This document shows, one piece after another, positions 1-49,787 of a stretch of DNA of 49,787 nucleotides; the stretch's first letter is position 1, and each line of letters starts with the position of its first letter. A program made the position numbers and the translations under genes. This DNA is from Halanaerobium saccharolyticum. Lineage in GTDB: Bacteria; Bacillota; Halanaerobiia; Halanaerobiales; Halanaerobiaceae. Location of the stretch: assembly GCF_003259895.1 (NCBI RefSeq), contig NZ_QLME01000025.1:1-49787 (forward strand), read 5' to 3'. Below the pieces are notes generated by a model. It worked only from the letters and a program-made list of their open reading frames with translations, was not told where the DNA came from and did not search any database.

Positions 1-44
1 TTGTTTGTGGTAATTCAATTATATTACAGTTTGGGCCACTATGG

Positions 45-356
45 GCATTTTTTTATTAAATTTTTAATTAGTTCAAGTTCATTATACAATTAAGCTTAAA
101 TATAAATCAAATAATTTTTCATTTCTTTCTGCAGCAAATTCTATCAGTTTAATTGATCAACTTTATATCGCAAAATTGCCTGATCAGTAAAAATTGTAAT
201 ACCTCTCTTTTTTTCGAGGAAATGAGTATCAAGATGAGAGTTTTGATGATCAACCCTACCTTTTTTTCTAATTGATTTGCTGTAATACATTAAACTTTCC
301 GAAAAAGTTGTTTTCCCCGCATCTACATGGGCTGCAACACCAATAACCTTATTAAT
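45..356 (-). pseudogene. Decayed EF-G/TetM-like translational GTPase remnant
   Basis: Read on the minus strand from about 356, one frame gives a GTPase N-terminus: P-loop AHVDAGKTT, then a switch-I-like GRVDHQNSHLDTHFLEKKRG followed by ITIFTD, which resembles TetM/TetP-type EF-G paralogues (G1 and the RGIT element). The frame stops at TGA 144-146, after about 70 residues. The next recognisable pieces lie in two other frames: LIEFAAERNEKLFDLYL (about 86-139) and YNELELIKNLIKK (about 48-86), similar to the region after the G domain in this family. The DTPGH and NKxD segments are missing. There is no ATG/GTG/TTG near the ribosome-binding-like GGGGGGAG at 361-368; only ATT (354-356) could serve. 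I read this as a pseudogene with an internal deletion and frameshifts. Family assignment is by remembered motifs. Confidence 0.6.
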
Positions 357-383
357 CTTTCTCCCCCCTTAATAAAAATAAAA

Positions 384-405
384 ACTGACAGAATTAACTG
401 CCAGT
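384..405 (-). terminator. Intrinsic terminator after the cyclophilin gene
   Basis: An 8-bp stem (ACTGGCAG/CTGTCAGT on the minus strand, one G-U pair) with a 6-nt loop is followed by TTTTTATTTTTATT. It lies 37 nt past the cyclophilin stop. Confidence 0.75.
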
Positions 406-441
406 CTGCTTCCTGCTTATCTGTTATCTTCTAAACTTTAA

Positions 442-963
442 TTAAATCTTTTCCGCTGCTTCATATTCTTCCTCAAAGGTTTCAACTTCTACTGATTCCA
501 TTATCTGATCTTCCTGCGGCATATCTCTGGCTCCAGTTTCAACTTCAGCAATTTGATCAACAACATCCATACCTTCTATAACCTCACCAAACGCAGCGTA
601 TTTACCGTCCAGGTGTGGAGCATCCTGATGAACTATAAAAAACTGGGAGCCAGCAGAATCAGGATGAGAGCTTCTGGCCATTGAAATTATTCCTTTTTTG
701 TGGCTTAAGTCATTATCAAAGCCATTCTCAGAAAACTCACCTTTGATTGAATAGCCAGGATCTCCCATACCAGTTCCATCAGGACACCCCCCCTGAATCA
801 TAAAGCCTTTAATTACTCGGTGGAACTTAAGACCATCATAATATCCAGCTTCTACTAACTCTATAAAATTTCTAACTGTATTGGGTGCTACTTCAAGATA
901 CATTTCTACCCTGATTTCTTCCCCACTTTCCATTGTTATAGTTACCTCTGGATTTTTTGCCAT
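442..963 (-). CDS. Cyclophilin-type peptidyl-prolyl cis-trans isomerase
   Basis: This 173-residue cytoplasmic cyclophilin has no signal peptide. It should catalyse cis-trans isomerisation of prolyl bonds and assist folding. Family landmarks are visible: FHRVIKGFMIQGG at residues 47-59, with the catalytic Arg49 and the active-site Gln57, then SAGSQFFI and an AFGEVIEGMDVVD block. The C-terminal tail is very acidic (EEEYEAAE). The ATG start is preceded by AAGAGGTG at a suitable distance. The gene stands alone: its terminator follows directly, and upstream is a 400-nt spacer shared with a divergent transporter gene. The length fits single-domain bacterial cyclophilins (PpiB type), but no symbol is assigned because paralogues cannot be separated here. 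Confidence 0.93.
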   Translation of the reverse strand: MAKNPEVTITMESGEEIRVEMYLEVAPNTVRNFIELVEAGYYDGLKFHRVIKGFMIQGGCPDGTGMGDPGYSIKGEFSENGFDNDLSHKKGIISMARSSHPDSAGSQFFIVHQDAPHLDGKYAAFGEVIEGMDVVDQIAEVETGARDMPQEDQIMESVEVETFEEEYEAAEKI

Positions 964-1191
964 CTAAAACACCTCTTAATTTTTTTCTGTTTCAGTTACT
1001 CCTTCTATTATATATAAATTAAACTTAAAATTAAAGGTCTTATTTAAATAAAAAATATTAAAACTCACTATATAACTTCTCCATTAGAGATTCATCCTAT
1101 TGATAATTATAGTCAAAAAATAAGTAGAAAGAAATTCCCACTGGAAATAATAAATCAAAATTTGGTATGCCTAAATTCATATTGAAAGCTC

Positions 1192-1256
1192 AACCATGAT
1201 CTCAAAAATTTTATGTACAATTATAGTCTGCTATATTTCTAACTGAGATCATAGTT
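1192..1256. repeat. Hyphenated 13-bp inverted repeat upstream of the substrate-binding-protein gene
   Basis: AACCATGATCTCA (1192-1204) and TGAGATCATAGTT (1244-1256) are inverted copies with one mismatch (9 bp perfect core), 39 nt apart. The right arm is followed by TTTTAT. It sits about 30 bp upstream of the -35 box at 1287. It could be a paired operator or an RNA hairpin. The rest of the 964-1364 spacer is A/T-rich and shows nothing else I can name. Confidence 0.55.
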
Positions 1257-1286
1257 TTTATATAAAAGTTCATAAAAATTTCAAAA

Positions 1287-1316
1287 TTGACAGGTGAAAG
1301 GAAAAGATTATATAAT
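1287..1316 (+). promoter_or_regulatory. Sigma-A type promoter for the substrate-binding protein
   Basis: TTGACA (1287-1292), an 18-bp spacer and TATAAT (1311-1316): both hexamers match consensus. They lie about 50 bp before the ATG at 1365. Confidence 0.8.
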
Positions 1317-1364
1317 TAGTTCAAACAATCTGAATTTTCTAGCGAGAAGGGAGAAGAGATAATA

Positions 1365-2336
1365 ATGAAAAAGACTTTATTAACTGGATTAACTTTAAGT
1401 ATCATTTTCTTATTTATTTTGACAAGTTTTATAGGGGCCCAGGAATATGAAATTGGGATTTCACAGTTTGTCGAACATCCATCACTGGATTTAGCCAGAG
1501 AGGGATTTGTCGATCAGCTGGCTGAGGAAGGTTTTGTAGAAGGAGAAAATCTTCAAATCGATTTACAGAACGCTCAGGCAGATTTTTCAACTGCTCAGAC
1601 TATTGCTCAGAGGTTCAACCAGAATAATCTGGATTTAGTACTTGCTATAGCCACCCCCTCTGCTCAGACTGCTGCAAATGTGATATCTGAAACCCCAGTC
1701 CTAATTACAGCTGTTACAGATCCTGTAGAGGCAGGTGTCGTTAATAGTATGGAAGCACCCGGTGGAAATGTAACTGGAACTACAGATATGAATCCGGTTG
1801 GCAAACAGCTGGAATTAATTAAAGAATTTTTACCGGAATTAAAAACCCTCGGAATCTTATATAATCCCGGAGAGGTTAATTCTGTTGTTCAAGTTGATTT
1901 AGCAAAAGAGAAAGCTGAAGAAATGGGAGTAGCTATCGAAGAAGGAACAGTTAGCAACAGTAGTGAAGTGAGCCTGGCAGTATCTTCTCTGGTTGGAAAT
2001 GTTGATGCAATTTATGTTCCGACTGATAACATTATAGTTTCTGCAATGCCAACGGTGCTGCAGACAGCATATAATAATCAAATTCCAGTCTTTGCATCTG
2101 AAAATAATTCTGTTGAACAGGGTGCTATTGCAACTCTTGGAATAGACTATTATCAGCTGGGGAAACAGACAGGTTCTATGGCTGCCAGGATTTTAAATGG
2201 TGCTAAGCCAGCAGAAATGGCAGTTGAATCTTCTGAAGAATTAAAGCTCTATATTAATCAAAAATCCGCCTCAGAAATCGGCTTAGAAATTCCAGCAGAC
2301 TTATTAGAAGCTGCAGATACTATTTTTCAAGAATAA
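1365..2336 (+). CDS. ABC transporter substrate-binding protein (PF04392/COG2984 type)
   Basis: The 323-residue protein starts with a typical export signal (MKK, then a hydrophobic stretch to about residue 24, likely cleaved near GA/QE). There is no lipobox Cys, unusual for a monoderm but normal for an organism with an outer membrane. The body has the two-lobe periplasmic-binding fold of the TrpX-like family: repeated QTAANVISETPVLIT-like and LGILYNPGE segments, ending in GIDYYQLGKQTGSMAARIL. Members bind small ligands such as aromatic amino acids for an ABC importer; the ligand here is unknown. The usual permease and ATPase genes do not follow: a tRNA cluster on the opposite strand comes next, so this is a solitary binding protein. 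GAAGGGAGAAGAG precedes the ATG. Confidence 0.88.
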   Translation: MKKTLLTGLTLSIIFLFILTSFIGAQEYEIGISQFVEHPSLDLAREGFVDQLAEEGFVEGENLQIDLQNAQADFSTAQTIAQRFNQNNLDLVLAIATPSAQTAANVISETPVLITAVTDPVEAGVVNSMEAPGGNVTGTTDMNPVGKQLELIKEFLPELKTLGILYNPGEVNSVVQVDLAKEKAEEMGVAIEEGTVSNSSEVSLAVSSLVGNVDAIYVPTDNIIVSAMPTVLQTAYNNQIPVFASENNSVEQGAIATLGIDYYQLGKQTGSMAARILNGAKPAEMAVESSEELKLYINQKSASEIGLEIPADLLEAADTIFQE

Positions 2337-2372
2337 CTAAAGATTGCTTGACAAAAAAATTATAAAAAAAAG

Positions 2373-2396
2373 AAGCCAGGCTAAATAGCCTGGCTT
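2373..2396 (-). terminator. Terminator of the tRNA operon (possibly bidirectional)
   Basis: AAGCCAGGCT/AGCCTGGCTT is a perfect 10-bp stem with an AAAT-type loop. On the minus strand it is followed by CTTTTTTTTATAATTTTTTT, a strong U tract 16 nt past tRNA-Phe. On the plus strand only TTAATATTT follows, so it may also end the binding-protein transcript, more weakly. Confidence 0.85.
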
Positions 2397-2411
2397 TAAT
2401 ATTTAAAAAAA

Positions 2412-2487
2412 TGGTGGTGGGAGACAGAATCGAACTGTCGACACGTGGATTTTCAATCCACTGCTCTACCGACTGAGCTATCCCACC
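2412..2487 (-). tRNA. tRNA-Phe (GAA)
   Basis: Minus-strand cloverleaf: acceptor GGTGGGA pairs with TCCCACC, then discriminator A and an encoded CCA. The anticodon loop reads TTGAAAA, anticodon GAA. TTCGATT in the T loop is canonical. 76 nt. Confidence 0.97.
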
Positions 2488-2510
2488 CAATATGTAATTT
2501 GAAATAAAAA

Positions 2511-2587
2511 TGGTTGCGGGGACCGGATTCGAACCGATGGCCTCCAGGTTATGAGCCTGACGAGCTACCAGACTGCTCTACCCCGCG
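2511..2587 (-). tRNA. Initiator tRNA-fMet (CAT)
   Basis: A 77-nt cloverleaf with anticodon CAT in loop CTCATAA and encoded CCA. The acceptor ends CGCGGGG and CCCCGCA leave C1 opposite A72, the initiator hallmark, and an A11-U24 pair is present in the D stem. The anticodon stem is TCAGG/CCTGG, so the usual three consecutive G-C pairs (29-31 with 39-41) are reduced to A-U, G-C, G-C. Confidence 0.96.
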
Positions 2588-2595
2588 CTATTAAC

Positions 2596-2671
2596 TGGTG
2601 AGCCATGGAGGATTCGAACCTCCGACAACCTGATTAAAAGTCAGGTGCTCTGCCAACTGAGCTAATGGCCC
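2596..2671 (-). tRNA. tRNA-Lys (TTT)
   Basis: Minus-strand cloverleaf, 76 nt: acceptor GGGCCAT with ATGGCTC (one G-U), encoded CCA, anticodon loop CTTTTAA with anticodon TTT. First gene of the Lys-fMet-Phe tRNA cluster (spacers of 8 and 23 nt). Confidence 0.97.
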
Positions 2672-2782
2672 ATTTCTCTTGCGACGCTTTTTATAATATC
2701 AATAATAAATAGAGTTGTCAAGAAAAATTGCAAAAAAATATAAAATAAATTTTAAAAGCTTATGATTCAGAATACTTAAAAA

Positions 2783-2811
2783 AAGACAGACCATTTATCG
2801 CAGTCTGCCTT
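2783..2811 (-). terminator. Terminator after the LysM/M23 gene
   Basis: A 9-bp stem (AAGGCAGAC/GTCTGTCTT, one G-U) is followed by TTTTTAAG on the minus strand, 18 nt past the stop at 2829. Confidence 0.8.
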
Positions 2812-2828
2812 TAAAATCAAATTTTAAT

Positions 2829-4112
2829 TTAAGGTAAGTAGTTTCTGGGATTAAGGGGCTCTTCATTCCTTAAAACTCCAAAATGTAAATGTGGACCAGT
2901 ACTTAAACCAGTATTACCTGAAACAGCAACCTTTTGCCCTTTATTTACCATTGACCCTCTGGAAACTGTTACTCTGGAATTATGAGCATAAAGAGTTTCT
3001 ACACCCCGTCCATGATCAATAATAACTGTATAACCAAAACCATTCATCCAGCCGCTATGTACTACCTGTCCCGAAGCTGCTGCTTTAACAGTAGTTCCGG
3101 AAGGAACTGCAATATCTAGACCGTTATGAAATAATCTTGTTTTTTTAACCGGATGAGTTCTCCAGCCAAAACTGGAACTTATTCTACCATTTACCGGCCA
3201 AATTAAAGAATTTCTAGTTAAAGAAAATGGTCCTCTTTCATAATTGGTAATAATTAGCTCATCACCGGCAAAAATTCTATCTCCATTGAGATTATTATTC
3301 CGGCGAATTGTATCTATATCAGTACCATACATTCTAGCAATGGTACTCAAAGCATCTCCCCGCTGAACCTGATGAACAATTTGGTCAGAAGAAGAATTAT
3401 TTTTTTCTGCTTTAGCTTTTGTCCTACTATCATTACTTGCTTTTGATTCTTTAAAATCAACAATGGGCAGTACCAATTCCTGTCCTGCTTTAATAAAATC
3501 GGAATTAAGATTATTTGCATTCATAATCTCTTCCACAGGTAAATTTCTACGTGCCGCTATAGCTGATAAAGTGTCTCCCTGACGAACTTCATAATAAATT
3601 TTAGTTTTCTTAGCTGCAGTATTATCTTTTTTATCGTTTTCGTTCCTATTTTGAGATTCAACTGTTATTATCCTGTCTCTTGGAATTTTTAAGTCCTGAC
3701 CAGGTTTAATCTTAACAGAACTCATATTATTAAATTCCATAATTTCTTGCACAGTCACATCTCTCGACCCAGCAATTCCTGACAGAGTATCTCCATTATC
3801 CACTACATAAAGCTCATAAGATACTTTCTCAGAAATCATTTTCTTCAACAATTCCAGGGTCCTACCTCCTACTATACCATCAATCCGGAGGTTATTACTT
3901 TTCTGAAAATCCTTTACTGCATCCTCAGTACTTTTTCCAAATATACCGTCAGTTGAAACATTGTAACCAAGAGTTTCTAAATATTTTTGAACTTCAATTA
4001 CATCTCTGCCCCGATCACTTAATCTAACCTGAAAAGCAGAAACTGTGATAGTTATTGACAAAAGAAAAACTAATAAAATTATTAGCGTAGTTAAAAAGTA
4101 ATTTTTTTCCAT
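2829..4112 (-). CDS. Exported cell-wall endopeptidase: PG-binding, 3x LysM, M23
   Basis: This 427-residue protein should cut peptide cross-bridges in the cell wall. Order of parts: an N-terminal hydrophobic signal or anchor (residues 5-26); a peptidoglycan-binding_1 domain (about 30-95, with LGYNVSTDGIFGKST); three LysM repeats (about 99-146, 173-218 and 246-290, each with a GDxLSxIA motif); and a C-terminal M23 zinc metallopeptidase domain (about 305-427). Zinc-ligand motifs are intact: HNGLDIA (H...D) and GPHLHFG (HxH, near residues 408-410), so it should be active rather than an EnvC-like dead domain. It is transcribed alone and ends in its own terminator. Its substrate specificity and timing in the cell cycle cannot be read from sequence. 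Confidence 0.93.
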   Translation of the reverse strand: MEKNYFLTTLIILLVFLLSITITVSAFQVRLSDRGRDVIEVQKYLETLGYNVSTDGIFGKSTEDAVKDFQKSNNLRIDGIVGGRTLELLKKMISEKVSYELYVVDNGDTLSGIAGSRDVTVQEIMEFNNMSSVKIKPGQDLKIPRDRIITVESQNRNENDKKDNTAAKKTKIYYEVRQGDTLSAIAARRNLPVEEIMNANNLNSDFIKAGQELVLPIVDFKESKASNDSRTKAKAEKNNSSSDQIVHQVQRGDALSTIARMYGTDIDTIRRNNNLNGDRIFAGDELIITNYERGPFSLTRNSLIWPVNGRISSSFGWRTHPVKKTRLFHNGLDIAVPSGTTVKAAASGQVVHSGWMNGFGYTVIIDHGRGVETLYAHNSRVTVSRGSMVNKGQKVAVSGNTGLSTGPHLHFGVLRNEEPLNPRNYLP

Positions 4113-4162
4113 ATCTCCCCTCCTTCCTACTTTGCTCTACTATATATAATTCGAGATAAAAG

Positions 4163-4648
4163 TTAAATTTCCTTTTTATATTTTCCTTTTTTGTTTAAAT
4201 TTATAAAATTATTCTGTCTCAGGGCCTCATATATTATTATGGAAACTGAGTTAGAAAGATTTAAAGATCTTAAATTTTCCTTCATTGGAATCCTAATACA
4301 TTTGTCTAAATTTGCCTCCAATAATTTTTCCGGCAAACCGGCAGTTTCTTTGCCAAATAAAAAATAATCATCTTTCTGATAATCAAATTCTGTATAAGAT
4401 TTTGGTGCCTTGGTTGTTGCATAAAAAAAGCGTCCACCTTTATTTTCTTCAAAAAAATGATCTAAATTATCATAATAACTGATATCCATTTTATCCCAGT
4501 AATCAAGACCCGCTCTCTTTAAATATTTATCGGAAGTTGAAAAACCTAAAGGTCTTACTAAATGTAATTTTGAATCTGTTACTGCAGTTGTACGGGCAAT
4601 ATTTCCGGTATTTTGGGGGATTTCTGGTTCAACAAGTACAATATTCAA
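4163..4648 (-). CDS. trmL: tRNA (cytidine/uridine-34-2'-O)-methyltransferase TrmL (SPOUT family)
   Basis: SPOUT-fold methyltransferase that uses S-adenosylmethionine to 2'-O-methylate the wobble base of certain tRNA-Leu species. Family motifs: LVEPEIPQNTGNIART near the start, LFGKETAGLP in the middle and a SLNLSNSVSIIIYEAL knot segment near the C-terminus. Two starts are possible: GTG at 4657, which touches an AGG element directly, and TTG at 4648, which leaves about 6 nt after AGGTG and gives the family-like N-terminus NIVLVEPEIPQ. I prefer 4648 (about 161 residues) with modest certainty. It lies 50 nt upstream of the LysM/M23 gene on the same strand; the metallo-hydrolase gene precedes it. 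Confidence 0.9.
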   Translation of the reverse strand: MNIVLVEPEIPQNTGNIARTTAVTDSKLHLVRPLGFSTSDKYLKRAGLDYWDKMDISYYDNLDHFFEENKGGRFFYATTKAPKSYTEFDYQKDDYFLFGKETAGLPEKLLEANLDKCIRIPMKENLRSLNLSNSVSIIIYEALRQNNFINLNKKGKYKKEI

Positions 4649-4724
4649 TTTAATCACCTATTATTTAAATTTTATTTACTGACTTAATCTAATAAAGCAT
4701 TAAGATAAAAAAATATAAAATTGA

Positions 4725-5483
4725 TCAAATATTGATTTTCAAACCATCATAGGCAGTGCTGATATATTCAGGTAGATAATCATTTAATTTTTGATGATCT
4801 AAACGATGTGAAATATGAGTTAAATACCCATGTTTTAAGTCTAATTTATCAATTAACCCTACTGCCTGGTCAACGGACATATGGGTTGGATGTTCTTCGA
4901 ATCGCAGAGCATCAACAGCTGCATATTCAATACCCTCCAGAAGTTTAAGAGATTTTTCTGGAATCTTACTGCAGTCTGTTAAATAGGCAAAATTATTAAT
5001 CCGATAGGCTAAAATCTGATTATCACCATGATAAATTGGTACAGCCGTAATATTTAAATCTTTAAAAGTAAAGTTTTTTTCTACCTCTTTTAATATAACC
5101 TGGGGGATTCCTCCTCCTGGAGTTTCTTTTGAAAAAATATAAGGGAAGATCCTTTTGATATGCTTTAAAGTCTTACGATCAGCATAAACCGGCATTTCTT
5201 TACCCTGAAACCAGTTTAAAGCTCTGATATCATCAAAACCCATAATATGATCAGCATGAGCATGGGTCATTAAAACTGAATCAACATTTTTAATGTTATT
5301 ATTAATTAATTCCAGTCTCATCTCAGGGGGGGTATCTATTAATAAATTATATTCTTTGCTTTTTACATGAATTGAAGTTCGCATTCTTTTGTTTTTTGGA
5401 TTGTTAGACTGACAGACCTCACAATCACAGGCAATTACAGGCACCCCATGTGAAGTTCCTGTTCCTAAAAATGTTATCTGCAA
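4725..5483 (-). CDS. PhnP-like metallo-beta-lactamase-fold phosphodiesterase
   Basis: Metallo-beta-lactamase fold hydrolase of the PhnP/YcbX-like type. It opens with ITFLGTGTSHG, has a Cys-rich patch (CDCEVCQ) and the dinuclear-metal motif THAHADHIMGFDD, then later GYLTHISHRLDH. PhnP members hydrolyse cyclic phosphodiesters; the in vivo substrate here is unknown and no phn genes are nearby. The start needs care: an ATG at 5501 exists, but it lies inside the 3' arm of a terminator hairpin and its own first codons form GAGAGGGG. A TTG at 5481-5483, 8 nt after GAGGGG, gives the expected N-terminus (M)QITFLGTG and is my choice. Confidence 0.87.
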   Translation of the reverse strand: MQITFLGTGTSHGVPVIACDCEVCQSNNPKNKRMRTSIHVKSKEYNLLIDTPPEMRLELINNNIKNVDSVLMTHAHADHIMGFDDIRALNWFQGKEMPVYADRKTLKHIKRIFPYIFSKETPGGGIPQVILKEVEKNFTFKDLNITAVPIYHGDNQILAYRINNFAYLTDCSKIPEKSLKLLEGIEYAAVDALRFEEHPTHMSVDQAVGLIDKLDLKHGYLTHISHRLDHQKLNDYLPEYISTAYDGLKINI

Positions 5484-5490
5484 AAAAACA

Positions 5491-5526
5491 ACCCCTCTCA
5501 TAAAAATTTTAACTTAAGAGAGGGGT
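5491..5526 (-). terminator. Terminator after ribU whose 3' arm carries the next gene's ribosome-binding site
   Basis: On the minus strand ACCCCTCTC pairs perfectly with GAGAGGGGT (9 bp plus 3 more after a mismatch). It is followed by TGTTTTTTTG, 18 nt past the ribU stop. The 3' arm supplies GAGAGGGG, and the U tract contains the likely TTG start of the PhnP-like gene. Confidence 0.72.
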
Positions 5527-5543
5527 ATTTGTCAAACATTTAA

Positions 5544-6089
5544 CTAATTTATTTGCTTCAACAAACCATTGTTTCTCAAAAATTCTGCCAGTTTTTTATA
5601 AATTAACACTGTTATTATTGAATTAATTACAGCTTTTGTTAAATTAAATGGTATAATTCCCGGCAGCATCATCTGTAAAACCTGTTCTCTAGGTATACCA
5701 TAAAAAATTGGGTTTAAGACTAAGTTTGCTACAGCCATTACAACAGTCATCGCAATAGATCCAATTACCAGTCCTTTAATTGCACCAGCTCTATTATGAT
5801 GCTGCTGATAAAAATAACCTGCAGTTCCTGCAAAAACACCTGTAGCCAGGAAGTGCATAAAAGCTCCAAAAGGTCCTCCTAAACCTGTAAATACTGCCAT
5901 CAAAATTGACAAAATAAAGGTTGCCCCCAGTGCCGCAGCAGGTCCAAACATAAATGAAATAATTAAAATTGGAATATCACCTGGCTCATAAATTAAAAAT
6001 GGTAAAAACATAGGAAAACGAACCAGCAGCATTAAAACTAAAGAAAAAGCTGATAAAACTGAAATAGTTGTAATTCTTTTAGTATCCAT
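5544..6089 (-). CDS. ribU: Riboflavin ECF transporter substrate-binding component RibU
   Basis: A 181-residue, very hydrophobic protein with about six membrane segments. It has the ECF S-component pattern (EPGDIPILIISFMFGP, and GGPFGAFMHFLATG). It captures riboflavin and works with the shared energising module EcfA-A'-T, which is not in this window. The assignment rests on the fold plus the FMN riboswitch directly upstream, which ties expression to flavin status. The ATG is preceded by AAAGGAGAC. It is the first gene of its transcript; a terminator lies between it and the PhnP-like gene. Confidence 0.92.
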   Translation of the reverse strand: MDTKRITTISVLSAFSLVLMLLVRFPMFLPFLIYEPGDIPILIISFMFGPAAALGATFILSILMAVFTGLGGPFGAFMHFLATGVFAGTAGYFYQQHHNRAGAIKGLVIGSIAMTVVMAVANLVLNPIFYGIPREQVLQMMLPGIIPFNLTKAVINSIITVLIYKKLAEFLRNNGLLKQIN

Positions 6090-6135
6090 TCTTTGTCTCC
6101 TTTTTTTGTATTTATTATATTTTTAAGTAAAAAAA

Positions 6136-6157
6136 TAGCCCTGTAAAAACAGGGCTA
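6136..6157 (-). terminator. Riboswitch expression-platform terminator
   Basis: TAGCCCTG/CAGGGCTA is a perfect 8-bp stem with a TTTTTA loop, followed by TTTTTTTAC on the minus strand. It lies between the FMN aptamer and ribU and is the expected off-state hairpin. Confidence 0.88.
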
Positions 6158-6169
6158 ATTAATTATCTA

Positions 6170-6283
6170 ATCTTCTTTATTCCGGACTATACCGTCGGTA
6201 CTGGAATTGCACCAGTTCAGCTAAAGCTCGTGGACTATACCACCGGTTTGGAATTGCTCTAAAGCTCACCAGACCCTGAAGAT
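6170..6283 (-). promoter_or_regulatory. FMN riboswitch (RFN element)
   Basis: Read on the minus strand, the conserved RFN blocks occur in order: ATCTTCAGGG closing strand, GGTGAGCTTTAGAGCAATTCC, ACCGGTGGTATAGTCCACGAGC, CTGGTGCAATTCCAGTACCGA, CGGTATAGTCCGGA, and AAGAAGAT closing the P1 helix. The aptamer binds FMN; together with the terminator downstream it should switch off ribU at high flavin. Confidence 0.97.
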
Positions 6284-6303
6284 AATATTTTTTTGTCAAT
6301 ATT

Positions 6304-6332
6304 ATTATAAGCAATATTTAATCTAAAAGCAA
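6304..6332 (-). promoter_or_regulatory. Promoter for the FMN riboswitch / ribU transcript
   Basis: TTGCTT (6327-6332), a 17-bp spacer and TATAAT (6304-6309) on the minus strand, about 20 bp before the aptamer. Confidence 0.65.
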
Positions 6333-6341
6333 GCTATAATA

Positions 6342-8435
6342 CTAATTTAGTTTTTTAATTTCTACCCCAGGATAAAAATGTTTAATAATTTCTCTATAAT
6401 CCCAGCCATCAGCTCCCATACCTGCTGAAGCAGATTGGTCAAGTCCAAGGTTATGTCCCCAGCCAGAACCATAAATATATATTTCTTTTAAATAACCATT
6501 CCTATCATAATGGCTGTCAAAGTAAAAACGGCTGCTTTTTAAACCACCCAGAACTCTTCTGATTTGAGAAACACTATAGTTTTTTTGCTCCTGATCACTA
6601 TAAATAGTGAGTGAAGTAATAGTACCTCCCTGAGCTCGCTGATTAACCTCAATTTTACTTATCCGATTGAGTTCACTTCTATATTCAATTACTTCTGCTG
6701 GAACTCTTAACTGCCAGCGATAATTACTGCTGCCAAAATCCTTAGAATAAGACTCCGGAGAAGCAATAAGCCACTGCTGCAGCTCCACTGGAGTTAGAGG
6801 AAAATTATATTCATCATTTTTCATCTGATTAGCGCCTCGTAAATATGGCAGATCTGCAGACCAAATCTGGTCACTGCGTTCAGTAAAGCCCCCACTGTTG
6901 CTGCTAAATACTGCTTCAATAATTCTACCTTCAAAAACAGCACTTTCTCCCTGAGTAGACAACACAGCTTCGGTGGTGCGTGGATGTTCACTCTGAATTC
7001 CATTATAAGCTGCACAGTGAACAGTAGAACAAAGATCATATCCATCACTGCTGTGGCGGCCTAAATTACTTAAAGTATAGCTTCTGGCTGCAATAGCCTG
7101 TGCTTTTAAAGATTCCATCGGCCAGCTGGCATAAATTTCTGAGGGAACCACCGAAATTAAATAAGGAGTTAATTCTACCTGGTTAATCAAAGTAAAATCA
7201 TCGCCCTCTCCTTTAATTATCATATTCCCCCTGTACTGCCTGTTACCACTACCCTGCCAGAAATATCCCTGACCATAATTAATATTATAAACATAAAAAG
7301 AAGAATTTTTCTGACTGCTGTAAATCTGATATTCCAAATCCGAATTACCAAGTCTTAGTTTTTCTGCTTCTGTACTTATAAATAAGGAACCGGACTCAAC
7401 CTGAAGCAGATGATTTTCTTGAGCCTGACCTCTATAAATAATTTTGCCATCATAAACTACAGAAAACGGAGCTGAGTATTGAAACAGCAGATGCTCATTA
7501 TTTTCCTGCAGTCCAATTCTCAGCATCTGTATTTTTTCCTGAGAACTCAGTTCTTCTACCTCATGCCAGGATGGCTCTAAGTCAAAGGGATTAATCTCTT
7601 CCGGTTCATCTTCCTCCTCCGGTTCCGGTCTTAATCTGGGATATTTATCCTGATAAAAATTTATCTTCTGATAGGCAAGGTCTCTAAACCAGCCGTAAGC
7701 AAGTGTCCGCTGCCAGTGATTATATGCTTTAATTTCTTCTCCTGACTTTTCGAGCATTTCAGCCATATCTTTAAACAAATAGCTCTGACTTCTATTGGCC
7801 TGATATGCTGCTTCGTAATTATTAAATGCCTGCTCAAAATCACCTCTTTTTTTATTTAATTCTGCGCTGAGCAGATATACTTCTGACTGATTCAGCTTCA
7901 AGTTAGTAATTTTCATTAAATATTCTTCAGCTTTTTCATAATTATTTAAATCCAAATTATTCTTTATTAAATAATAATACTTTTGGTAGAGAAAATTTTC
8001 ACCATTATTCTCCTTATCAATTTTATTTTCTAAAATATAATTAGAGGCCAGATTATTATTTAATTCATAGAAATTCACAGCCAGATTTAAATAATCCTGA
8101 TTGTTATTACTTAAAATAGCTGTCTGCAGCAAAATCTGATTTTCAGCTCTCAGCTCATTCTGTTCATTGTAAATTACTGCCAGATTTCTTCTGCTTTCCA
8201 GGTTAAAAGGAGAGAGCTCAATTATCTGCTGATAATAATTTTCTGCAGATTGATAATTACCATCGTAAAAAGATTCTTTTGCCAGTTTAAGTAATTCACT
8301 AATATTTCTATCTTTACTCTGCTGAGCCATTGTCACACCAGCAACCTCTTCCTGGTGATAATAATGATCAAATACAGGAATGAAAATCCCCAGTAAAAGA
8401 GCAGAGATAATAAATAACCTAAAAACTTTTTTCAT
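6342..8435 (-). CDS. TPR-repeat protein with C-terminal SpoIID/LytB amidase-enhancer domain
   Basis: The roughly 697-residue protein has an N-terminal membrane anchor or signal (residues 1-21), TPR-like helical repeats to about residue 265, a Pro/Glu linker (EPEEEDEPEEIN) and a C-terminal SpoIID domain. The SpoIID part shows SVVPSEIYASWPMESLKAQA, AARSYTL, a Cys pair in DLCSTVHCAAY (metal site in SpoIID) and GSGWGHNLGLDQSASAGM. SpoIID is a lytic transglycosylase that strips peptide-free glycan; LytB relatives modulate amidases. A TTG at 8444 abuts GGAG with no spacing, so the ATG at 8435, 9 nt downstream of TAGGAG, is the likely start. It is 17 nt past the phoH-like gene, probably in one transcript. 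The TPR part suggests a vegetative or scaffolding role. Confidence 0.88.
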   Translation of the reverse strand: MKKVFRLFIISALLLGIFIPVFDHYYHQEEVAGVTMAQQSKDRNISELLKLAKESFYDGNYQSAENYYQQIIELSPFNLESRRNLAVIYNEQNELRAENQILLQTAILSNNNQDYLNLAVNFYELNNNLASNYILENKIDKENNGENFLYQKYYYLIKNNLDLNNYEKAEEYLMKITNLKLNQSEVYLLSAELNKKRGDFEQAFNNYEAAYQANRSQSYLFKDMAEMLEKSGEEIKAYNHWQRTLAYGWFRDLAYQKINFYQDKYPRLRPEPEEEDEPEEINPFDLEPSWHEVEELSSQEKIQMLRIGLQENNEHLLFQYSAPFSVVYDGKIIYRGQAQENHLLQVESGSLFISTEAEKLRLGNSDLEYQIYSSQKNSSFYVYNINYGQGYFWQGSGNRQYRGNMIIKGEGDDFTLINQVELTPYLISVVPSEIYASWPMESLKAQAIAARSYTLSNLGRHSSDGYDLCSTVHCAAYNGIQSEHPRTTEAVLSTQGESAVFEGRIIEAVFSSNSGGFTERSDQIWSADLPYLRGANQMKNDEYNFPLTPVELQQWLIASPESYSKDFGSSNYRWQLRVPAEVIEYRSELNRISKIEVNQRAQGGTITSLTIYSDQEQKNYSVSQIRRVLGGLKSSRFYFDSHYDRNGYLKEIYIYGSGWGHNLGLDQSASAGMGADGWDYREIIKHFYPGVEIKKLN

Positions 8436-8452
8436 TAAATACAACTCCTAGT

Positions 8453-9763
8453 TTAAAGAAGATCACTTGCAATCTCAGCCAGTTCGGATCTTTCTCCTTC
8501 TTTTAACATAATATGTCCACCAATTTTTTGGTCATGAAATTTGTGAGCCAGATAATTTAATCCATTTTTATGAAAGTTCAAATATGGATTATCAATCTGA
8601 AATGGATCACCAGTAAAAACCAATTTAGAACCTTCTCCAGCCCTGGTTACAATAGTTTTAACTTCATGTAATGATAAGTTTTGAGCCTCATCAATGATTA
8701 TAAATTGGTCCGGTACTGATCTACCTCTAATATAGGTTAGCGGTTCAATCTGAATTAAATCTTTTTCCTGCAATTTTTGATAGGCATAACTTGCATCTTT
8801 ATTTCGATGAACTATAAAGTCAAGATTATCAAAGATCGGCTGCATCCAGGGGCCCATCTTTTCTTCAACATCACCGGGTAAAAAGCCCATTTCCTTACCC
8901 ATTGGCTGAATTGGTCTGGCTACTAATAGCTTCGAAAAAGCCTGCTCATCAACAACTTTTGCCAGTCCTGCTGCAATTGCAAGTAAAGTTTTTCCGGTAC
9001 CTGCTTTTCCCGACATGGTAACCAATTTTATTTCATCATCCAGCAGCAGTTCTAAGGCCAGCTGTTGTTCCCGATTTCTGGCTCTGATTTTTGCCGGCTG
9101 ACTTTTATTGTGTCGAAGAGTTACTAAATTCTCACCATCAAATCTGGCTAAAGCAGTATTTTTATTTCTATCATCTGCTGTTAATTGTACAAATTCATTT
9201 GGATATAAAGAATCATCAAGCTGATCAAGATCTGACGGTGAGAGTTTTTCTTCCTCAAAAAAATCATCAATAAGGGAAGCACTGCATTTTATCTTTTTAA
9301 AACCAGAATAAATTTCTTCTTCTTTTAAACGGCTTGAGTCGTGCTCTTCTGCCTGTAAATTATAAGCATCACAAATCAAGCGCAGATTAATATCATCCGA
9401 AATCATTACGACTTTTTTATCAGTATTTTCTTCCTGCAGATGAATAGCTGTAGAGATAATTCTATTATCCATTTTACTGGAACTTAAACCTTCTGGAAGT
9501 TCAAGACCACCGTTAATTACAATTTTAACTGTTCCACCCGAGTCTAATTCTACTCCATCATGTAGATTACCTTTGTTTCTCAGTTCTTCCAAAATTCTAG
9601 AACTTTCTCGGGCATTAAAACCTAAATCAGAACTTTTTGTTTTCAAGCTGTCAATTTCCTCCAAAACAGCAAGCGGAATAACAACATCATTATCCTCAAA
9701 ACTATAAATAGCACGAGGGTCATTTAAAAGTACATTGGTATCTAAAACAAATATTTTTTTCAT
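8453..9763 (-). CDS. PIN domain-PhoH-like ATPase (YlaK/PhoH2 type)
   Basis: A 436-residue cytoplasmic protein. An N-terminal PIN nuclease domain (1-140) keeps acidic residues at Asp8 (VLDTNVLLND), Glu35-Glu36, Asp99 and Asp123. A PhoH ATPase domain (about 220-436) has Walker A GKAGTGKT at 252-259 and Walker B FIIIDEAQN with Asp358-Glu359. PhoH2-type fusions couple RNA unwinding to RNA cleavage; the cellular target is not known. The ATG follows GAGGGAGGAAG. It is the first gene of a likely pair with the SpoIID gene. No antitoxin-sized ORF is next to it. Confidence 0.92.
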   Translation of the reverse strand: MKKIFVLDTNVLLNDPRAIYSFEDNDVVIPLAVLEEIDSLKTKSSDLGFNARESSRILEELRNKGNLHDGVELDSGGTVKIVINGGLELPEGLSSSKMDNRIISTAIHLQEENTDKKVVMISDDINLRLICDAYNLQAEEHDSSRLKEEEIYSGFKKIKCSASLIDDFFEEEKLSPSDLDQLDDSLYPNEFVQLTADDRNKNTALARFDGENLVTLRHNKSQPAKIRARNREQQLALELLLDDEIKLVTMSGKAGTGKTLLAIAAGLAKVVDEQAFSKLLVARPIQPMGKEMGFLPGDVEEKMGPWMQPIFDNLDFIVHRNKDASYAYQKLQEKDLIQIEPLTYIRGRSVPDQFIIIDEAQNLSLHEVKTIVTRAGEGSKLVFTGDPFQIDNPYLNFHKNGLNYLAHKFHDQKIGGHIMLKEGERSELAEIASDLL

Positions 9764-9886
9764 TTTGCTTCCTCCCTCAGATCTTATATTTTTTATTACT
9801 TAATTTTAAATTTTATCTCAATTCCTAAATTAATTGCAGCAGGTTAATCAATTATACTTACCACTTTTTTCTGTTATCATTATTAT

Positions 9887-10528
9887 CTATTCATTATAAT
9901 AGGAACATATCTCAGAAGCAAAACAATTTTCACAGTCCGGGTTCTGAGCTTTACAGAGTGCTCTTCCGTGGTCAATTAACCAGTGATGAAAGTCAATCCA
10001 GTGTTTTTTAGGAATCAAATCAGTTAACTCTTTTTCGGTCTGAGTAACATTTTTGCCGCTGGTTAATCCCAGACGTTTCGAAACCCGAAAAACATGGGTA
10101 TCAACTGGAAAAGCAGCTTTAAAAAAAGCATTTGCGAGCACTACATTGGCTGTTTTTCTGCCAACACCACTCAGCTTTAAAAGTTCTTTTCTGGTCTCTG
10201 GCACTTTTCCCTCAAATTCATCAAGTAATAACTTACAGGTTTTTAAAATATATTTTGCTTTATTTCTAAAAAGTCCAATACTGTTTATTTTTTCTTCTAA
10301 TTCCTTCTGACTAAGATTTAACATAGACTCTGGTGTATTATATTCTTCAAAAAGATTGCTGGTCACCTTATTAACCTGAACATCTGTAGTTTGAGCTGAT
10401 AAAATTGTTGCAATTAAAAGTTCAAATGGTGTCCTGAAATTTAGAGCTGTCCCTGGTTCAGGATAATGTTTTGAAAATAATTCTAGCAATCTTTCTACCT
10501 TTTCTTCTTTATTTATTTTTTCAGCCAA
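9887..10528 (-). CDS. nth: Endonuclease III (DNA glycosylase/AP lyase)
   Basis: A 213-residue base-excision-repair enzyme that removes oxidised pyrimidines and nicks at the abasic site. The helix-hairpin-helix LSGVGRKTAN carries the catalytic Lys, and FPVDTHVFR carries the catalytic Asp. The C-terminal four-Cys cluster (C...C..C.....C in CKAQNPDCENCFASEIC) holds [4Fe-4S]. The start is TTG, 7 nt after AGGAGG. It is divergent from the 5'-nucleotidase gene, sharing a 160-nt spacer with an inverted repeat. Confidence 0.97.
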   Translation of the reverse strand: MAEKINKEEKVERLLELFSKHYPEPGTALNFRTPFELLIATILSAQTTDVQVNKVTSNLFEEYNTPESMLNLSQKELEEKINSIGLFRNKAKYILKTCKLLLDEFEGKVPETRKELLKLSGVGRKTANVVLANAFFKAAFPVDTHVFRVSKRLGLTSGKNVTQTEKELTDLIPKKHWIDFHHWLIDHGRALCKAQNPDCENCFASEICSYYNE

Positions 10529-10564
10529 TTTACTACCTCCTAGATATCTTGTATCATATATACT

Positions 10565-10600
10565 ATTTTACTTGATATTTCATTAAAAATAAAGTAAAAT
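10565..10600. repeat. Inverted repeat in the nth / nucleotidase divergent spacer
   Basis: ATTTTACTT (10565-10573) and AAGTAAAAT (10592-10600) form a perfect 9-bp hyphenated palindrome in an A/T-rich divergent promoter region. Possible operator, but such A/T repeats arise by chance here. Confidence 0.3.
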
Positions 10601-10692
10601 CAAGAAATATTACTGATTGTTCATATTATCTAGACATAAAACTTTAAAAATGTTAATATAAGTTTAAGTAAATTATATATGAGGTGTTAAAA

Positions 10693-11292
10693 ATGAAATA
10701 CAATTTTGGAATAGATATTGATGGAGTTTTGACAGATGAAGGTCCAGATCATAATAGTATCTGGCAGCAGAAAATGAATGAGTTTTTTGATCGAGAAATA
10801 ACTTTAAAAGAATACACTTATGATCTTAGAAAAGCTTTTGCACTTAACGATCAGGAATTAAATGAATTTATTCAGGAAAAAATAGAGGAAATATACAGCA
10901 GTGTAAAAGCCATAGATAAAGCAAAAGAAATACTCAGTGAGCTATATGCGGAAGGGCACCGACTAATTTTAATTACAGCCAGAAGTACAGAACATCGAGA
11001 TTTAACTGAAAAATGGTTAAAAGAAAATGAGATACCCTACCATGAACTGCACCATGAAGAAAAAAAGGCTCCTCTGGCTGTAGAAAAAAATATTTCACTG
11101 TTTATCGATGATAAAAAAGAAAACGCACTGGAAATTGCTGCTGAAAATATTCCAGTAATTTTAGTCAGTAAGTATCATAATTATGATTTTAAGGGCAATA
11201 ATCAGATTACAAAGGTTAATAACTGGGATGAAATTAAAGAAAATATTGATCTATTCTTCTCTAAAAACACTCATACCAGTAAACTCTCTTAA
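10693..11292 (+). CDS. HAD-family 5'(3')-deoxyribonucleotidase-like phosphatase (NT5C type)
   Basis: A 199-residue HAD-superfamily phosphatase. Motif I is GIDIDGVLTDEGP (nucleophile and general acid Asp), motif II is ILITARS, and the C-terminal motif III/IV is SLFIDDKKENA. This matches the NT5C family, which dephosphorylates deoxynucleoside monophosphates; the actual substrate is unproven. The start is the ATG at 10693, 8 nt after GAGG; an upstream in-frame GTG (10684) overlaps that element. The last 42 nt overlap the 3' end of the convergent nucleoside-kinase-like gene. Confidence 0.85.
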   Translation: MKYNFGIDIDGVLTDEGPDHNSIWQQKMNEFFDREITLKEYTYDLRKAFALNDQELNEFIQEKIEEIYSSVKAIDKAKEILSELYAEGHRLILITARSTEHRDLTEKWLKENEIPYHELHHEEKKAPLAVEKNISLFIDDKKENALEIAAENIPVILVSKYHNYDFKGNNQITKVNNWDEIKENIDLFFSKNTHTSKLS

Positions 11293-12900
11293 AATTGAAG
11301 TGAAAGGTACTTCTTTATCAGGTATGGCTTTAAAACTGCTTAAAATTTCCAGCAGTCGCTGTGCCTGATAATAATTTTTATTTGTCTTATCAATCTGCTT
11401 TAAAAGCGGCTCAACATAATTTTTAAGCACTGACAGCTCATAGATTAAAGCTGAATTAAACATTACATCTGCATTTTCCTGATAGGGAAAGATATTTTTT
11501 TCTTCACCTTTCCGTACCCCTCTCCATAAATTCAAGGTTTTAGAGGCCGACAAACCTCGATACTGATTATCTCTTACAATCCTGCGAATTAAACGGGTAT
11601 CAGTTGTGGGTATTCTATTATGGCAGTCAATATTAAGTTGAGTTAAAGCACTAATATAGATTTTAAATTTTAAGTCCTGTGGTATTACTTCAGTCATTTT
11701 ATCATTTAAACCGTGAATTCCCTCAATTAAAATTGGCTGATCATCCTCCAGCTGTAGATATTTACCGCTTTTTTCTCTAACCCCTTCTTCAAAATTAAAT
11801 CTGAGTAGTTCAACTTCCTCTCCCTGAATCAATTTTAAAAGATGTTCATTAAATAATTCTAAATTAATAGCTTTTATTGATTCAAAATCTGGTTCTCCAT
11901 TTTTATCCAGAGGGGTATTGGCTCGATTGACAAAATAATTATCAACAGAAATTTGTACCGGCCGTAAACCGTTAATTTTTAATTGTGTTGATAATCGGTG
12001 AGTAAAGGTGGTTTTACCAGAAGATGTTGGGCCAGCAATCAAAATGATTTTATTCCTCGGCATCCCGCTTTTAATTCGATCGGCTATTTCTGCTATTTTT
12101 TTCTCATGTAAAGCTTCTGCTATTCTGATCAGTTCATTATACTTTTTATCCTGCACCACCTGATTTAATTCTACCACATTGCTTATCCCTAAAATTTTAC
12201 CCAGCCTTTCATGCTCCAGAAAGATATTTGCCAGCTTTGGCTGTTCTATAAACTTTGGCACCTGTTTACTGCTAAAAAATTTGGGAAATAATAACACAAA
12301 GCCAGGAATCCTTAAATGTAGATCAAATTCTCTGAGATAAGATGTGGAAGGTACCATGTTATAATAAAAATAATCATAATACCCATCAAGTTCATAAAGA
12401 GTATAGAAATCATTATCCTGCTGTTTAATTAACTCTCTTCTAAAAGTGCAATTTTCGTTTTTAATTATTTCCAAAACTTCCGCTTTCTTTAGTTTATGCT
12501 TTTTTATCTTGTGATCAGCAGCAATTAGTTCCTGCATTCGTTCTTTTATTTTATTTAAATCAGTTTTACTCAAACTGGATTTATTTTCTAATTCACAATA
12601 AATACCGTTGCTAATAGAAATCTCAATTTTTAAAACGGATTCCGGAAAAAGCTCATAAACAGCTTTAGCCAGAACCAGATAAAGGCTGCGTCTATAAATT
12701 CTATTTCCCAGTTCTGAATTGATTTTGACTGTTTCAATTTCAGCATCTCTATCCAGCTGCTCATTTAAATCATAAACTTCATTGTCAATAATTACAGCCA
12801 TTACATCCTTTTTATTTTTTATTTTACTGTTTTCAATTACTGCTTCAATACTACTTTTTTCAATTATTTTCAACTTCTCGCCATCTAAATTAATATTCAT
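11251..12900 (-). CDS. Uridine kinase-like nucleoside kinase with N-terminal TGS/tRNA-synthetase-like domains
   Basis: A 549-residue cytoplasmic protein. The C-terminal part is a uridine kinase/phosphoribulokinase P-loop kinase: Walker A GPTSSGKT at 290-297, VSVDNYFVNR-like segment, and ILIEGIHGLND. The N-terminal 270 residues resemble the TGS plus second additional domain of threonyl-tRNA synthetase. This fused architecture is common in Clostridia and Thermotogales; its substrate is unsettled. It overlaps queG upstream by 11 nt (ATG 12898-12900 after AGGAGGCG), implying translational coupling, and overlaps the convergent nucleotidase gene by 42 nt. Last gene of the operon starting near 20553. 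Confidence 0.9.
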   Translation of the reverse strand: MNINLDGEKLKIIEKSSIEAVIENSKIKNKKDVMAVIIDNEVYDLNEQLDRDAEIETVKINSELGNRIYRRSLYLVLAKAVYELFPESVLKIEISISNGIYCELENKSSLSKTDLNKIKERMQELIAADHKIKKHKLKKAEVLEIIKNENCTFRRELIKQQDNDFYTLYELDGYYDYFYYNMVPSTSYLREFDLHLRIPGFVLLFPKFFSSKQVPKFIEQPKLANIFLEHERLGKILGISNVVELNQVVQDKKYNELIRIAEALHEKKIAEIADRIKSGMPRNKIILIAGPTSSGKTTFTHRLSTQLKINGLRPVQISVDNYFVNRANTPLDKNGEPDFESIKAINLELFNEHLLKLIQGEEVELLRFNFEEGVREKSGKYLQLEDDQPILIEGIHGLNDKMTEVIPQDLKFKIYISALTQLNIDCHNRIPTTDTRLIRRIVRDNQYRGLSASKTLNLWRGVRKGEEKNIFPYQENADVMFNSALIYELSVLKNYVEPLLKQIDKTNKNYYQAQRLLEILSSFKAIPDKEVPFTSILREFTGMSVFREE

Positions 12901-13987
12901 ACTGCGCCTCCTTCTCCTCTAAAATCACTATCATTTTTTCTTTATATTCCCTATTATTCTCATTCTTAATTGCCTTTTTAACAATTTTTTCTGCTCTTTT
13001 ATAATCAATTTCCAGCAGAGCTAAAACTGCATAATAACGAATTACCGGAGAATTATCATTCAAATTTTCTTTAACTAAATCAAAATATTTTTCTTCTCCT
13101 AAATTTGCTGCTGCAATTAAAGCATTTCTTAATAAAATTCTGCTGCCTCTCCACATGATTGCTGTTTCTTCCAGCTCTGAAGGTGGGTTTTTTCGGTCTA
13201 ACTTCAAAAAATACTCCAGATCCCGGTTAAGAAAATGCAGCTTCTCAGCTGCTGTTTGTGAAATATTTTTATTATAGGGACATTTTTCCTGACAGGCATC
13301 ACAACCCCAGATATGAGCACCAATTTTTTTCACTTCTTTTTGGTTTAATATTCCTTTTTTTTGTGTTAAATAAGAAATGCAGTCCTCTGCATCTAGTAAA
13401 TATTCTGCTTTTAAAGCCTGCCCTTCACAATTTTTGATACAAATTTGACATTCACCACAGTCTATCTCAAGGGGAGGATCTGGTTCCATTTCTAAATCTG
13501 TAAATATTTCTCCAAGAAATAAAAATGAACCAAACTCAGGATTAATCAACATCGAGTTTTTTCCGATAAAACCAATACCGGCTTTTCGGGCCAGAGCTCT
13601 CTCTAAAAAAGGAGCAGTATCAACAAATATCTTATAATTAAAATTCTGGTCCAACTTCTGCTGCATCTCTGCAGCCAGTTTTTCCAGTTTATCCTGCAGA
13701 TAATTGTGATAATCTTTAACAGTTACATAATTAGATAAAAATGGGCTGCCACCACCATTATTATAGCTTACAGCAGCTACTATGATTGACTTTAAATCTT
13801 TAAAGTGGAGAGCTGGTTTTGTCAGCTGATCCAGATTTTGATTGGTAAATGCTTGAGGCCAGTATTTGCTCCGGGCTCTTTTTTCTAGAATTTTACGCTC
13901 ATTTTTAAGTTCACTGCCATTTGTAATACGACAGAGATCAATATTTAATTTAAATGCCGTTTTTTTAACTAATTCCTTAATCTGCAT
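12890..13987 (-). CDS. queG: Epoxyqueuosine reductase QueG
   Basis: Cobalamin- and Fe-S-dependent enzyme for the last step of queuosine synthesis in tRNA. The 365-residue protein has the expected parts: Asp123 in VDTAPFLER as the likely proton donor, two [4Fe-4S] cysteine sets (C177, C180, C183, C187 and C203, C229, C232, C236), and a C-terminal HEAT-like/PBS repeat (SPVIRYYAVLALLEI). It overlaps the MFS gene by 11 nt and the kinase-like gene by 11 nt. No queA, tgt or queF is in view, so the rest of the pathway must lie elsewhere. Confidence 0.96.
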   Translation of the reverse strand: MQIKELVKKTAFKLNIDLCRITNGSELKNERKILEKRARSKYWPQAFTNQNLDQLTKPALHFKDLKSIIVAAVSYNNGGGSPFLSNYVTVKDYHNYLQDKLEKLAAEMQQKLDQNFNYKIFVDTAPFLERALARKAGIGFIGKNSMLINPEFGSFLFLGEIFTDLEMEPDPPLEIDCGECQICIKNCEGQALKAEYLLDAEDCISYLTQKKGILNQKEVKKIGAHIWGCDACQEKCPYNKNISQTAAEKLHFLNRDLEYFLKLDRKNPPSELEETAIMWRGSRILLRNALIAAANLGEEKYFDLVKENLNDNSPVIRYYAVLALLEIDYKRAEKIVKKAIKNENNREYKEKMIVILEEKEAQYEY

Positions 13988-15119
13988 TGATTTTTAATTC
14001 CCTTTCTTTATTAAAAAGATAAAAACTATAGATAATACCTGCAGCTGCAGAAATTATCGACCAGAAAAAATACATTTTTTCTCCCCCATAAAGCTGATAT
14101 ATTTTACCACCAATTAAACTTCCGGAGATAGCACTGACTCCCATAAATACTCCTGCATAAATATTTTGACCGGTGGCTCTAAATTTTTCGCCACTAATTT
14201 GATCAACATAATCAACACCAACAGCAAAAAAGAGGCCAAAGGTTATGCTGTGCAGGAGCTGTGATAGGAGAATAATTGGATTATAAGGAAATAGGGAAAG
14301 CATTAACCAGCGTAAAATAAAGCCAAGACTAATAATTACGATAATTTGACTGAACTTATTATTTTTAATTATCTTATCCGAAAAAAAGAAGGCCAGAATC
14401 TCGCTGGCAGAAGAAACAGTTAGGGCAATCCCGACCAGAAATTCTCCTCCCCCCTGAGCAACTATATAAAGAGGGAAATAACTATAATTGGCATTCATAG
14501 ATGTCTGCAGGATAAATACAAAAAACAAAAAATAAAGCAGACGCCTTTTCTTAAAAATTTTCTTAAAATCCCCGGGGTTTAATACCTCAATTTCTCTTTT
14601 GCTTTTTGGTAAAAATCTCAATAAAATTATTGATAGAATTAAAACAATCCCATAAACATAAAACAAATTTGCTGATGAAGTTGTCTCCAAAAAATAACCT
14701 AAAAAAGAAACTGAAGCCATATAACCTACTGATCCCCAGAGCCTAAATTTACCATAGTAATTAGAATTATCCCCCAGATAATCTAAAAGCAGACTATCTG
14801 ACAGAGGGATAATCGGGTTCTGGAATAAGGTGTAAAAAAACATGAGCAGCATCAAGATTTTAAAAGAACTCGTTTGAGGAAATAGTACTACTGTAGTCAG
14901 AGTACCAATTAGAGTTATTAATAAAACCTTTTTGTTTTCGTGAAAATAATCAGTCAAAAATCCCCAGAAAGGCATTAATAATAAAGCAAAAATTCTTGGG
15001 ATTGCATTAACCAGACCGATCTGAAAAGAATCAAGACCCGCATCCTGAAAATAAATATTAAAATACCCAAATGCTGCCATAGTAATGTAAAAAATGAAGT
15101 TATATAGCTTGAAAGCCAA
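13977..15119 (-). CDS. Major facilitator superfamily transporter (MFS_1-like)
   Basis: A 380-residue integral membrane protein with about 12 hydrophobic segments, resembling the nucleoside-permease/MFS_1-like group (short N-terminus, FQIGLVNAIPRIFALLLMPF with a following GFLTDYF loop). The substrate cannot be read from sequence; being directly before queG and a nucleoside-kinase-like gene, a nucleobase, queuosine precursor or sugar substrate is only a guess. Start TTG at 15117-15119, with GAGGAC about 9 nt upstream. It lies 5 nt past the M16 peptidase gene and overlaps queG. Confidence 0.85.
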   Translation of the reverse strand: MAFKLYNFIFYITMAAFGYFNIYFQDAGLDSFQIGLVNAIPRIFALLLMPFWGFLTDYFHENKKVLLITLIGTLTTVVLFPQTSSFKILMLLMFFYTLFQNPIIPLSDSLLLDYLGDNSNYYGKFRLWGSVGYMASVSFLGYFLETTSSANLFYVYGIVLILSIILLRFLPKSKREIEVLNPGDFKKIFKKRRLLYFLFFVFILQTSMNANYSYFPLYIVAQGGGEFLVGIALTVSSASEILAFFFSDKIIKNNKFSQIIVIISLGFILRWLMLSLFPYNPIILLSQLLHSITFGLFFAVGVDYVDQISGEKFRATGQNIYAGVFMGVSAISGSLIGGKIYQLYGGEKMYFFWSIISAAAGIIYSFYLFNKERELKINAD

Positions 15120-15124
15120 AAAAA

Positions 15125-16417
15125 TCAGTCCTCATTTAAAATTATCGATTCAACCATAAAATCTTTATTGAATATTTTATCTGAATAAGCAAGTAATTCT
15201 TCAAGTTTAATGTCTTCTATGATAGTTGCCAGCTCAAAAATATCAATACCCAGGCGACGATAATTGATAAATTCCGAAGCAAGATTATTAAAATTATTGA
15301 ACAATCTAATAAAACTTCCCTGATATTTTCTTTTTATTCTCTGAAAATTTTCTTTAATTTCATCATGATCAATATCAACTAACTTTTCCTTAACCTTCTC
15401 CCGCATCTGATCTGGTTTATTACTTTCTCCATGTAAATGGACATAAGCATAATCTGGTTTTTTGTGATAGCTGCAGGAAAAACTATTATCAATAATACCC
15501 TGGTCATAAAGTTCATTGTAATTTTTGCTGCTGTTTCCAAACACAATATCCAAAAGTAAATTAACAATATATTCTTTTTTTATTATCTGAGCCGGTTCTT
15601 CACTTTGGACTGGATCTTTAAAAGCAATCTGGACCATCGGCCTGGAAATATTCATTTTTTCTTCTACAAGTTTTTTAGCAACATTTTCTGGCTCTTCTTC
15701 AATAATTCTGACCGGATTTTTAAAATGAGGAAAGTGTTTTTTAGCCTGATTTTCCCTGATTAAATTAATTATCCTCTGGGGATCCAGGTCACCAATTAAA
15801 ATTAAATCCATATTTGATGGTAGATAAAAATTATAATAACAGATATATAAATCTTCAGGTGTGATTGACATCACACTTTCTTCTGTCCCGGCAATCTCAT
15901 TTTTTACAGGGTGTTTTGAATATAGAGCTGAAAGAAGATTAAAATAGGATTTCCAGTAAGGATTATCCTGGTACATTTTTATCTCCTGAACAATAATCCC
16001 TTTTTCTTTTTTTACATTTTCATCACTGAAATAGGGGTCTTCAACAAACTCAATTAAATTGATCAAAGAATCTTCAAAATTACTGCTGCTGGAAAACAAA
16101 TAATTAGTACTGTCAAAGTTAGTATAAGCATTTGCTGAAGCACCCAGATCAGCAAATTTATCAAAAATGCTCTCCTCTTTATCTTCAAAAAGCTGATGTT
16201 CTAAAAAATGGGCAATACCCAGAGGCATATTTCTCCGGCGCCCATTTTTGACATCAATAAAATCAATATCATTTGATCCAAAATCAACTGAAAGCATTGC
16301 ATACTGTTTTACATAATCTTTTTTAGGAAATATATAAATATTTAAACCGTTATCTAATTTTGCTTTTACAAGTCTTTCATCCATATTTTTATTATATATA
16401 CTTTCCAAATTAATCAT
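15125..16417 (-). CDS. M16 zinc peptidase, catalytic subunit (YmfH-like)
   Basis: A 430-residue M16 peptidase. The inverted zinc motif HFLEH is intact (His70, Glu73, His74), with the distal Glu at about 145 in GIIVQEIKMYQ. M16 proteases act as two-half clamps on small peptides; YmfF/YmfH pairs occur in many Firmicutes. It overlaps the upstream partner by 4 nt (ATGA), so the two subunits are probably made in equal amounts. Cytoplasmic: no signal peptide. Confidence 0.92.
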   Translation of the reverse strand: MINLESIYNKNMDERLVKAKLDNGLNIYIFPKKDYVKQYAMLSVDFGSNDIDFIDVKNGRRRNMPLGIAHFLEHQLFEDKEESIFDKFADLGASANAYTNFDSTNYLFSSSSNFEDSLINLIEFVEDPYFSDENVKKEKGIIVQEIKMYQDNPYWKSYFNLLSALYSKHPVKNEIAGTEESVMSITPEDLYICYYNFYLPSNMDLILIGDLDPQRIINLIRENQAKKHFPHFKNPVRIIEEEPENVAKKLVEEKMNISRPMVQIAFKDPVQSEEPAQIIKKEYIVNLLLDIVFGNSSKNYNELYDQGIIDNSFSCSYHKKPDYAYVHLHGESNKPDQMREKVKEKLVDIDHDEIKENFQRIKRKYQGSFIRLFNNFNNLASEFINYRRLGIDIFELATIIEDIKLEELLAYSDKIFNKDFMVESIILNED

Positions 16418-17685
16418 TCCTCACTTTTTAGTAAATATATAGTGTCCATCTTTAATTTTTGAGCAACTGCTATAATATCATCTTCGCTAACCGCTTCGAC
16501 ACCGCCAATTGTTTTATTAATCGACTCTTCTTTATCATTAACCAGACTCAAAAGAAAATGAGCGGAGAGTGATTTATTGCTGTCCAAATCCTGTTTTAAA
16601 TGATTAATAATACTTTTCTTAGACCGCAAAAACTCATCCTGACTGAACTCTCCGTCAGCAACTGCTTTTATTTCTTTTTCTACAACTTCAATCACTTTTT
16701 GATGATTTTCAGCATTAATCCCGCTGTTGATCAGTAATAAACCTTTGGTAGATTCAATAGAAGAACTAACATAATAAGCGAGACTTCTTTTTTCTCTAAT
16801 TTCCTGAAATAATCTTGAATGAGTTGAGCCCCCAATCAGGCTGTTAAATACTAATAAAGAATAATAATCTGGATCTTTGCGGGTAATCCCACTTCTAAAA
16901 CCAATAGACAGTCGCGCCTGATTAACTTTTAATTCCTGTTCATAATAATCAGGTTCTTTATCCTGATAGACAACTTCTGTATGGTCGTCATAAATATCAG
17001 CCCCAGAATCTAAATGAGTTTCCTCAAAAATATTTTCTACAAAAGAACTCTTGAAATTTCCAACCAAAAACAAAGATCTTTTTGCTTCTTTAATTATTTT
17101 TTGATAATGATCATAAAGCTCCTGATTACTTATTTCAGCCAGCGCAGAAACAGTTCCCAGCTTATATATTCCATATTTTTCGTTTTTACACATCCTGGCC
17201 AGACAGTTTTCAACTGCAAAACTATATTTATCATTGATCAAAGATAAAATATCCTGTTTCAAAATTTCTTTTTCCTGCTCAAAAAACTTTTGTTTAAACT
17301 TCCCTGATTCAGTTATGGGGTTAAAGATAATATCATTTAACAATTTAAAAGCATCAACAGTTAAATTACTTTTATGGGTTAAAAATTTTTCGTTTACCAT
17401 TTCTAGAGAAAATCGCAGTATCTGATTTTCTCCTCTTTTTAAAATATTAGAACTCATATTTGAACCATATAAATTCTCCAGTTCTGTCTTTATTAATTGA
17501 TTATCATTATAATTTTTTGAACCCCGCTCCAGTATTGAGGGAATCAGGGCATTCATGGCTGCCTCTTTTTCGTTCTTAAGAGGCAGCATGAAAAATACCT
17601 GGATTAGATTTGTCTTAAATTTATCTGTTGCCAGATGGTGCAAATTAAATCTATTTTGTTCAGTTTTAAATTCTAAATCATTCAT
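16414..17685 (-). CDS. M16 peptidase-like partner, non-catalytic (YmfF-like)
   Basis: A 423-residue M16-fold protein. Where the HxxEH zinc motif should be, it has IPSILERGSKNY, so it lacks the metal ligands. The C-terminal half keeps the R/Y loop (REIRSLAYYVSS-like, seen as REKRSLAYYVSS) typical of the substrate-binding partner. It likely completes the active chamber of the downstream catalytic subunit. ATG follows AGGAGAG. It lies 6 nt past the UPF0182 gene. Confidence 0.9.
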   Translation of the reverse strand: MNDLEFKTEQNRFNLHHLATDKFKTNLIQVFFMLPLKNEKEAAMNALIPSILERGSKNYNDNQLIKTELENLYGSNMSSNILKRGENQILRFSLEMVNEKFLTHKSNLTVDAFKLLNDIIFNPITESGKFKQKFFEQEKEILKQDILSLINDKYSFAVENCLARMCKNEKYGIYKLGTVSALAEISNQELYDHYQKIIKEAKRSLFLVGNFKSSFVENIFEETHLDSGADIYDDHTEVVYQDKEPDYYEQELKVNQARLSIGFRSGITRKDPDYYSLLVFNSLIGGSTHSRLFQEIREKRSLAYYVSSSIESTKGLLLINSGINAENHQKVIEVVEKEIKAVADGEFSQDEFLRSKKSIINHLKQDLDSNKSLSAHFLLSLVNDKEESINKTIGGVEAVSEDDIIAVAQKLKMDTIYLLKSEE

Positions 17686-17691
17686 AAATAA

Positions 17692-20553
17692 TTACTCTCC
17701 TGTTCTGGATAATTGGTTTAAGATTTCTCCTAGTTCAGTTATTGTTTCACCATAGGCTGCAAAGTCTCCATCCTGCAGATTCTGCTGTGCCTGCTGATAA
17801 AGGTCATTCGCTTCACTGATAAGTTCTGCGCTGCTGGCAGGCATTAACTCAGTCTCACCTTCCTCAGGGGTCTGCTCTTCCTGTTGACTTTGATCCTCTT
17901 CAGCATCTAAATCAACATCATCTACATCTGCTCCAGTTTCTTCTAAATCTACACCTGTCTCTTCCTGGAGTTCTTCAACATCTTCTTCTGGTACAGCCAG
18001 TCCTTCACCTTCTTCGAACATTGCCCTTAAAGCTTCCTCTAAGTTTTCTCTCATAATAAGTTGATTTTTATAAGAAACAATTACTCTTCTTAATTCCGGA
18101 ATTCCTCCATTTTCAGCCTGCAGGAATATTGGTTCAACATATAAGACACTGTTATTAACTGGAATAACAAGTAAATTACCTCTGATAACATCAGATCCCC
18201 GCTGACTCCAGAGTGAAAGTAATTGAGAAATCTCAGATTCCTGATCAATTCTGGATTCAATCTGACTGGGACCGTAAACAAGCTGATCTTTAGGGAATCT
18301 GTAGGCAAATAGTTCTCCATAATGTTCCCCATCATTTCGGGCTGCCATCCAGGCAATCATATTGTCTCTATTTGAAGGTGTAAAGGGGGTCATTAAAATA
18401 AATTCTGCTTCTTCTTCCCCCGGTAATTGATTCATAATATAATAGGGCTCGACATCAATTGTTGTACCCTGATAATTTTCCTGTGGAATAGCCCAGACAT
18501 CTTCTCTGTTATAATAAACTACTGGATCTTCCATATGATAGTTTCTGTAAATTTGAGTCTGAATTTTAAATAGATCCTGGGGATAACGCAGATGCTGTCT
18601 GATAGAATCAGGCATCTGGTCTCCTGATTTAAACAAATCGTCAAAGATTTTGCTGTAAGTCATTGCAATTGGATCATCTTCATCTATAATATAGTAATCT
18701 AAAGTACCATTATAAGCATCTACAACTACCTTGATTGAATTTCTAATATAGTTTTGACTTTGATTAAAAGGTTGAGAATATGGATAAAGACCAGTTGTTG
18801 TATAAGCATCATAAATCCAGAATAATCTTCCTTCCGCATTTACAAGATAAGGATCATTATCATACTGTAAAAATGGTGCTGCTTTACGAACCCGCTGATG
18901 AATATTACGGTCATACATTATCTGACTCTGATTATTAATGTCATCTGAAAGCAAAATCTTCATTGTATTAAAACGAAGGCCGTAAATTGCTTTTCTAAAA
19001 ATATTAGAAATTTCTACACCACCAGTACCATCATACTGAATGTAAACATTTTGGTCCCCACTTGGATAGTGAAATTCAGTTTCATTAGTATTTACAATAA
19101 CATAGTTATCAGTTTTTTCTCCATAATAAATAGAAGGATTATCTATATTAATGTTTTGATTATTAACTTGAGGTGGGATATCCTGAACTAAAAACTCAGG
19201 CTGACCATTATCTCTAACTCTTCCGGCAGGACTCATGGTATATCCAAGTCCGTGAGTATATTTTAAGGTTCTGTTAACCCAGGTCTGCGCCTGTGTAGCC
19301 AGTGCATTCTGATCAAGTTCTCTGGCACCAAGCATTACCTGAGTATAATCATCACCAAGCTGATAACGATCTATATCTATATCTTGAAAAGTATAGTACT
19401 GTCTTAAAGCCTGCAGCTGATTATATGTTGTCTGTAAAGGTCTATAATCCCAGAGTCTGATATTATCGACTACAGTCTCATATTCCATCAGTTCATCATA
19501 ACTTAATTCATCCTCTGCAAGCTCAAAATCCTGAGTCTGAACTTCATCCAGTCCATAAGCCTCAAGAGTCATCTGAATATTATTTTCAATATATTGTTCT
19601 TCTCTATCAATTTCATTGGGCTCAACACTGTACTGCTGAACAAAAGCTGGATAAACACCTGTGAAAATAATAGAAAGACCAATCCAGGCTCCAATCCCCC
19701 AGACAAGTGGCTTATAATTATTTTTAAATAAGCTGTAAAGTACTGCCAGAGCAACAAAAATAACTGTTACAAATAAAATCCTATAACCTAATAAATCAGC
19801 ATTGACATTGGTATAACCGGCTCCAAAAACTACTCCTTCTGGTGAAAATAAAATGTTATACATCTGGAGTCTGTAATCCCAGGCTTTAAATAATAGAAAG
19901 ACAAAAACCAGGATTGACATATGCTTTTTGGCTCTACTGCCTAATTTATCCGAGATTTCACTAAAGGAGTGGATACCAGTAAAGACTATATAAATTGCCC
20001 CAACTAAAATTAAAGAAATTACTACTAAAACCATTCCCATCTCTCTTAAAAATGTATAAAAAGGAAGGGAAAAAACATAAAATGATATATCATTATTAAA
20101 TATTGGATCTGCAGAATTAAATTCAGTTTTATTTAAAAACTTCAATACAATTTTCCAGCTGTTACTGGAGATTGAAGAAAACAAAAAACCAAAAATCAAA
20201 CTGGAAAATACATAAATTAAATTTAAACGTTTTTTATTCAGCCATTCAAATATTTGATTTCTTTCTTCACCAAATAAGTTTTCTACCCGATCATCACTTT
20301 TTATATTTATAAATTGTTTAATCGGTTTTTTAGTAAAATGTAAATTTAAATAAATTACAGCTGCAAAAATAGCTCCAATCAGTAATCGTAAAATAAAATT
20401 GGAAAGAAACATAATTGTAAAGGTTTTTTCAAAATTCAGCTCTTTAAACCAGAGCCAGTCAGTATAAATATTCGCCCCCGTAGAAATAAAAATAATTAGC
20501 AAAATAGCTGCTATTGCAAAAACGGAGAGAAAAAATTTAATTGTTTTACTCAT
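17692..20553 (-). CDS. UPF0182 family large membrane protein
   Basis: A 953-residue membrane protein of unknown function (UPF0182/COG1615). The N-terminal 300 residues hold about seven membrane segments; the remainder is a large soluble, probably extracytoplasmic domain (e.g. GLGYTMSPAGRVRDNGQPEF and TPFTPSNRDNMIAWMAARNDG, both typical of the family). Residues about 855-905 are a Glu/Asp-rich linker, followed by a short helical tail (SELISEANDLYQQAQQNLQDG-type) also found in relatives. It appears to head the six-gene operon UPF0182, M16 pair, MFS, queG, kinase-like. No function is claimed. Confidence 0.93.
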   Translation of the reverse strand: MSKTIKFFLSVFAIAAILLIIFISTGANIYTDWLWFKELNFEKTFTIMFLSNFILRLLIGAIFAAVIYLNLHFTKKPIKQFINIKSDDRVENLFGEERNQIFEWLNKKRLNLIYVFSSLIFGFLFSSISSNSWKIVLKFLNKTEFNSADPIFNNDISFYVFSLPFYTFLREMGMVLVVISLILVGAIYIVFTGIHSFSEISDKLGSRAKKHMSILVFVFLLFKAWDYRLQMYNILFSPEGVVFGAGYTNVNADLLGYRILFVTVIFVALAVLYSLFKNNYKPLVWGIGAWIGLSIIFTGVYPAFVQQYSVEPNEIDREEQYIENNIQMTLEAYGLDEVQTQDFELAEDELSYDELMEYETVVDNIRLWDYRPLQTTYNQLQALRQYYTFQDIDIDRYQLGDDYTQVMLGARELDQNALATQAQTWVNRTLKYTHGLGYTMSPAGRVRDNGQPEFLVQDIPPQVNNQNINIDNPSIYYGEKTDNYVIVNTNETEFHYPSGDQNVYIQYDGTGGVEISNIFRKAIYGLRFNTMKILLSDDINNQSQIMYDRNIHQRVRKAAPFLQYDNDPYLVNAEGRLFWIYDAYTTTGLYPYSQPFNQSQNYIRNSIKVVVDAYNGTLDYYIIDEDDPIAMTYSKIFDDLFKSGDQMPDSIRQHLRYPQDLFKIQTQIYRNYHMEDPVVYYNREDVWAIPQENYQGTTIDVEPYYIMNQLPGEEEAEFILMTPFTPSNRDNMIAWMAARNDGEHYGELFAYRFPKDQLVYGPSQIESRIDQESEISQLLSLWSQRGSDVIRGNLLVIPVNNSVLYVEPIFLQAENGGIPELRRVIVSYKNQLIMRENLEEALRAMFEEGEGLAVPEEDVEELQEETGVDLEETGADVDDVDLDAEEDQSQQEEQTPEEGETELMPASSAELISEANDLYQQAQQNLQDGDFAAYGETITELGEILNQLSRTGE

Positions 20554-20593
20554 AATTTTCTCCTTTCAAGTTCCTAAATTTAATAATTAAAAT

Positions 20594-21892
20594 CTAAGCT
20601 AAATCTTTAGCAATTTTAAATGCTCTTTTTTCTGCCTCATAATAAATTTTCTCCTGATCGAGTGTTTTCAGCTCCTTATTTTCCATTAAAATTTCACCCG
20701 CCACTATAACCGTTTCCAGACTCCGACTGTCAGCAGCATAAAATAAATTAGATAAAATATTGTGGTGTGGATAATAAAAAGAATCATTTTTAATATCAAT
20801 TAATTGAAGATCTGCCTGATAGCCTTCCTCAATTAAACCAAGTTTTTCAACTGCCAGGGCCCGGGCTCCGTTTACAGTTATAATTTCTAAAATCTTTTCA
20901 GTATCAACAGCAGTTGGATCCTCATATTTTATTTTCTGCAAATAAGAAGCCATTTTAGCTTCTTTAAGCATATCTAGAGAATTATTGCTGGAAACACCAT
21001 CGGTCCCCAGACTAACATTAATTTCATTATTTAAATATTGGTTAATCGGTGCTATACCATTTGCAAGCTTGGCATTACTCATTGGATTATGAGCAACCTG
21101 AACTTTATTTTTTTTGAGAATTTCCAGATCACCCGGCTCTAAATGTACACAATGAGCAGCCAGTACATGATTATCAAAAAAATTGAAATCTGCTAAATAC
21201 TTAACAGGCGAACTCTGATGAGCTGCCAGAGAATCTTTGACTTCTTTTTTACTTTCAGAAAGATGGATGTGAACAGGCAAATTATTTTTCAGGGCCAACT
21301 CCCTTATCTGCTCTAAATAGTCTCTGCCACAGGTATAAGGTGCATGTGGGGCCAGCATAGTAGTAATTCTGCCATCAGCTGTATCTCTGTAATCCAGAGC
21401 ATACTTTAAAGCCTCATTCAGGCCTTGCTGGCCGTCGTTTGCCTCAATCAAGCCTTCTGCCAGTACCGCTCTGATTCCGCTTTTTTTAACTAATTTAGCA
21501 ACTCTATCCATTGCAAAATACATATCAGAAAAAGTTGTAGTCCCTGTTTTAATCATTTCCACTACAGCAAGAGCTGTTCCCCAGTAAATATCTTCTGCAC
21601 TCATTTTACCTTCAAAAGGCCAGATTTTATTCTGCAGCCACTTATCCAGGGGCATATCATCAGCATATCCCCGCATTAGTGTCATAGCAGCATGGGTATG
21701 AGTATTAACAAAACCAGGCAGCACTATTTTGCCGGCAGCATCCACCAAATAATCATATTCAGTATTCTGATCAAGTTGAGACATACTGTCAATTTCTTTG
21801 ATAATCTGATCCTCTATTAAAATAAACTGCTCCTTTTTAACTTCCGAAAAAGGACTGTGAATTTCAGCAATATTTTTTATTAAAGTATTCAA
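20594..21892 (-). CDS. mtaD: Amidohydrolase: MTA/SAH deaminase-like (MtaD/SsnA group)
   Basis: A 432-residue metal-dependent amidohydrolase. Metal ligands are visible: VNTHTHAAMTLMRGYADD (HxH), VHIHLSE (His), AAHCVHL (His) and SLGTDGVSSNN (Asp). The W-rich QNKIWPFE segment is typical of 5-methylthioadenosine/S-adenosylhomocysteine deaminases, which turn SAH or MTA into the inosine derivatives. Substrate is inferred from family likeness only. Start TTG at 21890-21892, 8 nt after AAAGGA. It follows the small Cys-motif gene by 84 nt. Confidence 0.88.
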   Translation of the reverse strand: MNTLIKNIAEIHSPFSEVKKEQFILIEDQIIKEIDSMSQLDQNTEYDYLVDAAGKIVLPGFVNTHTHAAMTLMRGYADDMPLDKWLQNKIWPFEGKMSAEDIYWGTALAVVEMIKTGTTTFSDMYFAMDRVAKLVKKSGIRAVLAEGLIEANDGQQGLNEALKYALDYRDTADGRITTMLAPHAPYTCGRDYLEQIRELALKNNLPVHIHLSESKKEVKDSLAAHQSSPVKYLADFNFFDNHVLAAHCVHLEPGDLEILKKNKVQVAHNPMSNAKLANGIAPINQYLNNEINVSLGTDGVSSNNSLDMLKEAKMASYLQKIKYEDPTAVDTEKILEIITVNGARALAVEKLGLIEEGYQADLQLIDIKNDSFYYPHHNILSNLFYAADSRSLETVIVAGEILMENKELKTLDQEKIYYEAEKRAFKIAKDLA

Positions 21893-21976
21893 AATTTACA
21901 TCCTTTCCAAGAAAATTTACTGATTAAAATTGGATTAATAAAATCCCGAGTAAAATATATGATATAATTCCATAAA

Positions 21977-22282
21977 TTAATTTTTCTCAAACTCATCTTT
22001 ACTAATAATTTTTCCATCCTTGATTTCTTGATTTTTAATATTATATCTTTTATCAAATTCCAGATGCAGTTCAATTTTGTTATAACAATTATCACAGACA
22101 ACCATTTTTTTGATTTCATAAGCAGCATCTCGGTTATCTTCATATACTTTTTGGATATCATAACTTTTTCTAAATAAAAGCTTCATCTGATTTCCACATT
22201 TATCATCTTCAATATAAATATCAATTAATTTAGACTGACTTCCCCCACTAAAAATCGATTTGATTTTATCAATAAATCCCAT
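21977..22282 (-). CDS. Small conserved-looking hypothetical protein with Cys motifs
   Basis: A 101-residue cytoplasmic protein, no known function. Visible features are a short amphipathic N-terminus (MGFIDKIKSIFSGG), a lone Cys at KCGNQ and a CDNC pair near residue 68, all of which could form a zinc site, in a mixed charged body. A strong AAAGGAGG lies before the ATG. It resembles small proteins I recall from Clostridia, but I cannot name a family. It lies between ferritin (upstream) and the MtaD-like gene. A second ORF in another frame (21889-22161) overlaps it and has no ribosome-binding site. Confidence 0.75.
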   Translation of the reverse strand: MGFIDKIKSIFSGGSQSKLIDIYIEDDKCGNQMKLLFRKSYDIQKVYEDNRDAAYEIKKMVVCDNCYNKIELHLEFDKRYNIKNQEIKDGKIISKDEFEKN

Positions 22283-22327
22283 ACTGAAACCTCCTTTTAC
22301 TCTAAAGCACTCCGGTCAGGTAATCAA

Positions 22328-22360
22328 AGAGATATACCTACTGAAAATAGATATATCTCT
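22328..22360 (-). terminator. Hairpin after ferritin
   Basis: AGAGATATA/TATATCTCT is a perfect 9-bp stem (15-nt loop) 24 nt past the ferritin stop. The tract after it is weak (TTGATTACC), so termination may be partial. Confidence 0.5.
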
Positions 22361-22383
22361 AATTTTAATTATCTAGCTTTAAA

Positions 22384-22893
22384 CTATTCTTCCTCTGCAG
22401 GAGCTTCAGCTCTGGCCCCCAGTTTATCATCCATCATAAATAAACTCTGGGTTGAATCTCCAACTAATCTTAATTTGTCAACAATTTCTCCAAAAGTATC
22501 TTCCTCTTCTACCTGTTCATCCACAAACCACTGAAGAAAAGAATGAGTTGCATAATCTTTTTCTTCTTCAGCCAGAGCAACTAAATCGTTGATCATAGCT
22601 GTAACTTTTTCTTCATGTTCCAGAGAATCCTCAAAAACTTCAAGGTTTGAGTTCCAATCACTTTTTGGTTTTTCTATTCCCTCCAGTACAACTCTACCCC
22701 CACGTTCATTAACAAAATCATAAATTTTACGAGCATGTGCCTGCTCTTCTTCAGCCTGAAGATCCATCCAGTGAGCAAAACCCGCTAGACTTTTATCTTC
22801 AAAGTAAGCTGCCATAGATTGATATAAATAGGCTGAATACAGTTCTGCATTGATTTGTTCGTTCAAAGCTTTTTCTACACTTTCTTTTAACAT
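22384..22893 (-). CDS. ftnA: Ferritin
   Basis: A 169-residue four-helix ferritin, storing iron as ferric oxide in a 24-mer. Ferroxidase ligands can be picked out: Glu in NEQINAELYSAYLYQ, the EEEQAHA helix B Glu/His pair, and Glu/Gln residues in FVDEQVEEE. The last residues (EAPAEEE) are acidic. GGAGGTAATAAT precedes the ATG. It is followed by a hairpin. No Fur or PerR box is clear in the 97-nt spacer to the photolyase gene. Confidence 0.95.
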   Translation of the reverse strand: MLKESVEKALNEQINAELYSAYLYQSMAAYFEDKSLAGFAHWMDLQAEEEQAHARKIYDFVNERGGRVVLEGIEKPKSDWNSNLEVFEDSLEHEEKVTAMINDLVALAEEEKDYATHSFLQWFVDEQVEEEDTFGEIVDKLRLVGDSTQSLFMMDDKLGARAEAPAEEE

Positions 22894-22990
22894 ATTATTA
22901 CCTCCATAGTTAAAATTAAAAAACTCTTCTTTATCTAATTAATTCAACAATAATTACTAATATCCTGCTTTTTTTATCCTAATAAAGTTA

Positions 22991-24349
22991 TTATAAGTTA
23001 TTAATTTTATTCAAATACTTATCCATTTCAAATTTTCTTTCCAGTCCCCTGGCATTCATATATCTTACCTTTCCGTAAATTTTCCTTTCCTGCCAGGCTC
23101 TATCATGTTTTGAAAAAACCCAGGCAACCCCGGCATAACTATTAGGATCCCTGCCATCAAGGGAATATTTATTATTTAATTTTAATGCCCACTGATAGGC
23201 TGTCTCTGGATCAGCTGTCCACTCCAAAATCTTTTTACCCCAGTACATCCGCATATAATTATGCATTTTACCTGTGATCAACATTTCTTTTTGGGCTGCA
23301 TTCCAGTATTGATCATGAGTTTCCGCATTTTCTAACTCCTGATAATCATAAAGATATTCTCTTTCATCACTTTGGTGGTCCATTAAAGACTGATAGGCCC
23401 AGTCATATAAAACATCTTTTAAACTTCCATCATAATTTTGATTATAATAGATAAAATTAAAAGCAAGCTCTCGGCGAACAATAAGTTCTTCTAAAAAAGG
23501 TTCTGCCTCATACCCAGAATTTAGAGCTTCCAGAGCTACTTCCTGAGCAGAAATTTGACCAAAATGAAGATAGGGACTTAAGTCAGATTGATAGTTAAGA
23601 TGGGGAATATTTCTTTTCTGATCATAGTCCTTAAGTTTATTTCTGACAAACTTTTCAAGTTTCTGTCTGGCCTGCTGATAACCACCAACAAAATAGTTAG
23701 CATAGTCAATTTTTTGTTTAAATTCAATCTTTTCTAAATACTGATCTAAATCATCAACAAAATTTAACTCTATAAATTCTAATTCAATTTTAGATTTATT
23801 TTGAAGTTTTTCCTGCTGATATTCTTTTAAATATTTATCTCGAATACTATTTATTTTTTTGCGGATAGTGTAAGCTGCATATTCCTCTTTTTCGCTTACT
23901 TCCTCAATCGGACAGACAAGATTGCTTTCCACCAGATAAAAAGGAGCACTTAGCCTCTCCGCAGCCTCGCTTTTCCACTGACGCAGATGTTTTAAGTATA
24001 CCTTTTCACTGACAACAAGAGATGCCTTTTCAGTTATTTTTTCTAAATCCTCTAGATTTTGATAATCAACAATATAAAAATTATTCTCTGCAGCTTTTAA
24101 ATCTTTTTTAATCTCTTTTAATCCCTGCAGCATAAACTTAAAATGACCATATTCAGCTTCTGGAAAATTTGAATTTAGTAAGAAAAAAATTAAAAGAGGC
24201 TGATTTAATTGATTTGCCTTTTCGACAGCATAACCCAGAGCCTGATTATATTCCAGACGTTGAGATGACTGCATCCAGTACGCTACAAATTCTTTTTTCT
24301 TTAATTCAGCCTCATTAATTTTTTCTATTCTATTTTTATTAACTAGCAA
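22991..24349 (-). CDS. phr: Class II CPD photolyase
   Basis: A 452-residue FAD-dependent enzyme that splits cyclobutane pyrimidine dimers using blue light. It opens with FVAYWMQSSQRLEYNQAL, the class II signature, and its C-terminal catalytic half has GKMHNYMRMYWGKKILEW and LDGRDPNSYAGVAWVFSKHD, which are characteristic. Start is TTG at 24347-24349, 8 nt after AAGGA, and overlaps the 3' end of the mechanosensitive-channel gene by 7 nt, suggesting coupled translation. A light-repair enzyme is notable in a strict anaerobe but is found in surface-brine lineages. Confidence 0.93.
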   Translation of the reverse strand: MLVNKNRIEKINEAELKKKEFVAYWMQSSQRLEYNQALGYAVEKANQLNQPLLIFFLLNSNFPEAEYGHFKFMLQGLKEIKKDLKAAENNFYIVDYQNLEDLEKITEKASLVVSEKVYLKHLRQWKSEAAERLSAPFYLVESNLVCPIEEVSEKEEYAAYTIRKKINSIRDKYLKEYQQEKLQNKSKIELEFIELNFVDDLDQYLEKIEFKQKIDYANYFVGGYQQARQKLEKFVRNKLKDYDQKRNIPHLNYQSDLSPYLHFGQISAQEVALEALNSGYEAEPFLEELIVRRELAFNFIYYNQNYDGSLKDVLYDWAYQSLMDHQSDEREYLYDYQELENAETHDQYWNAAQKEMLITGKMHNYMRMYWGKKILEWTADPETAYQWALKLNNKYSLDGRDPNSYAGVAWVFSKHDRAWQERKIYGKVRYMNARGLERKFEMDKYLNKINNL

Positions 24350-25158
24350 AGTTTTGTTCCTTCATCAAAATGAATATCCATTTGGGGATAAGGAATACCA
24401 ATACCAGCTTCATCAAAAGCATCTTTAACATCTTCATGCATATCATAAAAGACAGTCCAGTAATCAGGGCCCTTAACCCAGACCTTACAGGCAATATTAA
24501 TTGAACTGCCCGCATGTTCAGCAACTCTAATAATTGGTTCTGGATCATTTAAAATCAATTCATGTTTATCAGCTAAATCTTTTAACAAAGAAATTGCTTC
24601 ATGAAAATCATCATCATAACCAATACCAAATGTCAAATCGACTCTTCTCTCATTCATAGCAGAAAAATTTGTAATACTATTGTTAGAAATATTACTGTTT
24701 GGAATCATAATTTTTTTATTATCAAAAGTTGTAATAATAGTATAAAGAATCTGTATTTCTTGTACTTTTCCTTTGTAGCCTGCAACTTCTATAGTATCTC
24801 CCGCAGTAAATGGTTTAAAGATAAGCAGTAAAACACCACCGGCAAAGTTAGATAAGCTCCCCTGGAGAGCAAAGCCTACAGCAAAAGAAGCTGCTCCTAA
24901 TACTGCAACAAAAGAAGTAACCTGAATTCCTATTGTAGAAGCAATTGAAATAAATAATAAGATTAATAAAACTGCTCTGGTAATAGACATCAAAAAACTG
25001 GTTAATGTTCTCTCAAATTTACCCTGAATATTTTTTTCGAGTAAGTTAACAATTAATTTAACCACCCATAATCCAACAACTAATAGAACAATTGCCAGCA
25101 GAAACTTCATTCCATAATCCGCAACAATTGCCTGTAAACCAGATGTTATTTGATTCAT
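24343..25158 (-). CDS. mscS: Small-conductance mechanosensitive channel MscS
   Basis: A 271-residue channel that opens under membrane tension and releases solutes after hypo-osmotic shock. Three N-terminal membrane segments (about 15-35, 55-78, 80-105) precede a pore helix rich in Gly/Ala (GAASFAVGFALQGSLSNFAGG) and the cytoplasmic beta domain (LLIFKPFTAGDTIEVAGYKGKVQEI) typical of MscS. ATG follows GGAGG. A strong hairpin (25300-25348) lies in the upstream leader region. An osmotic-release valve fits a halophile. Confidence 0.95.
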   Translation of the reverse strand: MNQITSGLQAIVADYGMKFLLAIVLLVVGLWVVKLIVNLLEKNIQGKFERTLTSFLMSITRAVLLILLFISIASTIGIQVTSFVAVLGAASFAVGFALQGSLSNFAGGVLLLIFKPFTAGDTIEVAGYKGKVQEIQILYTIITTFDNKKIMIPNSNISNNSITNFSAMNERRVDLTFGIGYDDDFHEAISLLKDLADKHELILNDPEPIIRVAEHAGSSINIACKVWVKGPDYWTVFYDMHEDVKDAFDEAGIGIPYPQMDIHFDEGTKLC

Positions 25159-25299
25159 TATTTTTCCTCCTTATTCCAATTTTTATTATTAAGTAAACTT
25201 TTCAAAATTTATGTAGCTTACTATATTAATTTCTAGTTAATTACTGACATTCCTGCAAATAATGAAAATTATTTGTCTGATAAATAATGGGATTAATAA

Positions 25300-25348
25300 A
25301 AAATTTCCTTATTCATAATTTAAGTAAAATCATAAATAAGGAAATTTT
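25300..25348. terminator. 14-bp hairpin between hup and mscS
   Basis: AAAATTTCCTTATT (25300-25313) and AATAAGGAAATTTT (25335-25348) are perfect inverted copies with a 21-nt loop. On the minus strand a T run (TTTTTTATTAATC) follows. It lies downstream of the hup terminator and about 140 nt before the mscS start; it could be a second terminator or part of an mscS leader. Confidence 0.55.
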
Positions 25349-25365
25349 AAATGTAGATAAAAAGA

Positions 25366-25387
25366 AGAACCGGAAATTTCCGGTCCC
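25366..25387 (-). terminator. Terminator after hup
   Basis: GGACCGGAAAT/TTCCGGTTC-type stem (perfect palindrome ACCGGAAATTTCCGGT at 25369-25384) followed by TTCTTTTTAT on the minus strand, 21 nt past the HU stop. Confidence 0.85.
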
Positions 25388-25407
25388 TCAATAAGTAATT
25401 TTAAATC

Positions 25408-25707
25408 TTAAACATCAACAGTCTCTTTAAAAGACTTACCACTTCTAAATACAGGCACTTTACGTGCTGGAATTTGAATTTCTTCCCCAGTTTGAGGATT
25501 ACGTCCTTTTCTGGCACTTCTATCTTTTACTTCAAAAGTACCAAAACCAATTAACTGTACATTATCACGATTATCTTCAGCTTTTTTAGCTTCAGACTTT
25601 AAGTGATTCATGATAGTATCAATTGTTTCGTTAATTACTTCCCCTGTATCTTTTTTAGTGATACCAGTTTTTTCTGCAACGGCATCAATAAGTTCATTCT
25701 TTGTCAT
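25408..25707 (-). CDS. hup: DNA-binding protein HU
   Basis: A 99-residue histone-like dimeric protein that bends and packs DNA. It shows KKDTGEVINETIDTIMNHL, the GFGTFEVKDRSARKGRNPQTG arm and the closing VPVFRSGKSFKETV. It is slightly longer than the usual 90 because of an insert near residue 42-48 (KKAEDNRDN). ATG after AAAGGGGGTGAA. Follows gpsA by 104 nt and ends in a strong terminator. Confidence 0.96.
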   Translation of the reverse strand: MTKNELIDAVAEKTGITKKDTGEVINETIDTIMNHLKSEAKKAEDNRDNVQLIGFGTFEVKDRSARKGRNPQTGEEIQIPARKVPVFRSGKSFKETVDV

Positions 25708-25811
25708 GGAAATTCACCCCCTTTAAAAACTAAAACTTTTGCTGTCATTACTTATTATTCTCGTTATAACAGCGATTTCCTGCTTGATTAAAGAAAAAAT
25801 TTATAAAATTT

Positions 25812-26843
25812 CTAGATATTCCATAAAGAATTATCTACAACTGATTCCATTTCGTGTTTTTTGCTTCTTAACATCAGCTCTTCTACAGCCTGATAGGGAT
25901 CTTTGGCTTCAAATAAAACCTGATATACCTGCCGGGTAATCGGCATCTCCAGTTCTACTTCTTCTGAATTTAACCAGTTATAAATAGCACGGGCAGTTTT
26001 AACTCCTTCAACTACCTGATTAACCTCTTCTTTTGCTTCCATAAGAGTTTTACCTTTACCAATCTCAATCCCAAACCGACGGTTGCGGCTGTGCATACTG
26101 GTACAGGTAACAACCAGATCTCCCATACCCGCCAGACCAACCAGAGTTAAATCCTTAGCTCCATGATAATTTACAAATCGACTCATTTCATTTAGGCCCC
26201 TGGTAATTAAAGCAGCTCTTGTATTATCTCCAAAATTTAAACCATCACAGATACCGCTGGCTACAGCAATTACATTCTTTAAAGCCCCACCAAGTTCTAC
26301 TCCTTTAACATCAGGATTGGTATAAACCCTGAAATAACTAGACATAAATAGATCCTGAATTTTTTCTGCTAACTTTTTATTTTGGGATGCAGAAACTATA
26401 GCTGTCGGCAGCTGCTCCATAACTTCTTCTGCATGGGTAGGTCCTGATAAAACAACTACATTCTTAAAACCAGCTTCTTTAATCATTTGAGAATTAGTTT
26501 TAAATGATTTTTCTTCAATCCCTTTGGCAGTAGAAACTATTAATGAATCTGAAGAAATTAAATTTTCTATTTGTTTTAAAACACTAGCCAGAGCCTGTGT
26601 AGGTACTGATATAACAAAAACATCAGAACCCTCCAGACCAGCTTCTAAATCACTAAAAGCAGTTAATTTATTATCTAATTTATGTTCAGGGAAATATTTA
26701 TGATTCCGCTGCTGCTTATTAATTGAATCAACCACAGCCTTATCCCTGGCATATATCTTTACCTTTTCTCCATTTTCAGCAAGCAAATTAGCCAGTGCAG
26801 TTCCCCAGCTTCCGGCTCCAATTACTGTAATCTTTGAACTCAT
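25812..26843 (-). CDS. gpsA: NAD(P)-dependent glycerol-3-phosphate dehydrogenase
   Basis: A 343-residue enzyme that reduces dihydroxyacetone phosphate to glycerol-3-phosphate, the backbone for phospholipids. The N-terminal Rossmann motif is GAGSWGTALANLLAENG; the catalytic Lys lies in GGALKNVIAVASGICDGL and the second domain has LVGLAGMGDLVVTC. Its start overlaps the plsY stop by one base (TAATG), so synthesis is coupled with the acyltransferase that uses its product. Confidence 0.97.
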   Translation of the reverse strand: MSSKITVIGAGSWGTALANLLAENGEKVKIYARDKAVVDSINKQQRNHKYFPEHKLDNKLTAFSDLEAGLEGSDVFVISVPTQALASVLKQIENLISSDSLIVSTAKGIEEKSFKTNSQMIKEAGFKNVVVLSGPTHAEEVMEQLPTAIVSASQNKKLAEKIQDLFMSSYFRVYTNPDVKGVELGGALKNVIAVASGICDGLNFGDNTRAALITRGLNEMSRFVNYHGAKDLTLVGLAGMGDLVVTCTSMHSRNRRFGIEIGKGKTLMEAKEEVNQVVEGVKTARAIYNWLNSEEVELEMPITRQVYQVLFEAKDPYQAVEELMLRSKKHEMESVVDNSLWNI

Positions 26844-27460
26844 TACTTTTTACCACTCTTTCCTAATTTATCTGGATCCATTCTATTTTCTTCCCCTTTT
26901 AACAGCCGCTTAATATTTTCACGGTGAGTATACATTACAAAAAGGGATAATAAAACAGCAAAAATTACATGTTTGCTGTCAAAAGAACTGAAATACAGAG
27001 TTAAAGGAAGCGACATAGAGCCTATAATTGATCCCAGTGATACATATCTGGTCATAAAGACTAATAAAATCCAGATTATAGCATAAAATAAAAAGGCAAG
27101 TGGATACAATCTTAAAATAACACCAAAGGTTGTGGCAACTCCCTTCCCACCGGAAAAATCAAGAAAGACTGACCAGTCATGTCCGGCAATTGCAGCCACA
27201 GCTACAAATAAAATAGCAGTGGATAAACTGCTGCCTAATATCATCTGCCCAACTAATACACCTAAATAACCTTTTAAGATATCAAAAACTGCTACTAAAA
27301 CACCGGCCTTTAGGCCCATAACCCTGGCTACATTGGTTGCTCCAATATTACCACTTCCATACTCTCTAACATCTTTTTTCATTACATATTTTGTCAACAA
27401 GAATCCAGATGGAATTGAACCAATTAAATAACTAAATAATATAGCAATAAATACCTGCAT
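26843..27460 (-). CDS. plsY: Acyl-phosphate:glycerol-3-phosphate acyltransferase PlsY
   Basis: A 205-residue membrane protein with about five to six membrane helices. It transfers acyl from acyl-phosphate (made by PlsX) to glycerol-3-phosphate. Conserved motifs: SGNIGATNVAR in loop 1, GHDWSVFLDFSGGKGVAT in loop 2. The C-terminal tail is basic and may face the cytoplasm. It starts 9 nt after der, and gpsA follows with a one-base overlap. Confidence 0.96.
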   Translation of the reverse strand: MQVFIAILFSYLIGSIPSGFLLTKYVMKKDVREYGSGNIGATNVARVMGLKAGVLVAVFDILKGYLGVLVGQMILGSSLSTAILFVAVAAIAGHDWSVFLDFSGGKGVATTFGVILRLYPLAFLFYAIIWILLVFMTRYVSLGSIIGSMSLPLTLYFSSFDSKHVIFAVLLSLFVMYTHRENIKRLLKGEENRMDPDKLGKSGKK

Positions 27461-27469
27461 TATAACCTC

Positions 27470-28786
27470 CTATTTTCGTTGTTTTAATTTAAAATGCATT
27501 GGATTCCCTACATAACCAAAGGCTTCTCGAAGTACATTTTCTAAATATCTCTGATAAGCGAAATGCATTAAATTGGGATCATTAACAAAGAAAACAAATG
27601 TTGGAGGTTTAATCCCAACCTGACTGCCATAATATATTTTGAGCCTTTTACCTTTCCTGCTTGGCGGTTCACGCAGCTGAACTGCTTCGGAAATAACCTC
27701 ATTTAAAATACCAGTTTTAATCCGGAGATTACTCTGGTCCACTACAAATTCCACCAGTGACAGTAGTTCTTCTATTCTCTCTCCTGTGATAGCAGAAATA
27801 TATGTTACAGGAACATAATTTAAAAACTTGAGCTGATAATATACCTCATCAGTATATCTCTCCATTGTGTTTGTGTCTTTCTCCATCAAATCCCATTTAT
27901 TAATTGCAATAACCATTGCTTTACCTTCATCATGAGCATAACCAGCGATTTTTTTATCCTGATCGGTTACACCTTCCTGAGCATCAATCATCATTAAAAC
28001 AGCATCAGCTCTATCAACTGATCTTAAAGCTCTCAAGTTACTGTAATATTCCACATCTTCTTTTACCTTCGATTTTCTTCTTAAACCGGCGGTATCAATA
28101 AAATTGAATTGTATATCATTCCATTCTATCAAAGTATCAACCGCATCTCTAGTTGTACCGGGCATATCACTAACAATAACTCGTTCTTTGCCCACTAAAT
28201 GATTAATTAAACTCGACTTACCAACATTAGGCTTACCAATTACTGCAATATTAATTTTATCCTCATCTGTATCTTCTGTTTCGCTTTCTGGTAACTTATC
28301 TATAACTTCATCCAGTAGTTCACCTGTGTTTTTACCATGTTCAGCGGAAATAAGCACAGGGTCACCAAAACCAAGTGAATAAAACTCCCACCCGATTTCT
28401 TCCTGATTAGAAAAATCTTCAACTTTATTAACAACTAAAATGACCTCTTTATTTGTTCTATATAGAAGCTGAGCAATATCTTCGTCAACTCCTGTCATTC
28501 CCGTTTGAGAATCAACAACAAACAAAATAATATCCGCTTCTTCCATAGCCAGTTCAGCCTGATATTTAATCTGATTTTTTATTTTATCATTATCATGGAG
28601 AACTATTCCACCGGTATCAATAACATTAAACTTTCTTCCAAGCCAGTCAGTTTCTCCATAAATTCTATCCCGGGTTACATTAGGTTCCCCCTCCACAATT
28701 GCTCTGCGGCCACCCACTAATCTATTAAAAAGAGTAGATTTGCCAACATTTGGTCTCCCTACAATTGCTACTGTAGATTTAGCCAT
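27470..28786 (-). CDS. der: Ribosome-associated GTPase Der (EngA)
   Basis: A 438-residue GTPase with two tandem G domains and a C-terminal KH-like domain, needed for 50S ribosome assembly. G1 motifs are GRPNVGKST and GKPNVGKSS; DTGG and DTAGL and NKVE/NKWD motifs are present in both halves. The start overlaps the DUF512 gene by 8 nt, so the two are translationally coupled. Confidence 0.97.
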   Translation of the reverse strand: MAKSTVAIVGRPNVGKSTLFNRLVGGRRAIVEGEPNVTRDRIYGETDWLGRKFNVIDTGGIVLHDNDKIKNQIKYQAELAMEEADIILFVVDSQTGMTGVDEDIAQLLYRTNKEVILVVNKVEDFSNQEEIGWEFYSLGFGDPVLISAEHGKNTGELLDEVIDKLPESETEDTDEDKINIAVIGKPNVGKSSLINHLVGKERVIVSDMPGTTRDAVDTLIEWNDIQFNFIDTAGLRRKSKVKEDVEYYSNLRALRSVDRADAVLMMIDAQEGVTDQDKKIAGYAHDEGKAMVIAINKWDLMEKDTNTMERYTDEVYYQLKFLNYVPVTYISAITGERIEELLSLVEFVVDQSNLRIKTGILNEVISEAVQLREPPSRKGKRLKIYYGSQVGIKPPTFVFFVNDPNLMHFAYQRYLENVLREAFGYVGNPMHFKLKQRK

Positions 28787-30077
28787 TTTTAATCACCTCC
28801 ATAAATTCTTTAATATTACTAACAAATTCTAAATTATATTCAGATAGTTCATCTAAAAAATCTTCTTTTTTAACTTCATCCAGAAATTTCATCTGATCAT
28901 TTAAAACAATCTCCGGTATAAAAATTTTATGATATTTATTTTTATTCATCTTTTTAATCTCAGCCCTTAAATCTTGAGCAGTTAAAAGTCCAGTTACTGT
29001 AACACTTTCACCAAAAAACTCATTTTGAGCTACTTTAAAATCAAATTCAAGTTGATCAATATGTTTTAAGCTGTCCGAAAATTTTTTTAGCGCTTTTTCC
29101 CCTAAAACAGAAGTTATAACCGCAATTTTTTTCTGTTCTGTTAATGAATCAGGAAAATTAATTTCTTTTATTTCTTCATTCAACAAAGCTGTTAACCCAA
29201 TCCCATTTTCCAACTGAGGAAAATCATTATAATTATTATAAACTGGCAGTTTAAACTCAGTATTTAAATAAAACTCATCAGCAGCATAAATAAAGTTTTC
29301 ACTATACTTTTCCACGGCTTTCTGCTGCCAGTGTTTTATCTGTTCTAACGAATTATTCATTTCTTTTTTAGTTAAAGTTCTTAAATCGGCCAGACCATCT
29401 CTGTATCTGGTCAGCCCAACCGGAACAATACCAATCGATAATATCTGAGGATAGAAATCCAGAAGATCAGCTAAAGTTTTATCCAACTCTTCCCGATCAT
29501 TATAACCGGGACAGAGAACAATCTGAGTATGAAACTGAATATTATTCTTCTGAAATAATTTAAGTAATCTATTTATTTCTCCCGCCCGGGGATTCTTCAT
29601 CATTTCAACCCTTAATTCAGGATTGGTGGTGTGTACTGAAATATTAAGTGGACTCAAGTTTTTGTCAATTATTCTTTCAATTTCCCGCTGTTCTAAATTA
29701 GTCAGGGTAACAAAACTCCCCTGTAAAAAAGAAAATCTATAATCGTCATCCATCTGGTTTAAACTATTACGCATATTTTGAGGCTGTTGTTTTACAAAAC
29801 AAAAAACACAGTTGTTTTTACACTGTTTTAAGCCATCAAATACAATTTCTCTAAACTCAATACCTAATTCTTCTCCAGGTCGGCGCTGTAATTTAATATT
29901 TTTTATTTGACCACTTTTAGTTTCAATTTTCAGCTCAATAACTGGCTCAGAAATTTGGTATAAATAATCTATATAATCATTTATTTTTTGACCATTAATA
30001 GTTATAATTTTATTTTCTTCCTTCAAACCTGCTTTATCAGCGGTAGAATTGGGGATAATATTTTTTATTTTAACCAT
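28779..30077 (-). CDS. DUF512 protein with PDZ-like and radical-SAM-type Cys motif
   Basis: A 432-residue cytoplasmic protein. The N-terminal 75 residues form a PDZ-like domain (NSTADKAGLKEENKIITINGQKI), then a Cys triad C-x3-C-x2-C (QCKNNCVFCFV) typical of radical-SAM Fe-S binding, a TIM-barrel-like core (PLNISVHTTNPELR, LCPGYNDREEL) and a C-terminal DUF512 domain (TGLLTAQDL). The substrate and reaction are unknown. Longer upstream readings exist, but ATG 30075-30077, 9 nt after AGGAGG, is clearly the start. Next to der in many Firmicutes. Confidence 0.88.
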   Translation of the reverse strand: MVKIKNIIPNSTADKAGLKEENKIITINGQKINDYIDYLYQISEPVIELKIETKSGQIKNIKLQRRPGEELGIEFREIVFDGLKQCKNNCVFCFVKQQPQNMRNSLNQMDDDYRFSFLQGSFVTLTNLEQREIERIIDKNLSPLNISVHTTNPELRVEMMKNPRAGEINRLLKLFQKNNIQFHTQIVLCPGYNDREELDKTLADLLDFYPQILSIGIVPVGLTRYRDGLADLRTLTKKEMNNSLEQIKHWQQKAVEKYSENFIYAADEFYLNTEFKLPVYNNYNDFPQLENGIGLTALLNEEIKEINFPDSLTEQKKIAVITSVLGEKALKKFSDSLKHIDQLEFDFKVAQNEFFGESVTVTGLLTAQDLRAEIKKMNKNKYHKIFIPEIVLNDQMKFLDEVKKEDFLDELSEYNLEFVSNIKEFMEVIKNG

Positions 30078-30154
30078 AATTATTCTACCTCCTGTAAGCT
30101 TGATAATATCACATTTACTACAATTAGGCAATAATCTGCAGTAAGCATAAAAAA

Positions 30155-30186
30155 ACCCGCCGCCCATAGAATTATGGACAGCGGGT
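30155..30186 (-). terminator. Terminator after ispH::rpsA
   Basis: A 14-bp stem (ACCCGCTGTCCATA/TATGGGCGGCGGGT with two G-U pairs) and a 4-nt loop, followed by TTTTTTTAT on the minus strand, 10 nt past the stop at 30197. Confidence 0.9.
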
Positions 30187-30196
30187 GCTTTTTTAA

Positions 30197-32431
30197 TTAT
30201 TCACCCTGGTCAAAAATATCTCCAACAATTTCTCTAATAGTAGCTCCACCTGATGATGAACTATCATCACTTTTATTACTCCGTGATTTACTACTGCTGC
30301 TTGAACTTCGAGAACTGCTGCTGGATTCTTTTTTAGGCTCAGGCTTTTCTTCTAACTCTTTTAAGCTTAAACCTACTCTTTCCTGATCAGCATCAATATT
30401 AATAATTTTTGCTTCTCTTACATCACCAACACTAACTACTTCATCAGCAGTTTTAACATGACGGTGTGATAATTGAGAAATATGAATTAGGCCTTCAATA
30501 CCCTTTTCAACTTCCATAAAGGCACCAAAATCAACAAGTTTGGTAATCTTACCTTCAACAACTTCTCCTTCATAATGCTTGTCAGCAAATTCTTCCCATG
30601 GATCAGGTAAAAGCTGCTTTAAGCCAAGAGAAATTCTTTCCTCTTCTTTGTTGACACCAAGGACCTTAACTTCAACTTTCTCACCTTCAGAAAGAACTTC
30701 AGATGGGCTTTCAATTCTTCCCCATGACATTTCTGAAATATGAAGCAACCCTTCTATTCCTCCAAGGTCAATAAAGGCACCAAAATCAACTAACTTTGTA
30801 ACTGTACCTTCTACTGTCTGACCTTCTTCTAAAGCGGCTAAAGTTTCTTCTTTTTCAGCAGCTCTCTCTTTTTCAAGAACTTTTTTAGCAGAAAGAACAA
30901 CATTATTGTTATCTCTTTCAACTTCGATGATCTTAAGGCGCATTTTTTCACCAACATAGTCGCTTAAGTCATCAACATAGCCTATCGCAACATGAGAAGC
31001 AGGGATAAATCCTCTGACTCCTACATCTACAACTAGACCACCTTTAACCTCTTTTGTAACTTCGGCTTCTATGATTTCATTGTTTTCATAAGCTTCTTCA
31101 ATTTTTTCCCAGGCCTTCTCATAATCTGCCTGCTTTTTAGATAAAATCATATTACCTTCATCATCTTCTAAAGTTAAGATAACTACTTCAATTTCTTCGT
31201 CCATACTCACAATATCATTAGCATCTTCTACAGGACGGTGACTCAAATGGCGTAATGGAATAAATCCATCTGTTTTATAATTAACATCAACATAAACACC
31301 ATTGTCATTAATTTCAACTACAGTACCAGTAACTTTCTGACCTTTGCTTAAATCAGCAATATCATTATCGCTATATTTAAATTCAGCCTCTTCTTCAGTT
31401 TCAGCATCTTCTTCTGCTACCTCTTCTTCAGCAGATTCTGCTGCTTCCTCACTGTTATCAGCTTCTTTTTCCTCTGTAGTTTCTTCAGTTTTTTCTGTTG
31501 TTTCCTCAGTCTCTTCTACTGTCTCTTCTACCTCTTCTAAAACCTGTTCTTCTTTCTCCTCTACGTTCTCAGTTGACTCAACATTTAGATCTTTGTTTTC
31601 TTCGTTCATTAACTGAATAACCTCCCTTATTAACCAGTCTGGAGTCGATGCTCCAGCTGTAATTCCAACTTTATTTTTTCCAGACAACCACTCTTTATTA
31701 ATTTCAGCGGCTGTTTCTATATGATAAGTAGGGGTGTTTGTGGCTGCACAAATTTCTGCAAGCCTGGTTGTATTAGCACTATTATGACCCCCTATTACAA
31801 ACATTATATCTACATCCTCAGCTAACTTTTTGGCTGAGGACTGACGTACATCTGTAGTATTACAAATAGTGTTAAAAACTTTTAGCTCTTTAACTTCTGT
31901 TATTACTAAATTAATAATATCCCGAAAAGACTCAGGAGATTTTGTTGTTTGAGCTACAAAACCAACTCTAGCTTTTAGCTCAATAGAATTTAAATCCTCT
32001 TTTCCTTTAATTATAATTGCCTTTTTATCACTTGCCCCATATATCCCCTGAACTTCTGGATGATCCTGGTCACCATAAATAAAGGTTTGATAACCCTCAT
32101 CCACCAGTTTTTTGGCATATTTTTGAGCATTTTTCACATAGGGACAGGTAGCATCTATAATCTTTAGATTTTTCTCTCTTGCCTGTTTTATAATTTCTGG
32201 AGCAACTCCGTGTGAACGAATAATTACTATTCCAGAATCAATTTCGGCAAGTGAAGAGGCGACTTTTACATTTTTAGCTTCCAATTTCTTTACAACCTGT
32301 GGATTATGAATCAGCGGTCCCAGTGTATAAACATTCATATCTTCATTTTCACCGGCGGCTTCCAGAACCATATCAATAGCCCTTTCCACACCAAAACAAA
32401 ATCCAGCCTCTTCTGCTGTAATAACCTCCAG
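30197..32431 (-). CDS. ispH: IspH (HMBPP reductase) fused to ribosomal-protein-S1-like domain
   Basis: A 744-residue fusion. Residues 1-280 are IspH, the last enzyme of the MEP isoprenoid pathway, with Fe-S ligands Cys12 (AGFCFGV), Cys96 (ATCPYV) and Cys190 (NTICNTT). Then comes a Glu-rich acidic linker of about 80 residues. Four S1 RNA-binding domains follow (e.g. TKLVDFGAFIDLGGIEGLLH and FGAFMEVEKGIEGLIH), and a Ser/Arg-rich tail (SSSSSRSSSSSSKSR). The start appears to be CTG (32429-32431): AAGGAGG is 8 nt upstream and the result MEVITAEEAGFCFGV is the standard IspH N-terminus. No other in-frame start is suitably placed. It is 165 nt downstream of plsC. Confidence 0.93.
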   Translation of the reverse strand: MEVITAEEAGFCFGVERAIDMVLEAAGENEDMNVYTLGPLIHNPQVVKKLEAKNVKVASSLAEIDSGIVIIRSHGVAPEIIKQAREKNLKIIDATCPYVKNAQKYAKKLVDEGYQTFIYGDQDHPEVQGIYGASDKKAIIIKGKEDLNSIELKARVGFVAQTTKSPESFRDIINLVITEVKELKVFNTICNTTDVRQSSAKKLAEDVDIMFVIGGHNSANTTRLAEICAATNTPTYHIETAAEINKEWLSGKNKVGITAGASTPDWLIREVIQLMNEENKDLNVESTENVEEKEEQVLEEVEETVEETEETTEKTEETTEEKEADNSEEAAESAEEEVAEEDAETEEEAEFKYSDNDIADLSKGQKVTGTVVEINDNGVYVDVNYKTDGFIPLRHLSHRPVEDANDIVSMDEEIEVVILTLEDDEGNMILSKKQADYEKAWEKIEEAYENNEIIEAEVTKEVKGGLVVDVGVRGFIPASHVAIGYVDDLSDYVGEKMRLKIIEVERDNNNVVLSAKKVLEKERAAEKEETLAALEEGQTVEGTVTKLVDFGAFIDLGGIEGLLHISEMSWGRIESPSEVLSEGEKVEVKVLGVNKEEERISLGLKQLLPDPWEEFADKHYEGEVVEGKITKLVDFGAFMEVEKGIEGLIHISQLSHRHVKTADEVVSVGDVREAKIINIDADQERVGLSLKELEEKPEPKKESSSSSRSSSSSSKSRSNKSDDSSSSGGATIREIVGDIFDQGE

Positions 32432-32596
32432 AACCTTCACCTCCTTCCAGCACAACACGAACAAGTAACAATATACCCTAAAAATATACAGGGTACCTCT
32501 TAGACATTTTTCTCTATTAATCTCTAAAATCCTGCTTTAAATCCAAAAAAATTAAAAAAAGCTTAAAATAATTACTTTGTTGATAACTGTTATTAT

Positions 32597-33184
32597 TTAT
32601 TTATCAATTTCTTTTTGAATTCTACTTTTGATAAATTGCGCTGCTTTTTTTCTTTCATCTTTATTCAATCCTTTTTCAGAAAATTGATCCATAGTAAATT
32701 TTTGACCAATACTAATCGTAATTCTGCCATCTTTTTTTACATTTTTAATCCCCACCGGTAAAATCGGAGCTCCACTTTTTATAGCTAGCATAACTGATCC
32801 AGCTTTTGGATTCCCAAGTTTCCCTTCCTGATGTCTTGTTCCTTCGGGAAATAATCCCAGCACTTCCTGGTCCTTGAGTACCGAAAGAGCTTTTTTAACA
32901 GCTGTTATATCATTCTTGCTGCGATCAACCGGAAAAGCATCGGCTAAAAAAAGCACAAAACGAATAATGGGGTTTTCAAAAAGTTCTTTTTTTGCCATAA
33001 ATCTTATTGGTCTTGAAAAAATTGCTGCCAGCAGTGGTGGGTCAAAAGCACTAATGTGATTCGACATCACAATAACTGGACCCTGTTCAGGTAAGTTTTC
33101 TTTTCCATTAATCTTTATTCTGAAAAATATTTTAAAAATAGCTAAAAGAAATAACCTAATACATTGATAAATTAAATTTTTCAC
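32597..33184 (-). CDS. plsC: 1-acyl-glycerol-3-phosphate acyltransferase
   Basis: A 195-residue membrane-associated enzyme making phosphatidic acid from lysophosphatidate. Motif I is NHISAFD (His-x4-Asp), motif III is FPEGTRH, with a hydrophobic N-terminus (LIRLFLLAIFKIFF-like). The start is GTG (33182-33184), overlapping the cmk stop as GTGA. Operon neighbour of cmk and ispH::rpsA. Confidence 0.94.
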   Translation of the reverse strand: MKNLIYQCIRLFLLAIFKIFFRIKINGKENLPEQGPVIVMSNHISAFDPPLLAAIFSRPIRFMAKKELFENPIIRFVLFLADAFPVDRSKNDITAVKKALSVLKDQEVLGLFPEGTRHQEGKLGNPKAGSVMLAIKSGAPILPVGIKNVKKDGRITISIGQKFTMDQFSEKGLNKDERKKAAQFIKSRIQKEIDK

Positions 33185-33840
33185 CGAGAGTCACCTTCAA
33201 TAATTGTTATCATTTTATCAAGAACCTGATCTATAGATAAATCAGTAGTATCAATTATAACAGCATCCTCTGCTTTTTTTAATGGAGAATGTTTTCGCTC
33301 ACTGTCTAATTTATCCCGTCGGGCAATACTGTTTTTAATCTTTTCAAAATCTGCTTCTTTATCTTTTGCCTTAATTTCTTGATAGCGTCGTTTTGCTCTT
33401 TCAGCTAGAGAAGCAGTCAAAAAGAATTTGTGTTCAGCCTCAGGTAAAACTACTGTGGTAATATCTCTACCATCCATTACCACCATATTGCTTTGAGCCA
33501 GCTGCTGTTGCTTTTCTACTAAAACTTCTCTCACTCCCTTTATCGAAGCTACTTCAGAAACATGGTTATTAACCTCAGCTGTTCTAATATCCCCAGTCAC
33601 ATTTTTCCCATTCAGAAATATTTCTCCGTTTTCATCAAAAGTGATATCAATACTTTTTGCCAGCTCCACTAATTTATTTTTTTGATTAAAATCAATATTA
33701 TTTTTTATAGCAGCCAGAGTTACAGCCCGATACATTGCACCAGTATCAAGGTGAAGATAATTTAATCTTTTGGCCAATAATTTTGCAATAGTACTTTTGC
33801 CTGCACCACTCGGGCCATCAATAGCTATTACATTTTTCAT
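33181..33840 (-). CDS. cmk: Cytidylate kinase
   Basis: A 219-residue P-loop kinase that phosphorylates CMP/dCMP. P-loop is DGPSGAGKSTIAK at the N-terminus; the LDTGAMYRAVTL and MDGRDITTVVLPEAEHKFFLTAS segments are typical of Cmk. ATG follows AAAGGTGATGTG. It lies 29 nt past aroH and overlaps plsC by 4 nt (GTGA). Confidence 0.97.
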   Translation of the reverse strand: MKNVIAIDGPSGAGKSTIAKLLAKRLNYLHLDTGAMYRAVTLAAIKNNIDFNQKNKLVELAKSIDITFDENGEIFLNGKNVTGDIRTAEVNNHVSEVASIKGVREVLVEKQQQLAQSNMVVMDGRDITTVVLPEAEHKFFLTASLAERAKRRYQEIKAKDKEADFEKIKNSIARRDKLDSERKHSPLKKAEDAVIIDTTDLSIDQVLDKMITIIEGDSR

Positions 33841-33869
33841 TTATTTCACATCACCTTTTAAATTTCTAT

Positions 33870-34226
33870 TTATTCGACTAAATCAGGCCTTAGTTTCTTG
33901 GCATTTCTTAAATATTGATGTTTTACCTGACTTTTATCTCTTTTTCCATCTACATGTATTAATAATCTTATCATTTTTTGACTACTCATTTCAACCTTCA
34001 TTTCCTGCATACATAAAATTGGAGTTAAATTATAGCCGATTTCTCTTAATGCCTTACCAGGATAAACTTTAGTTAAGTCATCAGTTGTTGTAGTAATTAT
34101 ACTGATTAAATCCTCTTTTTGTAAATCATTTTCCTGCATCAGGTTCTGCATTATTTCTTTTGTAGCCTCTAAAATATCTTTTTCAGTGTTAGCTTTAGCA
34201 CTGATAGCTCCTCTTATTGCATACAT
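33870..34226 (-). CDS. aroH: Chorismate mutase, AroH type
   Basis: A 118-residue enzyme that turns chorismate to prephenate. The fold is the trimeric beta-barrel AroH class: it starts with YAIRGAISAKANT (active-site Arg) and ends with HQYLRNAKKLRPDL (Tyr and Arg of the active site). It lies 18 nt past rnc and 29 nt before cmk. Its placement is conserved in Clostridia. Confidence 0.94.
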   Translation of the reverse strand: MYAIRGAISAKANTEKDILEATKEIMQNLMQENDLQKEDLISIITTTTDDLTKVYPGKALREIGYNLTPILCMQEMKVEMSSQKMIRLLIHVDGKRDKSQVKHQYLRNAKKLRPDLVE

Positions 34227-34244
34227 TCTATATCCTCCAATTAA

Positions 34245-34958
34245 CTAATCAAGTTTATTCAATTTATCTAAAGCAACTTTTGCTGCTTCCTGTTCAGCTT
34301 CTTTTTTACTTGATCCCTGACCGGAACCAAGACTATCTTCGTTTAATTTTACAGCAACTATAAAAGTCTTATTATGATCTGGACCTTCTTCATCAACTAC
34401 TTCGTATTCAGGTCGTACATTACCATTTTCCTGAATTACTTCCTGCAGTATAGTCTTATAGTCCTGAATATGATTACCCTCTGCCACATTTATAATATCA
34501 ACTTTAAGTAGTTCCAGTATAAAATCTGCTGCTGCTGTAAAACCCTGATCAAGATATAAAGCACCAAAAATTGCTTCCATTGTATCTGCTAAAATAGAAT
34601 CTCTTTCTCTACCACCTGTCATTTCTTCACCCTTACCTAAGAAAAGAAACTGCCCCAGCTCTATTCTTTTGGCAACATCCGCTAAAATTGGAGCGCTTAC
34701 AATAACTGCTCTCATCTTTGCCAGTTCTCCCTCTGGTAAATTAGAAAATTTATTAAAAATATAGGTGCTCACAGAAAGACTCAATACAGAATCCCCCAGA
34801 AACTCTAAACGTTCATTATCTTTCAAATTAAGACGCCTGTTCTCATTGGGATATGACTTATGAGTTAAAGCTCTCTGAATTAAATTTTTATCATTAAAAT
34901 CTAAAGCCAGGCTTTCTTCAAACTCTTCTATTTTTCCTTTGTTAAACAACTGTCTCAT
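34245..34958 (-). CDS. rnc: Ribonuclease III
   Basis: A 237-residue double-strand-specific endoribonuclease that processes rRNA and mRNA. The catalytic motif is NERLEFLGDSVLSLS, with a downstream ADTMEAIFGALYLDQG (Mg-binding Asp/Glu); a C-terminal dsRBD (about 165-235) ends in GSSKKEAEQEAAKVAL. It lies past acpP, from which it is separated by a terminator. Confidence 0.97.
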   Translation of the reverse strand: MRQLFNKGKIEEFEESLALDFNDKNLIQRALTHKSYPNENRRLNLKDNERLEFLGDSVLSLSVSTYIFNKFSNLPEGELAKMRAVIVSAPILADVAKRIELGQFLFLGKGEEMTGGRERDSILADTMEAIFGALYLDQGFTAAADFILELLKVDIINVAEGNHIQDYKTILQEVIQENGNVRPEYEVVDEEGPDHNKTFIVAVKLNEDSLGSGQGSSKKEAEQEAAKVALDKLNKLD

Positions 34959-34991
34959 TTATATATCACCATCCATTAAAATAAATAAAAG

Positions 34992-35022
34992 GGATGAAAA
35001 CTCCACAGAGGGAGCTTCATCC
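34992..35022 (-). terminator. Terminator between acpP and rnc
   Basis: GGATGAAGCTCC/GGAGTTTTCATCC-type stem (perfect outer 7 bp, inner CTCC/GGAG, CTCTGT loop) with TTTTATTTATTTT after it on the minus strand, 12 nt past the acpP stop. Confidence 0.75.
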
Positions 35023-35033
35023 TTAATCATTGC

Positions 35034-35267
35034 TTAAAGAATATCTTCTAAATAACTTACAGCATCCTCAACTGTGCGAATGTTTTCTGCATCTTCATCA
35101 GGGATTTCTACATCAAATTCTTCTTCAAATGCCATAACCAATTCTACAACATCTAAAGAATCTGCTCCAAGATCTTCTATAAATGAAGAGTCTTCAGTAA
35201 CTTCATCTCTGTCAACTGCTAATTCTTCTGCTACAATATCAATTACTCTTTCTAAGATATTATCCAC
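35034..35267 (-). CDS. acpP: Acyl carrier protein
   Basis: A 77-residue acidic carrier of fatty-acid intermediates. The phosphopantetheine Ser is Ser37 in [12 protein letters not shown]. Two in-frame GTG starts exist: 35276 (abuts AAAGGAG) and 35267, 8 nt after AGGAGG, which gives the standard length; the latter is preferred. The upstream small ORF ends (TGA 35273-35275) inside the same element. Confidence 0.96.
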
Positions 35268-35272
35268 TCCAT

Positions 35273-35392
35273 TCACCTCCTTTCACTAAAATCTCTTTTA
35301 TAAACGCAAGGATATTTTAGCACTTGTACATCGAGCACGTCGCGCTGAGTCTTCATTTTATAACACATAGTTGACTCAGCCCATCGCACCAT
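35273..35392 (-). CDS. Possible small ORF between fabG and acpP (39 codons)
   Basis: ATG at 35390-35392 is 6 nt after AAAGAGGAAG and opens a 39-codon frame that runs without a stop to TGA 35273-35275, just before the GTG start of acpP, so its end overlaps the acpP ribosome-binding site. The product (start [14 protein letters not shown], middle [14 protein letters not shown], end KRDFSERR) is basic with two Cys and matches nothing I recognise. The stretch carries a G/C-richer patch and a hyphenated 8-bp inverted repeat (GCTGAGTC 35344-35351, GACTCAGC 35373-35380). It may be a real peptide, a leader coupled to acpP, or chance. Confidence 0.35.
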
Positions 35393-35423
35393 AAACTTCC
35401 TCTTTTATACCTACATGGCTGTT

Positions 35424-36170
35424 CTAAGCTCCCATGCCGCCATCAATTTTTATTACTTCACCATTTATATAATTTGCATTATCTGAAGCCAAAAAAGCTG
35501 CTAAATCAGCTACTTCTTCTGCTTTACCAAAACGCGCTAAGGGAACCTGATTAATAACTCCCTCTTTTATGTTTTCACTTAATTCATCAGTCATCTCAGT
35601 ATCTATAAATCCAGGAGCTATAGCATTTGAGCAGACACCTTTAGAGGCCAGCTCTTTAGCCATGGTCTTGGTAAAACCAACTATTCCAGCTTTTGCAGCT
35701 GAATAATTAGCCTGTCCTGCATTTCCGTTAATACCAACTACAGAAGAAAGATTAATTAATTTTCCATTTTCAGCTTTAAGTAAATATCTAACTGCATTCT
35801 TAGTGCAGTTAAATACACCTTTTAAATTAATATCCAATACCTGATCCCAGTCTTCTTCTTTCATTCTTAAAAGAAGTTTGTCTCTGGTAATACCTGCATT
35901 ATTAATTAAAACATTTAAACCATCCATTTTGCTATAAGCAGTTTTAACTAATTCAGCTGCCTCATCAAAATCACTTACATCAGCCTGCACCACATGTGCT
36001 GTACCACCTGCTGCTTCAATTTCCTTTTTTACTTCTTCTGCTCTTGTTTGGGAATGGGCATAATTTAAAGTAACTTCAGCTCCTAAATGAGCCATTTTTT
36101 TAGCAATTTCTGCTCCAATACCTCGGGAACTTCCTGTAATTAAAACTTTTTTATCTTTAAGGTTTATCAA
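35424..36170 (-). CDS. fabG: 3-oxoacyl-[acyl-carrier-protein] reductase
   Basis: A 248-residue NADPH-dependent reductase in fatty-acid elongation. SDR motifs: TGSSRGIGAE near the N-terminus, NNAG, catalytic Ser (LSSVVG) and YSAAKAG. The start is TTG 36168-36170, 8 nt after GAGG, which gives (M)INLKDKKVLITGS; an ATG eight codons upstream has no good ribosome-binding site. Confidence 0.96.
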   Translation of the reverse strand: MINLKDKKVLITGSSRGIGAEIAKKMAHLGAEVTLNYAHSQTRAEEVKKEIEAAGGTAHVVQADVSDFDEAAELVKTAYSKMDGLNVLINNAGITRDKLLLRMKEEDWDQVLDINLKGVFNCTKNAVRYLLKAENGKLINLSSVVGINGNAGQANYSAAKAGIVGFTKTMAKELASKGVCSNAIAPGFIDTEMTDELSENIKEGVINQVPLARFGKAEEVADLAAFLASDNANYINGEVIKIDGGMGA

Positions 36171-36235
36171 ATTTGACACCTCTTTTGTCAGCATTATAAT
36201 TATTAAAAAATATTAAAATTTTTAAAAAGTATATA

Positions 36236-37183
36236 TTATTCCAGTAAATCACAGCTGTTTTTAATTGTATTTTCAGCTTCAAGAACAATTTCATCTATAA
36301 TCTCTTTTACATTTTTAATTTCAGAGATCATGCCGGAAATTTGACCGGCCATTACACTACCTTCCTGAATATCACCGTCAATTACAGCATCTCTTAATCT
36401 GCCTGAGCCTACTTCTTCAATTTTTTCAGGAGATGCACCTTCTTTTTCCAGTCTTTCTATCTCTTTTGTTAGTTTATTTTTTAGATTTCTAACTGGATGA
36501 CCCGTACTGCGGCCTGTTACTACTGCATCTCGATCACGGGCTCCTATTATAGCTTTTTTAAAAGCATCTGAAGCTGTACATTCTTCCGAACAGACAAATC
36601 TAGTTCCAATCTGTGCTCCTTTTGCTCCCAGAGCTAAAACTGCAGCTAAACCTCTACCATCTGCGACACCACCAGCAGCAATAACAGGAATATCTACTGC
36701 ATCTGCAACCTGGGGTACCAGGGCCATGGTAGCCAGTTCACCAATATGTCCTCCAGCTTCTGTTCCTTCAACAATTACTGCATCTACATCCAGTCTTTCC
36801 ATTCTCCTTGCTAACGCTACAGAAGGAATAACTGGAATCACTTTTGAACCTACTTCCTGAAACCTCTTTACATGTTTACCAGGATTTCCGGCTCCAGTTG
36901 TTATTACAGGTACCTTTTTTTCTATTGCAAGTTCTATTATATCATCTGCAAAGGGAGAAAGTAACATTATGTTTAAACCAAATGGTTTATCTGTTAACTC
37001 TCTAACTTTTTCAATTTCTTTTTCAATTACATCTGCCGGAGCATTTCCTGCTCCAATAATACCCAGGCCACCCGCACTGGAAACTGCTGCAGCTAATTCC
37101 CCGGTTGCAACCCAGGCCATTCCCCCCTGAATAATTGGCTTTTCGATCTCTAATAAATCACAAAGCTCTGTTTTCAATGCCAT
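36236..37183 (-). CDS. fabK: Enoyl-[acyl-carrier-protein] reductase II
   Basis: A 315-residue FMN-dependent reductase that replaces FabI. It has the nitronate monooxygenase-like TIM barrel: PIIQGGMAWVATGELAAAVSSAGGLGIIGAG at the N-terminus, HIGELATMALVPQV, and GVADGRGLAAVLALGAKGAQIGTRF. The ATG directly follows the plsX stop (TAAATG). It leads into fabG after 65 nt. Confidence 0.95.
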   Translation of the reverse strand: MALKTELCDLLEIEKPIIQGGMAWVATGELAAAVSSAGGLGIIGAGNAPADVIEKEIEKVRELTDKPFGLNIMLLSPFADDIIELAIEKKVPVITTGAGNPGKHVKRFQEVGSKVIPVIPSVALARRMERLDVDAVIVEGTEAGGHIGELATMALVPQVADAVDIPVIAAGGVADGRGLAAVLALGAKGAQIGTRFVCSEECTASDAFKKAIIGARDRDAVVTGRSTGHPVRNLKNKLTKEIERLEKEGASPEKIEEVGSGRLRDAVIDGDIQEGSVMAGQISGMISEIKNVKEIIDEIVLEAENTIKNSCDLLE

Positions 37184-38197
37184 TTATTCCAACTCCTCAT
37201 TCTTTTCTAACTCAGTTTTAATTAGTGATACTATATCTTCTTGAACAGTATTTTTAGCAGCTTTAACTGCATTATAAATAGCAGTTCCATCTGAACTGCC
37301 GTGGCTGATAATTACAACACCGTTAACTCCCAGTAGTGGAGCTCCACCATACTGTCTGTAATCAATTTTATTTAATACTTTTTTTAAATATGGCTTTAAA
37401 AGTAGGGCAGCAATTTTTGATCTTAAATTAGTTTGAAAACTTTCTTTGATTAAATCAAGAAAAAAGGAGGCTGCTCCTTCAGTTGTTTTTAAAACAACAT
37501 TACCAACAAAACCATCAGTTACAACCACATCAACTTCTTTACTAAAAATATCTCTTCCTTCAACATTACCGATAAAATTCTTTATACTCTGATCATTATT
37601 TAAAAGCTCATAAGTTTCTTTAGTTAAATTATTACCTTTTCTTTTTTCTTCACCAATATTTAAAAGTGCAACTCTGGGATTTTTTATCTTCATTACATTT
37701 TCTGCATAAAGCTGTCCCATTAAAGCAAACTGCTGTAAATTTTCGGGACTGCAGTCAGTATTGGCCCCATTATCTAAAACTAAAGTGCTCCCATTAACAG
37801 CGGGAAATTGAATTGCAATTGGTGGTCTGGAAACACCCTTGATTCTACCAACCCGCAATAATCCAGCTGCCATAACTGAACCTGTATTGCCTGGAGAAAT
37901 GAAAGCATCAATTTTTGACTCTTTTAATAAAGCTGCTCCAACATTTACTGTAGCATTTTTCTTTTTCCGCAGAGCTTTAATTGGTGATTCATCCATTGTA
38001 ATAATTTGATCTGCTTTTTCAATTTTAAGCCTTTTCGAATCAAAGTCAGTTTTTGCTAACTCTTTGCTTATAATATCATATTCACCAATCAGGGTCAATT
38101 CTATTTCTGCTTCCTCTTTTAAAGCTTTTAAAGCACCCGCAATTAATTCTGCAGGCTCCTTTTCTCCACTCATAACATCAACAGCTATCCTGTACAA
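37184..38197 (-). CDS. plsX: Phosphate acyltransferase PlsX
   Basis: A 337-residue peripheral membrane protein that makes acyl-phosphate from acyl-ACP, the donor for PlsY. Family motifs: RIAVDVMSGEKEPAELI, AFISPGNTGSVMAAGLLRVGRIKG and DNGANTDCSPENLQQFALMG. It heads the lipid operon behind its own promoter and after the rpmF terminator. No FapR box or fapR gene precedes it, unlike Bacillus. Confidence 0.96.
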   Translation of the reverse strand: MYRIAVDVMSGEKEPAELIAGALKALKEEAEIELTLIGEYDIISKELAKTDFDSKRLKIEKADQIITMDESPIKALRKKKNATVNVGAALLKESKIDAFISPGNTGSVMAAGLLRVGRIKGVSRPPIAIQFPAVNGSTLVLDNGANTDCSPENLQQFALMGQLYAENVMKIKNPRVALLNIGEEKRKGNNLTKETYELLNNDQSIKNFIGNVEGRDIFSKEVDVVVTDGFVGNVVLKTTEGAASFFLDLIKESFQTNLRSKIAALLLKPYLKKVLNKIDYRQYGGAPLLGVNGVVIISHGSSDGTAIYNAVKAAKNTVQEDIVSLIKTELEKNEELE

Positions 38198-38254
38198 TAT
38201 TGCCGCCTCCCGGGTTTAAAAAAAGAAAATTTATATCTGTATCATTTGCAAAAC

Positions 38255-38283
38255 ATTATATCTCAACCGTCAGTCAATTGCAA
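38255..38283 (-). promoter_or_regulatory. Promoter of the plsX-fabK-fabG-acpP operon
   Basis: TTGCAA (38278-38283), 17-bp spacer, TATAAT (38255-38260) on the minus strand, placed after the rpmF terminator and 58 bp before the plsX start. Confidence 0.65.
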
Positions 38284-38299
38284 GTTTAGGCCAAGAAAA

Positions 38300-38333
38300 A
38301 AACAGAGAATCTCTAAAGTAGAGATCTCTGTTT
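38300..38333 (-). terminator. Terminator after rpmF
   Basis: AAACAGAGATCTCTA/TAGAGATTCTCTGTTT: a 9-bp perfect outer stem continuing with one bulge, followed by TTTTTTC on the minus strand. Confidence 0.85.
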
Positions 38334-38345
38334 ATCCTAAATAAT

Positions 38346-38519
38346 TTAATTTCCACTCACCTTTTTGCCATCATAATGTCCACATTCAGGACAAACATGA
38401 TGAGGTAAAATCTTTTCATGGCAGTTTGAACATTCAGCAAGGTTTGGAGCACTCAATTTTTTATGAGTACGTCTTTTACGCTTGCGTGTTTTAGAAGTCC
38501 GTTTCTTTGGTACAGCCAT
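38346..38519 (-). CDS. rpmF: Ribosomal protein bL32
   Basis: A 57-residue basic 50S protein. It begins [21 protein letters not shown] and has a full zinc ribbon (CSNC...CPEC), the zinc-requiring C+ type. ATG 38517-38519 lies 6 nt after AAAGGAGGTG; an in-frame GTG upstream overlaps that element and is rejected. Confidence 0.97.
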
Positions 38520-38537
38520 TCTATACACCTCCTTTAA

Positions 38538-39017
38538 TTATTCATTATCATCATTATAAAAGTCTTTAAGCTTTGCAAGCCGTGGATCTAACGCCTCTAC
38601 CTCACAATCACATTCACCCTCATTTAAATCCTGACCGCATTCAGGGCAAATCCCTTTACAATCATCAGAACAGAGAGGTTTCATCGGTAGAGATAGAATG
38701 ATATTATCCACAATAATCTCGTCTAAATATAGTTCTTCCTCATCTTCCATTTCACTTTTTAAAACATCTTCGGAAATATCTAATTCAACTGGAGAACTAT
38801 ATTTTTGCAAACAACGGCTGCATCTTAAAATTAAATTAGCTTTGAGTTTTCCCTCTACTACAAATGAATCACTAGTATTAAAAATTTCTAACTCAAGCTT
38901 AATTGGATCTTTAATTTCTATTTCACGATTAGCAAATTCCAAATCATGAAATTCAAGCTCCAGCGAAACCTGTTTTCTACTTCCAATTTCTTTTAAATTA
39001 CTGAGGTTTATAAACAA
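38538..39017 (-). CDS. YceD family protein (DUF177)
   Basis: A 159-residue cytoplasmic protein of the YceD family (yceD-rpmF pairing is widely conserved), implicated in 23S rRNA metabolism. It has a Cys pair (LRCSRCLQKY) and a C-terminal Cys cluster (CSDDCKGICPECGQDLNEGECDC). The start is TTG 39015-39017 after AGGGGTG, a bit far (about 10 nt) but in line with the other starts here. It leads directly into rpmF (18 nt). Confidence 0.9.
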   Translation of the reverse strand: MFINLSNLKEIGSRKQVSLELEFHDLEFANREIEIKDPIKLELEIFNTSDSFVVEGKLKANLILRCSRCLQKYSSPVELDISEDVLKSEMEDEEELYLDEIIVDNIILSLPMKPLCSDDCKGICPECGQDLNEGECDCEVEALDPRLAKLKDFYNDDNE

Positions 39018-39051
39018 TTTATTTGATCACCCCTGTTAATAACCACATTTT

Positions 39052-39080
39052 ATTATATAAAAAGCAGCTTTAACTGTCAA
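39052..39080 (-). promoter_or_regulatory. Promoter of the yceD-rpmF operon
   Basis: TTGACA (39075-39080), 17-bp spacer, TATAAT (39052-39057) on the minus strand: full consensus. It lies between ackA and yceD. Confidence 0.82.
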
Positions 39081-39092
39081 GAAGAATTTTTT

Positions 39093-40286
39093 CTACTTAA
39101 CCAAATCCATTGTATCTCTGGCAATAACTAATTCCTCATTTGTAGGAATTATCATTGCTTTGACCTTAGAATCAGCTGTAGAAATAAAGACTTCTTTTCC
39201 GCGACAGTCGTTAGCTTCATGATCTACCTTTACACCCAAATATTCAAGTCCTTCTAAGACTCCTGCCCGGGTTTTTATAGAATTTTCACCAATACCAGCA
39301 GTAAAGACAATTGCGTCAACTCCACCCATTGCAGCTGTGTAAGCACCAATGTATTTTTTAACTCTATAATTGAAAAGTTCCAGTGCAATTTCTGCCTGGT
39401 GATTTCCTTCAACAGCTGCATCTTCAACATCACGCGAATCACTGCTGACACCGGAAACACCTAACAGACCACTTTCTTTATTTAAGATATTATCCATCTC
39501 AGAAGCAGAAATATCTTCTTTATCCATAATAAATGGAATTATCGCAGGATCTATATCCCCACAGCGAGTTCCCATTACCAGACCTTCTAAAGGAGTCAAT
39601 CCCATGCTGGTATCAACTGATTTACCATTTTTAACTGCTGCTACACTGGCCCCATTACCTAAATGACAGGTGATTATTTTAAGATCAGATAAATCTTTTT
39701 CCATCATCTGAGCTGCTTTTTTTGCCACATAACCATGAGAGGTACCGTGGAAACCATATCTTCTAACTCCATACTTTTTATAATACTCATATGGCAGAGC
39801 ATAAATATAAGCTTTCTCAGGCATACTCTGATGGAAAGCAGTATCAAACACTCCAACCTGCGGTTTGTCAGGCATTAATTCTTTACAAACTTTAATCCCC
39901 ATAATGTTAGGCGGATTGTGTAAAGGAGCTAAATCAGCAACTTCTTCCAGCTTTTTAATAGCTTTCTCATCAATAATTGTGGATTCTGCAAAAGTTTCAC
40001 CACCATGAACAATTCTGTGGCCTATAGCTTCTACCTCATCCATATCTTTCAGAACTCCGTGATCTTCTGATAATAATGTTTCTAATAATAACTCAATTCC
40101 CACCTTGTGAGTAGGGATATCTTTTTCAATCACAATCTCTTCTCCACTACCATTTTCATATTCTAAAAAAGAATCTTCAATTCCAATTCTCTGAATTAAA
40201 CCTTTAGCCAGTACACTTTCTGTTTCCATGTTAAACAACTGATACTTTAGAGAAGAACTTCCACTATTGATAACAAGTATTTTCAT
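39093..40286 (-). CDS. ackA: Acetate kinase
   Basis: A 397-residue enzyme of the ASKHA fold, converting acetyl-phosphate and ADP to acetate and ATP, the main substrate-level ATP step in fermentation. Motifs: INSGSSSLKYQLF at the N-terminus, GHRIVHGGETFAES, RRYGFHGTSHGYV, HLGNGASVAAV and FTAGIGENS. Starts 19 nt past pta. Confidence 0.98.
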   Translation of the reverse strand: MKILVINSGSSSLKYQLFNMETESVLAKGLIQRIGIEDSFLEYENGSGEEIVIEKDIPTHKVGIELLLETLLSEDHGVLKDMDEVEAIGHRIVHGGETFAESTIIDEKAIKKLEEVADLAPLHNPPNIMGIKVCKELMPDKPQVGVFDTAFHQSMPEKAYIYALPYEYYKKYGVRRYGFHGTSHGYVAKKAAQMMEKDLSDLKIITCHLGNGASVAAVKNGKSVDTSMGLTPLEGLVMGTRCGDIDPAIIPFIMDKEDISASEMDNILNKESGLLGVSGVSSDSRDVEDAAVEGNHQAEIALELFNYRVKKYIGAYTAAMGGVDAIVFTAGIGENSIKTRAGVLEGLEYLGVKVDHEANDCRGKEVFISTADSKVKAMIIPTNEELVIARDTMDLVK

Positions 40287-40305
40287 TTTTTTCCTCCTAG
40301 AAATT

Positions 40306-41304
40306 TTATTTATTTTGAGCCTGTACTGCTGTGATTGCTGTTAGATTAACAACATCCTCGACTGAACAACCACGAGATAAATCATTAATCGGTGCTGCCA
40401 GCCCCTGTAAAATAGGACCAACCGCATCTGCACCCGCAAGTCTCTGTACAAGCTTATAACCAATATTACCTGACTGTAAATCAGGAAAAACTAAAACATT
40501 TGCCCGACCAGCTATTTCACTGGCTGGTGCCTTTCTCTGTCCCACACTTTTGACTAAAGCCGCATCTGCCTGCATTTCTCCATCAATTTTTAAATGAGGC
40601 GCATTCTGATGAGCAATTTTAACTGCTTCCTGTACATTATCTACATTCTCATGCCGGGCACTGCCCATTGTAGAAAAGGAAAGCATGGCAACTTTTGGAT
40701 CAAAATCCAATAATCTGTGAGCTGTATCGGCAGTAGTAATTGCAATTTCTGCCAGCTGTTCTGAATTAGGTGCCGGGTTTACAGCGCAATCAGAAAAGAC
40801 CATTACCCCTTCTTCACCAAAAGATTTATCTTTCAAAACCATAATAATTGCACTGGAAACTGTAGAGATACCTTCTGCAGTCTTTACAATTTGAAAAGCA
40901 GGTCTCAAAACATTCCCCGTTGCATTAGCTGCTCCAGCAACCATACCATCTGCTTTATTGGTATAAATCATCATTGTTCCGAAATAAAGTGGATCTTTAA
41001 CTGCTTTTTCAGCTTCTTCTTTGCTGATACCTTTATGCTTTCTTAGTTCATAAAATTCTTCTCTGAATTCTGCTATGTACTCAGAATTTTCAGGGTCAAT
41101 AATTTCAACACCATCCAGATCGACTCCATACTCATTTGCAGAGTTTTCAATAGACTTTATACTACCCAGAATTACAATTTCAGCAATTTTTTCAGCTTCA
41201 ATTTCTGCCGCTGCTTTTACTATTCTCTCATCATCACCTTCGGCAAAAACAATTTTCTTTAAATCAGAAGCTGCTCTTTCTTTAAAATTTTTCAGTACAT
41301 CCAT
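40306..41304 (-). CDS. pta: Phosphate acetyltransferase
   Basis: A 332-residue enzyme that makes acetyl-phosphate from acetyl-CoA. Motifs: KIVFAEGDDERIVKAA, DGMVAGAANATGNVLRPAFQIV, and the C-terminal ANVLVFPDLQSGNIGYKLVQRL. Short form lacking the regulatory N-terminus of enterobacterial Pta. First gene of the pta-ackA operon, facing away from tmcAL. Confidence 0.97.
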   Translation of the reverse strand: MDVLKNFKERAASDLKKIVFAEGDDERIVKAAAEIEAEKIAEIVILGSIKSIENSANEYGVDLDGVEIIDPENSEYIAEFREEFYELRKHKGISKEEAEKAVKDPLYFGTMMIYTNKADGMVAGAANATGNVLRPAFQIVKTAEGISTVSSAIIMVLKDKSFGEEGVMVFSDCAVNPAPNSEQLAEIAITTADTAHRLLDFDPKVAMLSFSTMGSARHENVDNVQEAVKIAHQNAPHLKIDGEMQADAALVKSVGQRKAPASEIAGRANVLVFPDLQSGNIGYKLVQRLAGADAVGPILQGLAAPINDLSRGCSVEDVVNLTAITAVQAQNK

Positions 41305-41489
41305 CTTATAAATATCCTCCCCCGTGGTTTTAAAAATATGTAAGTTGTTCTTTTTATAATTTTTTGCTATTATATATATAATACTGTATTAAAGTATTAA
41401 ATCCTTTTTTATTGAAAGAAGTTCGAAAAGTAAAACATTTAGCTTAAAATACTAATTAATTAAATAAATTTAACTTTTGAGGTGTTCAT

Positions 41490-42776
41490 ATGAGTGTAAC
41501 TGCTTTAATTGTAGAATATAATCCGTTTCATAATGGTCACCAGTATCACTTAAATCAAAGTAAAAAAATAACTAAAAATGATGATCTAATCGTAATTATG
41601 AGCGGTAATTATACTCAGCGTGGAGAAGCTGCTCTTTTAGATAAATGGGCCAGAACAGAACAGGCTTTAAGCTGTGGTGCAGATCTGGTACTTGAGTTGC
41701 CTTTAACTTACAATATCCGCAGTGCAGAGTATTTTGCCTATTATTCTGTTTTAAGTTTAGCAAAAAGTAATCTAGTAGACTCCATTGTTTTTGGTAGTGA
41801 GGCAGGCGACATTAAAATTCTTGCAGCTGTTGCTGAAGCTTTAGTCAGAGAAAGTTCGAATTTTAAAAAAGAACTACAGAAGCACTTAACTAAGGGAGTT
41901 GATTTTCCAACTGCCCGACGCAGAGCACTAATTGCTGACTATCAAAGCAATTCCGAACTGAGAAAATATAATAAAAACAGAATCGAAGAGATAATAAAAG
42001 CACCAAATAATATTTTAGGTATCGAATATTTAAAAGCCCTTTCTAGATTAAATTCCAAGATAAAAGCCCATACCATAAAAAGGGTAGGCACAGATTATCA
42101 CAGTCAGAAAGTTAATAAAAATTATGCCAGTGCCTCTCTAATTAGAAATCTAATCAACACCAAACCTCAGACTGAAGCTCTGACTGCTGCCCGTAAATTA
42201 ATGCCTGCTGATTCCTGGAAAATCTTAAAAAGAGAAATAGAAAAAGGTAGATTTGTAAAAAAAGATTGCAAAACAAAAATTTTAAGTAAAACAGTTGATC
42301 AATTAAGACGTTCCAGAGCCCAGGACCTCAAAAAGTTTAAAGGGATAAAAAATGGTCTGGAAAATCGTATTATTGAAAAAGCAGCTGCTTCATTTAAAGC
42401 TGATTCATTTTTAAACTCTCTTAAATCTAAAAATTTAACTGAAAGCAGAATCAAAAGAAAAATACTACAAATATATTTTGGGCTTGATGCTGAAAAAATT
42501 AATATAGCAGAAAACAATGCTCCTCATTATTTGAGAGTTCTAGGACTAAAAAAAGGCAAAGAAAATCTACTTTCCCTTTTGCAGCAAAAGTCTGAAGTGG
42601 AAATTATTATTAATCCAGCTGCAAAAATAAACGAGTTAAATTTAAACTCTAAAGATCCACTTATTCTTTCTCTTAGTTATGATTTACTGGCTTCAAACCT
42701 TTATGCTCTACTATATCAAAATTCAAACCACAGTCAAGCCCGAAGAGATTTCTATCAAAAATTTATTAAAGTCTAA
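41490..42776 (+). CDS. tmcAL: tRNA(Met) cytidine acetate ligase TmcAL
   Basis: A 428-residue enzyme (YlbM) that acetylates the wobble cytidine of elongator tRNA-Met, using acetate and ATP. The nucleotidyltransferase motif VEYNPFHNGHQYHL is at the N-terminus, followed by IVIMSGNYTQRGEAA and the C-terminal RNA-contacting body. ATG follows GAGGTG. Next to pta-ackA (its acetate substrate), and convergent with the PDZ-Lon protease gene, an arrangement related to ylbL-ylbM of Bacillus. Confidence 0.95.
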   Translation: MSVTALIVEYNPFHNGHQYHLNQSKKITKNDDLIVIMSGNYTQRGEAALLDKWARTEQALSCGADLVLELPLTYNIRSAEYFAYYSVLSLAKSNLVDSIVFGSEAGDIKILAAVAEALVRESSNFKKELQKHLTKGVDFPTARRRALIADYQSNSELRKYNKNRIEEIIKAPNNILGIEYLKALSRLNSKIKAHTIKRVGTDYHSQKVNKNYASASLIRNLINTKPQTEALTAARKLMPADSWKILKREIEKGRFVKKDCKTKILSKTVDQLRRSRAQDLKKFKGIKNGLENRIIEKAAASFKADSFLNSLKSKNLTESRIKRKILQIYFGLDAEKINIAENNAPHYLRVLGLKKGKENLLSLLQQKSEVEIIINPAAKINELNLNSKDPLILSLSYDLLASNLYALLYQNSNHSQARRDFYQKFIKV

Positions 42777-42793
42777 AACAAAAGTCAAGTATT

Positions 42794-43804
42794 TTATGAT
42801 TGAAGCCCATTTTCTAGATGTTCTATGATATCATTAATTGTCTCAGCTCTTAAAAGTTCTAAATCACCGGCAAACTGAGAGGCTGTCTCATAATTTTCTG
42901 CCGGAACAATAAATAAATCAACACCAGCTTCTTTTGCTGCCATTATCTTATATTTTACCCCATCTATTCTGCCAATTTCTCCATCAAGACTAATTGTCCC
43001 GGTTCCAGCTATTCTTTGACCACCGGTTATATCTTCGGGAATTAATTGATTATAAATTTCCATACTGAAAACACTGCCGGCAGATGGACCAATAATATTA
43101 TTAGTATCAAAATTAACTTCTCCTGGAATATTATAATCCAGACCTCTGGAACGGATCAAAACTCCAATAGATGGATTACCCTCATTGCCTTCAAGCTCCA
43201 GTGTTTCTAAATCAAAAGCAAGCTCTTTCTCATCTCTAATCACTGTTATTTCTACTACATCACCAATTTCTCTATTTTTTATAATATTAACAGCATCTGC
43301 AGCCATTTCAACTTCTTTACCATCAACAGCTGTAATTAAATCGTCCTGCTGCAAGTTATTATACGCACTTCCCTCTTCCATGACCTCTACAACTTCTGCT
43401 CCTTCTCCGGAAACTTCTACCTCATATCCAGCCTGTCTAAAAGCAACAGCCTGTGCCTGCAGCTTGCTCTCCTCCATCAATTCAGCCATTAATTCTATAT
43501 ATTCATTCATCTCCATATTTTCCGGTAATTGTTCGGAAATCGCAGTTAACTCTCTGTCTTCAGGTGCAAAAAAAGAAATATAAAAATAATCCCAGGCCAC
43601 AGCTCTCCTACTGCTAACTGCGGTCAACAAAAATTCTCCCTGGTTTTCATATCCATTTTCTACCTCAATCATCGGTGATAATTCTGCTGCAATTCCAGGA
43701 GCCATAACCTGATACGGAACAGGCAGAAAGTGACTTATTACAAATAAAACAAAAATTATTCCAATCAAACGAGAATATAATTTCTTAAATCTCTTATTTA
43801 TCAT
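42794..43804 (-). CDS. PDZ and Lon-like (S16) protease, YlbL/SepM-type
   Basis: A 336-residue membrane-anchored serine protease. One N-terminal membrane segment (about 11-30), a PDZ domain (about 130-200, SAYNNLQQDDLITAVDG) and a Lon-type proteolytic domain with catalytic Ser241 (GPSAG) and Lys284 (DGVKYK), 43 residues apart as in Lon. Relatives cleave secreted peptides or control cell division and competence. Its substrates here are unknown. Ends 17 nt from the tmcAL stop. Confidence 0.93.
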   Translation of the reverse strand: MINKRFKKLYSRLIGIIFVLFVISHFLPVPYQVMAPGIAAELSPMIEVENGYENQGEFLLTAVSSRRAVAWDYFYISFFAPEDRELTAISEQLPENMEMNEYIELMAELMEESKLQAQAVAFRQAGYEVEVSGEGAEVVEVMEEGSAYNNLQQDDLITAVDGKEVEMAADAVNIIKNREIGDVVEITVIRDEKELAFDLETLELEGNEGNPSIGVLIRSRGLDYNIPGEVNFDTNNIIGPSAGSVFSMEIYNQLIPEDITGGQRIAGTGTISLDGEIGRIDGVKYKIMAAKEAGVDLFIVPAENYETASQFAGDLELLRAETINDIIEHLENGLQS

Positions 43805-43951
43805 ATTTATCTTCCTTTAATAATTTTTAAGAAAATTTATTAGCTCTTATTTTAAAAATAAGCGATATTTTCCCAACTTTAGCTCAAAAAAAGTCAACAT
43901 ACCTATTATATATTATAATCCCCACTTAATGCAAAAAAAATTAAAGATTTC

Positions 43952-43980
43952 TTGACATAAATTTCAGCCTGGGTTATAAT
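43952..43980 (+). promoter_or_regulatory. Promoter for the lysine-riboswitch transcript
   Basis: TTGACA (43952-43957), 17-bp spacer, TATAAT (43975-43980): perfect consensus. It starts a leader of about 350 nt. Confidence 0.88.
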
Positions 43981-44047
43981 CTATATGAAATTGAATATTG
44001 AGAAATGGTTAGCTTTTGTTAATCATTATAAATACCTCATCTTCTGG

Positions 44048-44232
44048 ATGAGGTAGAGGAGCAGAAAAAATCAGTAATTTTAGAATTGGTTAGAGCCCAG
44101 ACTTAAAACTAAAATGAAAGGTTTTTCTGCCGAAGTGGTCTTTTAAGGGTTCAAAAATTCCGCTGGGGCTGTATATAAAATATACAGTACTGTCATAGTA
44201 ATTATAATTTTTACTATGTTGTGCTATCTCAT
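44048..44232 (+). promoter_or_regulatory. Lysine riboswitch (L-box)
   Basis: Conserved L-box blocks in order: ATGAGGTAGAGGAGCAG at the 5' end, TCAGTAATTTTAG, TGCCGAAGTGGTC, CGCTGGGGCTG, ACTGTCATAG and GTGCTATCTCAT, whose last nine nucleotides pair with ATGAGGTAG to close P1 (one G-U). The aptamer binds lysine. It precedes an NhaC-type transporter. A 5' hairpin (CCTCATC 44035-44041 with GATGAGG 44047-44053) competes with P1, and GGATGAGG is repeated at 44239-44246. Confidence 0.94.
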
Positions 44233-44259
44233 ATAAAAGGATGAGGCGATTTTGCTATT

Positions 44260-44286
44260 TACCCGGCATATCGCCGGGTATTTTTT
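44260..44286 (+). terminator. Lysine-riboswitch terminator
   Basis: TACCCGGC/GCCGGGTA, a perfect 8-bp stem with a 5-nt loop, followed by TTTTTT. It lies 28 nt past the aptamer and is the likely off-state hairpin ahead of the NhaC-type gene. Confidence 0.9.
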
Positions 44287-44338
44287 ATGCCTTAAATATT
44301 AAAATTTTATTTTAAAAACAAAACTAGGAGGCTTTATT

Positions 44339-45880
44339 ATGGAAAGTTATGGTATCATTTCTCTGCTGCCACCACTGCTTGCAATTATTTTAGCCTGGTG
44401 GAGTAAACAAGTTGTACTATCATTATTTTTGGGAGTTTTTGCAGGAGCATTAATTACAAATTCCTATAATCCACTTTTTGCCTTTATGCAGACACTGGAT
44501 AATTATATTTTAGCATCTCTAGCTGATTCCTGGAATGCGGGAATAATTTTATTTTTACTGGCTATGGGTGGAATGATTGGAATAATCAACAAATCAGGTG
44601 GTATTATTGCTATTGGCGAATATGTTGCAAAAAAAGCAAATTCTGTTATCAAAACACAATTTGCTGCCTGGGTAATGGGAGTGCTGATCTTTTTTGACGA
44701 TTATGCCAATACTTTGATTGTTGGTAATACAATGCGCCCGATCACTGATAAAATGAAAATTTCAAGAGAAAAACTGGCTTTTATTGTGGATTTAACCGCA
44801 GCTGCAGTTTCGAGTATTGTTCCCATCTCAACCTGGATTGCTTTTGAAGTTGGAGTTATTAGAGATGGATTTGATTCTTTAGGTTTAGAAATGAGCGCTT
44901 ATGGTACTTTTGTCCAGACTATACCTTATCGTTTTTACAGTATATTTGCTCTTGCTTTTGCTTTAATCATTATTTTCACTGCCAGAGACTTTGGTCCGAT
45001 GTTGAAAGCAGAAAAAAGAGCCCGCACAACTGGAGAAACTTTAAGACCCGGATCTACTCCCATGGTTTCTCAGGAGATGGAAGAAATTGAACAGCCCGAG
45101 GGAAAAAGCTTTACTTTTGCAAATTCATTTTTGCCGATCATTGGGGTGATAATGGTAACCTTAATTGGTCTCTGGTATAACGGAGGAGGCCTGGAAGCAG
45201 GTACTTCTATTAGAGATGCTTTTGGTAATGCAGATGCCAGTATTGTTCTGCTCTGGGCAGCTATTACAGGGAGTTTTATTGCTGGAATTCTGGCTCTTGC
45301 TAAAGGAATTCTAAATGTCAGTGAAACAGTTGACGGCTGGATTGATGGTGCCAAATCAATGTTTATTGCCTGTGTAATACTTGTTTTGGCCTGGTCTATT
45401 GGAAGTATAACCGATGATTTAGGTACTGCAAATTACTTAGTATCTATTCTGGAAGGTAATATTATTCCAGAAATCGTTCCTGTAATGATTTTTGTTGGCT
45501 CTGTTTTTATTGCTTTCACTATCGGAAGTTCCTGGGGAACTGTTTCAATCGTGATGCCGCTTGCAATTCCACTTGCTAATTCAATTGGGATTCCTATGCT
45601 GCCAACAATTGCAGCTGTTTTGACAGCAAGTGTAATGGGAGACCACTGTTCACCAATTTCGGATACAACAATTATGTCTTCTACCGCTTCTGCAGTAGAT
45701 CATATGGACCATGTTAATACTCAGATGCCATATGCTTTAACTGTCGGCCTGGTGGCAGCCCTATTTGGCTTTTTACCAGCAGGATTTGGTTTCTCAGCAA
45801 TTTATCTTTTACCACTGGGAGTAATTGTTCTTTATGCAATTGTTCAGATCTTTGGTAAAAAAGTAGAAGATGTAATTTAA
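44339..45880 (+). CDS. NhaC-family transporter, probable lysine carrier (LysW-like)
   Basis: A 513-residue integral membrane protein with about 12 membrane segments. Family landmarks: SLLPPLLAIILAWWSKQVVLSLFLGVFAGA, FFDDYANTLIVGNTMRPI and IGSSWGTVSIVMPLAIPLA, with MGDHCSPISDTTIMSS near the end. NhaC proteins were named as sodium/proton antiporters, but members behind lysine riboswitches have been predicted to move lysine (LysW). The riboswitch here makes lysine the best guess; uptake or export direction is not resolved. AGGAGGC precedes the ATG. Single-gene transcript ending in a terminator. Confidence 0.9.
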   Translation: MESYGIISLLPPLLAIILAWWSKQVVLSLFLGVFAGALITNSYNPLFAFMQTLDNYILASLADSWNAGIILFLLAMGGMIGIINKSGGIIAIGEYVAKKANSVIKTQFAAWVMGVLIFFDDYANTLIVGNTMRPITDKMKISREKLAFIVDLTAAAVSSIVPISTWIAFEVGVIRDGFDSLGLEMSAYGTFVQTIPYRFYSIFALAFALIIIFTARDFGPMLKAEKRARTTGETLRPGSTPMVSQEMEEIEQPEGKSFTFANSFLPIIGVIMVTLIGLWYNGGGLEAGTSIRDAFGNADASIVLLWAAITGSFIAGILALAKGILNVSETVDGWIDGAKSMFIACVILVLAWSIGSITDDLGTANYLVSILEGNIIPEIVPVMIFVGSVFIAFTIGSSWGTVSIVMPLAIPLANSIGIPMLPTIAAVLTASVMGDHCSPISDTTIMSSTASAVDHMDHVNTQMPYALTVGLVAALFGFLPAGFGFSAIYLLPLGVIVLYAIVQIFGKKVEDVI

Positions 45881-45901
45881 ATTATCCACTTAAAATATCA
45901 A

Positions 45902-45938
45902 AAAGACCATTCCTGTTTAAATAGGAGTGGTCTTTTTT
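45902..45938. terminator. Terminator between the NhaC-type gene and the PAS-GGDEF-EAL gene
   Basis: AAAGACCATTCCT/AGGAGTGGTCTTT stem (one T-G pair), 8-nt loop, then TTTTT on the plus strand and a shorter T run on the minus strand. It serves both convergent genes. Confidence 0.8.
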
Positions 45939-45949
45939 TGTTTAAATGT

Positions 45950-48037
45950 TTATTTTTTTACATAAATTTTTTCTATCTCAGCTTCCGACATTGGAGGATT
46001 AAAATAATATCCCTGAATAAGATCATTTTCAAGCTGATTGAGCTTTTCCAATTCAATTTCTTTTTCTACACCTTCGGCAATTGTTTTTAAATTTAGGAGA
46101 TGAGCAATATTAATTATTGATTCAACAATGTTCTTTCCATCATCACTTAAAGTCATATTTCTGATAAATGATATATCGATTTTAAGATAATCAATGGGAA
46201 ACTTCTGCAAATAGCTGAAGGAAGAATAACCTGTACCAAAGTCATCAATAGAAATTGCAAAACCTTTTGCTTTCATATCATTCATAATCTTTAAACTATA
46301 ATTAACATCATCCATAGCACTTGATTCAGTTATTTCAAATTTAATTAAGGAATTATTAATTCCGCTTTCTGCAATAATCTGATAAATATTTTGCAGATGA
46401 CTGCTATCTTCAAGCTGTCTGGCCGATAAATTAATTGAAACTGGAACTACTTCATAACCGTTATTTAACCACTGTTTTATACAATTAACTACTTTTCGAA
46501 TAACAAGTAATCCAACTTTTTTTATCAGCTGAGAATTTTCTAAGATTGGAATAAATTCTGCAGGAGAAATTATACCTTTTTCAGGGTCCTGCCATCTAAT
46601 CAAAGCTTCCATTCCATAAAGGCTCTTATCTTTTCCCCTGTAATATGGTTGATAATAGATTATAAATTCATCATTTTTTATTGCCTGATCAAGTTTTGCT
46701 TCCATCTTAGTAAACTCTTTTATTTTCTGGTTCATTTCCTGATCAAAAAAAGCATAATCATTTTTTTTAATATTAATTAAAGCAATTTCGGCATTTGACA
46801 ATAGATTTTGAGAACTTATACAGTCATCAGGATAAACCGAAATACCAATTCTGGCATTAAGCATAAATGGTTCATAATTATAATCAATCGGATCAGAAAA
46901 AACACTTAATAAATTTTCAGCTATTTTGTAAATCTCATTTGCTAGATCAATTTTGTCCACTATTATAGCAAAATTATCTCCCCCAAGATATGATAAAAAA
47001 TTATTTTGATCAAGCCGGACACAGTTTTGACTGGCAGCAGCTTTTTTATTTATTAAATTAGCTACCAGATTAATTAATGTATTATTACTCTCTGAATCAG
47101 TATAAATATCATTTAAATATTTAATTCGATTAATATTAATCACTAAAACAGCTATTTTCCTTTCTACATTAACCTCAATTAGATTATCGATTTTATTTCT
47201 AATAGATTTACGATTGGGTAATCCAAATAAAACATCATAGTTTGAGATATATTCAATTTTGCGTCTTAATTTTTCATTTTGAGTTATGTCTCTTCCGACA
47301 GAGATATAATTTATTATTTTGTGATTATGATCTTTTATCGGAGTTATAGTCTGTTCTGAATAAAAATAGTCCCCGTTTTTCTTCTTATTAATGATTACAT
47401 CATTAAAAACCTCACCCGACTTAATTGTTTGCCAGAGATCTTTATAAAACTTAATATTATGTTTATCAGATTTAAATAAAGATGGATCTTTTCCAATTAC
47501 CTCATCTTTTTTATAGCCGGTTATTTCCTGAACTGTTGTGTTTGCATACTCTATAACACCTTCCTGATCAGTGATCACAATCCAGTTATCAGTTTCATTG
47601 ATAGCTTTTACAAGTTTAATCATTTCCAGTTCTCGTTCTAAATCATTATTTAGATTTTCAGCTATAGAAATAACCTCTTCAATACTTCCATCTTCTTCAA
47701 TAACTGCATTATTCCAGCTGCAGCTAATTATAGAACCATCATTTTTTAAAGATCTGCTCATAAAATCATGGGGAAGTTTGTCCAACTCGCTATTTTTCCA
47801 TTTACGCCAGACATCTCTATCCTCTTTGGCAATAATGGTAGAAATAAAATCTTTGTTTTTAATTTCTTCTTTATCCCAACCAAAAAGTTCTTCGGCGGCC
47901 AGATTTAAATCTATTATATCTCCTTCTCTATTCCAGGAGATAAAAGCCAGGGGAGAATTTTGATAAATTGAATCAAGTCTTTTTTGCGTATATTTTAATT
48001 TTTGCAGAATAAATTCTTCATTTTTCTTATCTGACAT
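45950..48037 (-). CDS. PAS-PAS-GGDEF-EAL protein; probable c-di-GMP phosphodiesterase
   Basis: A 695-residue cytoplasmic signalling protein: PAS 1 (about 20-130), PAS 2 (about 145-255), GGDEF (about 265-430) and EAL (about 440-690). No membrane segment is seen. The GGDEF signature is GGDNF (352-356) and the metal-binding Asp pair is replaced by Asn (301, 303 in ININRIK), so cyclase activity is unlikely. The EAL half keeps EAL (477-479), INLSAR, FEITES, DDFGTG (598-603), LKID and AEGVE, so it should hydrolyse c-di-GMP. PAS ligands are unknown. It lies 12 nt from the TtcA-like gene, probably one transcript. Confidence 0.9.
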   Translation of the reverse strand: MSDKKNEEFILQKLKYTQKRLDSIYQNSPLAFISWNREGDIIDLNLAAEELFGWDKEEIKNKDFISTIIAKEDRDVWRKWKNSELDKLPHDFMSRSLKNDGSIISCSWNNAVIEEDGSIEEVISIAENLNNDLERELEMIKLVKAINETDNWIVITDQEGVIEYANTTVQEITGYKKDEVIGKDPSLFKSDKHNIKFYKDLWQTIKSGEVFNDVIINKKKNGDYFYSEQTITPIKDHNHKIINYISVGRDITQNEKLRRKIEYISNYDVLFGLPNRKSIRNKIDNLIEVNVERKIAVLVININRIKYLNDIYTDSESNNTLINLVANLINKKAAASQNCVRLDQNNFLSYLGGDNFAIIVDKIDLANEIYKIAENLLSVFSDPIDYNYEPFMLNARIGISVYPDDCISSQNLLSNAEIALINIKKNDYAFFDQEMNQKIKEFTKMEAKLDQAIKNDEFIIYYQPYYRGKDKSLYGMEALIRWQDPEKGIISPAEFIPILENSQLIKKVGLLVIRKVVNCIKQWLNNGYEVVPVSINLSARQLEDSSHLQNIYQIIAESGINNSLIKFEITESSAMDDVNYSLKIMNDMKAKGFAISIDDFGTGYSSFSYLQKFPIDYLKIDISFIRNMTLSDDGKNIVESIINIAHLLNLKTIAEGVEKEIELEKLNQLENDLIQGYYFNPPMSEAEIEKIYVKK

Positions 48038-48049
48038 CTAACTTCCCCC

Positions 48050-48820
48050 TCATTTCCAGTGTTTTTTCATTTTTCTACTTAATAATTGAAAATCTTCTTC
48101 TTCCGGCCACAACTCCTGATTATTATTTTCCCTCATTGCCGAAAGCAGATTAGAAAAAAACTGCTGGTCAGTAAAATATCGGGCAAAATCTTTTCTAACT
48201 TGAGCTCGGGCTGTATTACCATCATAGGGGCAGGAACTTTTATTGATTATAATTTCTCTTTTTTCTATTTCCTCAATAATTACATTCTCTCTTAAATAAA
48301 TCAAAGGTCTAATAATATCTACTCTACTTTCACTTAAATATCTCTTAGGCTGCAGAGCCTTTAACTGACCTGAATAAAAAATGCTCATCAAAAAAGTTTC
48401 CACCGCATCATCTAAATGATGACCAAAAGCCAATTTGTTAAAATGATTTTTTTTAAGATAATTTATAATAGCTCCTTTTCTGAAATGGGCACATTTTGAA
48501 CATGGATTTTTTGTTTCAGCTTCAGTTATATATTCAGCAATTCTAGTTTTTATAATTTTTAAATCAATGTTTAAATCCTGACAAAAGTTTTCAATTTTGT
48601 TAGCAGTTGAAGCTTCAAATCCTGGATCAACATGTACTGCTTGAAGCTTAAAGTCTTTCTTAAAATGTTCTGCAAATATTTTTAAAATCATTAATAAAAA
48701 GGTACTATCTTTACCACCGGAAAGTCCTACTGCTACTCGGTCCCCCTCATTAATTAAATTAAACTCTGCAACTGCTTTTACAACTTTTGCTGTAATAGAA
48801 CTATCAAAAGATAAATCCAT
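48050..48820 (-). CDS. ttcA: TtcA-like PP-loop tRNA thiolase
   Basis: A 256-residue ATP-pyrophosphatase-fold enzyme. The PP-loop is SGGKDSTFLL; the CSKC pair and a further Cys in CPYDGNTARAQVRKDF are the Fe-S ligands of TtcA, which inserts sulfur at cytidine-32 of certain tRNAs. GHHLDDAVETFLMS is another family block. ATG with AAGGAG. Upstream of the GGDEF-EAL gene by 12 nt. Confidence 0.88.
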   Translation of the reverse strand: MDLSFDSSITAKVVKAVAEFNLINEGDRVAVGLSGGKDSTFLLMILKIFAEHFKKDFKLQAVHVDPGFEASTANKIENFCQDLNIDLKIIKTRIAEYITEAETKNPCSKCAHFRKGAIINYLKKNHFNKLAFGHHLDDAVETFLMSIFYSGQLKALQPKRYLSESRVDIIRPLIYLRENVIIEEIEKREIIINKSSCPYDGNTARAQVRKDFARYFTDQQFFSNLLSAMRENNNQELWPEEEDFQLLSRKMKKHWK

Positions 48821-48839
48821 AATTACTCCTTAATATTTA

Positions 48840-49208
48840 TTATAGTTTTCTAATATCTTTTCCAAAAGGCATTAATGATAAATAAGCAAGTTTTAGACTC
48901 TGTTTGGCAAAAGGAATACCAATAATGGTAATCCCAAAAATCAAGGCAGAAATCAGATTAATTACAGCAAGTTCCCAGCCGAAGACAATGATCCAGATGA
49001 TATTTGCAATTAAACCAATTGACGAATTATTTTTTTCTACTATTTCTTTACCAAATGGTGCAATCTGCATTTTAGCCATTTTAAAACACTGTTTACCTAT
49101 TGGAATACCAATGATAGTAATTGACCATAAAATCCCGGCAATCCACCAACCAATTGCTTCAATTAAGCCACCAAAAATAAACCAGATAATATTTCCTAAT
49201 AATGTCAT
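48840..49208 (-). CDS. YccF-like membrane protein (DUF307)
   Basis: A 122-residue protein, about four membrane segments, built from two copies of an IIWFIFGG...IIGIPIGKQ...APFGKEI unit (first about 5-55, second about 65-120), the YccF/DUF307 arrangement. No function is known. ATG follows AGGAGGGG. It lies 20 nt upstream of the TtcA-like gene. Confidence 0.85.
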   Translation of the reverse strand: MTLLGNIIWFIFGGLIEAIGWWIAGILWSITIIGIPIGKQCFKMAKMQIAPFGKEIVEKNNSSIGLIANIIWIIVFGWELAVINLISALIFGITIIGIPFAKQSLKLAYLSLMPFGKDIRKL

Positions 49209-49242
49209 AAAACCCCTCCTCTTTGGCTATCACTTTTTTTGA

Positions 49243-49671
49243 TTAAAATATAATTGCTAAAATCATAGTTAAAGCAGTAGCATAATTTATTATTACAAAA
49301 TTTTTAACTGATAGAACAAAAGTATCCTTTTTACTCTGGTGTTCTTCAAATTGTCTAATGTTTTTTTGAACCATAAAAATACTTACTAATGATAGCAGAG
49401 AAATATAAGGCAATATCTTAAATATAACTGAAATTATGATACTTAAATATGATAAATAATAAAGATATCTAAATAGTTTAAGGCTGCTGTCGCGTGAAAT
49501 ATAAATAGGAAGTGTATAACGCTTATTTTCTAAATCATCTTTAATGTCACAGATATTATTTGCCAGCATAATATTGGCGATTCCAAAAATCAGCGGCAGA
49601 GAAAAAATGAATATTTTAATAATTTCTAGAGATTCTAATTCAATAATTAATAAACCAGATTCTAAAATCAA
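49243..49671 (-). pseudogene. UbiA/MenA-type prenyltransferase, C-terminal half only
   Basis: A 142-residue, very hydrophobic frame that matches the second half of UbiA-superfamily prenyltransferases: four membrane segments and the second Asp-rich motif NNICDIKDDLENKRYTLP. The first Asp-rich motif (NDxxD) and about 150 residues expected upstream are absent: the frame begins at a TTG with a poor ribosome-binding site, with an in-frame TGA a few codons upstream. The gene therefore appears truncated at the 5' end. The C-terminus looks intact. The 115 nt between it and the window end show no membrane-protein coding. Confidence 0.6.
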
Positions 49672-49730
49672 ATTAATTAAATTTAAATTATGTCACTAGC
49701 ATTGCATAAAAATATTTAAGAAAAGTCAAG

Positions 49731-49766
49731 TTCTATTTTCAGCGAAAATACTTGCTTAAAATAGAA
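49731..49766 (-). other. Hairpin at the window end
   Basis: TTCTATTTT/AAAATAGAA is a perfect 9-bp stem with further AGC/GCT pairing in the loop. On the minus strand it is followed by CTTGACTTTTC, a weak tract that also contains a -35-like TTGACT. It may end a gene beyond the window. Confidence 0.35.
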
Positions 49767-49787
49767 AAACTCCTTATAATTGGGATT

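Follow-up and report, generated by a model that had tools for sequence, protein, structure and literature searches.

A lysine riboswitch upstream of a predicted LysW-type transporter gene of the NhaC superfamily in Halanaerobium saccharolyticum

The prediction of LysW as a lysine transporter is said to date from the work of Rodionov in 2003. In the published account, LysW is an NhaC-superfamily protein under L-box control that is predicted to transport lysine (PMC5584792), and in Desulfovibrio a predicted repressor site is shared by lysW and lysA (PMC545781). A lysine riboswitch likewise lies upstream of an NhaC-like gene, CD1655, in C. difficile (PMC11477304), and the NhaC-family protein of Halothermothrix orenii, which belongs to the same order as the organism considered here, was remarked by its authors to be nearer a predicted Shewanella lysine transporter than the characterized antiporters (PMC2626281). 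The superfamily also includes a transporter with a cationic amino acid substrate, the arginine/ornithine exchanger ArcD of Halobacterium salinarum (PMC5300872, PMC10342064), and Tyr T-boxes are reported to precede NhaC genes (PMC2494555). Our literature search, conducted mostly at the level of article listings, brought to light no direct transport experiment on LysW-type proteins, and the accessible part of the Fusobacterium CarSR paper (PMC12186487) held no link to lysine transport.

Here, we examine a locus of Halanaerobium saccharolyticum that has the family (COG1757), the riboswitch class and the gene order of LysW (PMC5584792), and that differs as a Halanaerobiales member whose leader has a conserved 5' strand that can base-pair with helix P1 of the aptamer. 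It lies on the + strand of a window (the whole stretch of DNA analysed, 49,787 nucleotides) from a genome of 63 contigs that is 99.97% complete. Its sigma-70-type promoter (TTGACA-17-TATAAT, 43952..43980) matches the consensus at 12 of 12 positions; such a perfect pattern is found at four places in the window, where shuffles predict 0.05, and similar promoters were recognized by eye in the relatives' leaders. An extra 5' hairpin follows (ATGGTTAGC/GTTAATCAT, 44005..44026), a predicted fold at the level of the genus: hairpins like it were seen by eye in the genus leaders. Then come a short strand, A (TACCTCATC, 44033..44041), and the lysine riboswitch aptamer (44046..44234), which the covariance model RF00168 matches over positions 1-182 of 182 with 110.8 bits (gathering score 30, E 8.6e-29). 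Within this match lie the P1 5' strand, or strand B (44047-44055), and the P1 3' strand, or strand C (44224-44232). A copy of the P1 5' strand, strand D (GGATGAGGCGAT, 44239..44250), precedes an intrinsic terminator (44260..44286) made of a hairpin at 44260-44280 and a run of T6, and the GGCGAT of strand D (44245-44250) can pair with the terminator's ATCGCC. The leader as a whole folds more stably than its own shuffles (z -5.1). Direct reading of the sequence places a Shine-Dalgarno motif, AGGAGG (44326..44331), 7 nt before the ATG at 44339, where an open reading frame for 513 residues begins (44339..45880); its product, a member of the NhaC superfamily (COG1757/LysW-type), matches PF03553 Na_H_antiporter with 219.5 bits (cut-off 23, E 8e-65). 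A second terminator-like site stands 3' of the gene (45900..45937), and the unit is probably monocistronic. The initial annotation had described a perfect promoter, an L-box, a terminator and an NhaC-type gene, in that order; each of these parts was recovered and so was their order, the L-box by the full-length match in the covariance search. Elsewhere in the window are an FMN riboswitch (6166-6287, - strand, 93.6 bits) and three consecutive tRNA genes (2415-2671, - strand).

Strand A is complementary to the P1 5' strand in 29 of the 30 Halanaerobiales-group riboswitches, with energies of -8.8 to -17 kcal/mol (in the exception, L030, it is absent), and in 28 of these 29 the complementarity is significant against shuffles (p < 0.05; L007 stands at 0.078). 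It is common to the lysA, ABC and NhaC riboswitches of this group; outside it, strand A was found in L137 and, in weaker form, in L085, whereas of the 13 nhaC riboswitches from there the other 12 are without it. The leader of the C. difficile CD160 copy (L101), whose protein is 45% identical to that of the window, has no such 5' hairpin. Strand A is complementary also to segment D, 3' of P1, with which it is paired around P1 in the minimum-energy fold of the window leader. Pairing of A:B and C:D excludes pairing of B:C and A:D, and strand A would choose between these two states by pairing either with the P1 5' strand, in hairpin A:B, or with segment D, outside a closed P1. Comparison of each leader's own A:D partners with swapped ones revealed no better pairing (mean rank 0.443); since this test failed, we claim a conserved complementarity and not a covariation. 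A conserved GGTGGTTTCTACTGG stretch that follows P1 in several leaders was considered as a leader peptide and is better explained as the partner of strand A.

In the mechanism that we envisage, lysine would bind the aptamer, P1 would close, the terminator would form and transcription would stop; when lysine is scarce, the alternative pairing would allow RNA polymerase to read through. A reduced energy model has P1 closure promoting the terminator (OFF-like) in all eight lysA and all four ABC leaders, in 9 of the 12 other nhaC leaders (3 flat) and in 9 of the 17 Halanaerobiales-group nhaC leaders, where 3 are flat and 5 ON-like; the remaining leaders of the set, L017 and L100 among them, either had no terminator under the rule used or were left out. 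The window leader, for which OFF had been expected, is flat in this model (-0.4 kcal/mol) and ON-like in a whole-leader version (-4.2). Equilibrium energies miss co-transcriptional folding, and the polarity of this leader, most likely OFF, was therefore taken from the general rule for the class and from the relatives instead of from the leader itself. A lysine exporter switched ON by lysine, or a transporter that feeds lysine breakdown, would agree with the flat or ON-like values of the window leader and some of its congeners, and positively acting lysine riboswitches are described before catabolic genes (PMC5584792); such a switch is nonetheless very unlikely, given the OFF-like behavior of the lysA, ABC and most other nhaC leaders and a terminator placed in the usual OFF layout.

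The source genome contains two lysine riboswitches in total, and the second heads lysA, with dapA and dapB next to it on the same strand (dapB matches in two pieces, the main one with 112.7 bits and both together with 164.3). Three further superfamily matches in this genome are 37, 41 and 28% identical to the window protein, and a model built from the relatives' riboswitches detected no lysine riboswitch at their loci. Among 41 genomes of relatives, searched for riboswitches with stricter filters, 34 encode a homologue of the window protein and 23 have a lysine riboswitch, 35 riboswitches altogether. By their coordinates, 18 of these lie directly before an NhaC gene and 2 more head an operon that includes one, 20 in all; the remaining 15 comprise 9 before lysA-like genes, 2 before peptide-type ABC genes, 1 (L167) before what appears by eye to be dapB, and 3 in G001, G008 and G011. 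An orthologue, defined by 59% identity or more, is present in 23 genomes (the copy of G030 is a fragment): the riboswitch is directly upstream in 17, heads an operon ending in the gene in 2 and is absent in 4, namely G006, G010, G014 (two copies) and G017. None of the 23 paralogues in riboswitch-bearing relatives has one, so that the riboswitch accompanies a single orthologue group, to the exclusion of the paralogues (19/23 versus 0/23; Fisher p 4e-9, kinship ignored). In G006 and G010 no RF00168 match was found at the locus (L041, L043), where, by eye, the stretch before the NhaC gene keeps a promoter and a terminator hairpin but has lost the aptamer; these two loci are natural losses of the lysine riboswitch. 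In G017, a lysine riboswitch was not found.

Several other neighborhoods of the family were also seen. A riboswitch-free orthologue stands after ornithine-racemase-like, HydE and GNAT genes (L070:2493-7238), and an NhaC paralogue lies directly 3' of the D-ornithine 4,5-aminomutase genes OraS/OraE (L072:468-4960). L073 and L074 hold NhaC paralogues, 44% identical, close to a pyrrolysine insertion element (PYLIS_2), which in L074 lies beside a gene for a dimethylamine methyltransferase; this setting suggests yet another substrate for the family.

The linkage extends beyond these relatives. In a wider scan of genome contigs, a riboswitch lies just upstream in 14 of the best 80 of at least 594 loci (named records), those of C. 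difficile CD160, Clostridium, Carnobacterium and Fusobacteriaceae included; in L137, the lysine riboswitch is on the opposite strand, before a neighboring amidohydrolase gene. Whole-genome searches of 45 of these 80 relatives found any lysine riboswitch in 15, and many unlinked copies thus belong to genomes without the riboswitch class and are uninformative on function. On a tree of 112 rows, made by a quick method, the 33 riboswitch-labelled rows require 9 changes versus 28.8 in shuffles, the label being clustered and in more than one clade. The genome of L098 has a tandem pair of lysine riboswitches with equal scores (G053:C82:13125-13584).

The PDB gave no sequence match, either to the window protein at E up to 1 or to a profile of 54 rows at E up to 10. 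An AlphaFold model built from 54 rows (mean pLDDT 89.3, pTM 0.88) resembles NaDC3 (Z 23.9 over 411 residues, rmsd 3.6) and the model of MleN (Z 22.6), and its structural matches also include NaS1, INDY and TRAP membrane subunits. As modelled, the protein has the fold of the sodium-coupled transporters of the DASS/IT superfamily (NaDC/INDY), a likeness that suggests, as a hint, that its transport may be coupled to sodium. An acidic pair, E170 and D176, is present in all 31 riboswitch-linked rows compared and in none of the 9 paralogue rows; these are 31 of 33 riboswitch-linked rows, L056 and L084 being outside both compared groups. L056, the riboswitch-linked protein of G039, has V and T at these positions, which rules out the pair as the mark of every riboswitch-linked protein. 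In a riboswitch-free group drawn mostly from Bacteroidota and other phyla, E170 occurs in 43 of 51 rows, and this group may therefore share the substrate of the riboswitch-linked proteins. In the model, E170 sits in the helix that follows a break at 159-164; by topology, with VcINDY as the guide, we take this break to be the region of the substrate site.

The family name would make the gene a true Na+/H+ antiporter, one that assumes the task of pH control at low lysine, when decarboxylation of lysine is not available for it; the NhaC proteins of Natronorubrum do exchange Na+ and H+ (PMC10342064), and an older suggestion of this kind is reported in PMC11477304 and PMC5584792. However, the window protein scores 38 bits with TIGR00931, the equivalog model of the Na+/H+ antiporter NhaC, whose cut-off is 370 bits. 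The same riboswitch class controls lysA in the same genome, the linkage recurs with amino-acid-type partners, and the repressor predicted to be common to lysW and lysA in Desulfovibrio (PMC545781) is independent of the riboswitch; in the face of these observations an antiporter is unlikely. Regulation, on which the initial annotation had founded its proposal of lysine transport, is joined by the orthologue-restricted linkage, the recurrence across phyla and the wide gap to the curated model of the NhaC antiporter, and for these reasons the proposal is favored. We place at roughly 80% the probability that the gene encodes a LysW-type lysine (cationic amino acid) importer, a member of the NhaC/ion-transporter superfamily whose transcription lysine most likely stops. 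Against this count the 4 of 23 orthologue genomes without a riboswitch, the riboswitch-linked L056 without the acidic pair, a riboswitch-linked superfamily member (L172) above the TIGR00931 cut-off, and the flat or ON-like window leader together with the 5 of 17 ON-like nhaC leaders of its group.

It is possible, if rather doubtful, that the substrate range is wider and that the protein transports or exchanges lysine, ornithine and arginine, a reading that overlaps with the lysine importer. An Arg/Orn exchanger of the NhaC family is known (PMC5300872), an ornithine-racemase-like gene precedes the orthologue of G017 (442 bits for the racemase match, short of its cut-off of 480), and a paralogue in G035 follows the D-ornithine aminomutase OraSE (OraE 1365 bits, above cut-off); but the riboswitch class senses lysine, and no ornithine gene adjoins the window transporter gene. 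With NF052307, the model of the arginine/ornithine antiporter ArcD, the window protein reaches 50 of the 650 bits required, which sets it apart from the Halobacterium salinarum protein.

In some relatives the predicted lysine importer is part of a longer unit. In G011 and G013 (L064, L065), one riboswitch is followed on the same strand by SBP_bac_5, permease genes (named by eye), Amidohydro_3 and NhaC, and additional lysine riboswitches head peptide-type ABC units in G012 and G013. Ornithinibacillus caprae has four lysine riboswitches: one belongs to an Amidohydro_3 gene convergent to an NhaC gene, and the other three stand ahead of YfcC with an M20 hydrolase, of a TIGR00931 protein above the cut-off, and of a broken NhaC-like frame. 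The source genome encodes no full-length homologue of the amidohydrolase of the extended operons (one partial match, E 5e-6). Biosynthesis operons of Thermotogales are described with amidohydrolases as their last members (PMC5584792), an M20D hydrolase is listed with YfcC (PMC11477304), and our literature search found no paper joining "lysine riboswitch" with "peptide ABC transporter". We tentatively suggest that the lysine regulon of the Halanaerobiales could be a scavenging system, composed of lysA, LysW, peptide-type ABC importers and a lysine-freeing amidohydrolase, and switched by the four-strand exchange with strand A. If so, the amidohydrolase would free lysine from conjugates.

The pairing of family and riboswitch is already in print as LysW, and in this respect the find is sound but largely ordinary; the present analysis adds the pairing of strand A, the extended operons, the relatives that have lost the aptamer and the E170/D176 pair. 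These offer natural experiments, in the form of relatives without the aptamer, and an acidic pair open to mutation. The lysine importer would also correct an annotation that names many lysine transporters sodium/proton antiporters, and the order Halanaerobiales lives in brine, a setting in which such a label is readily believed.
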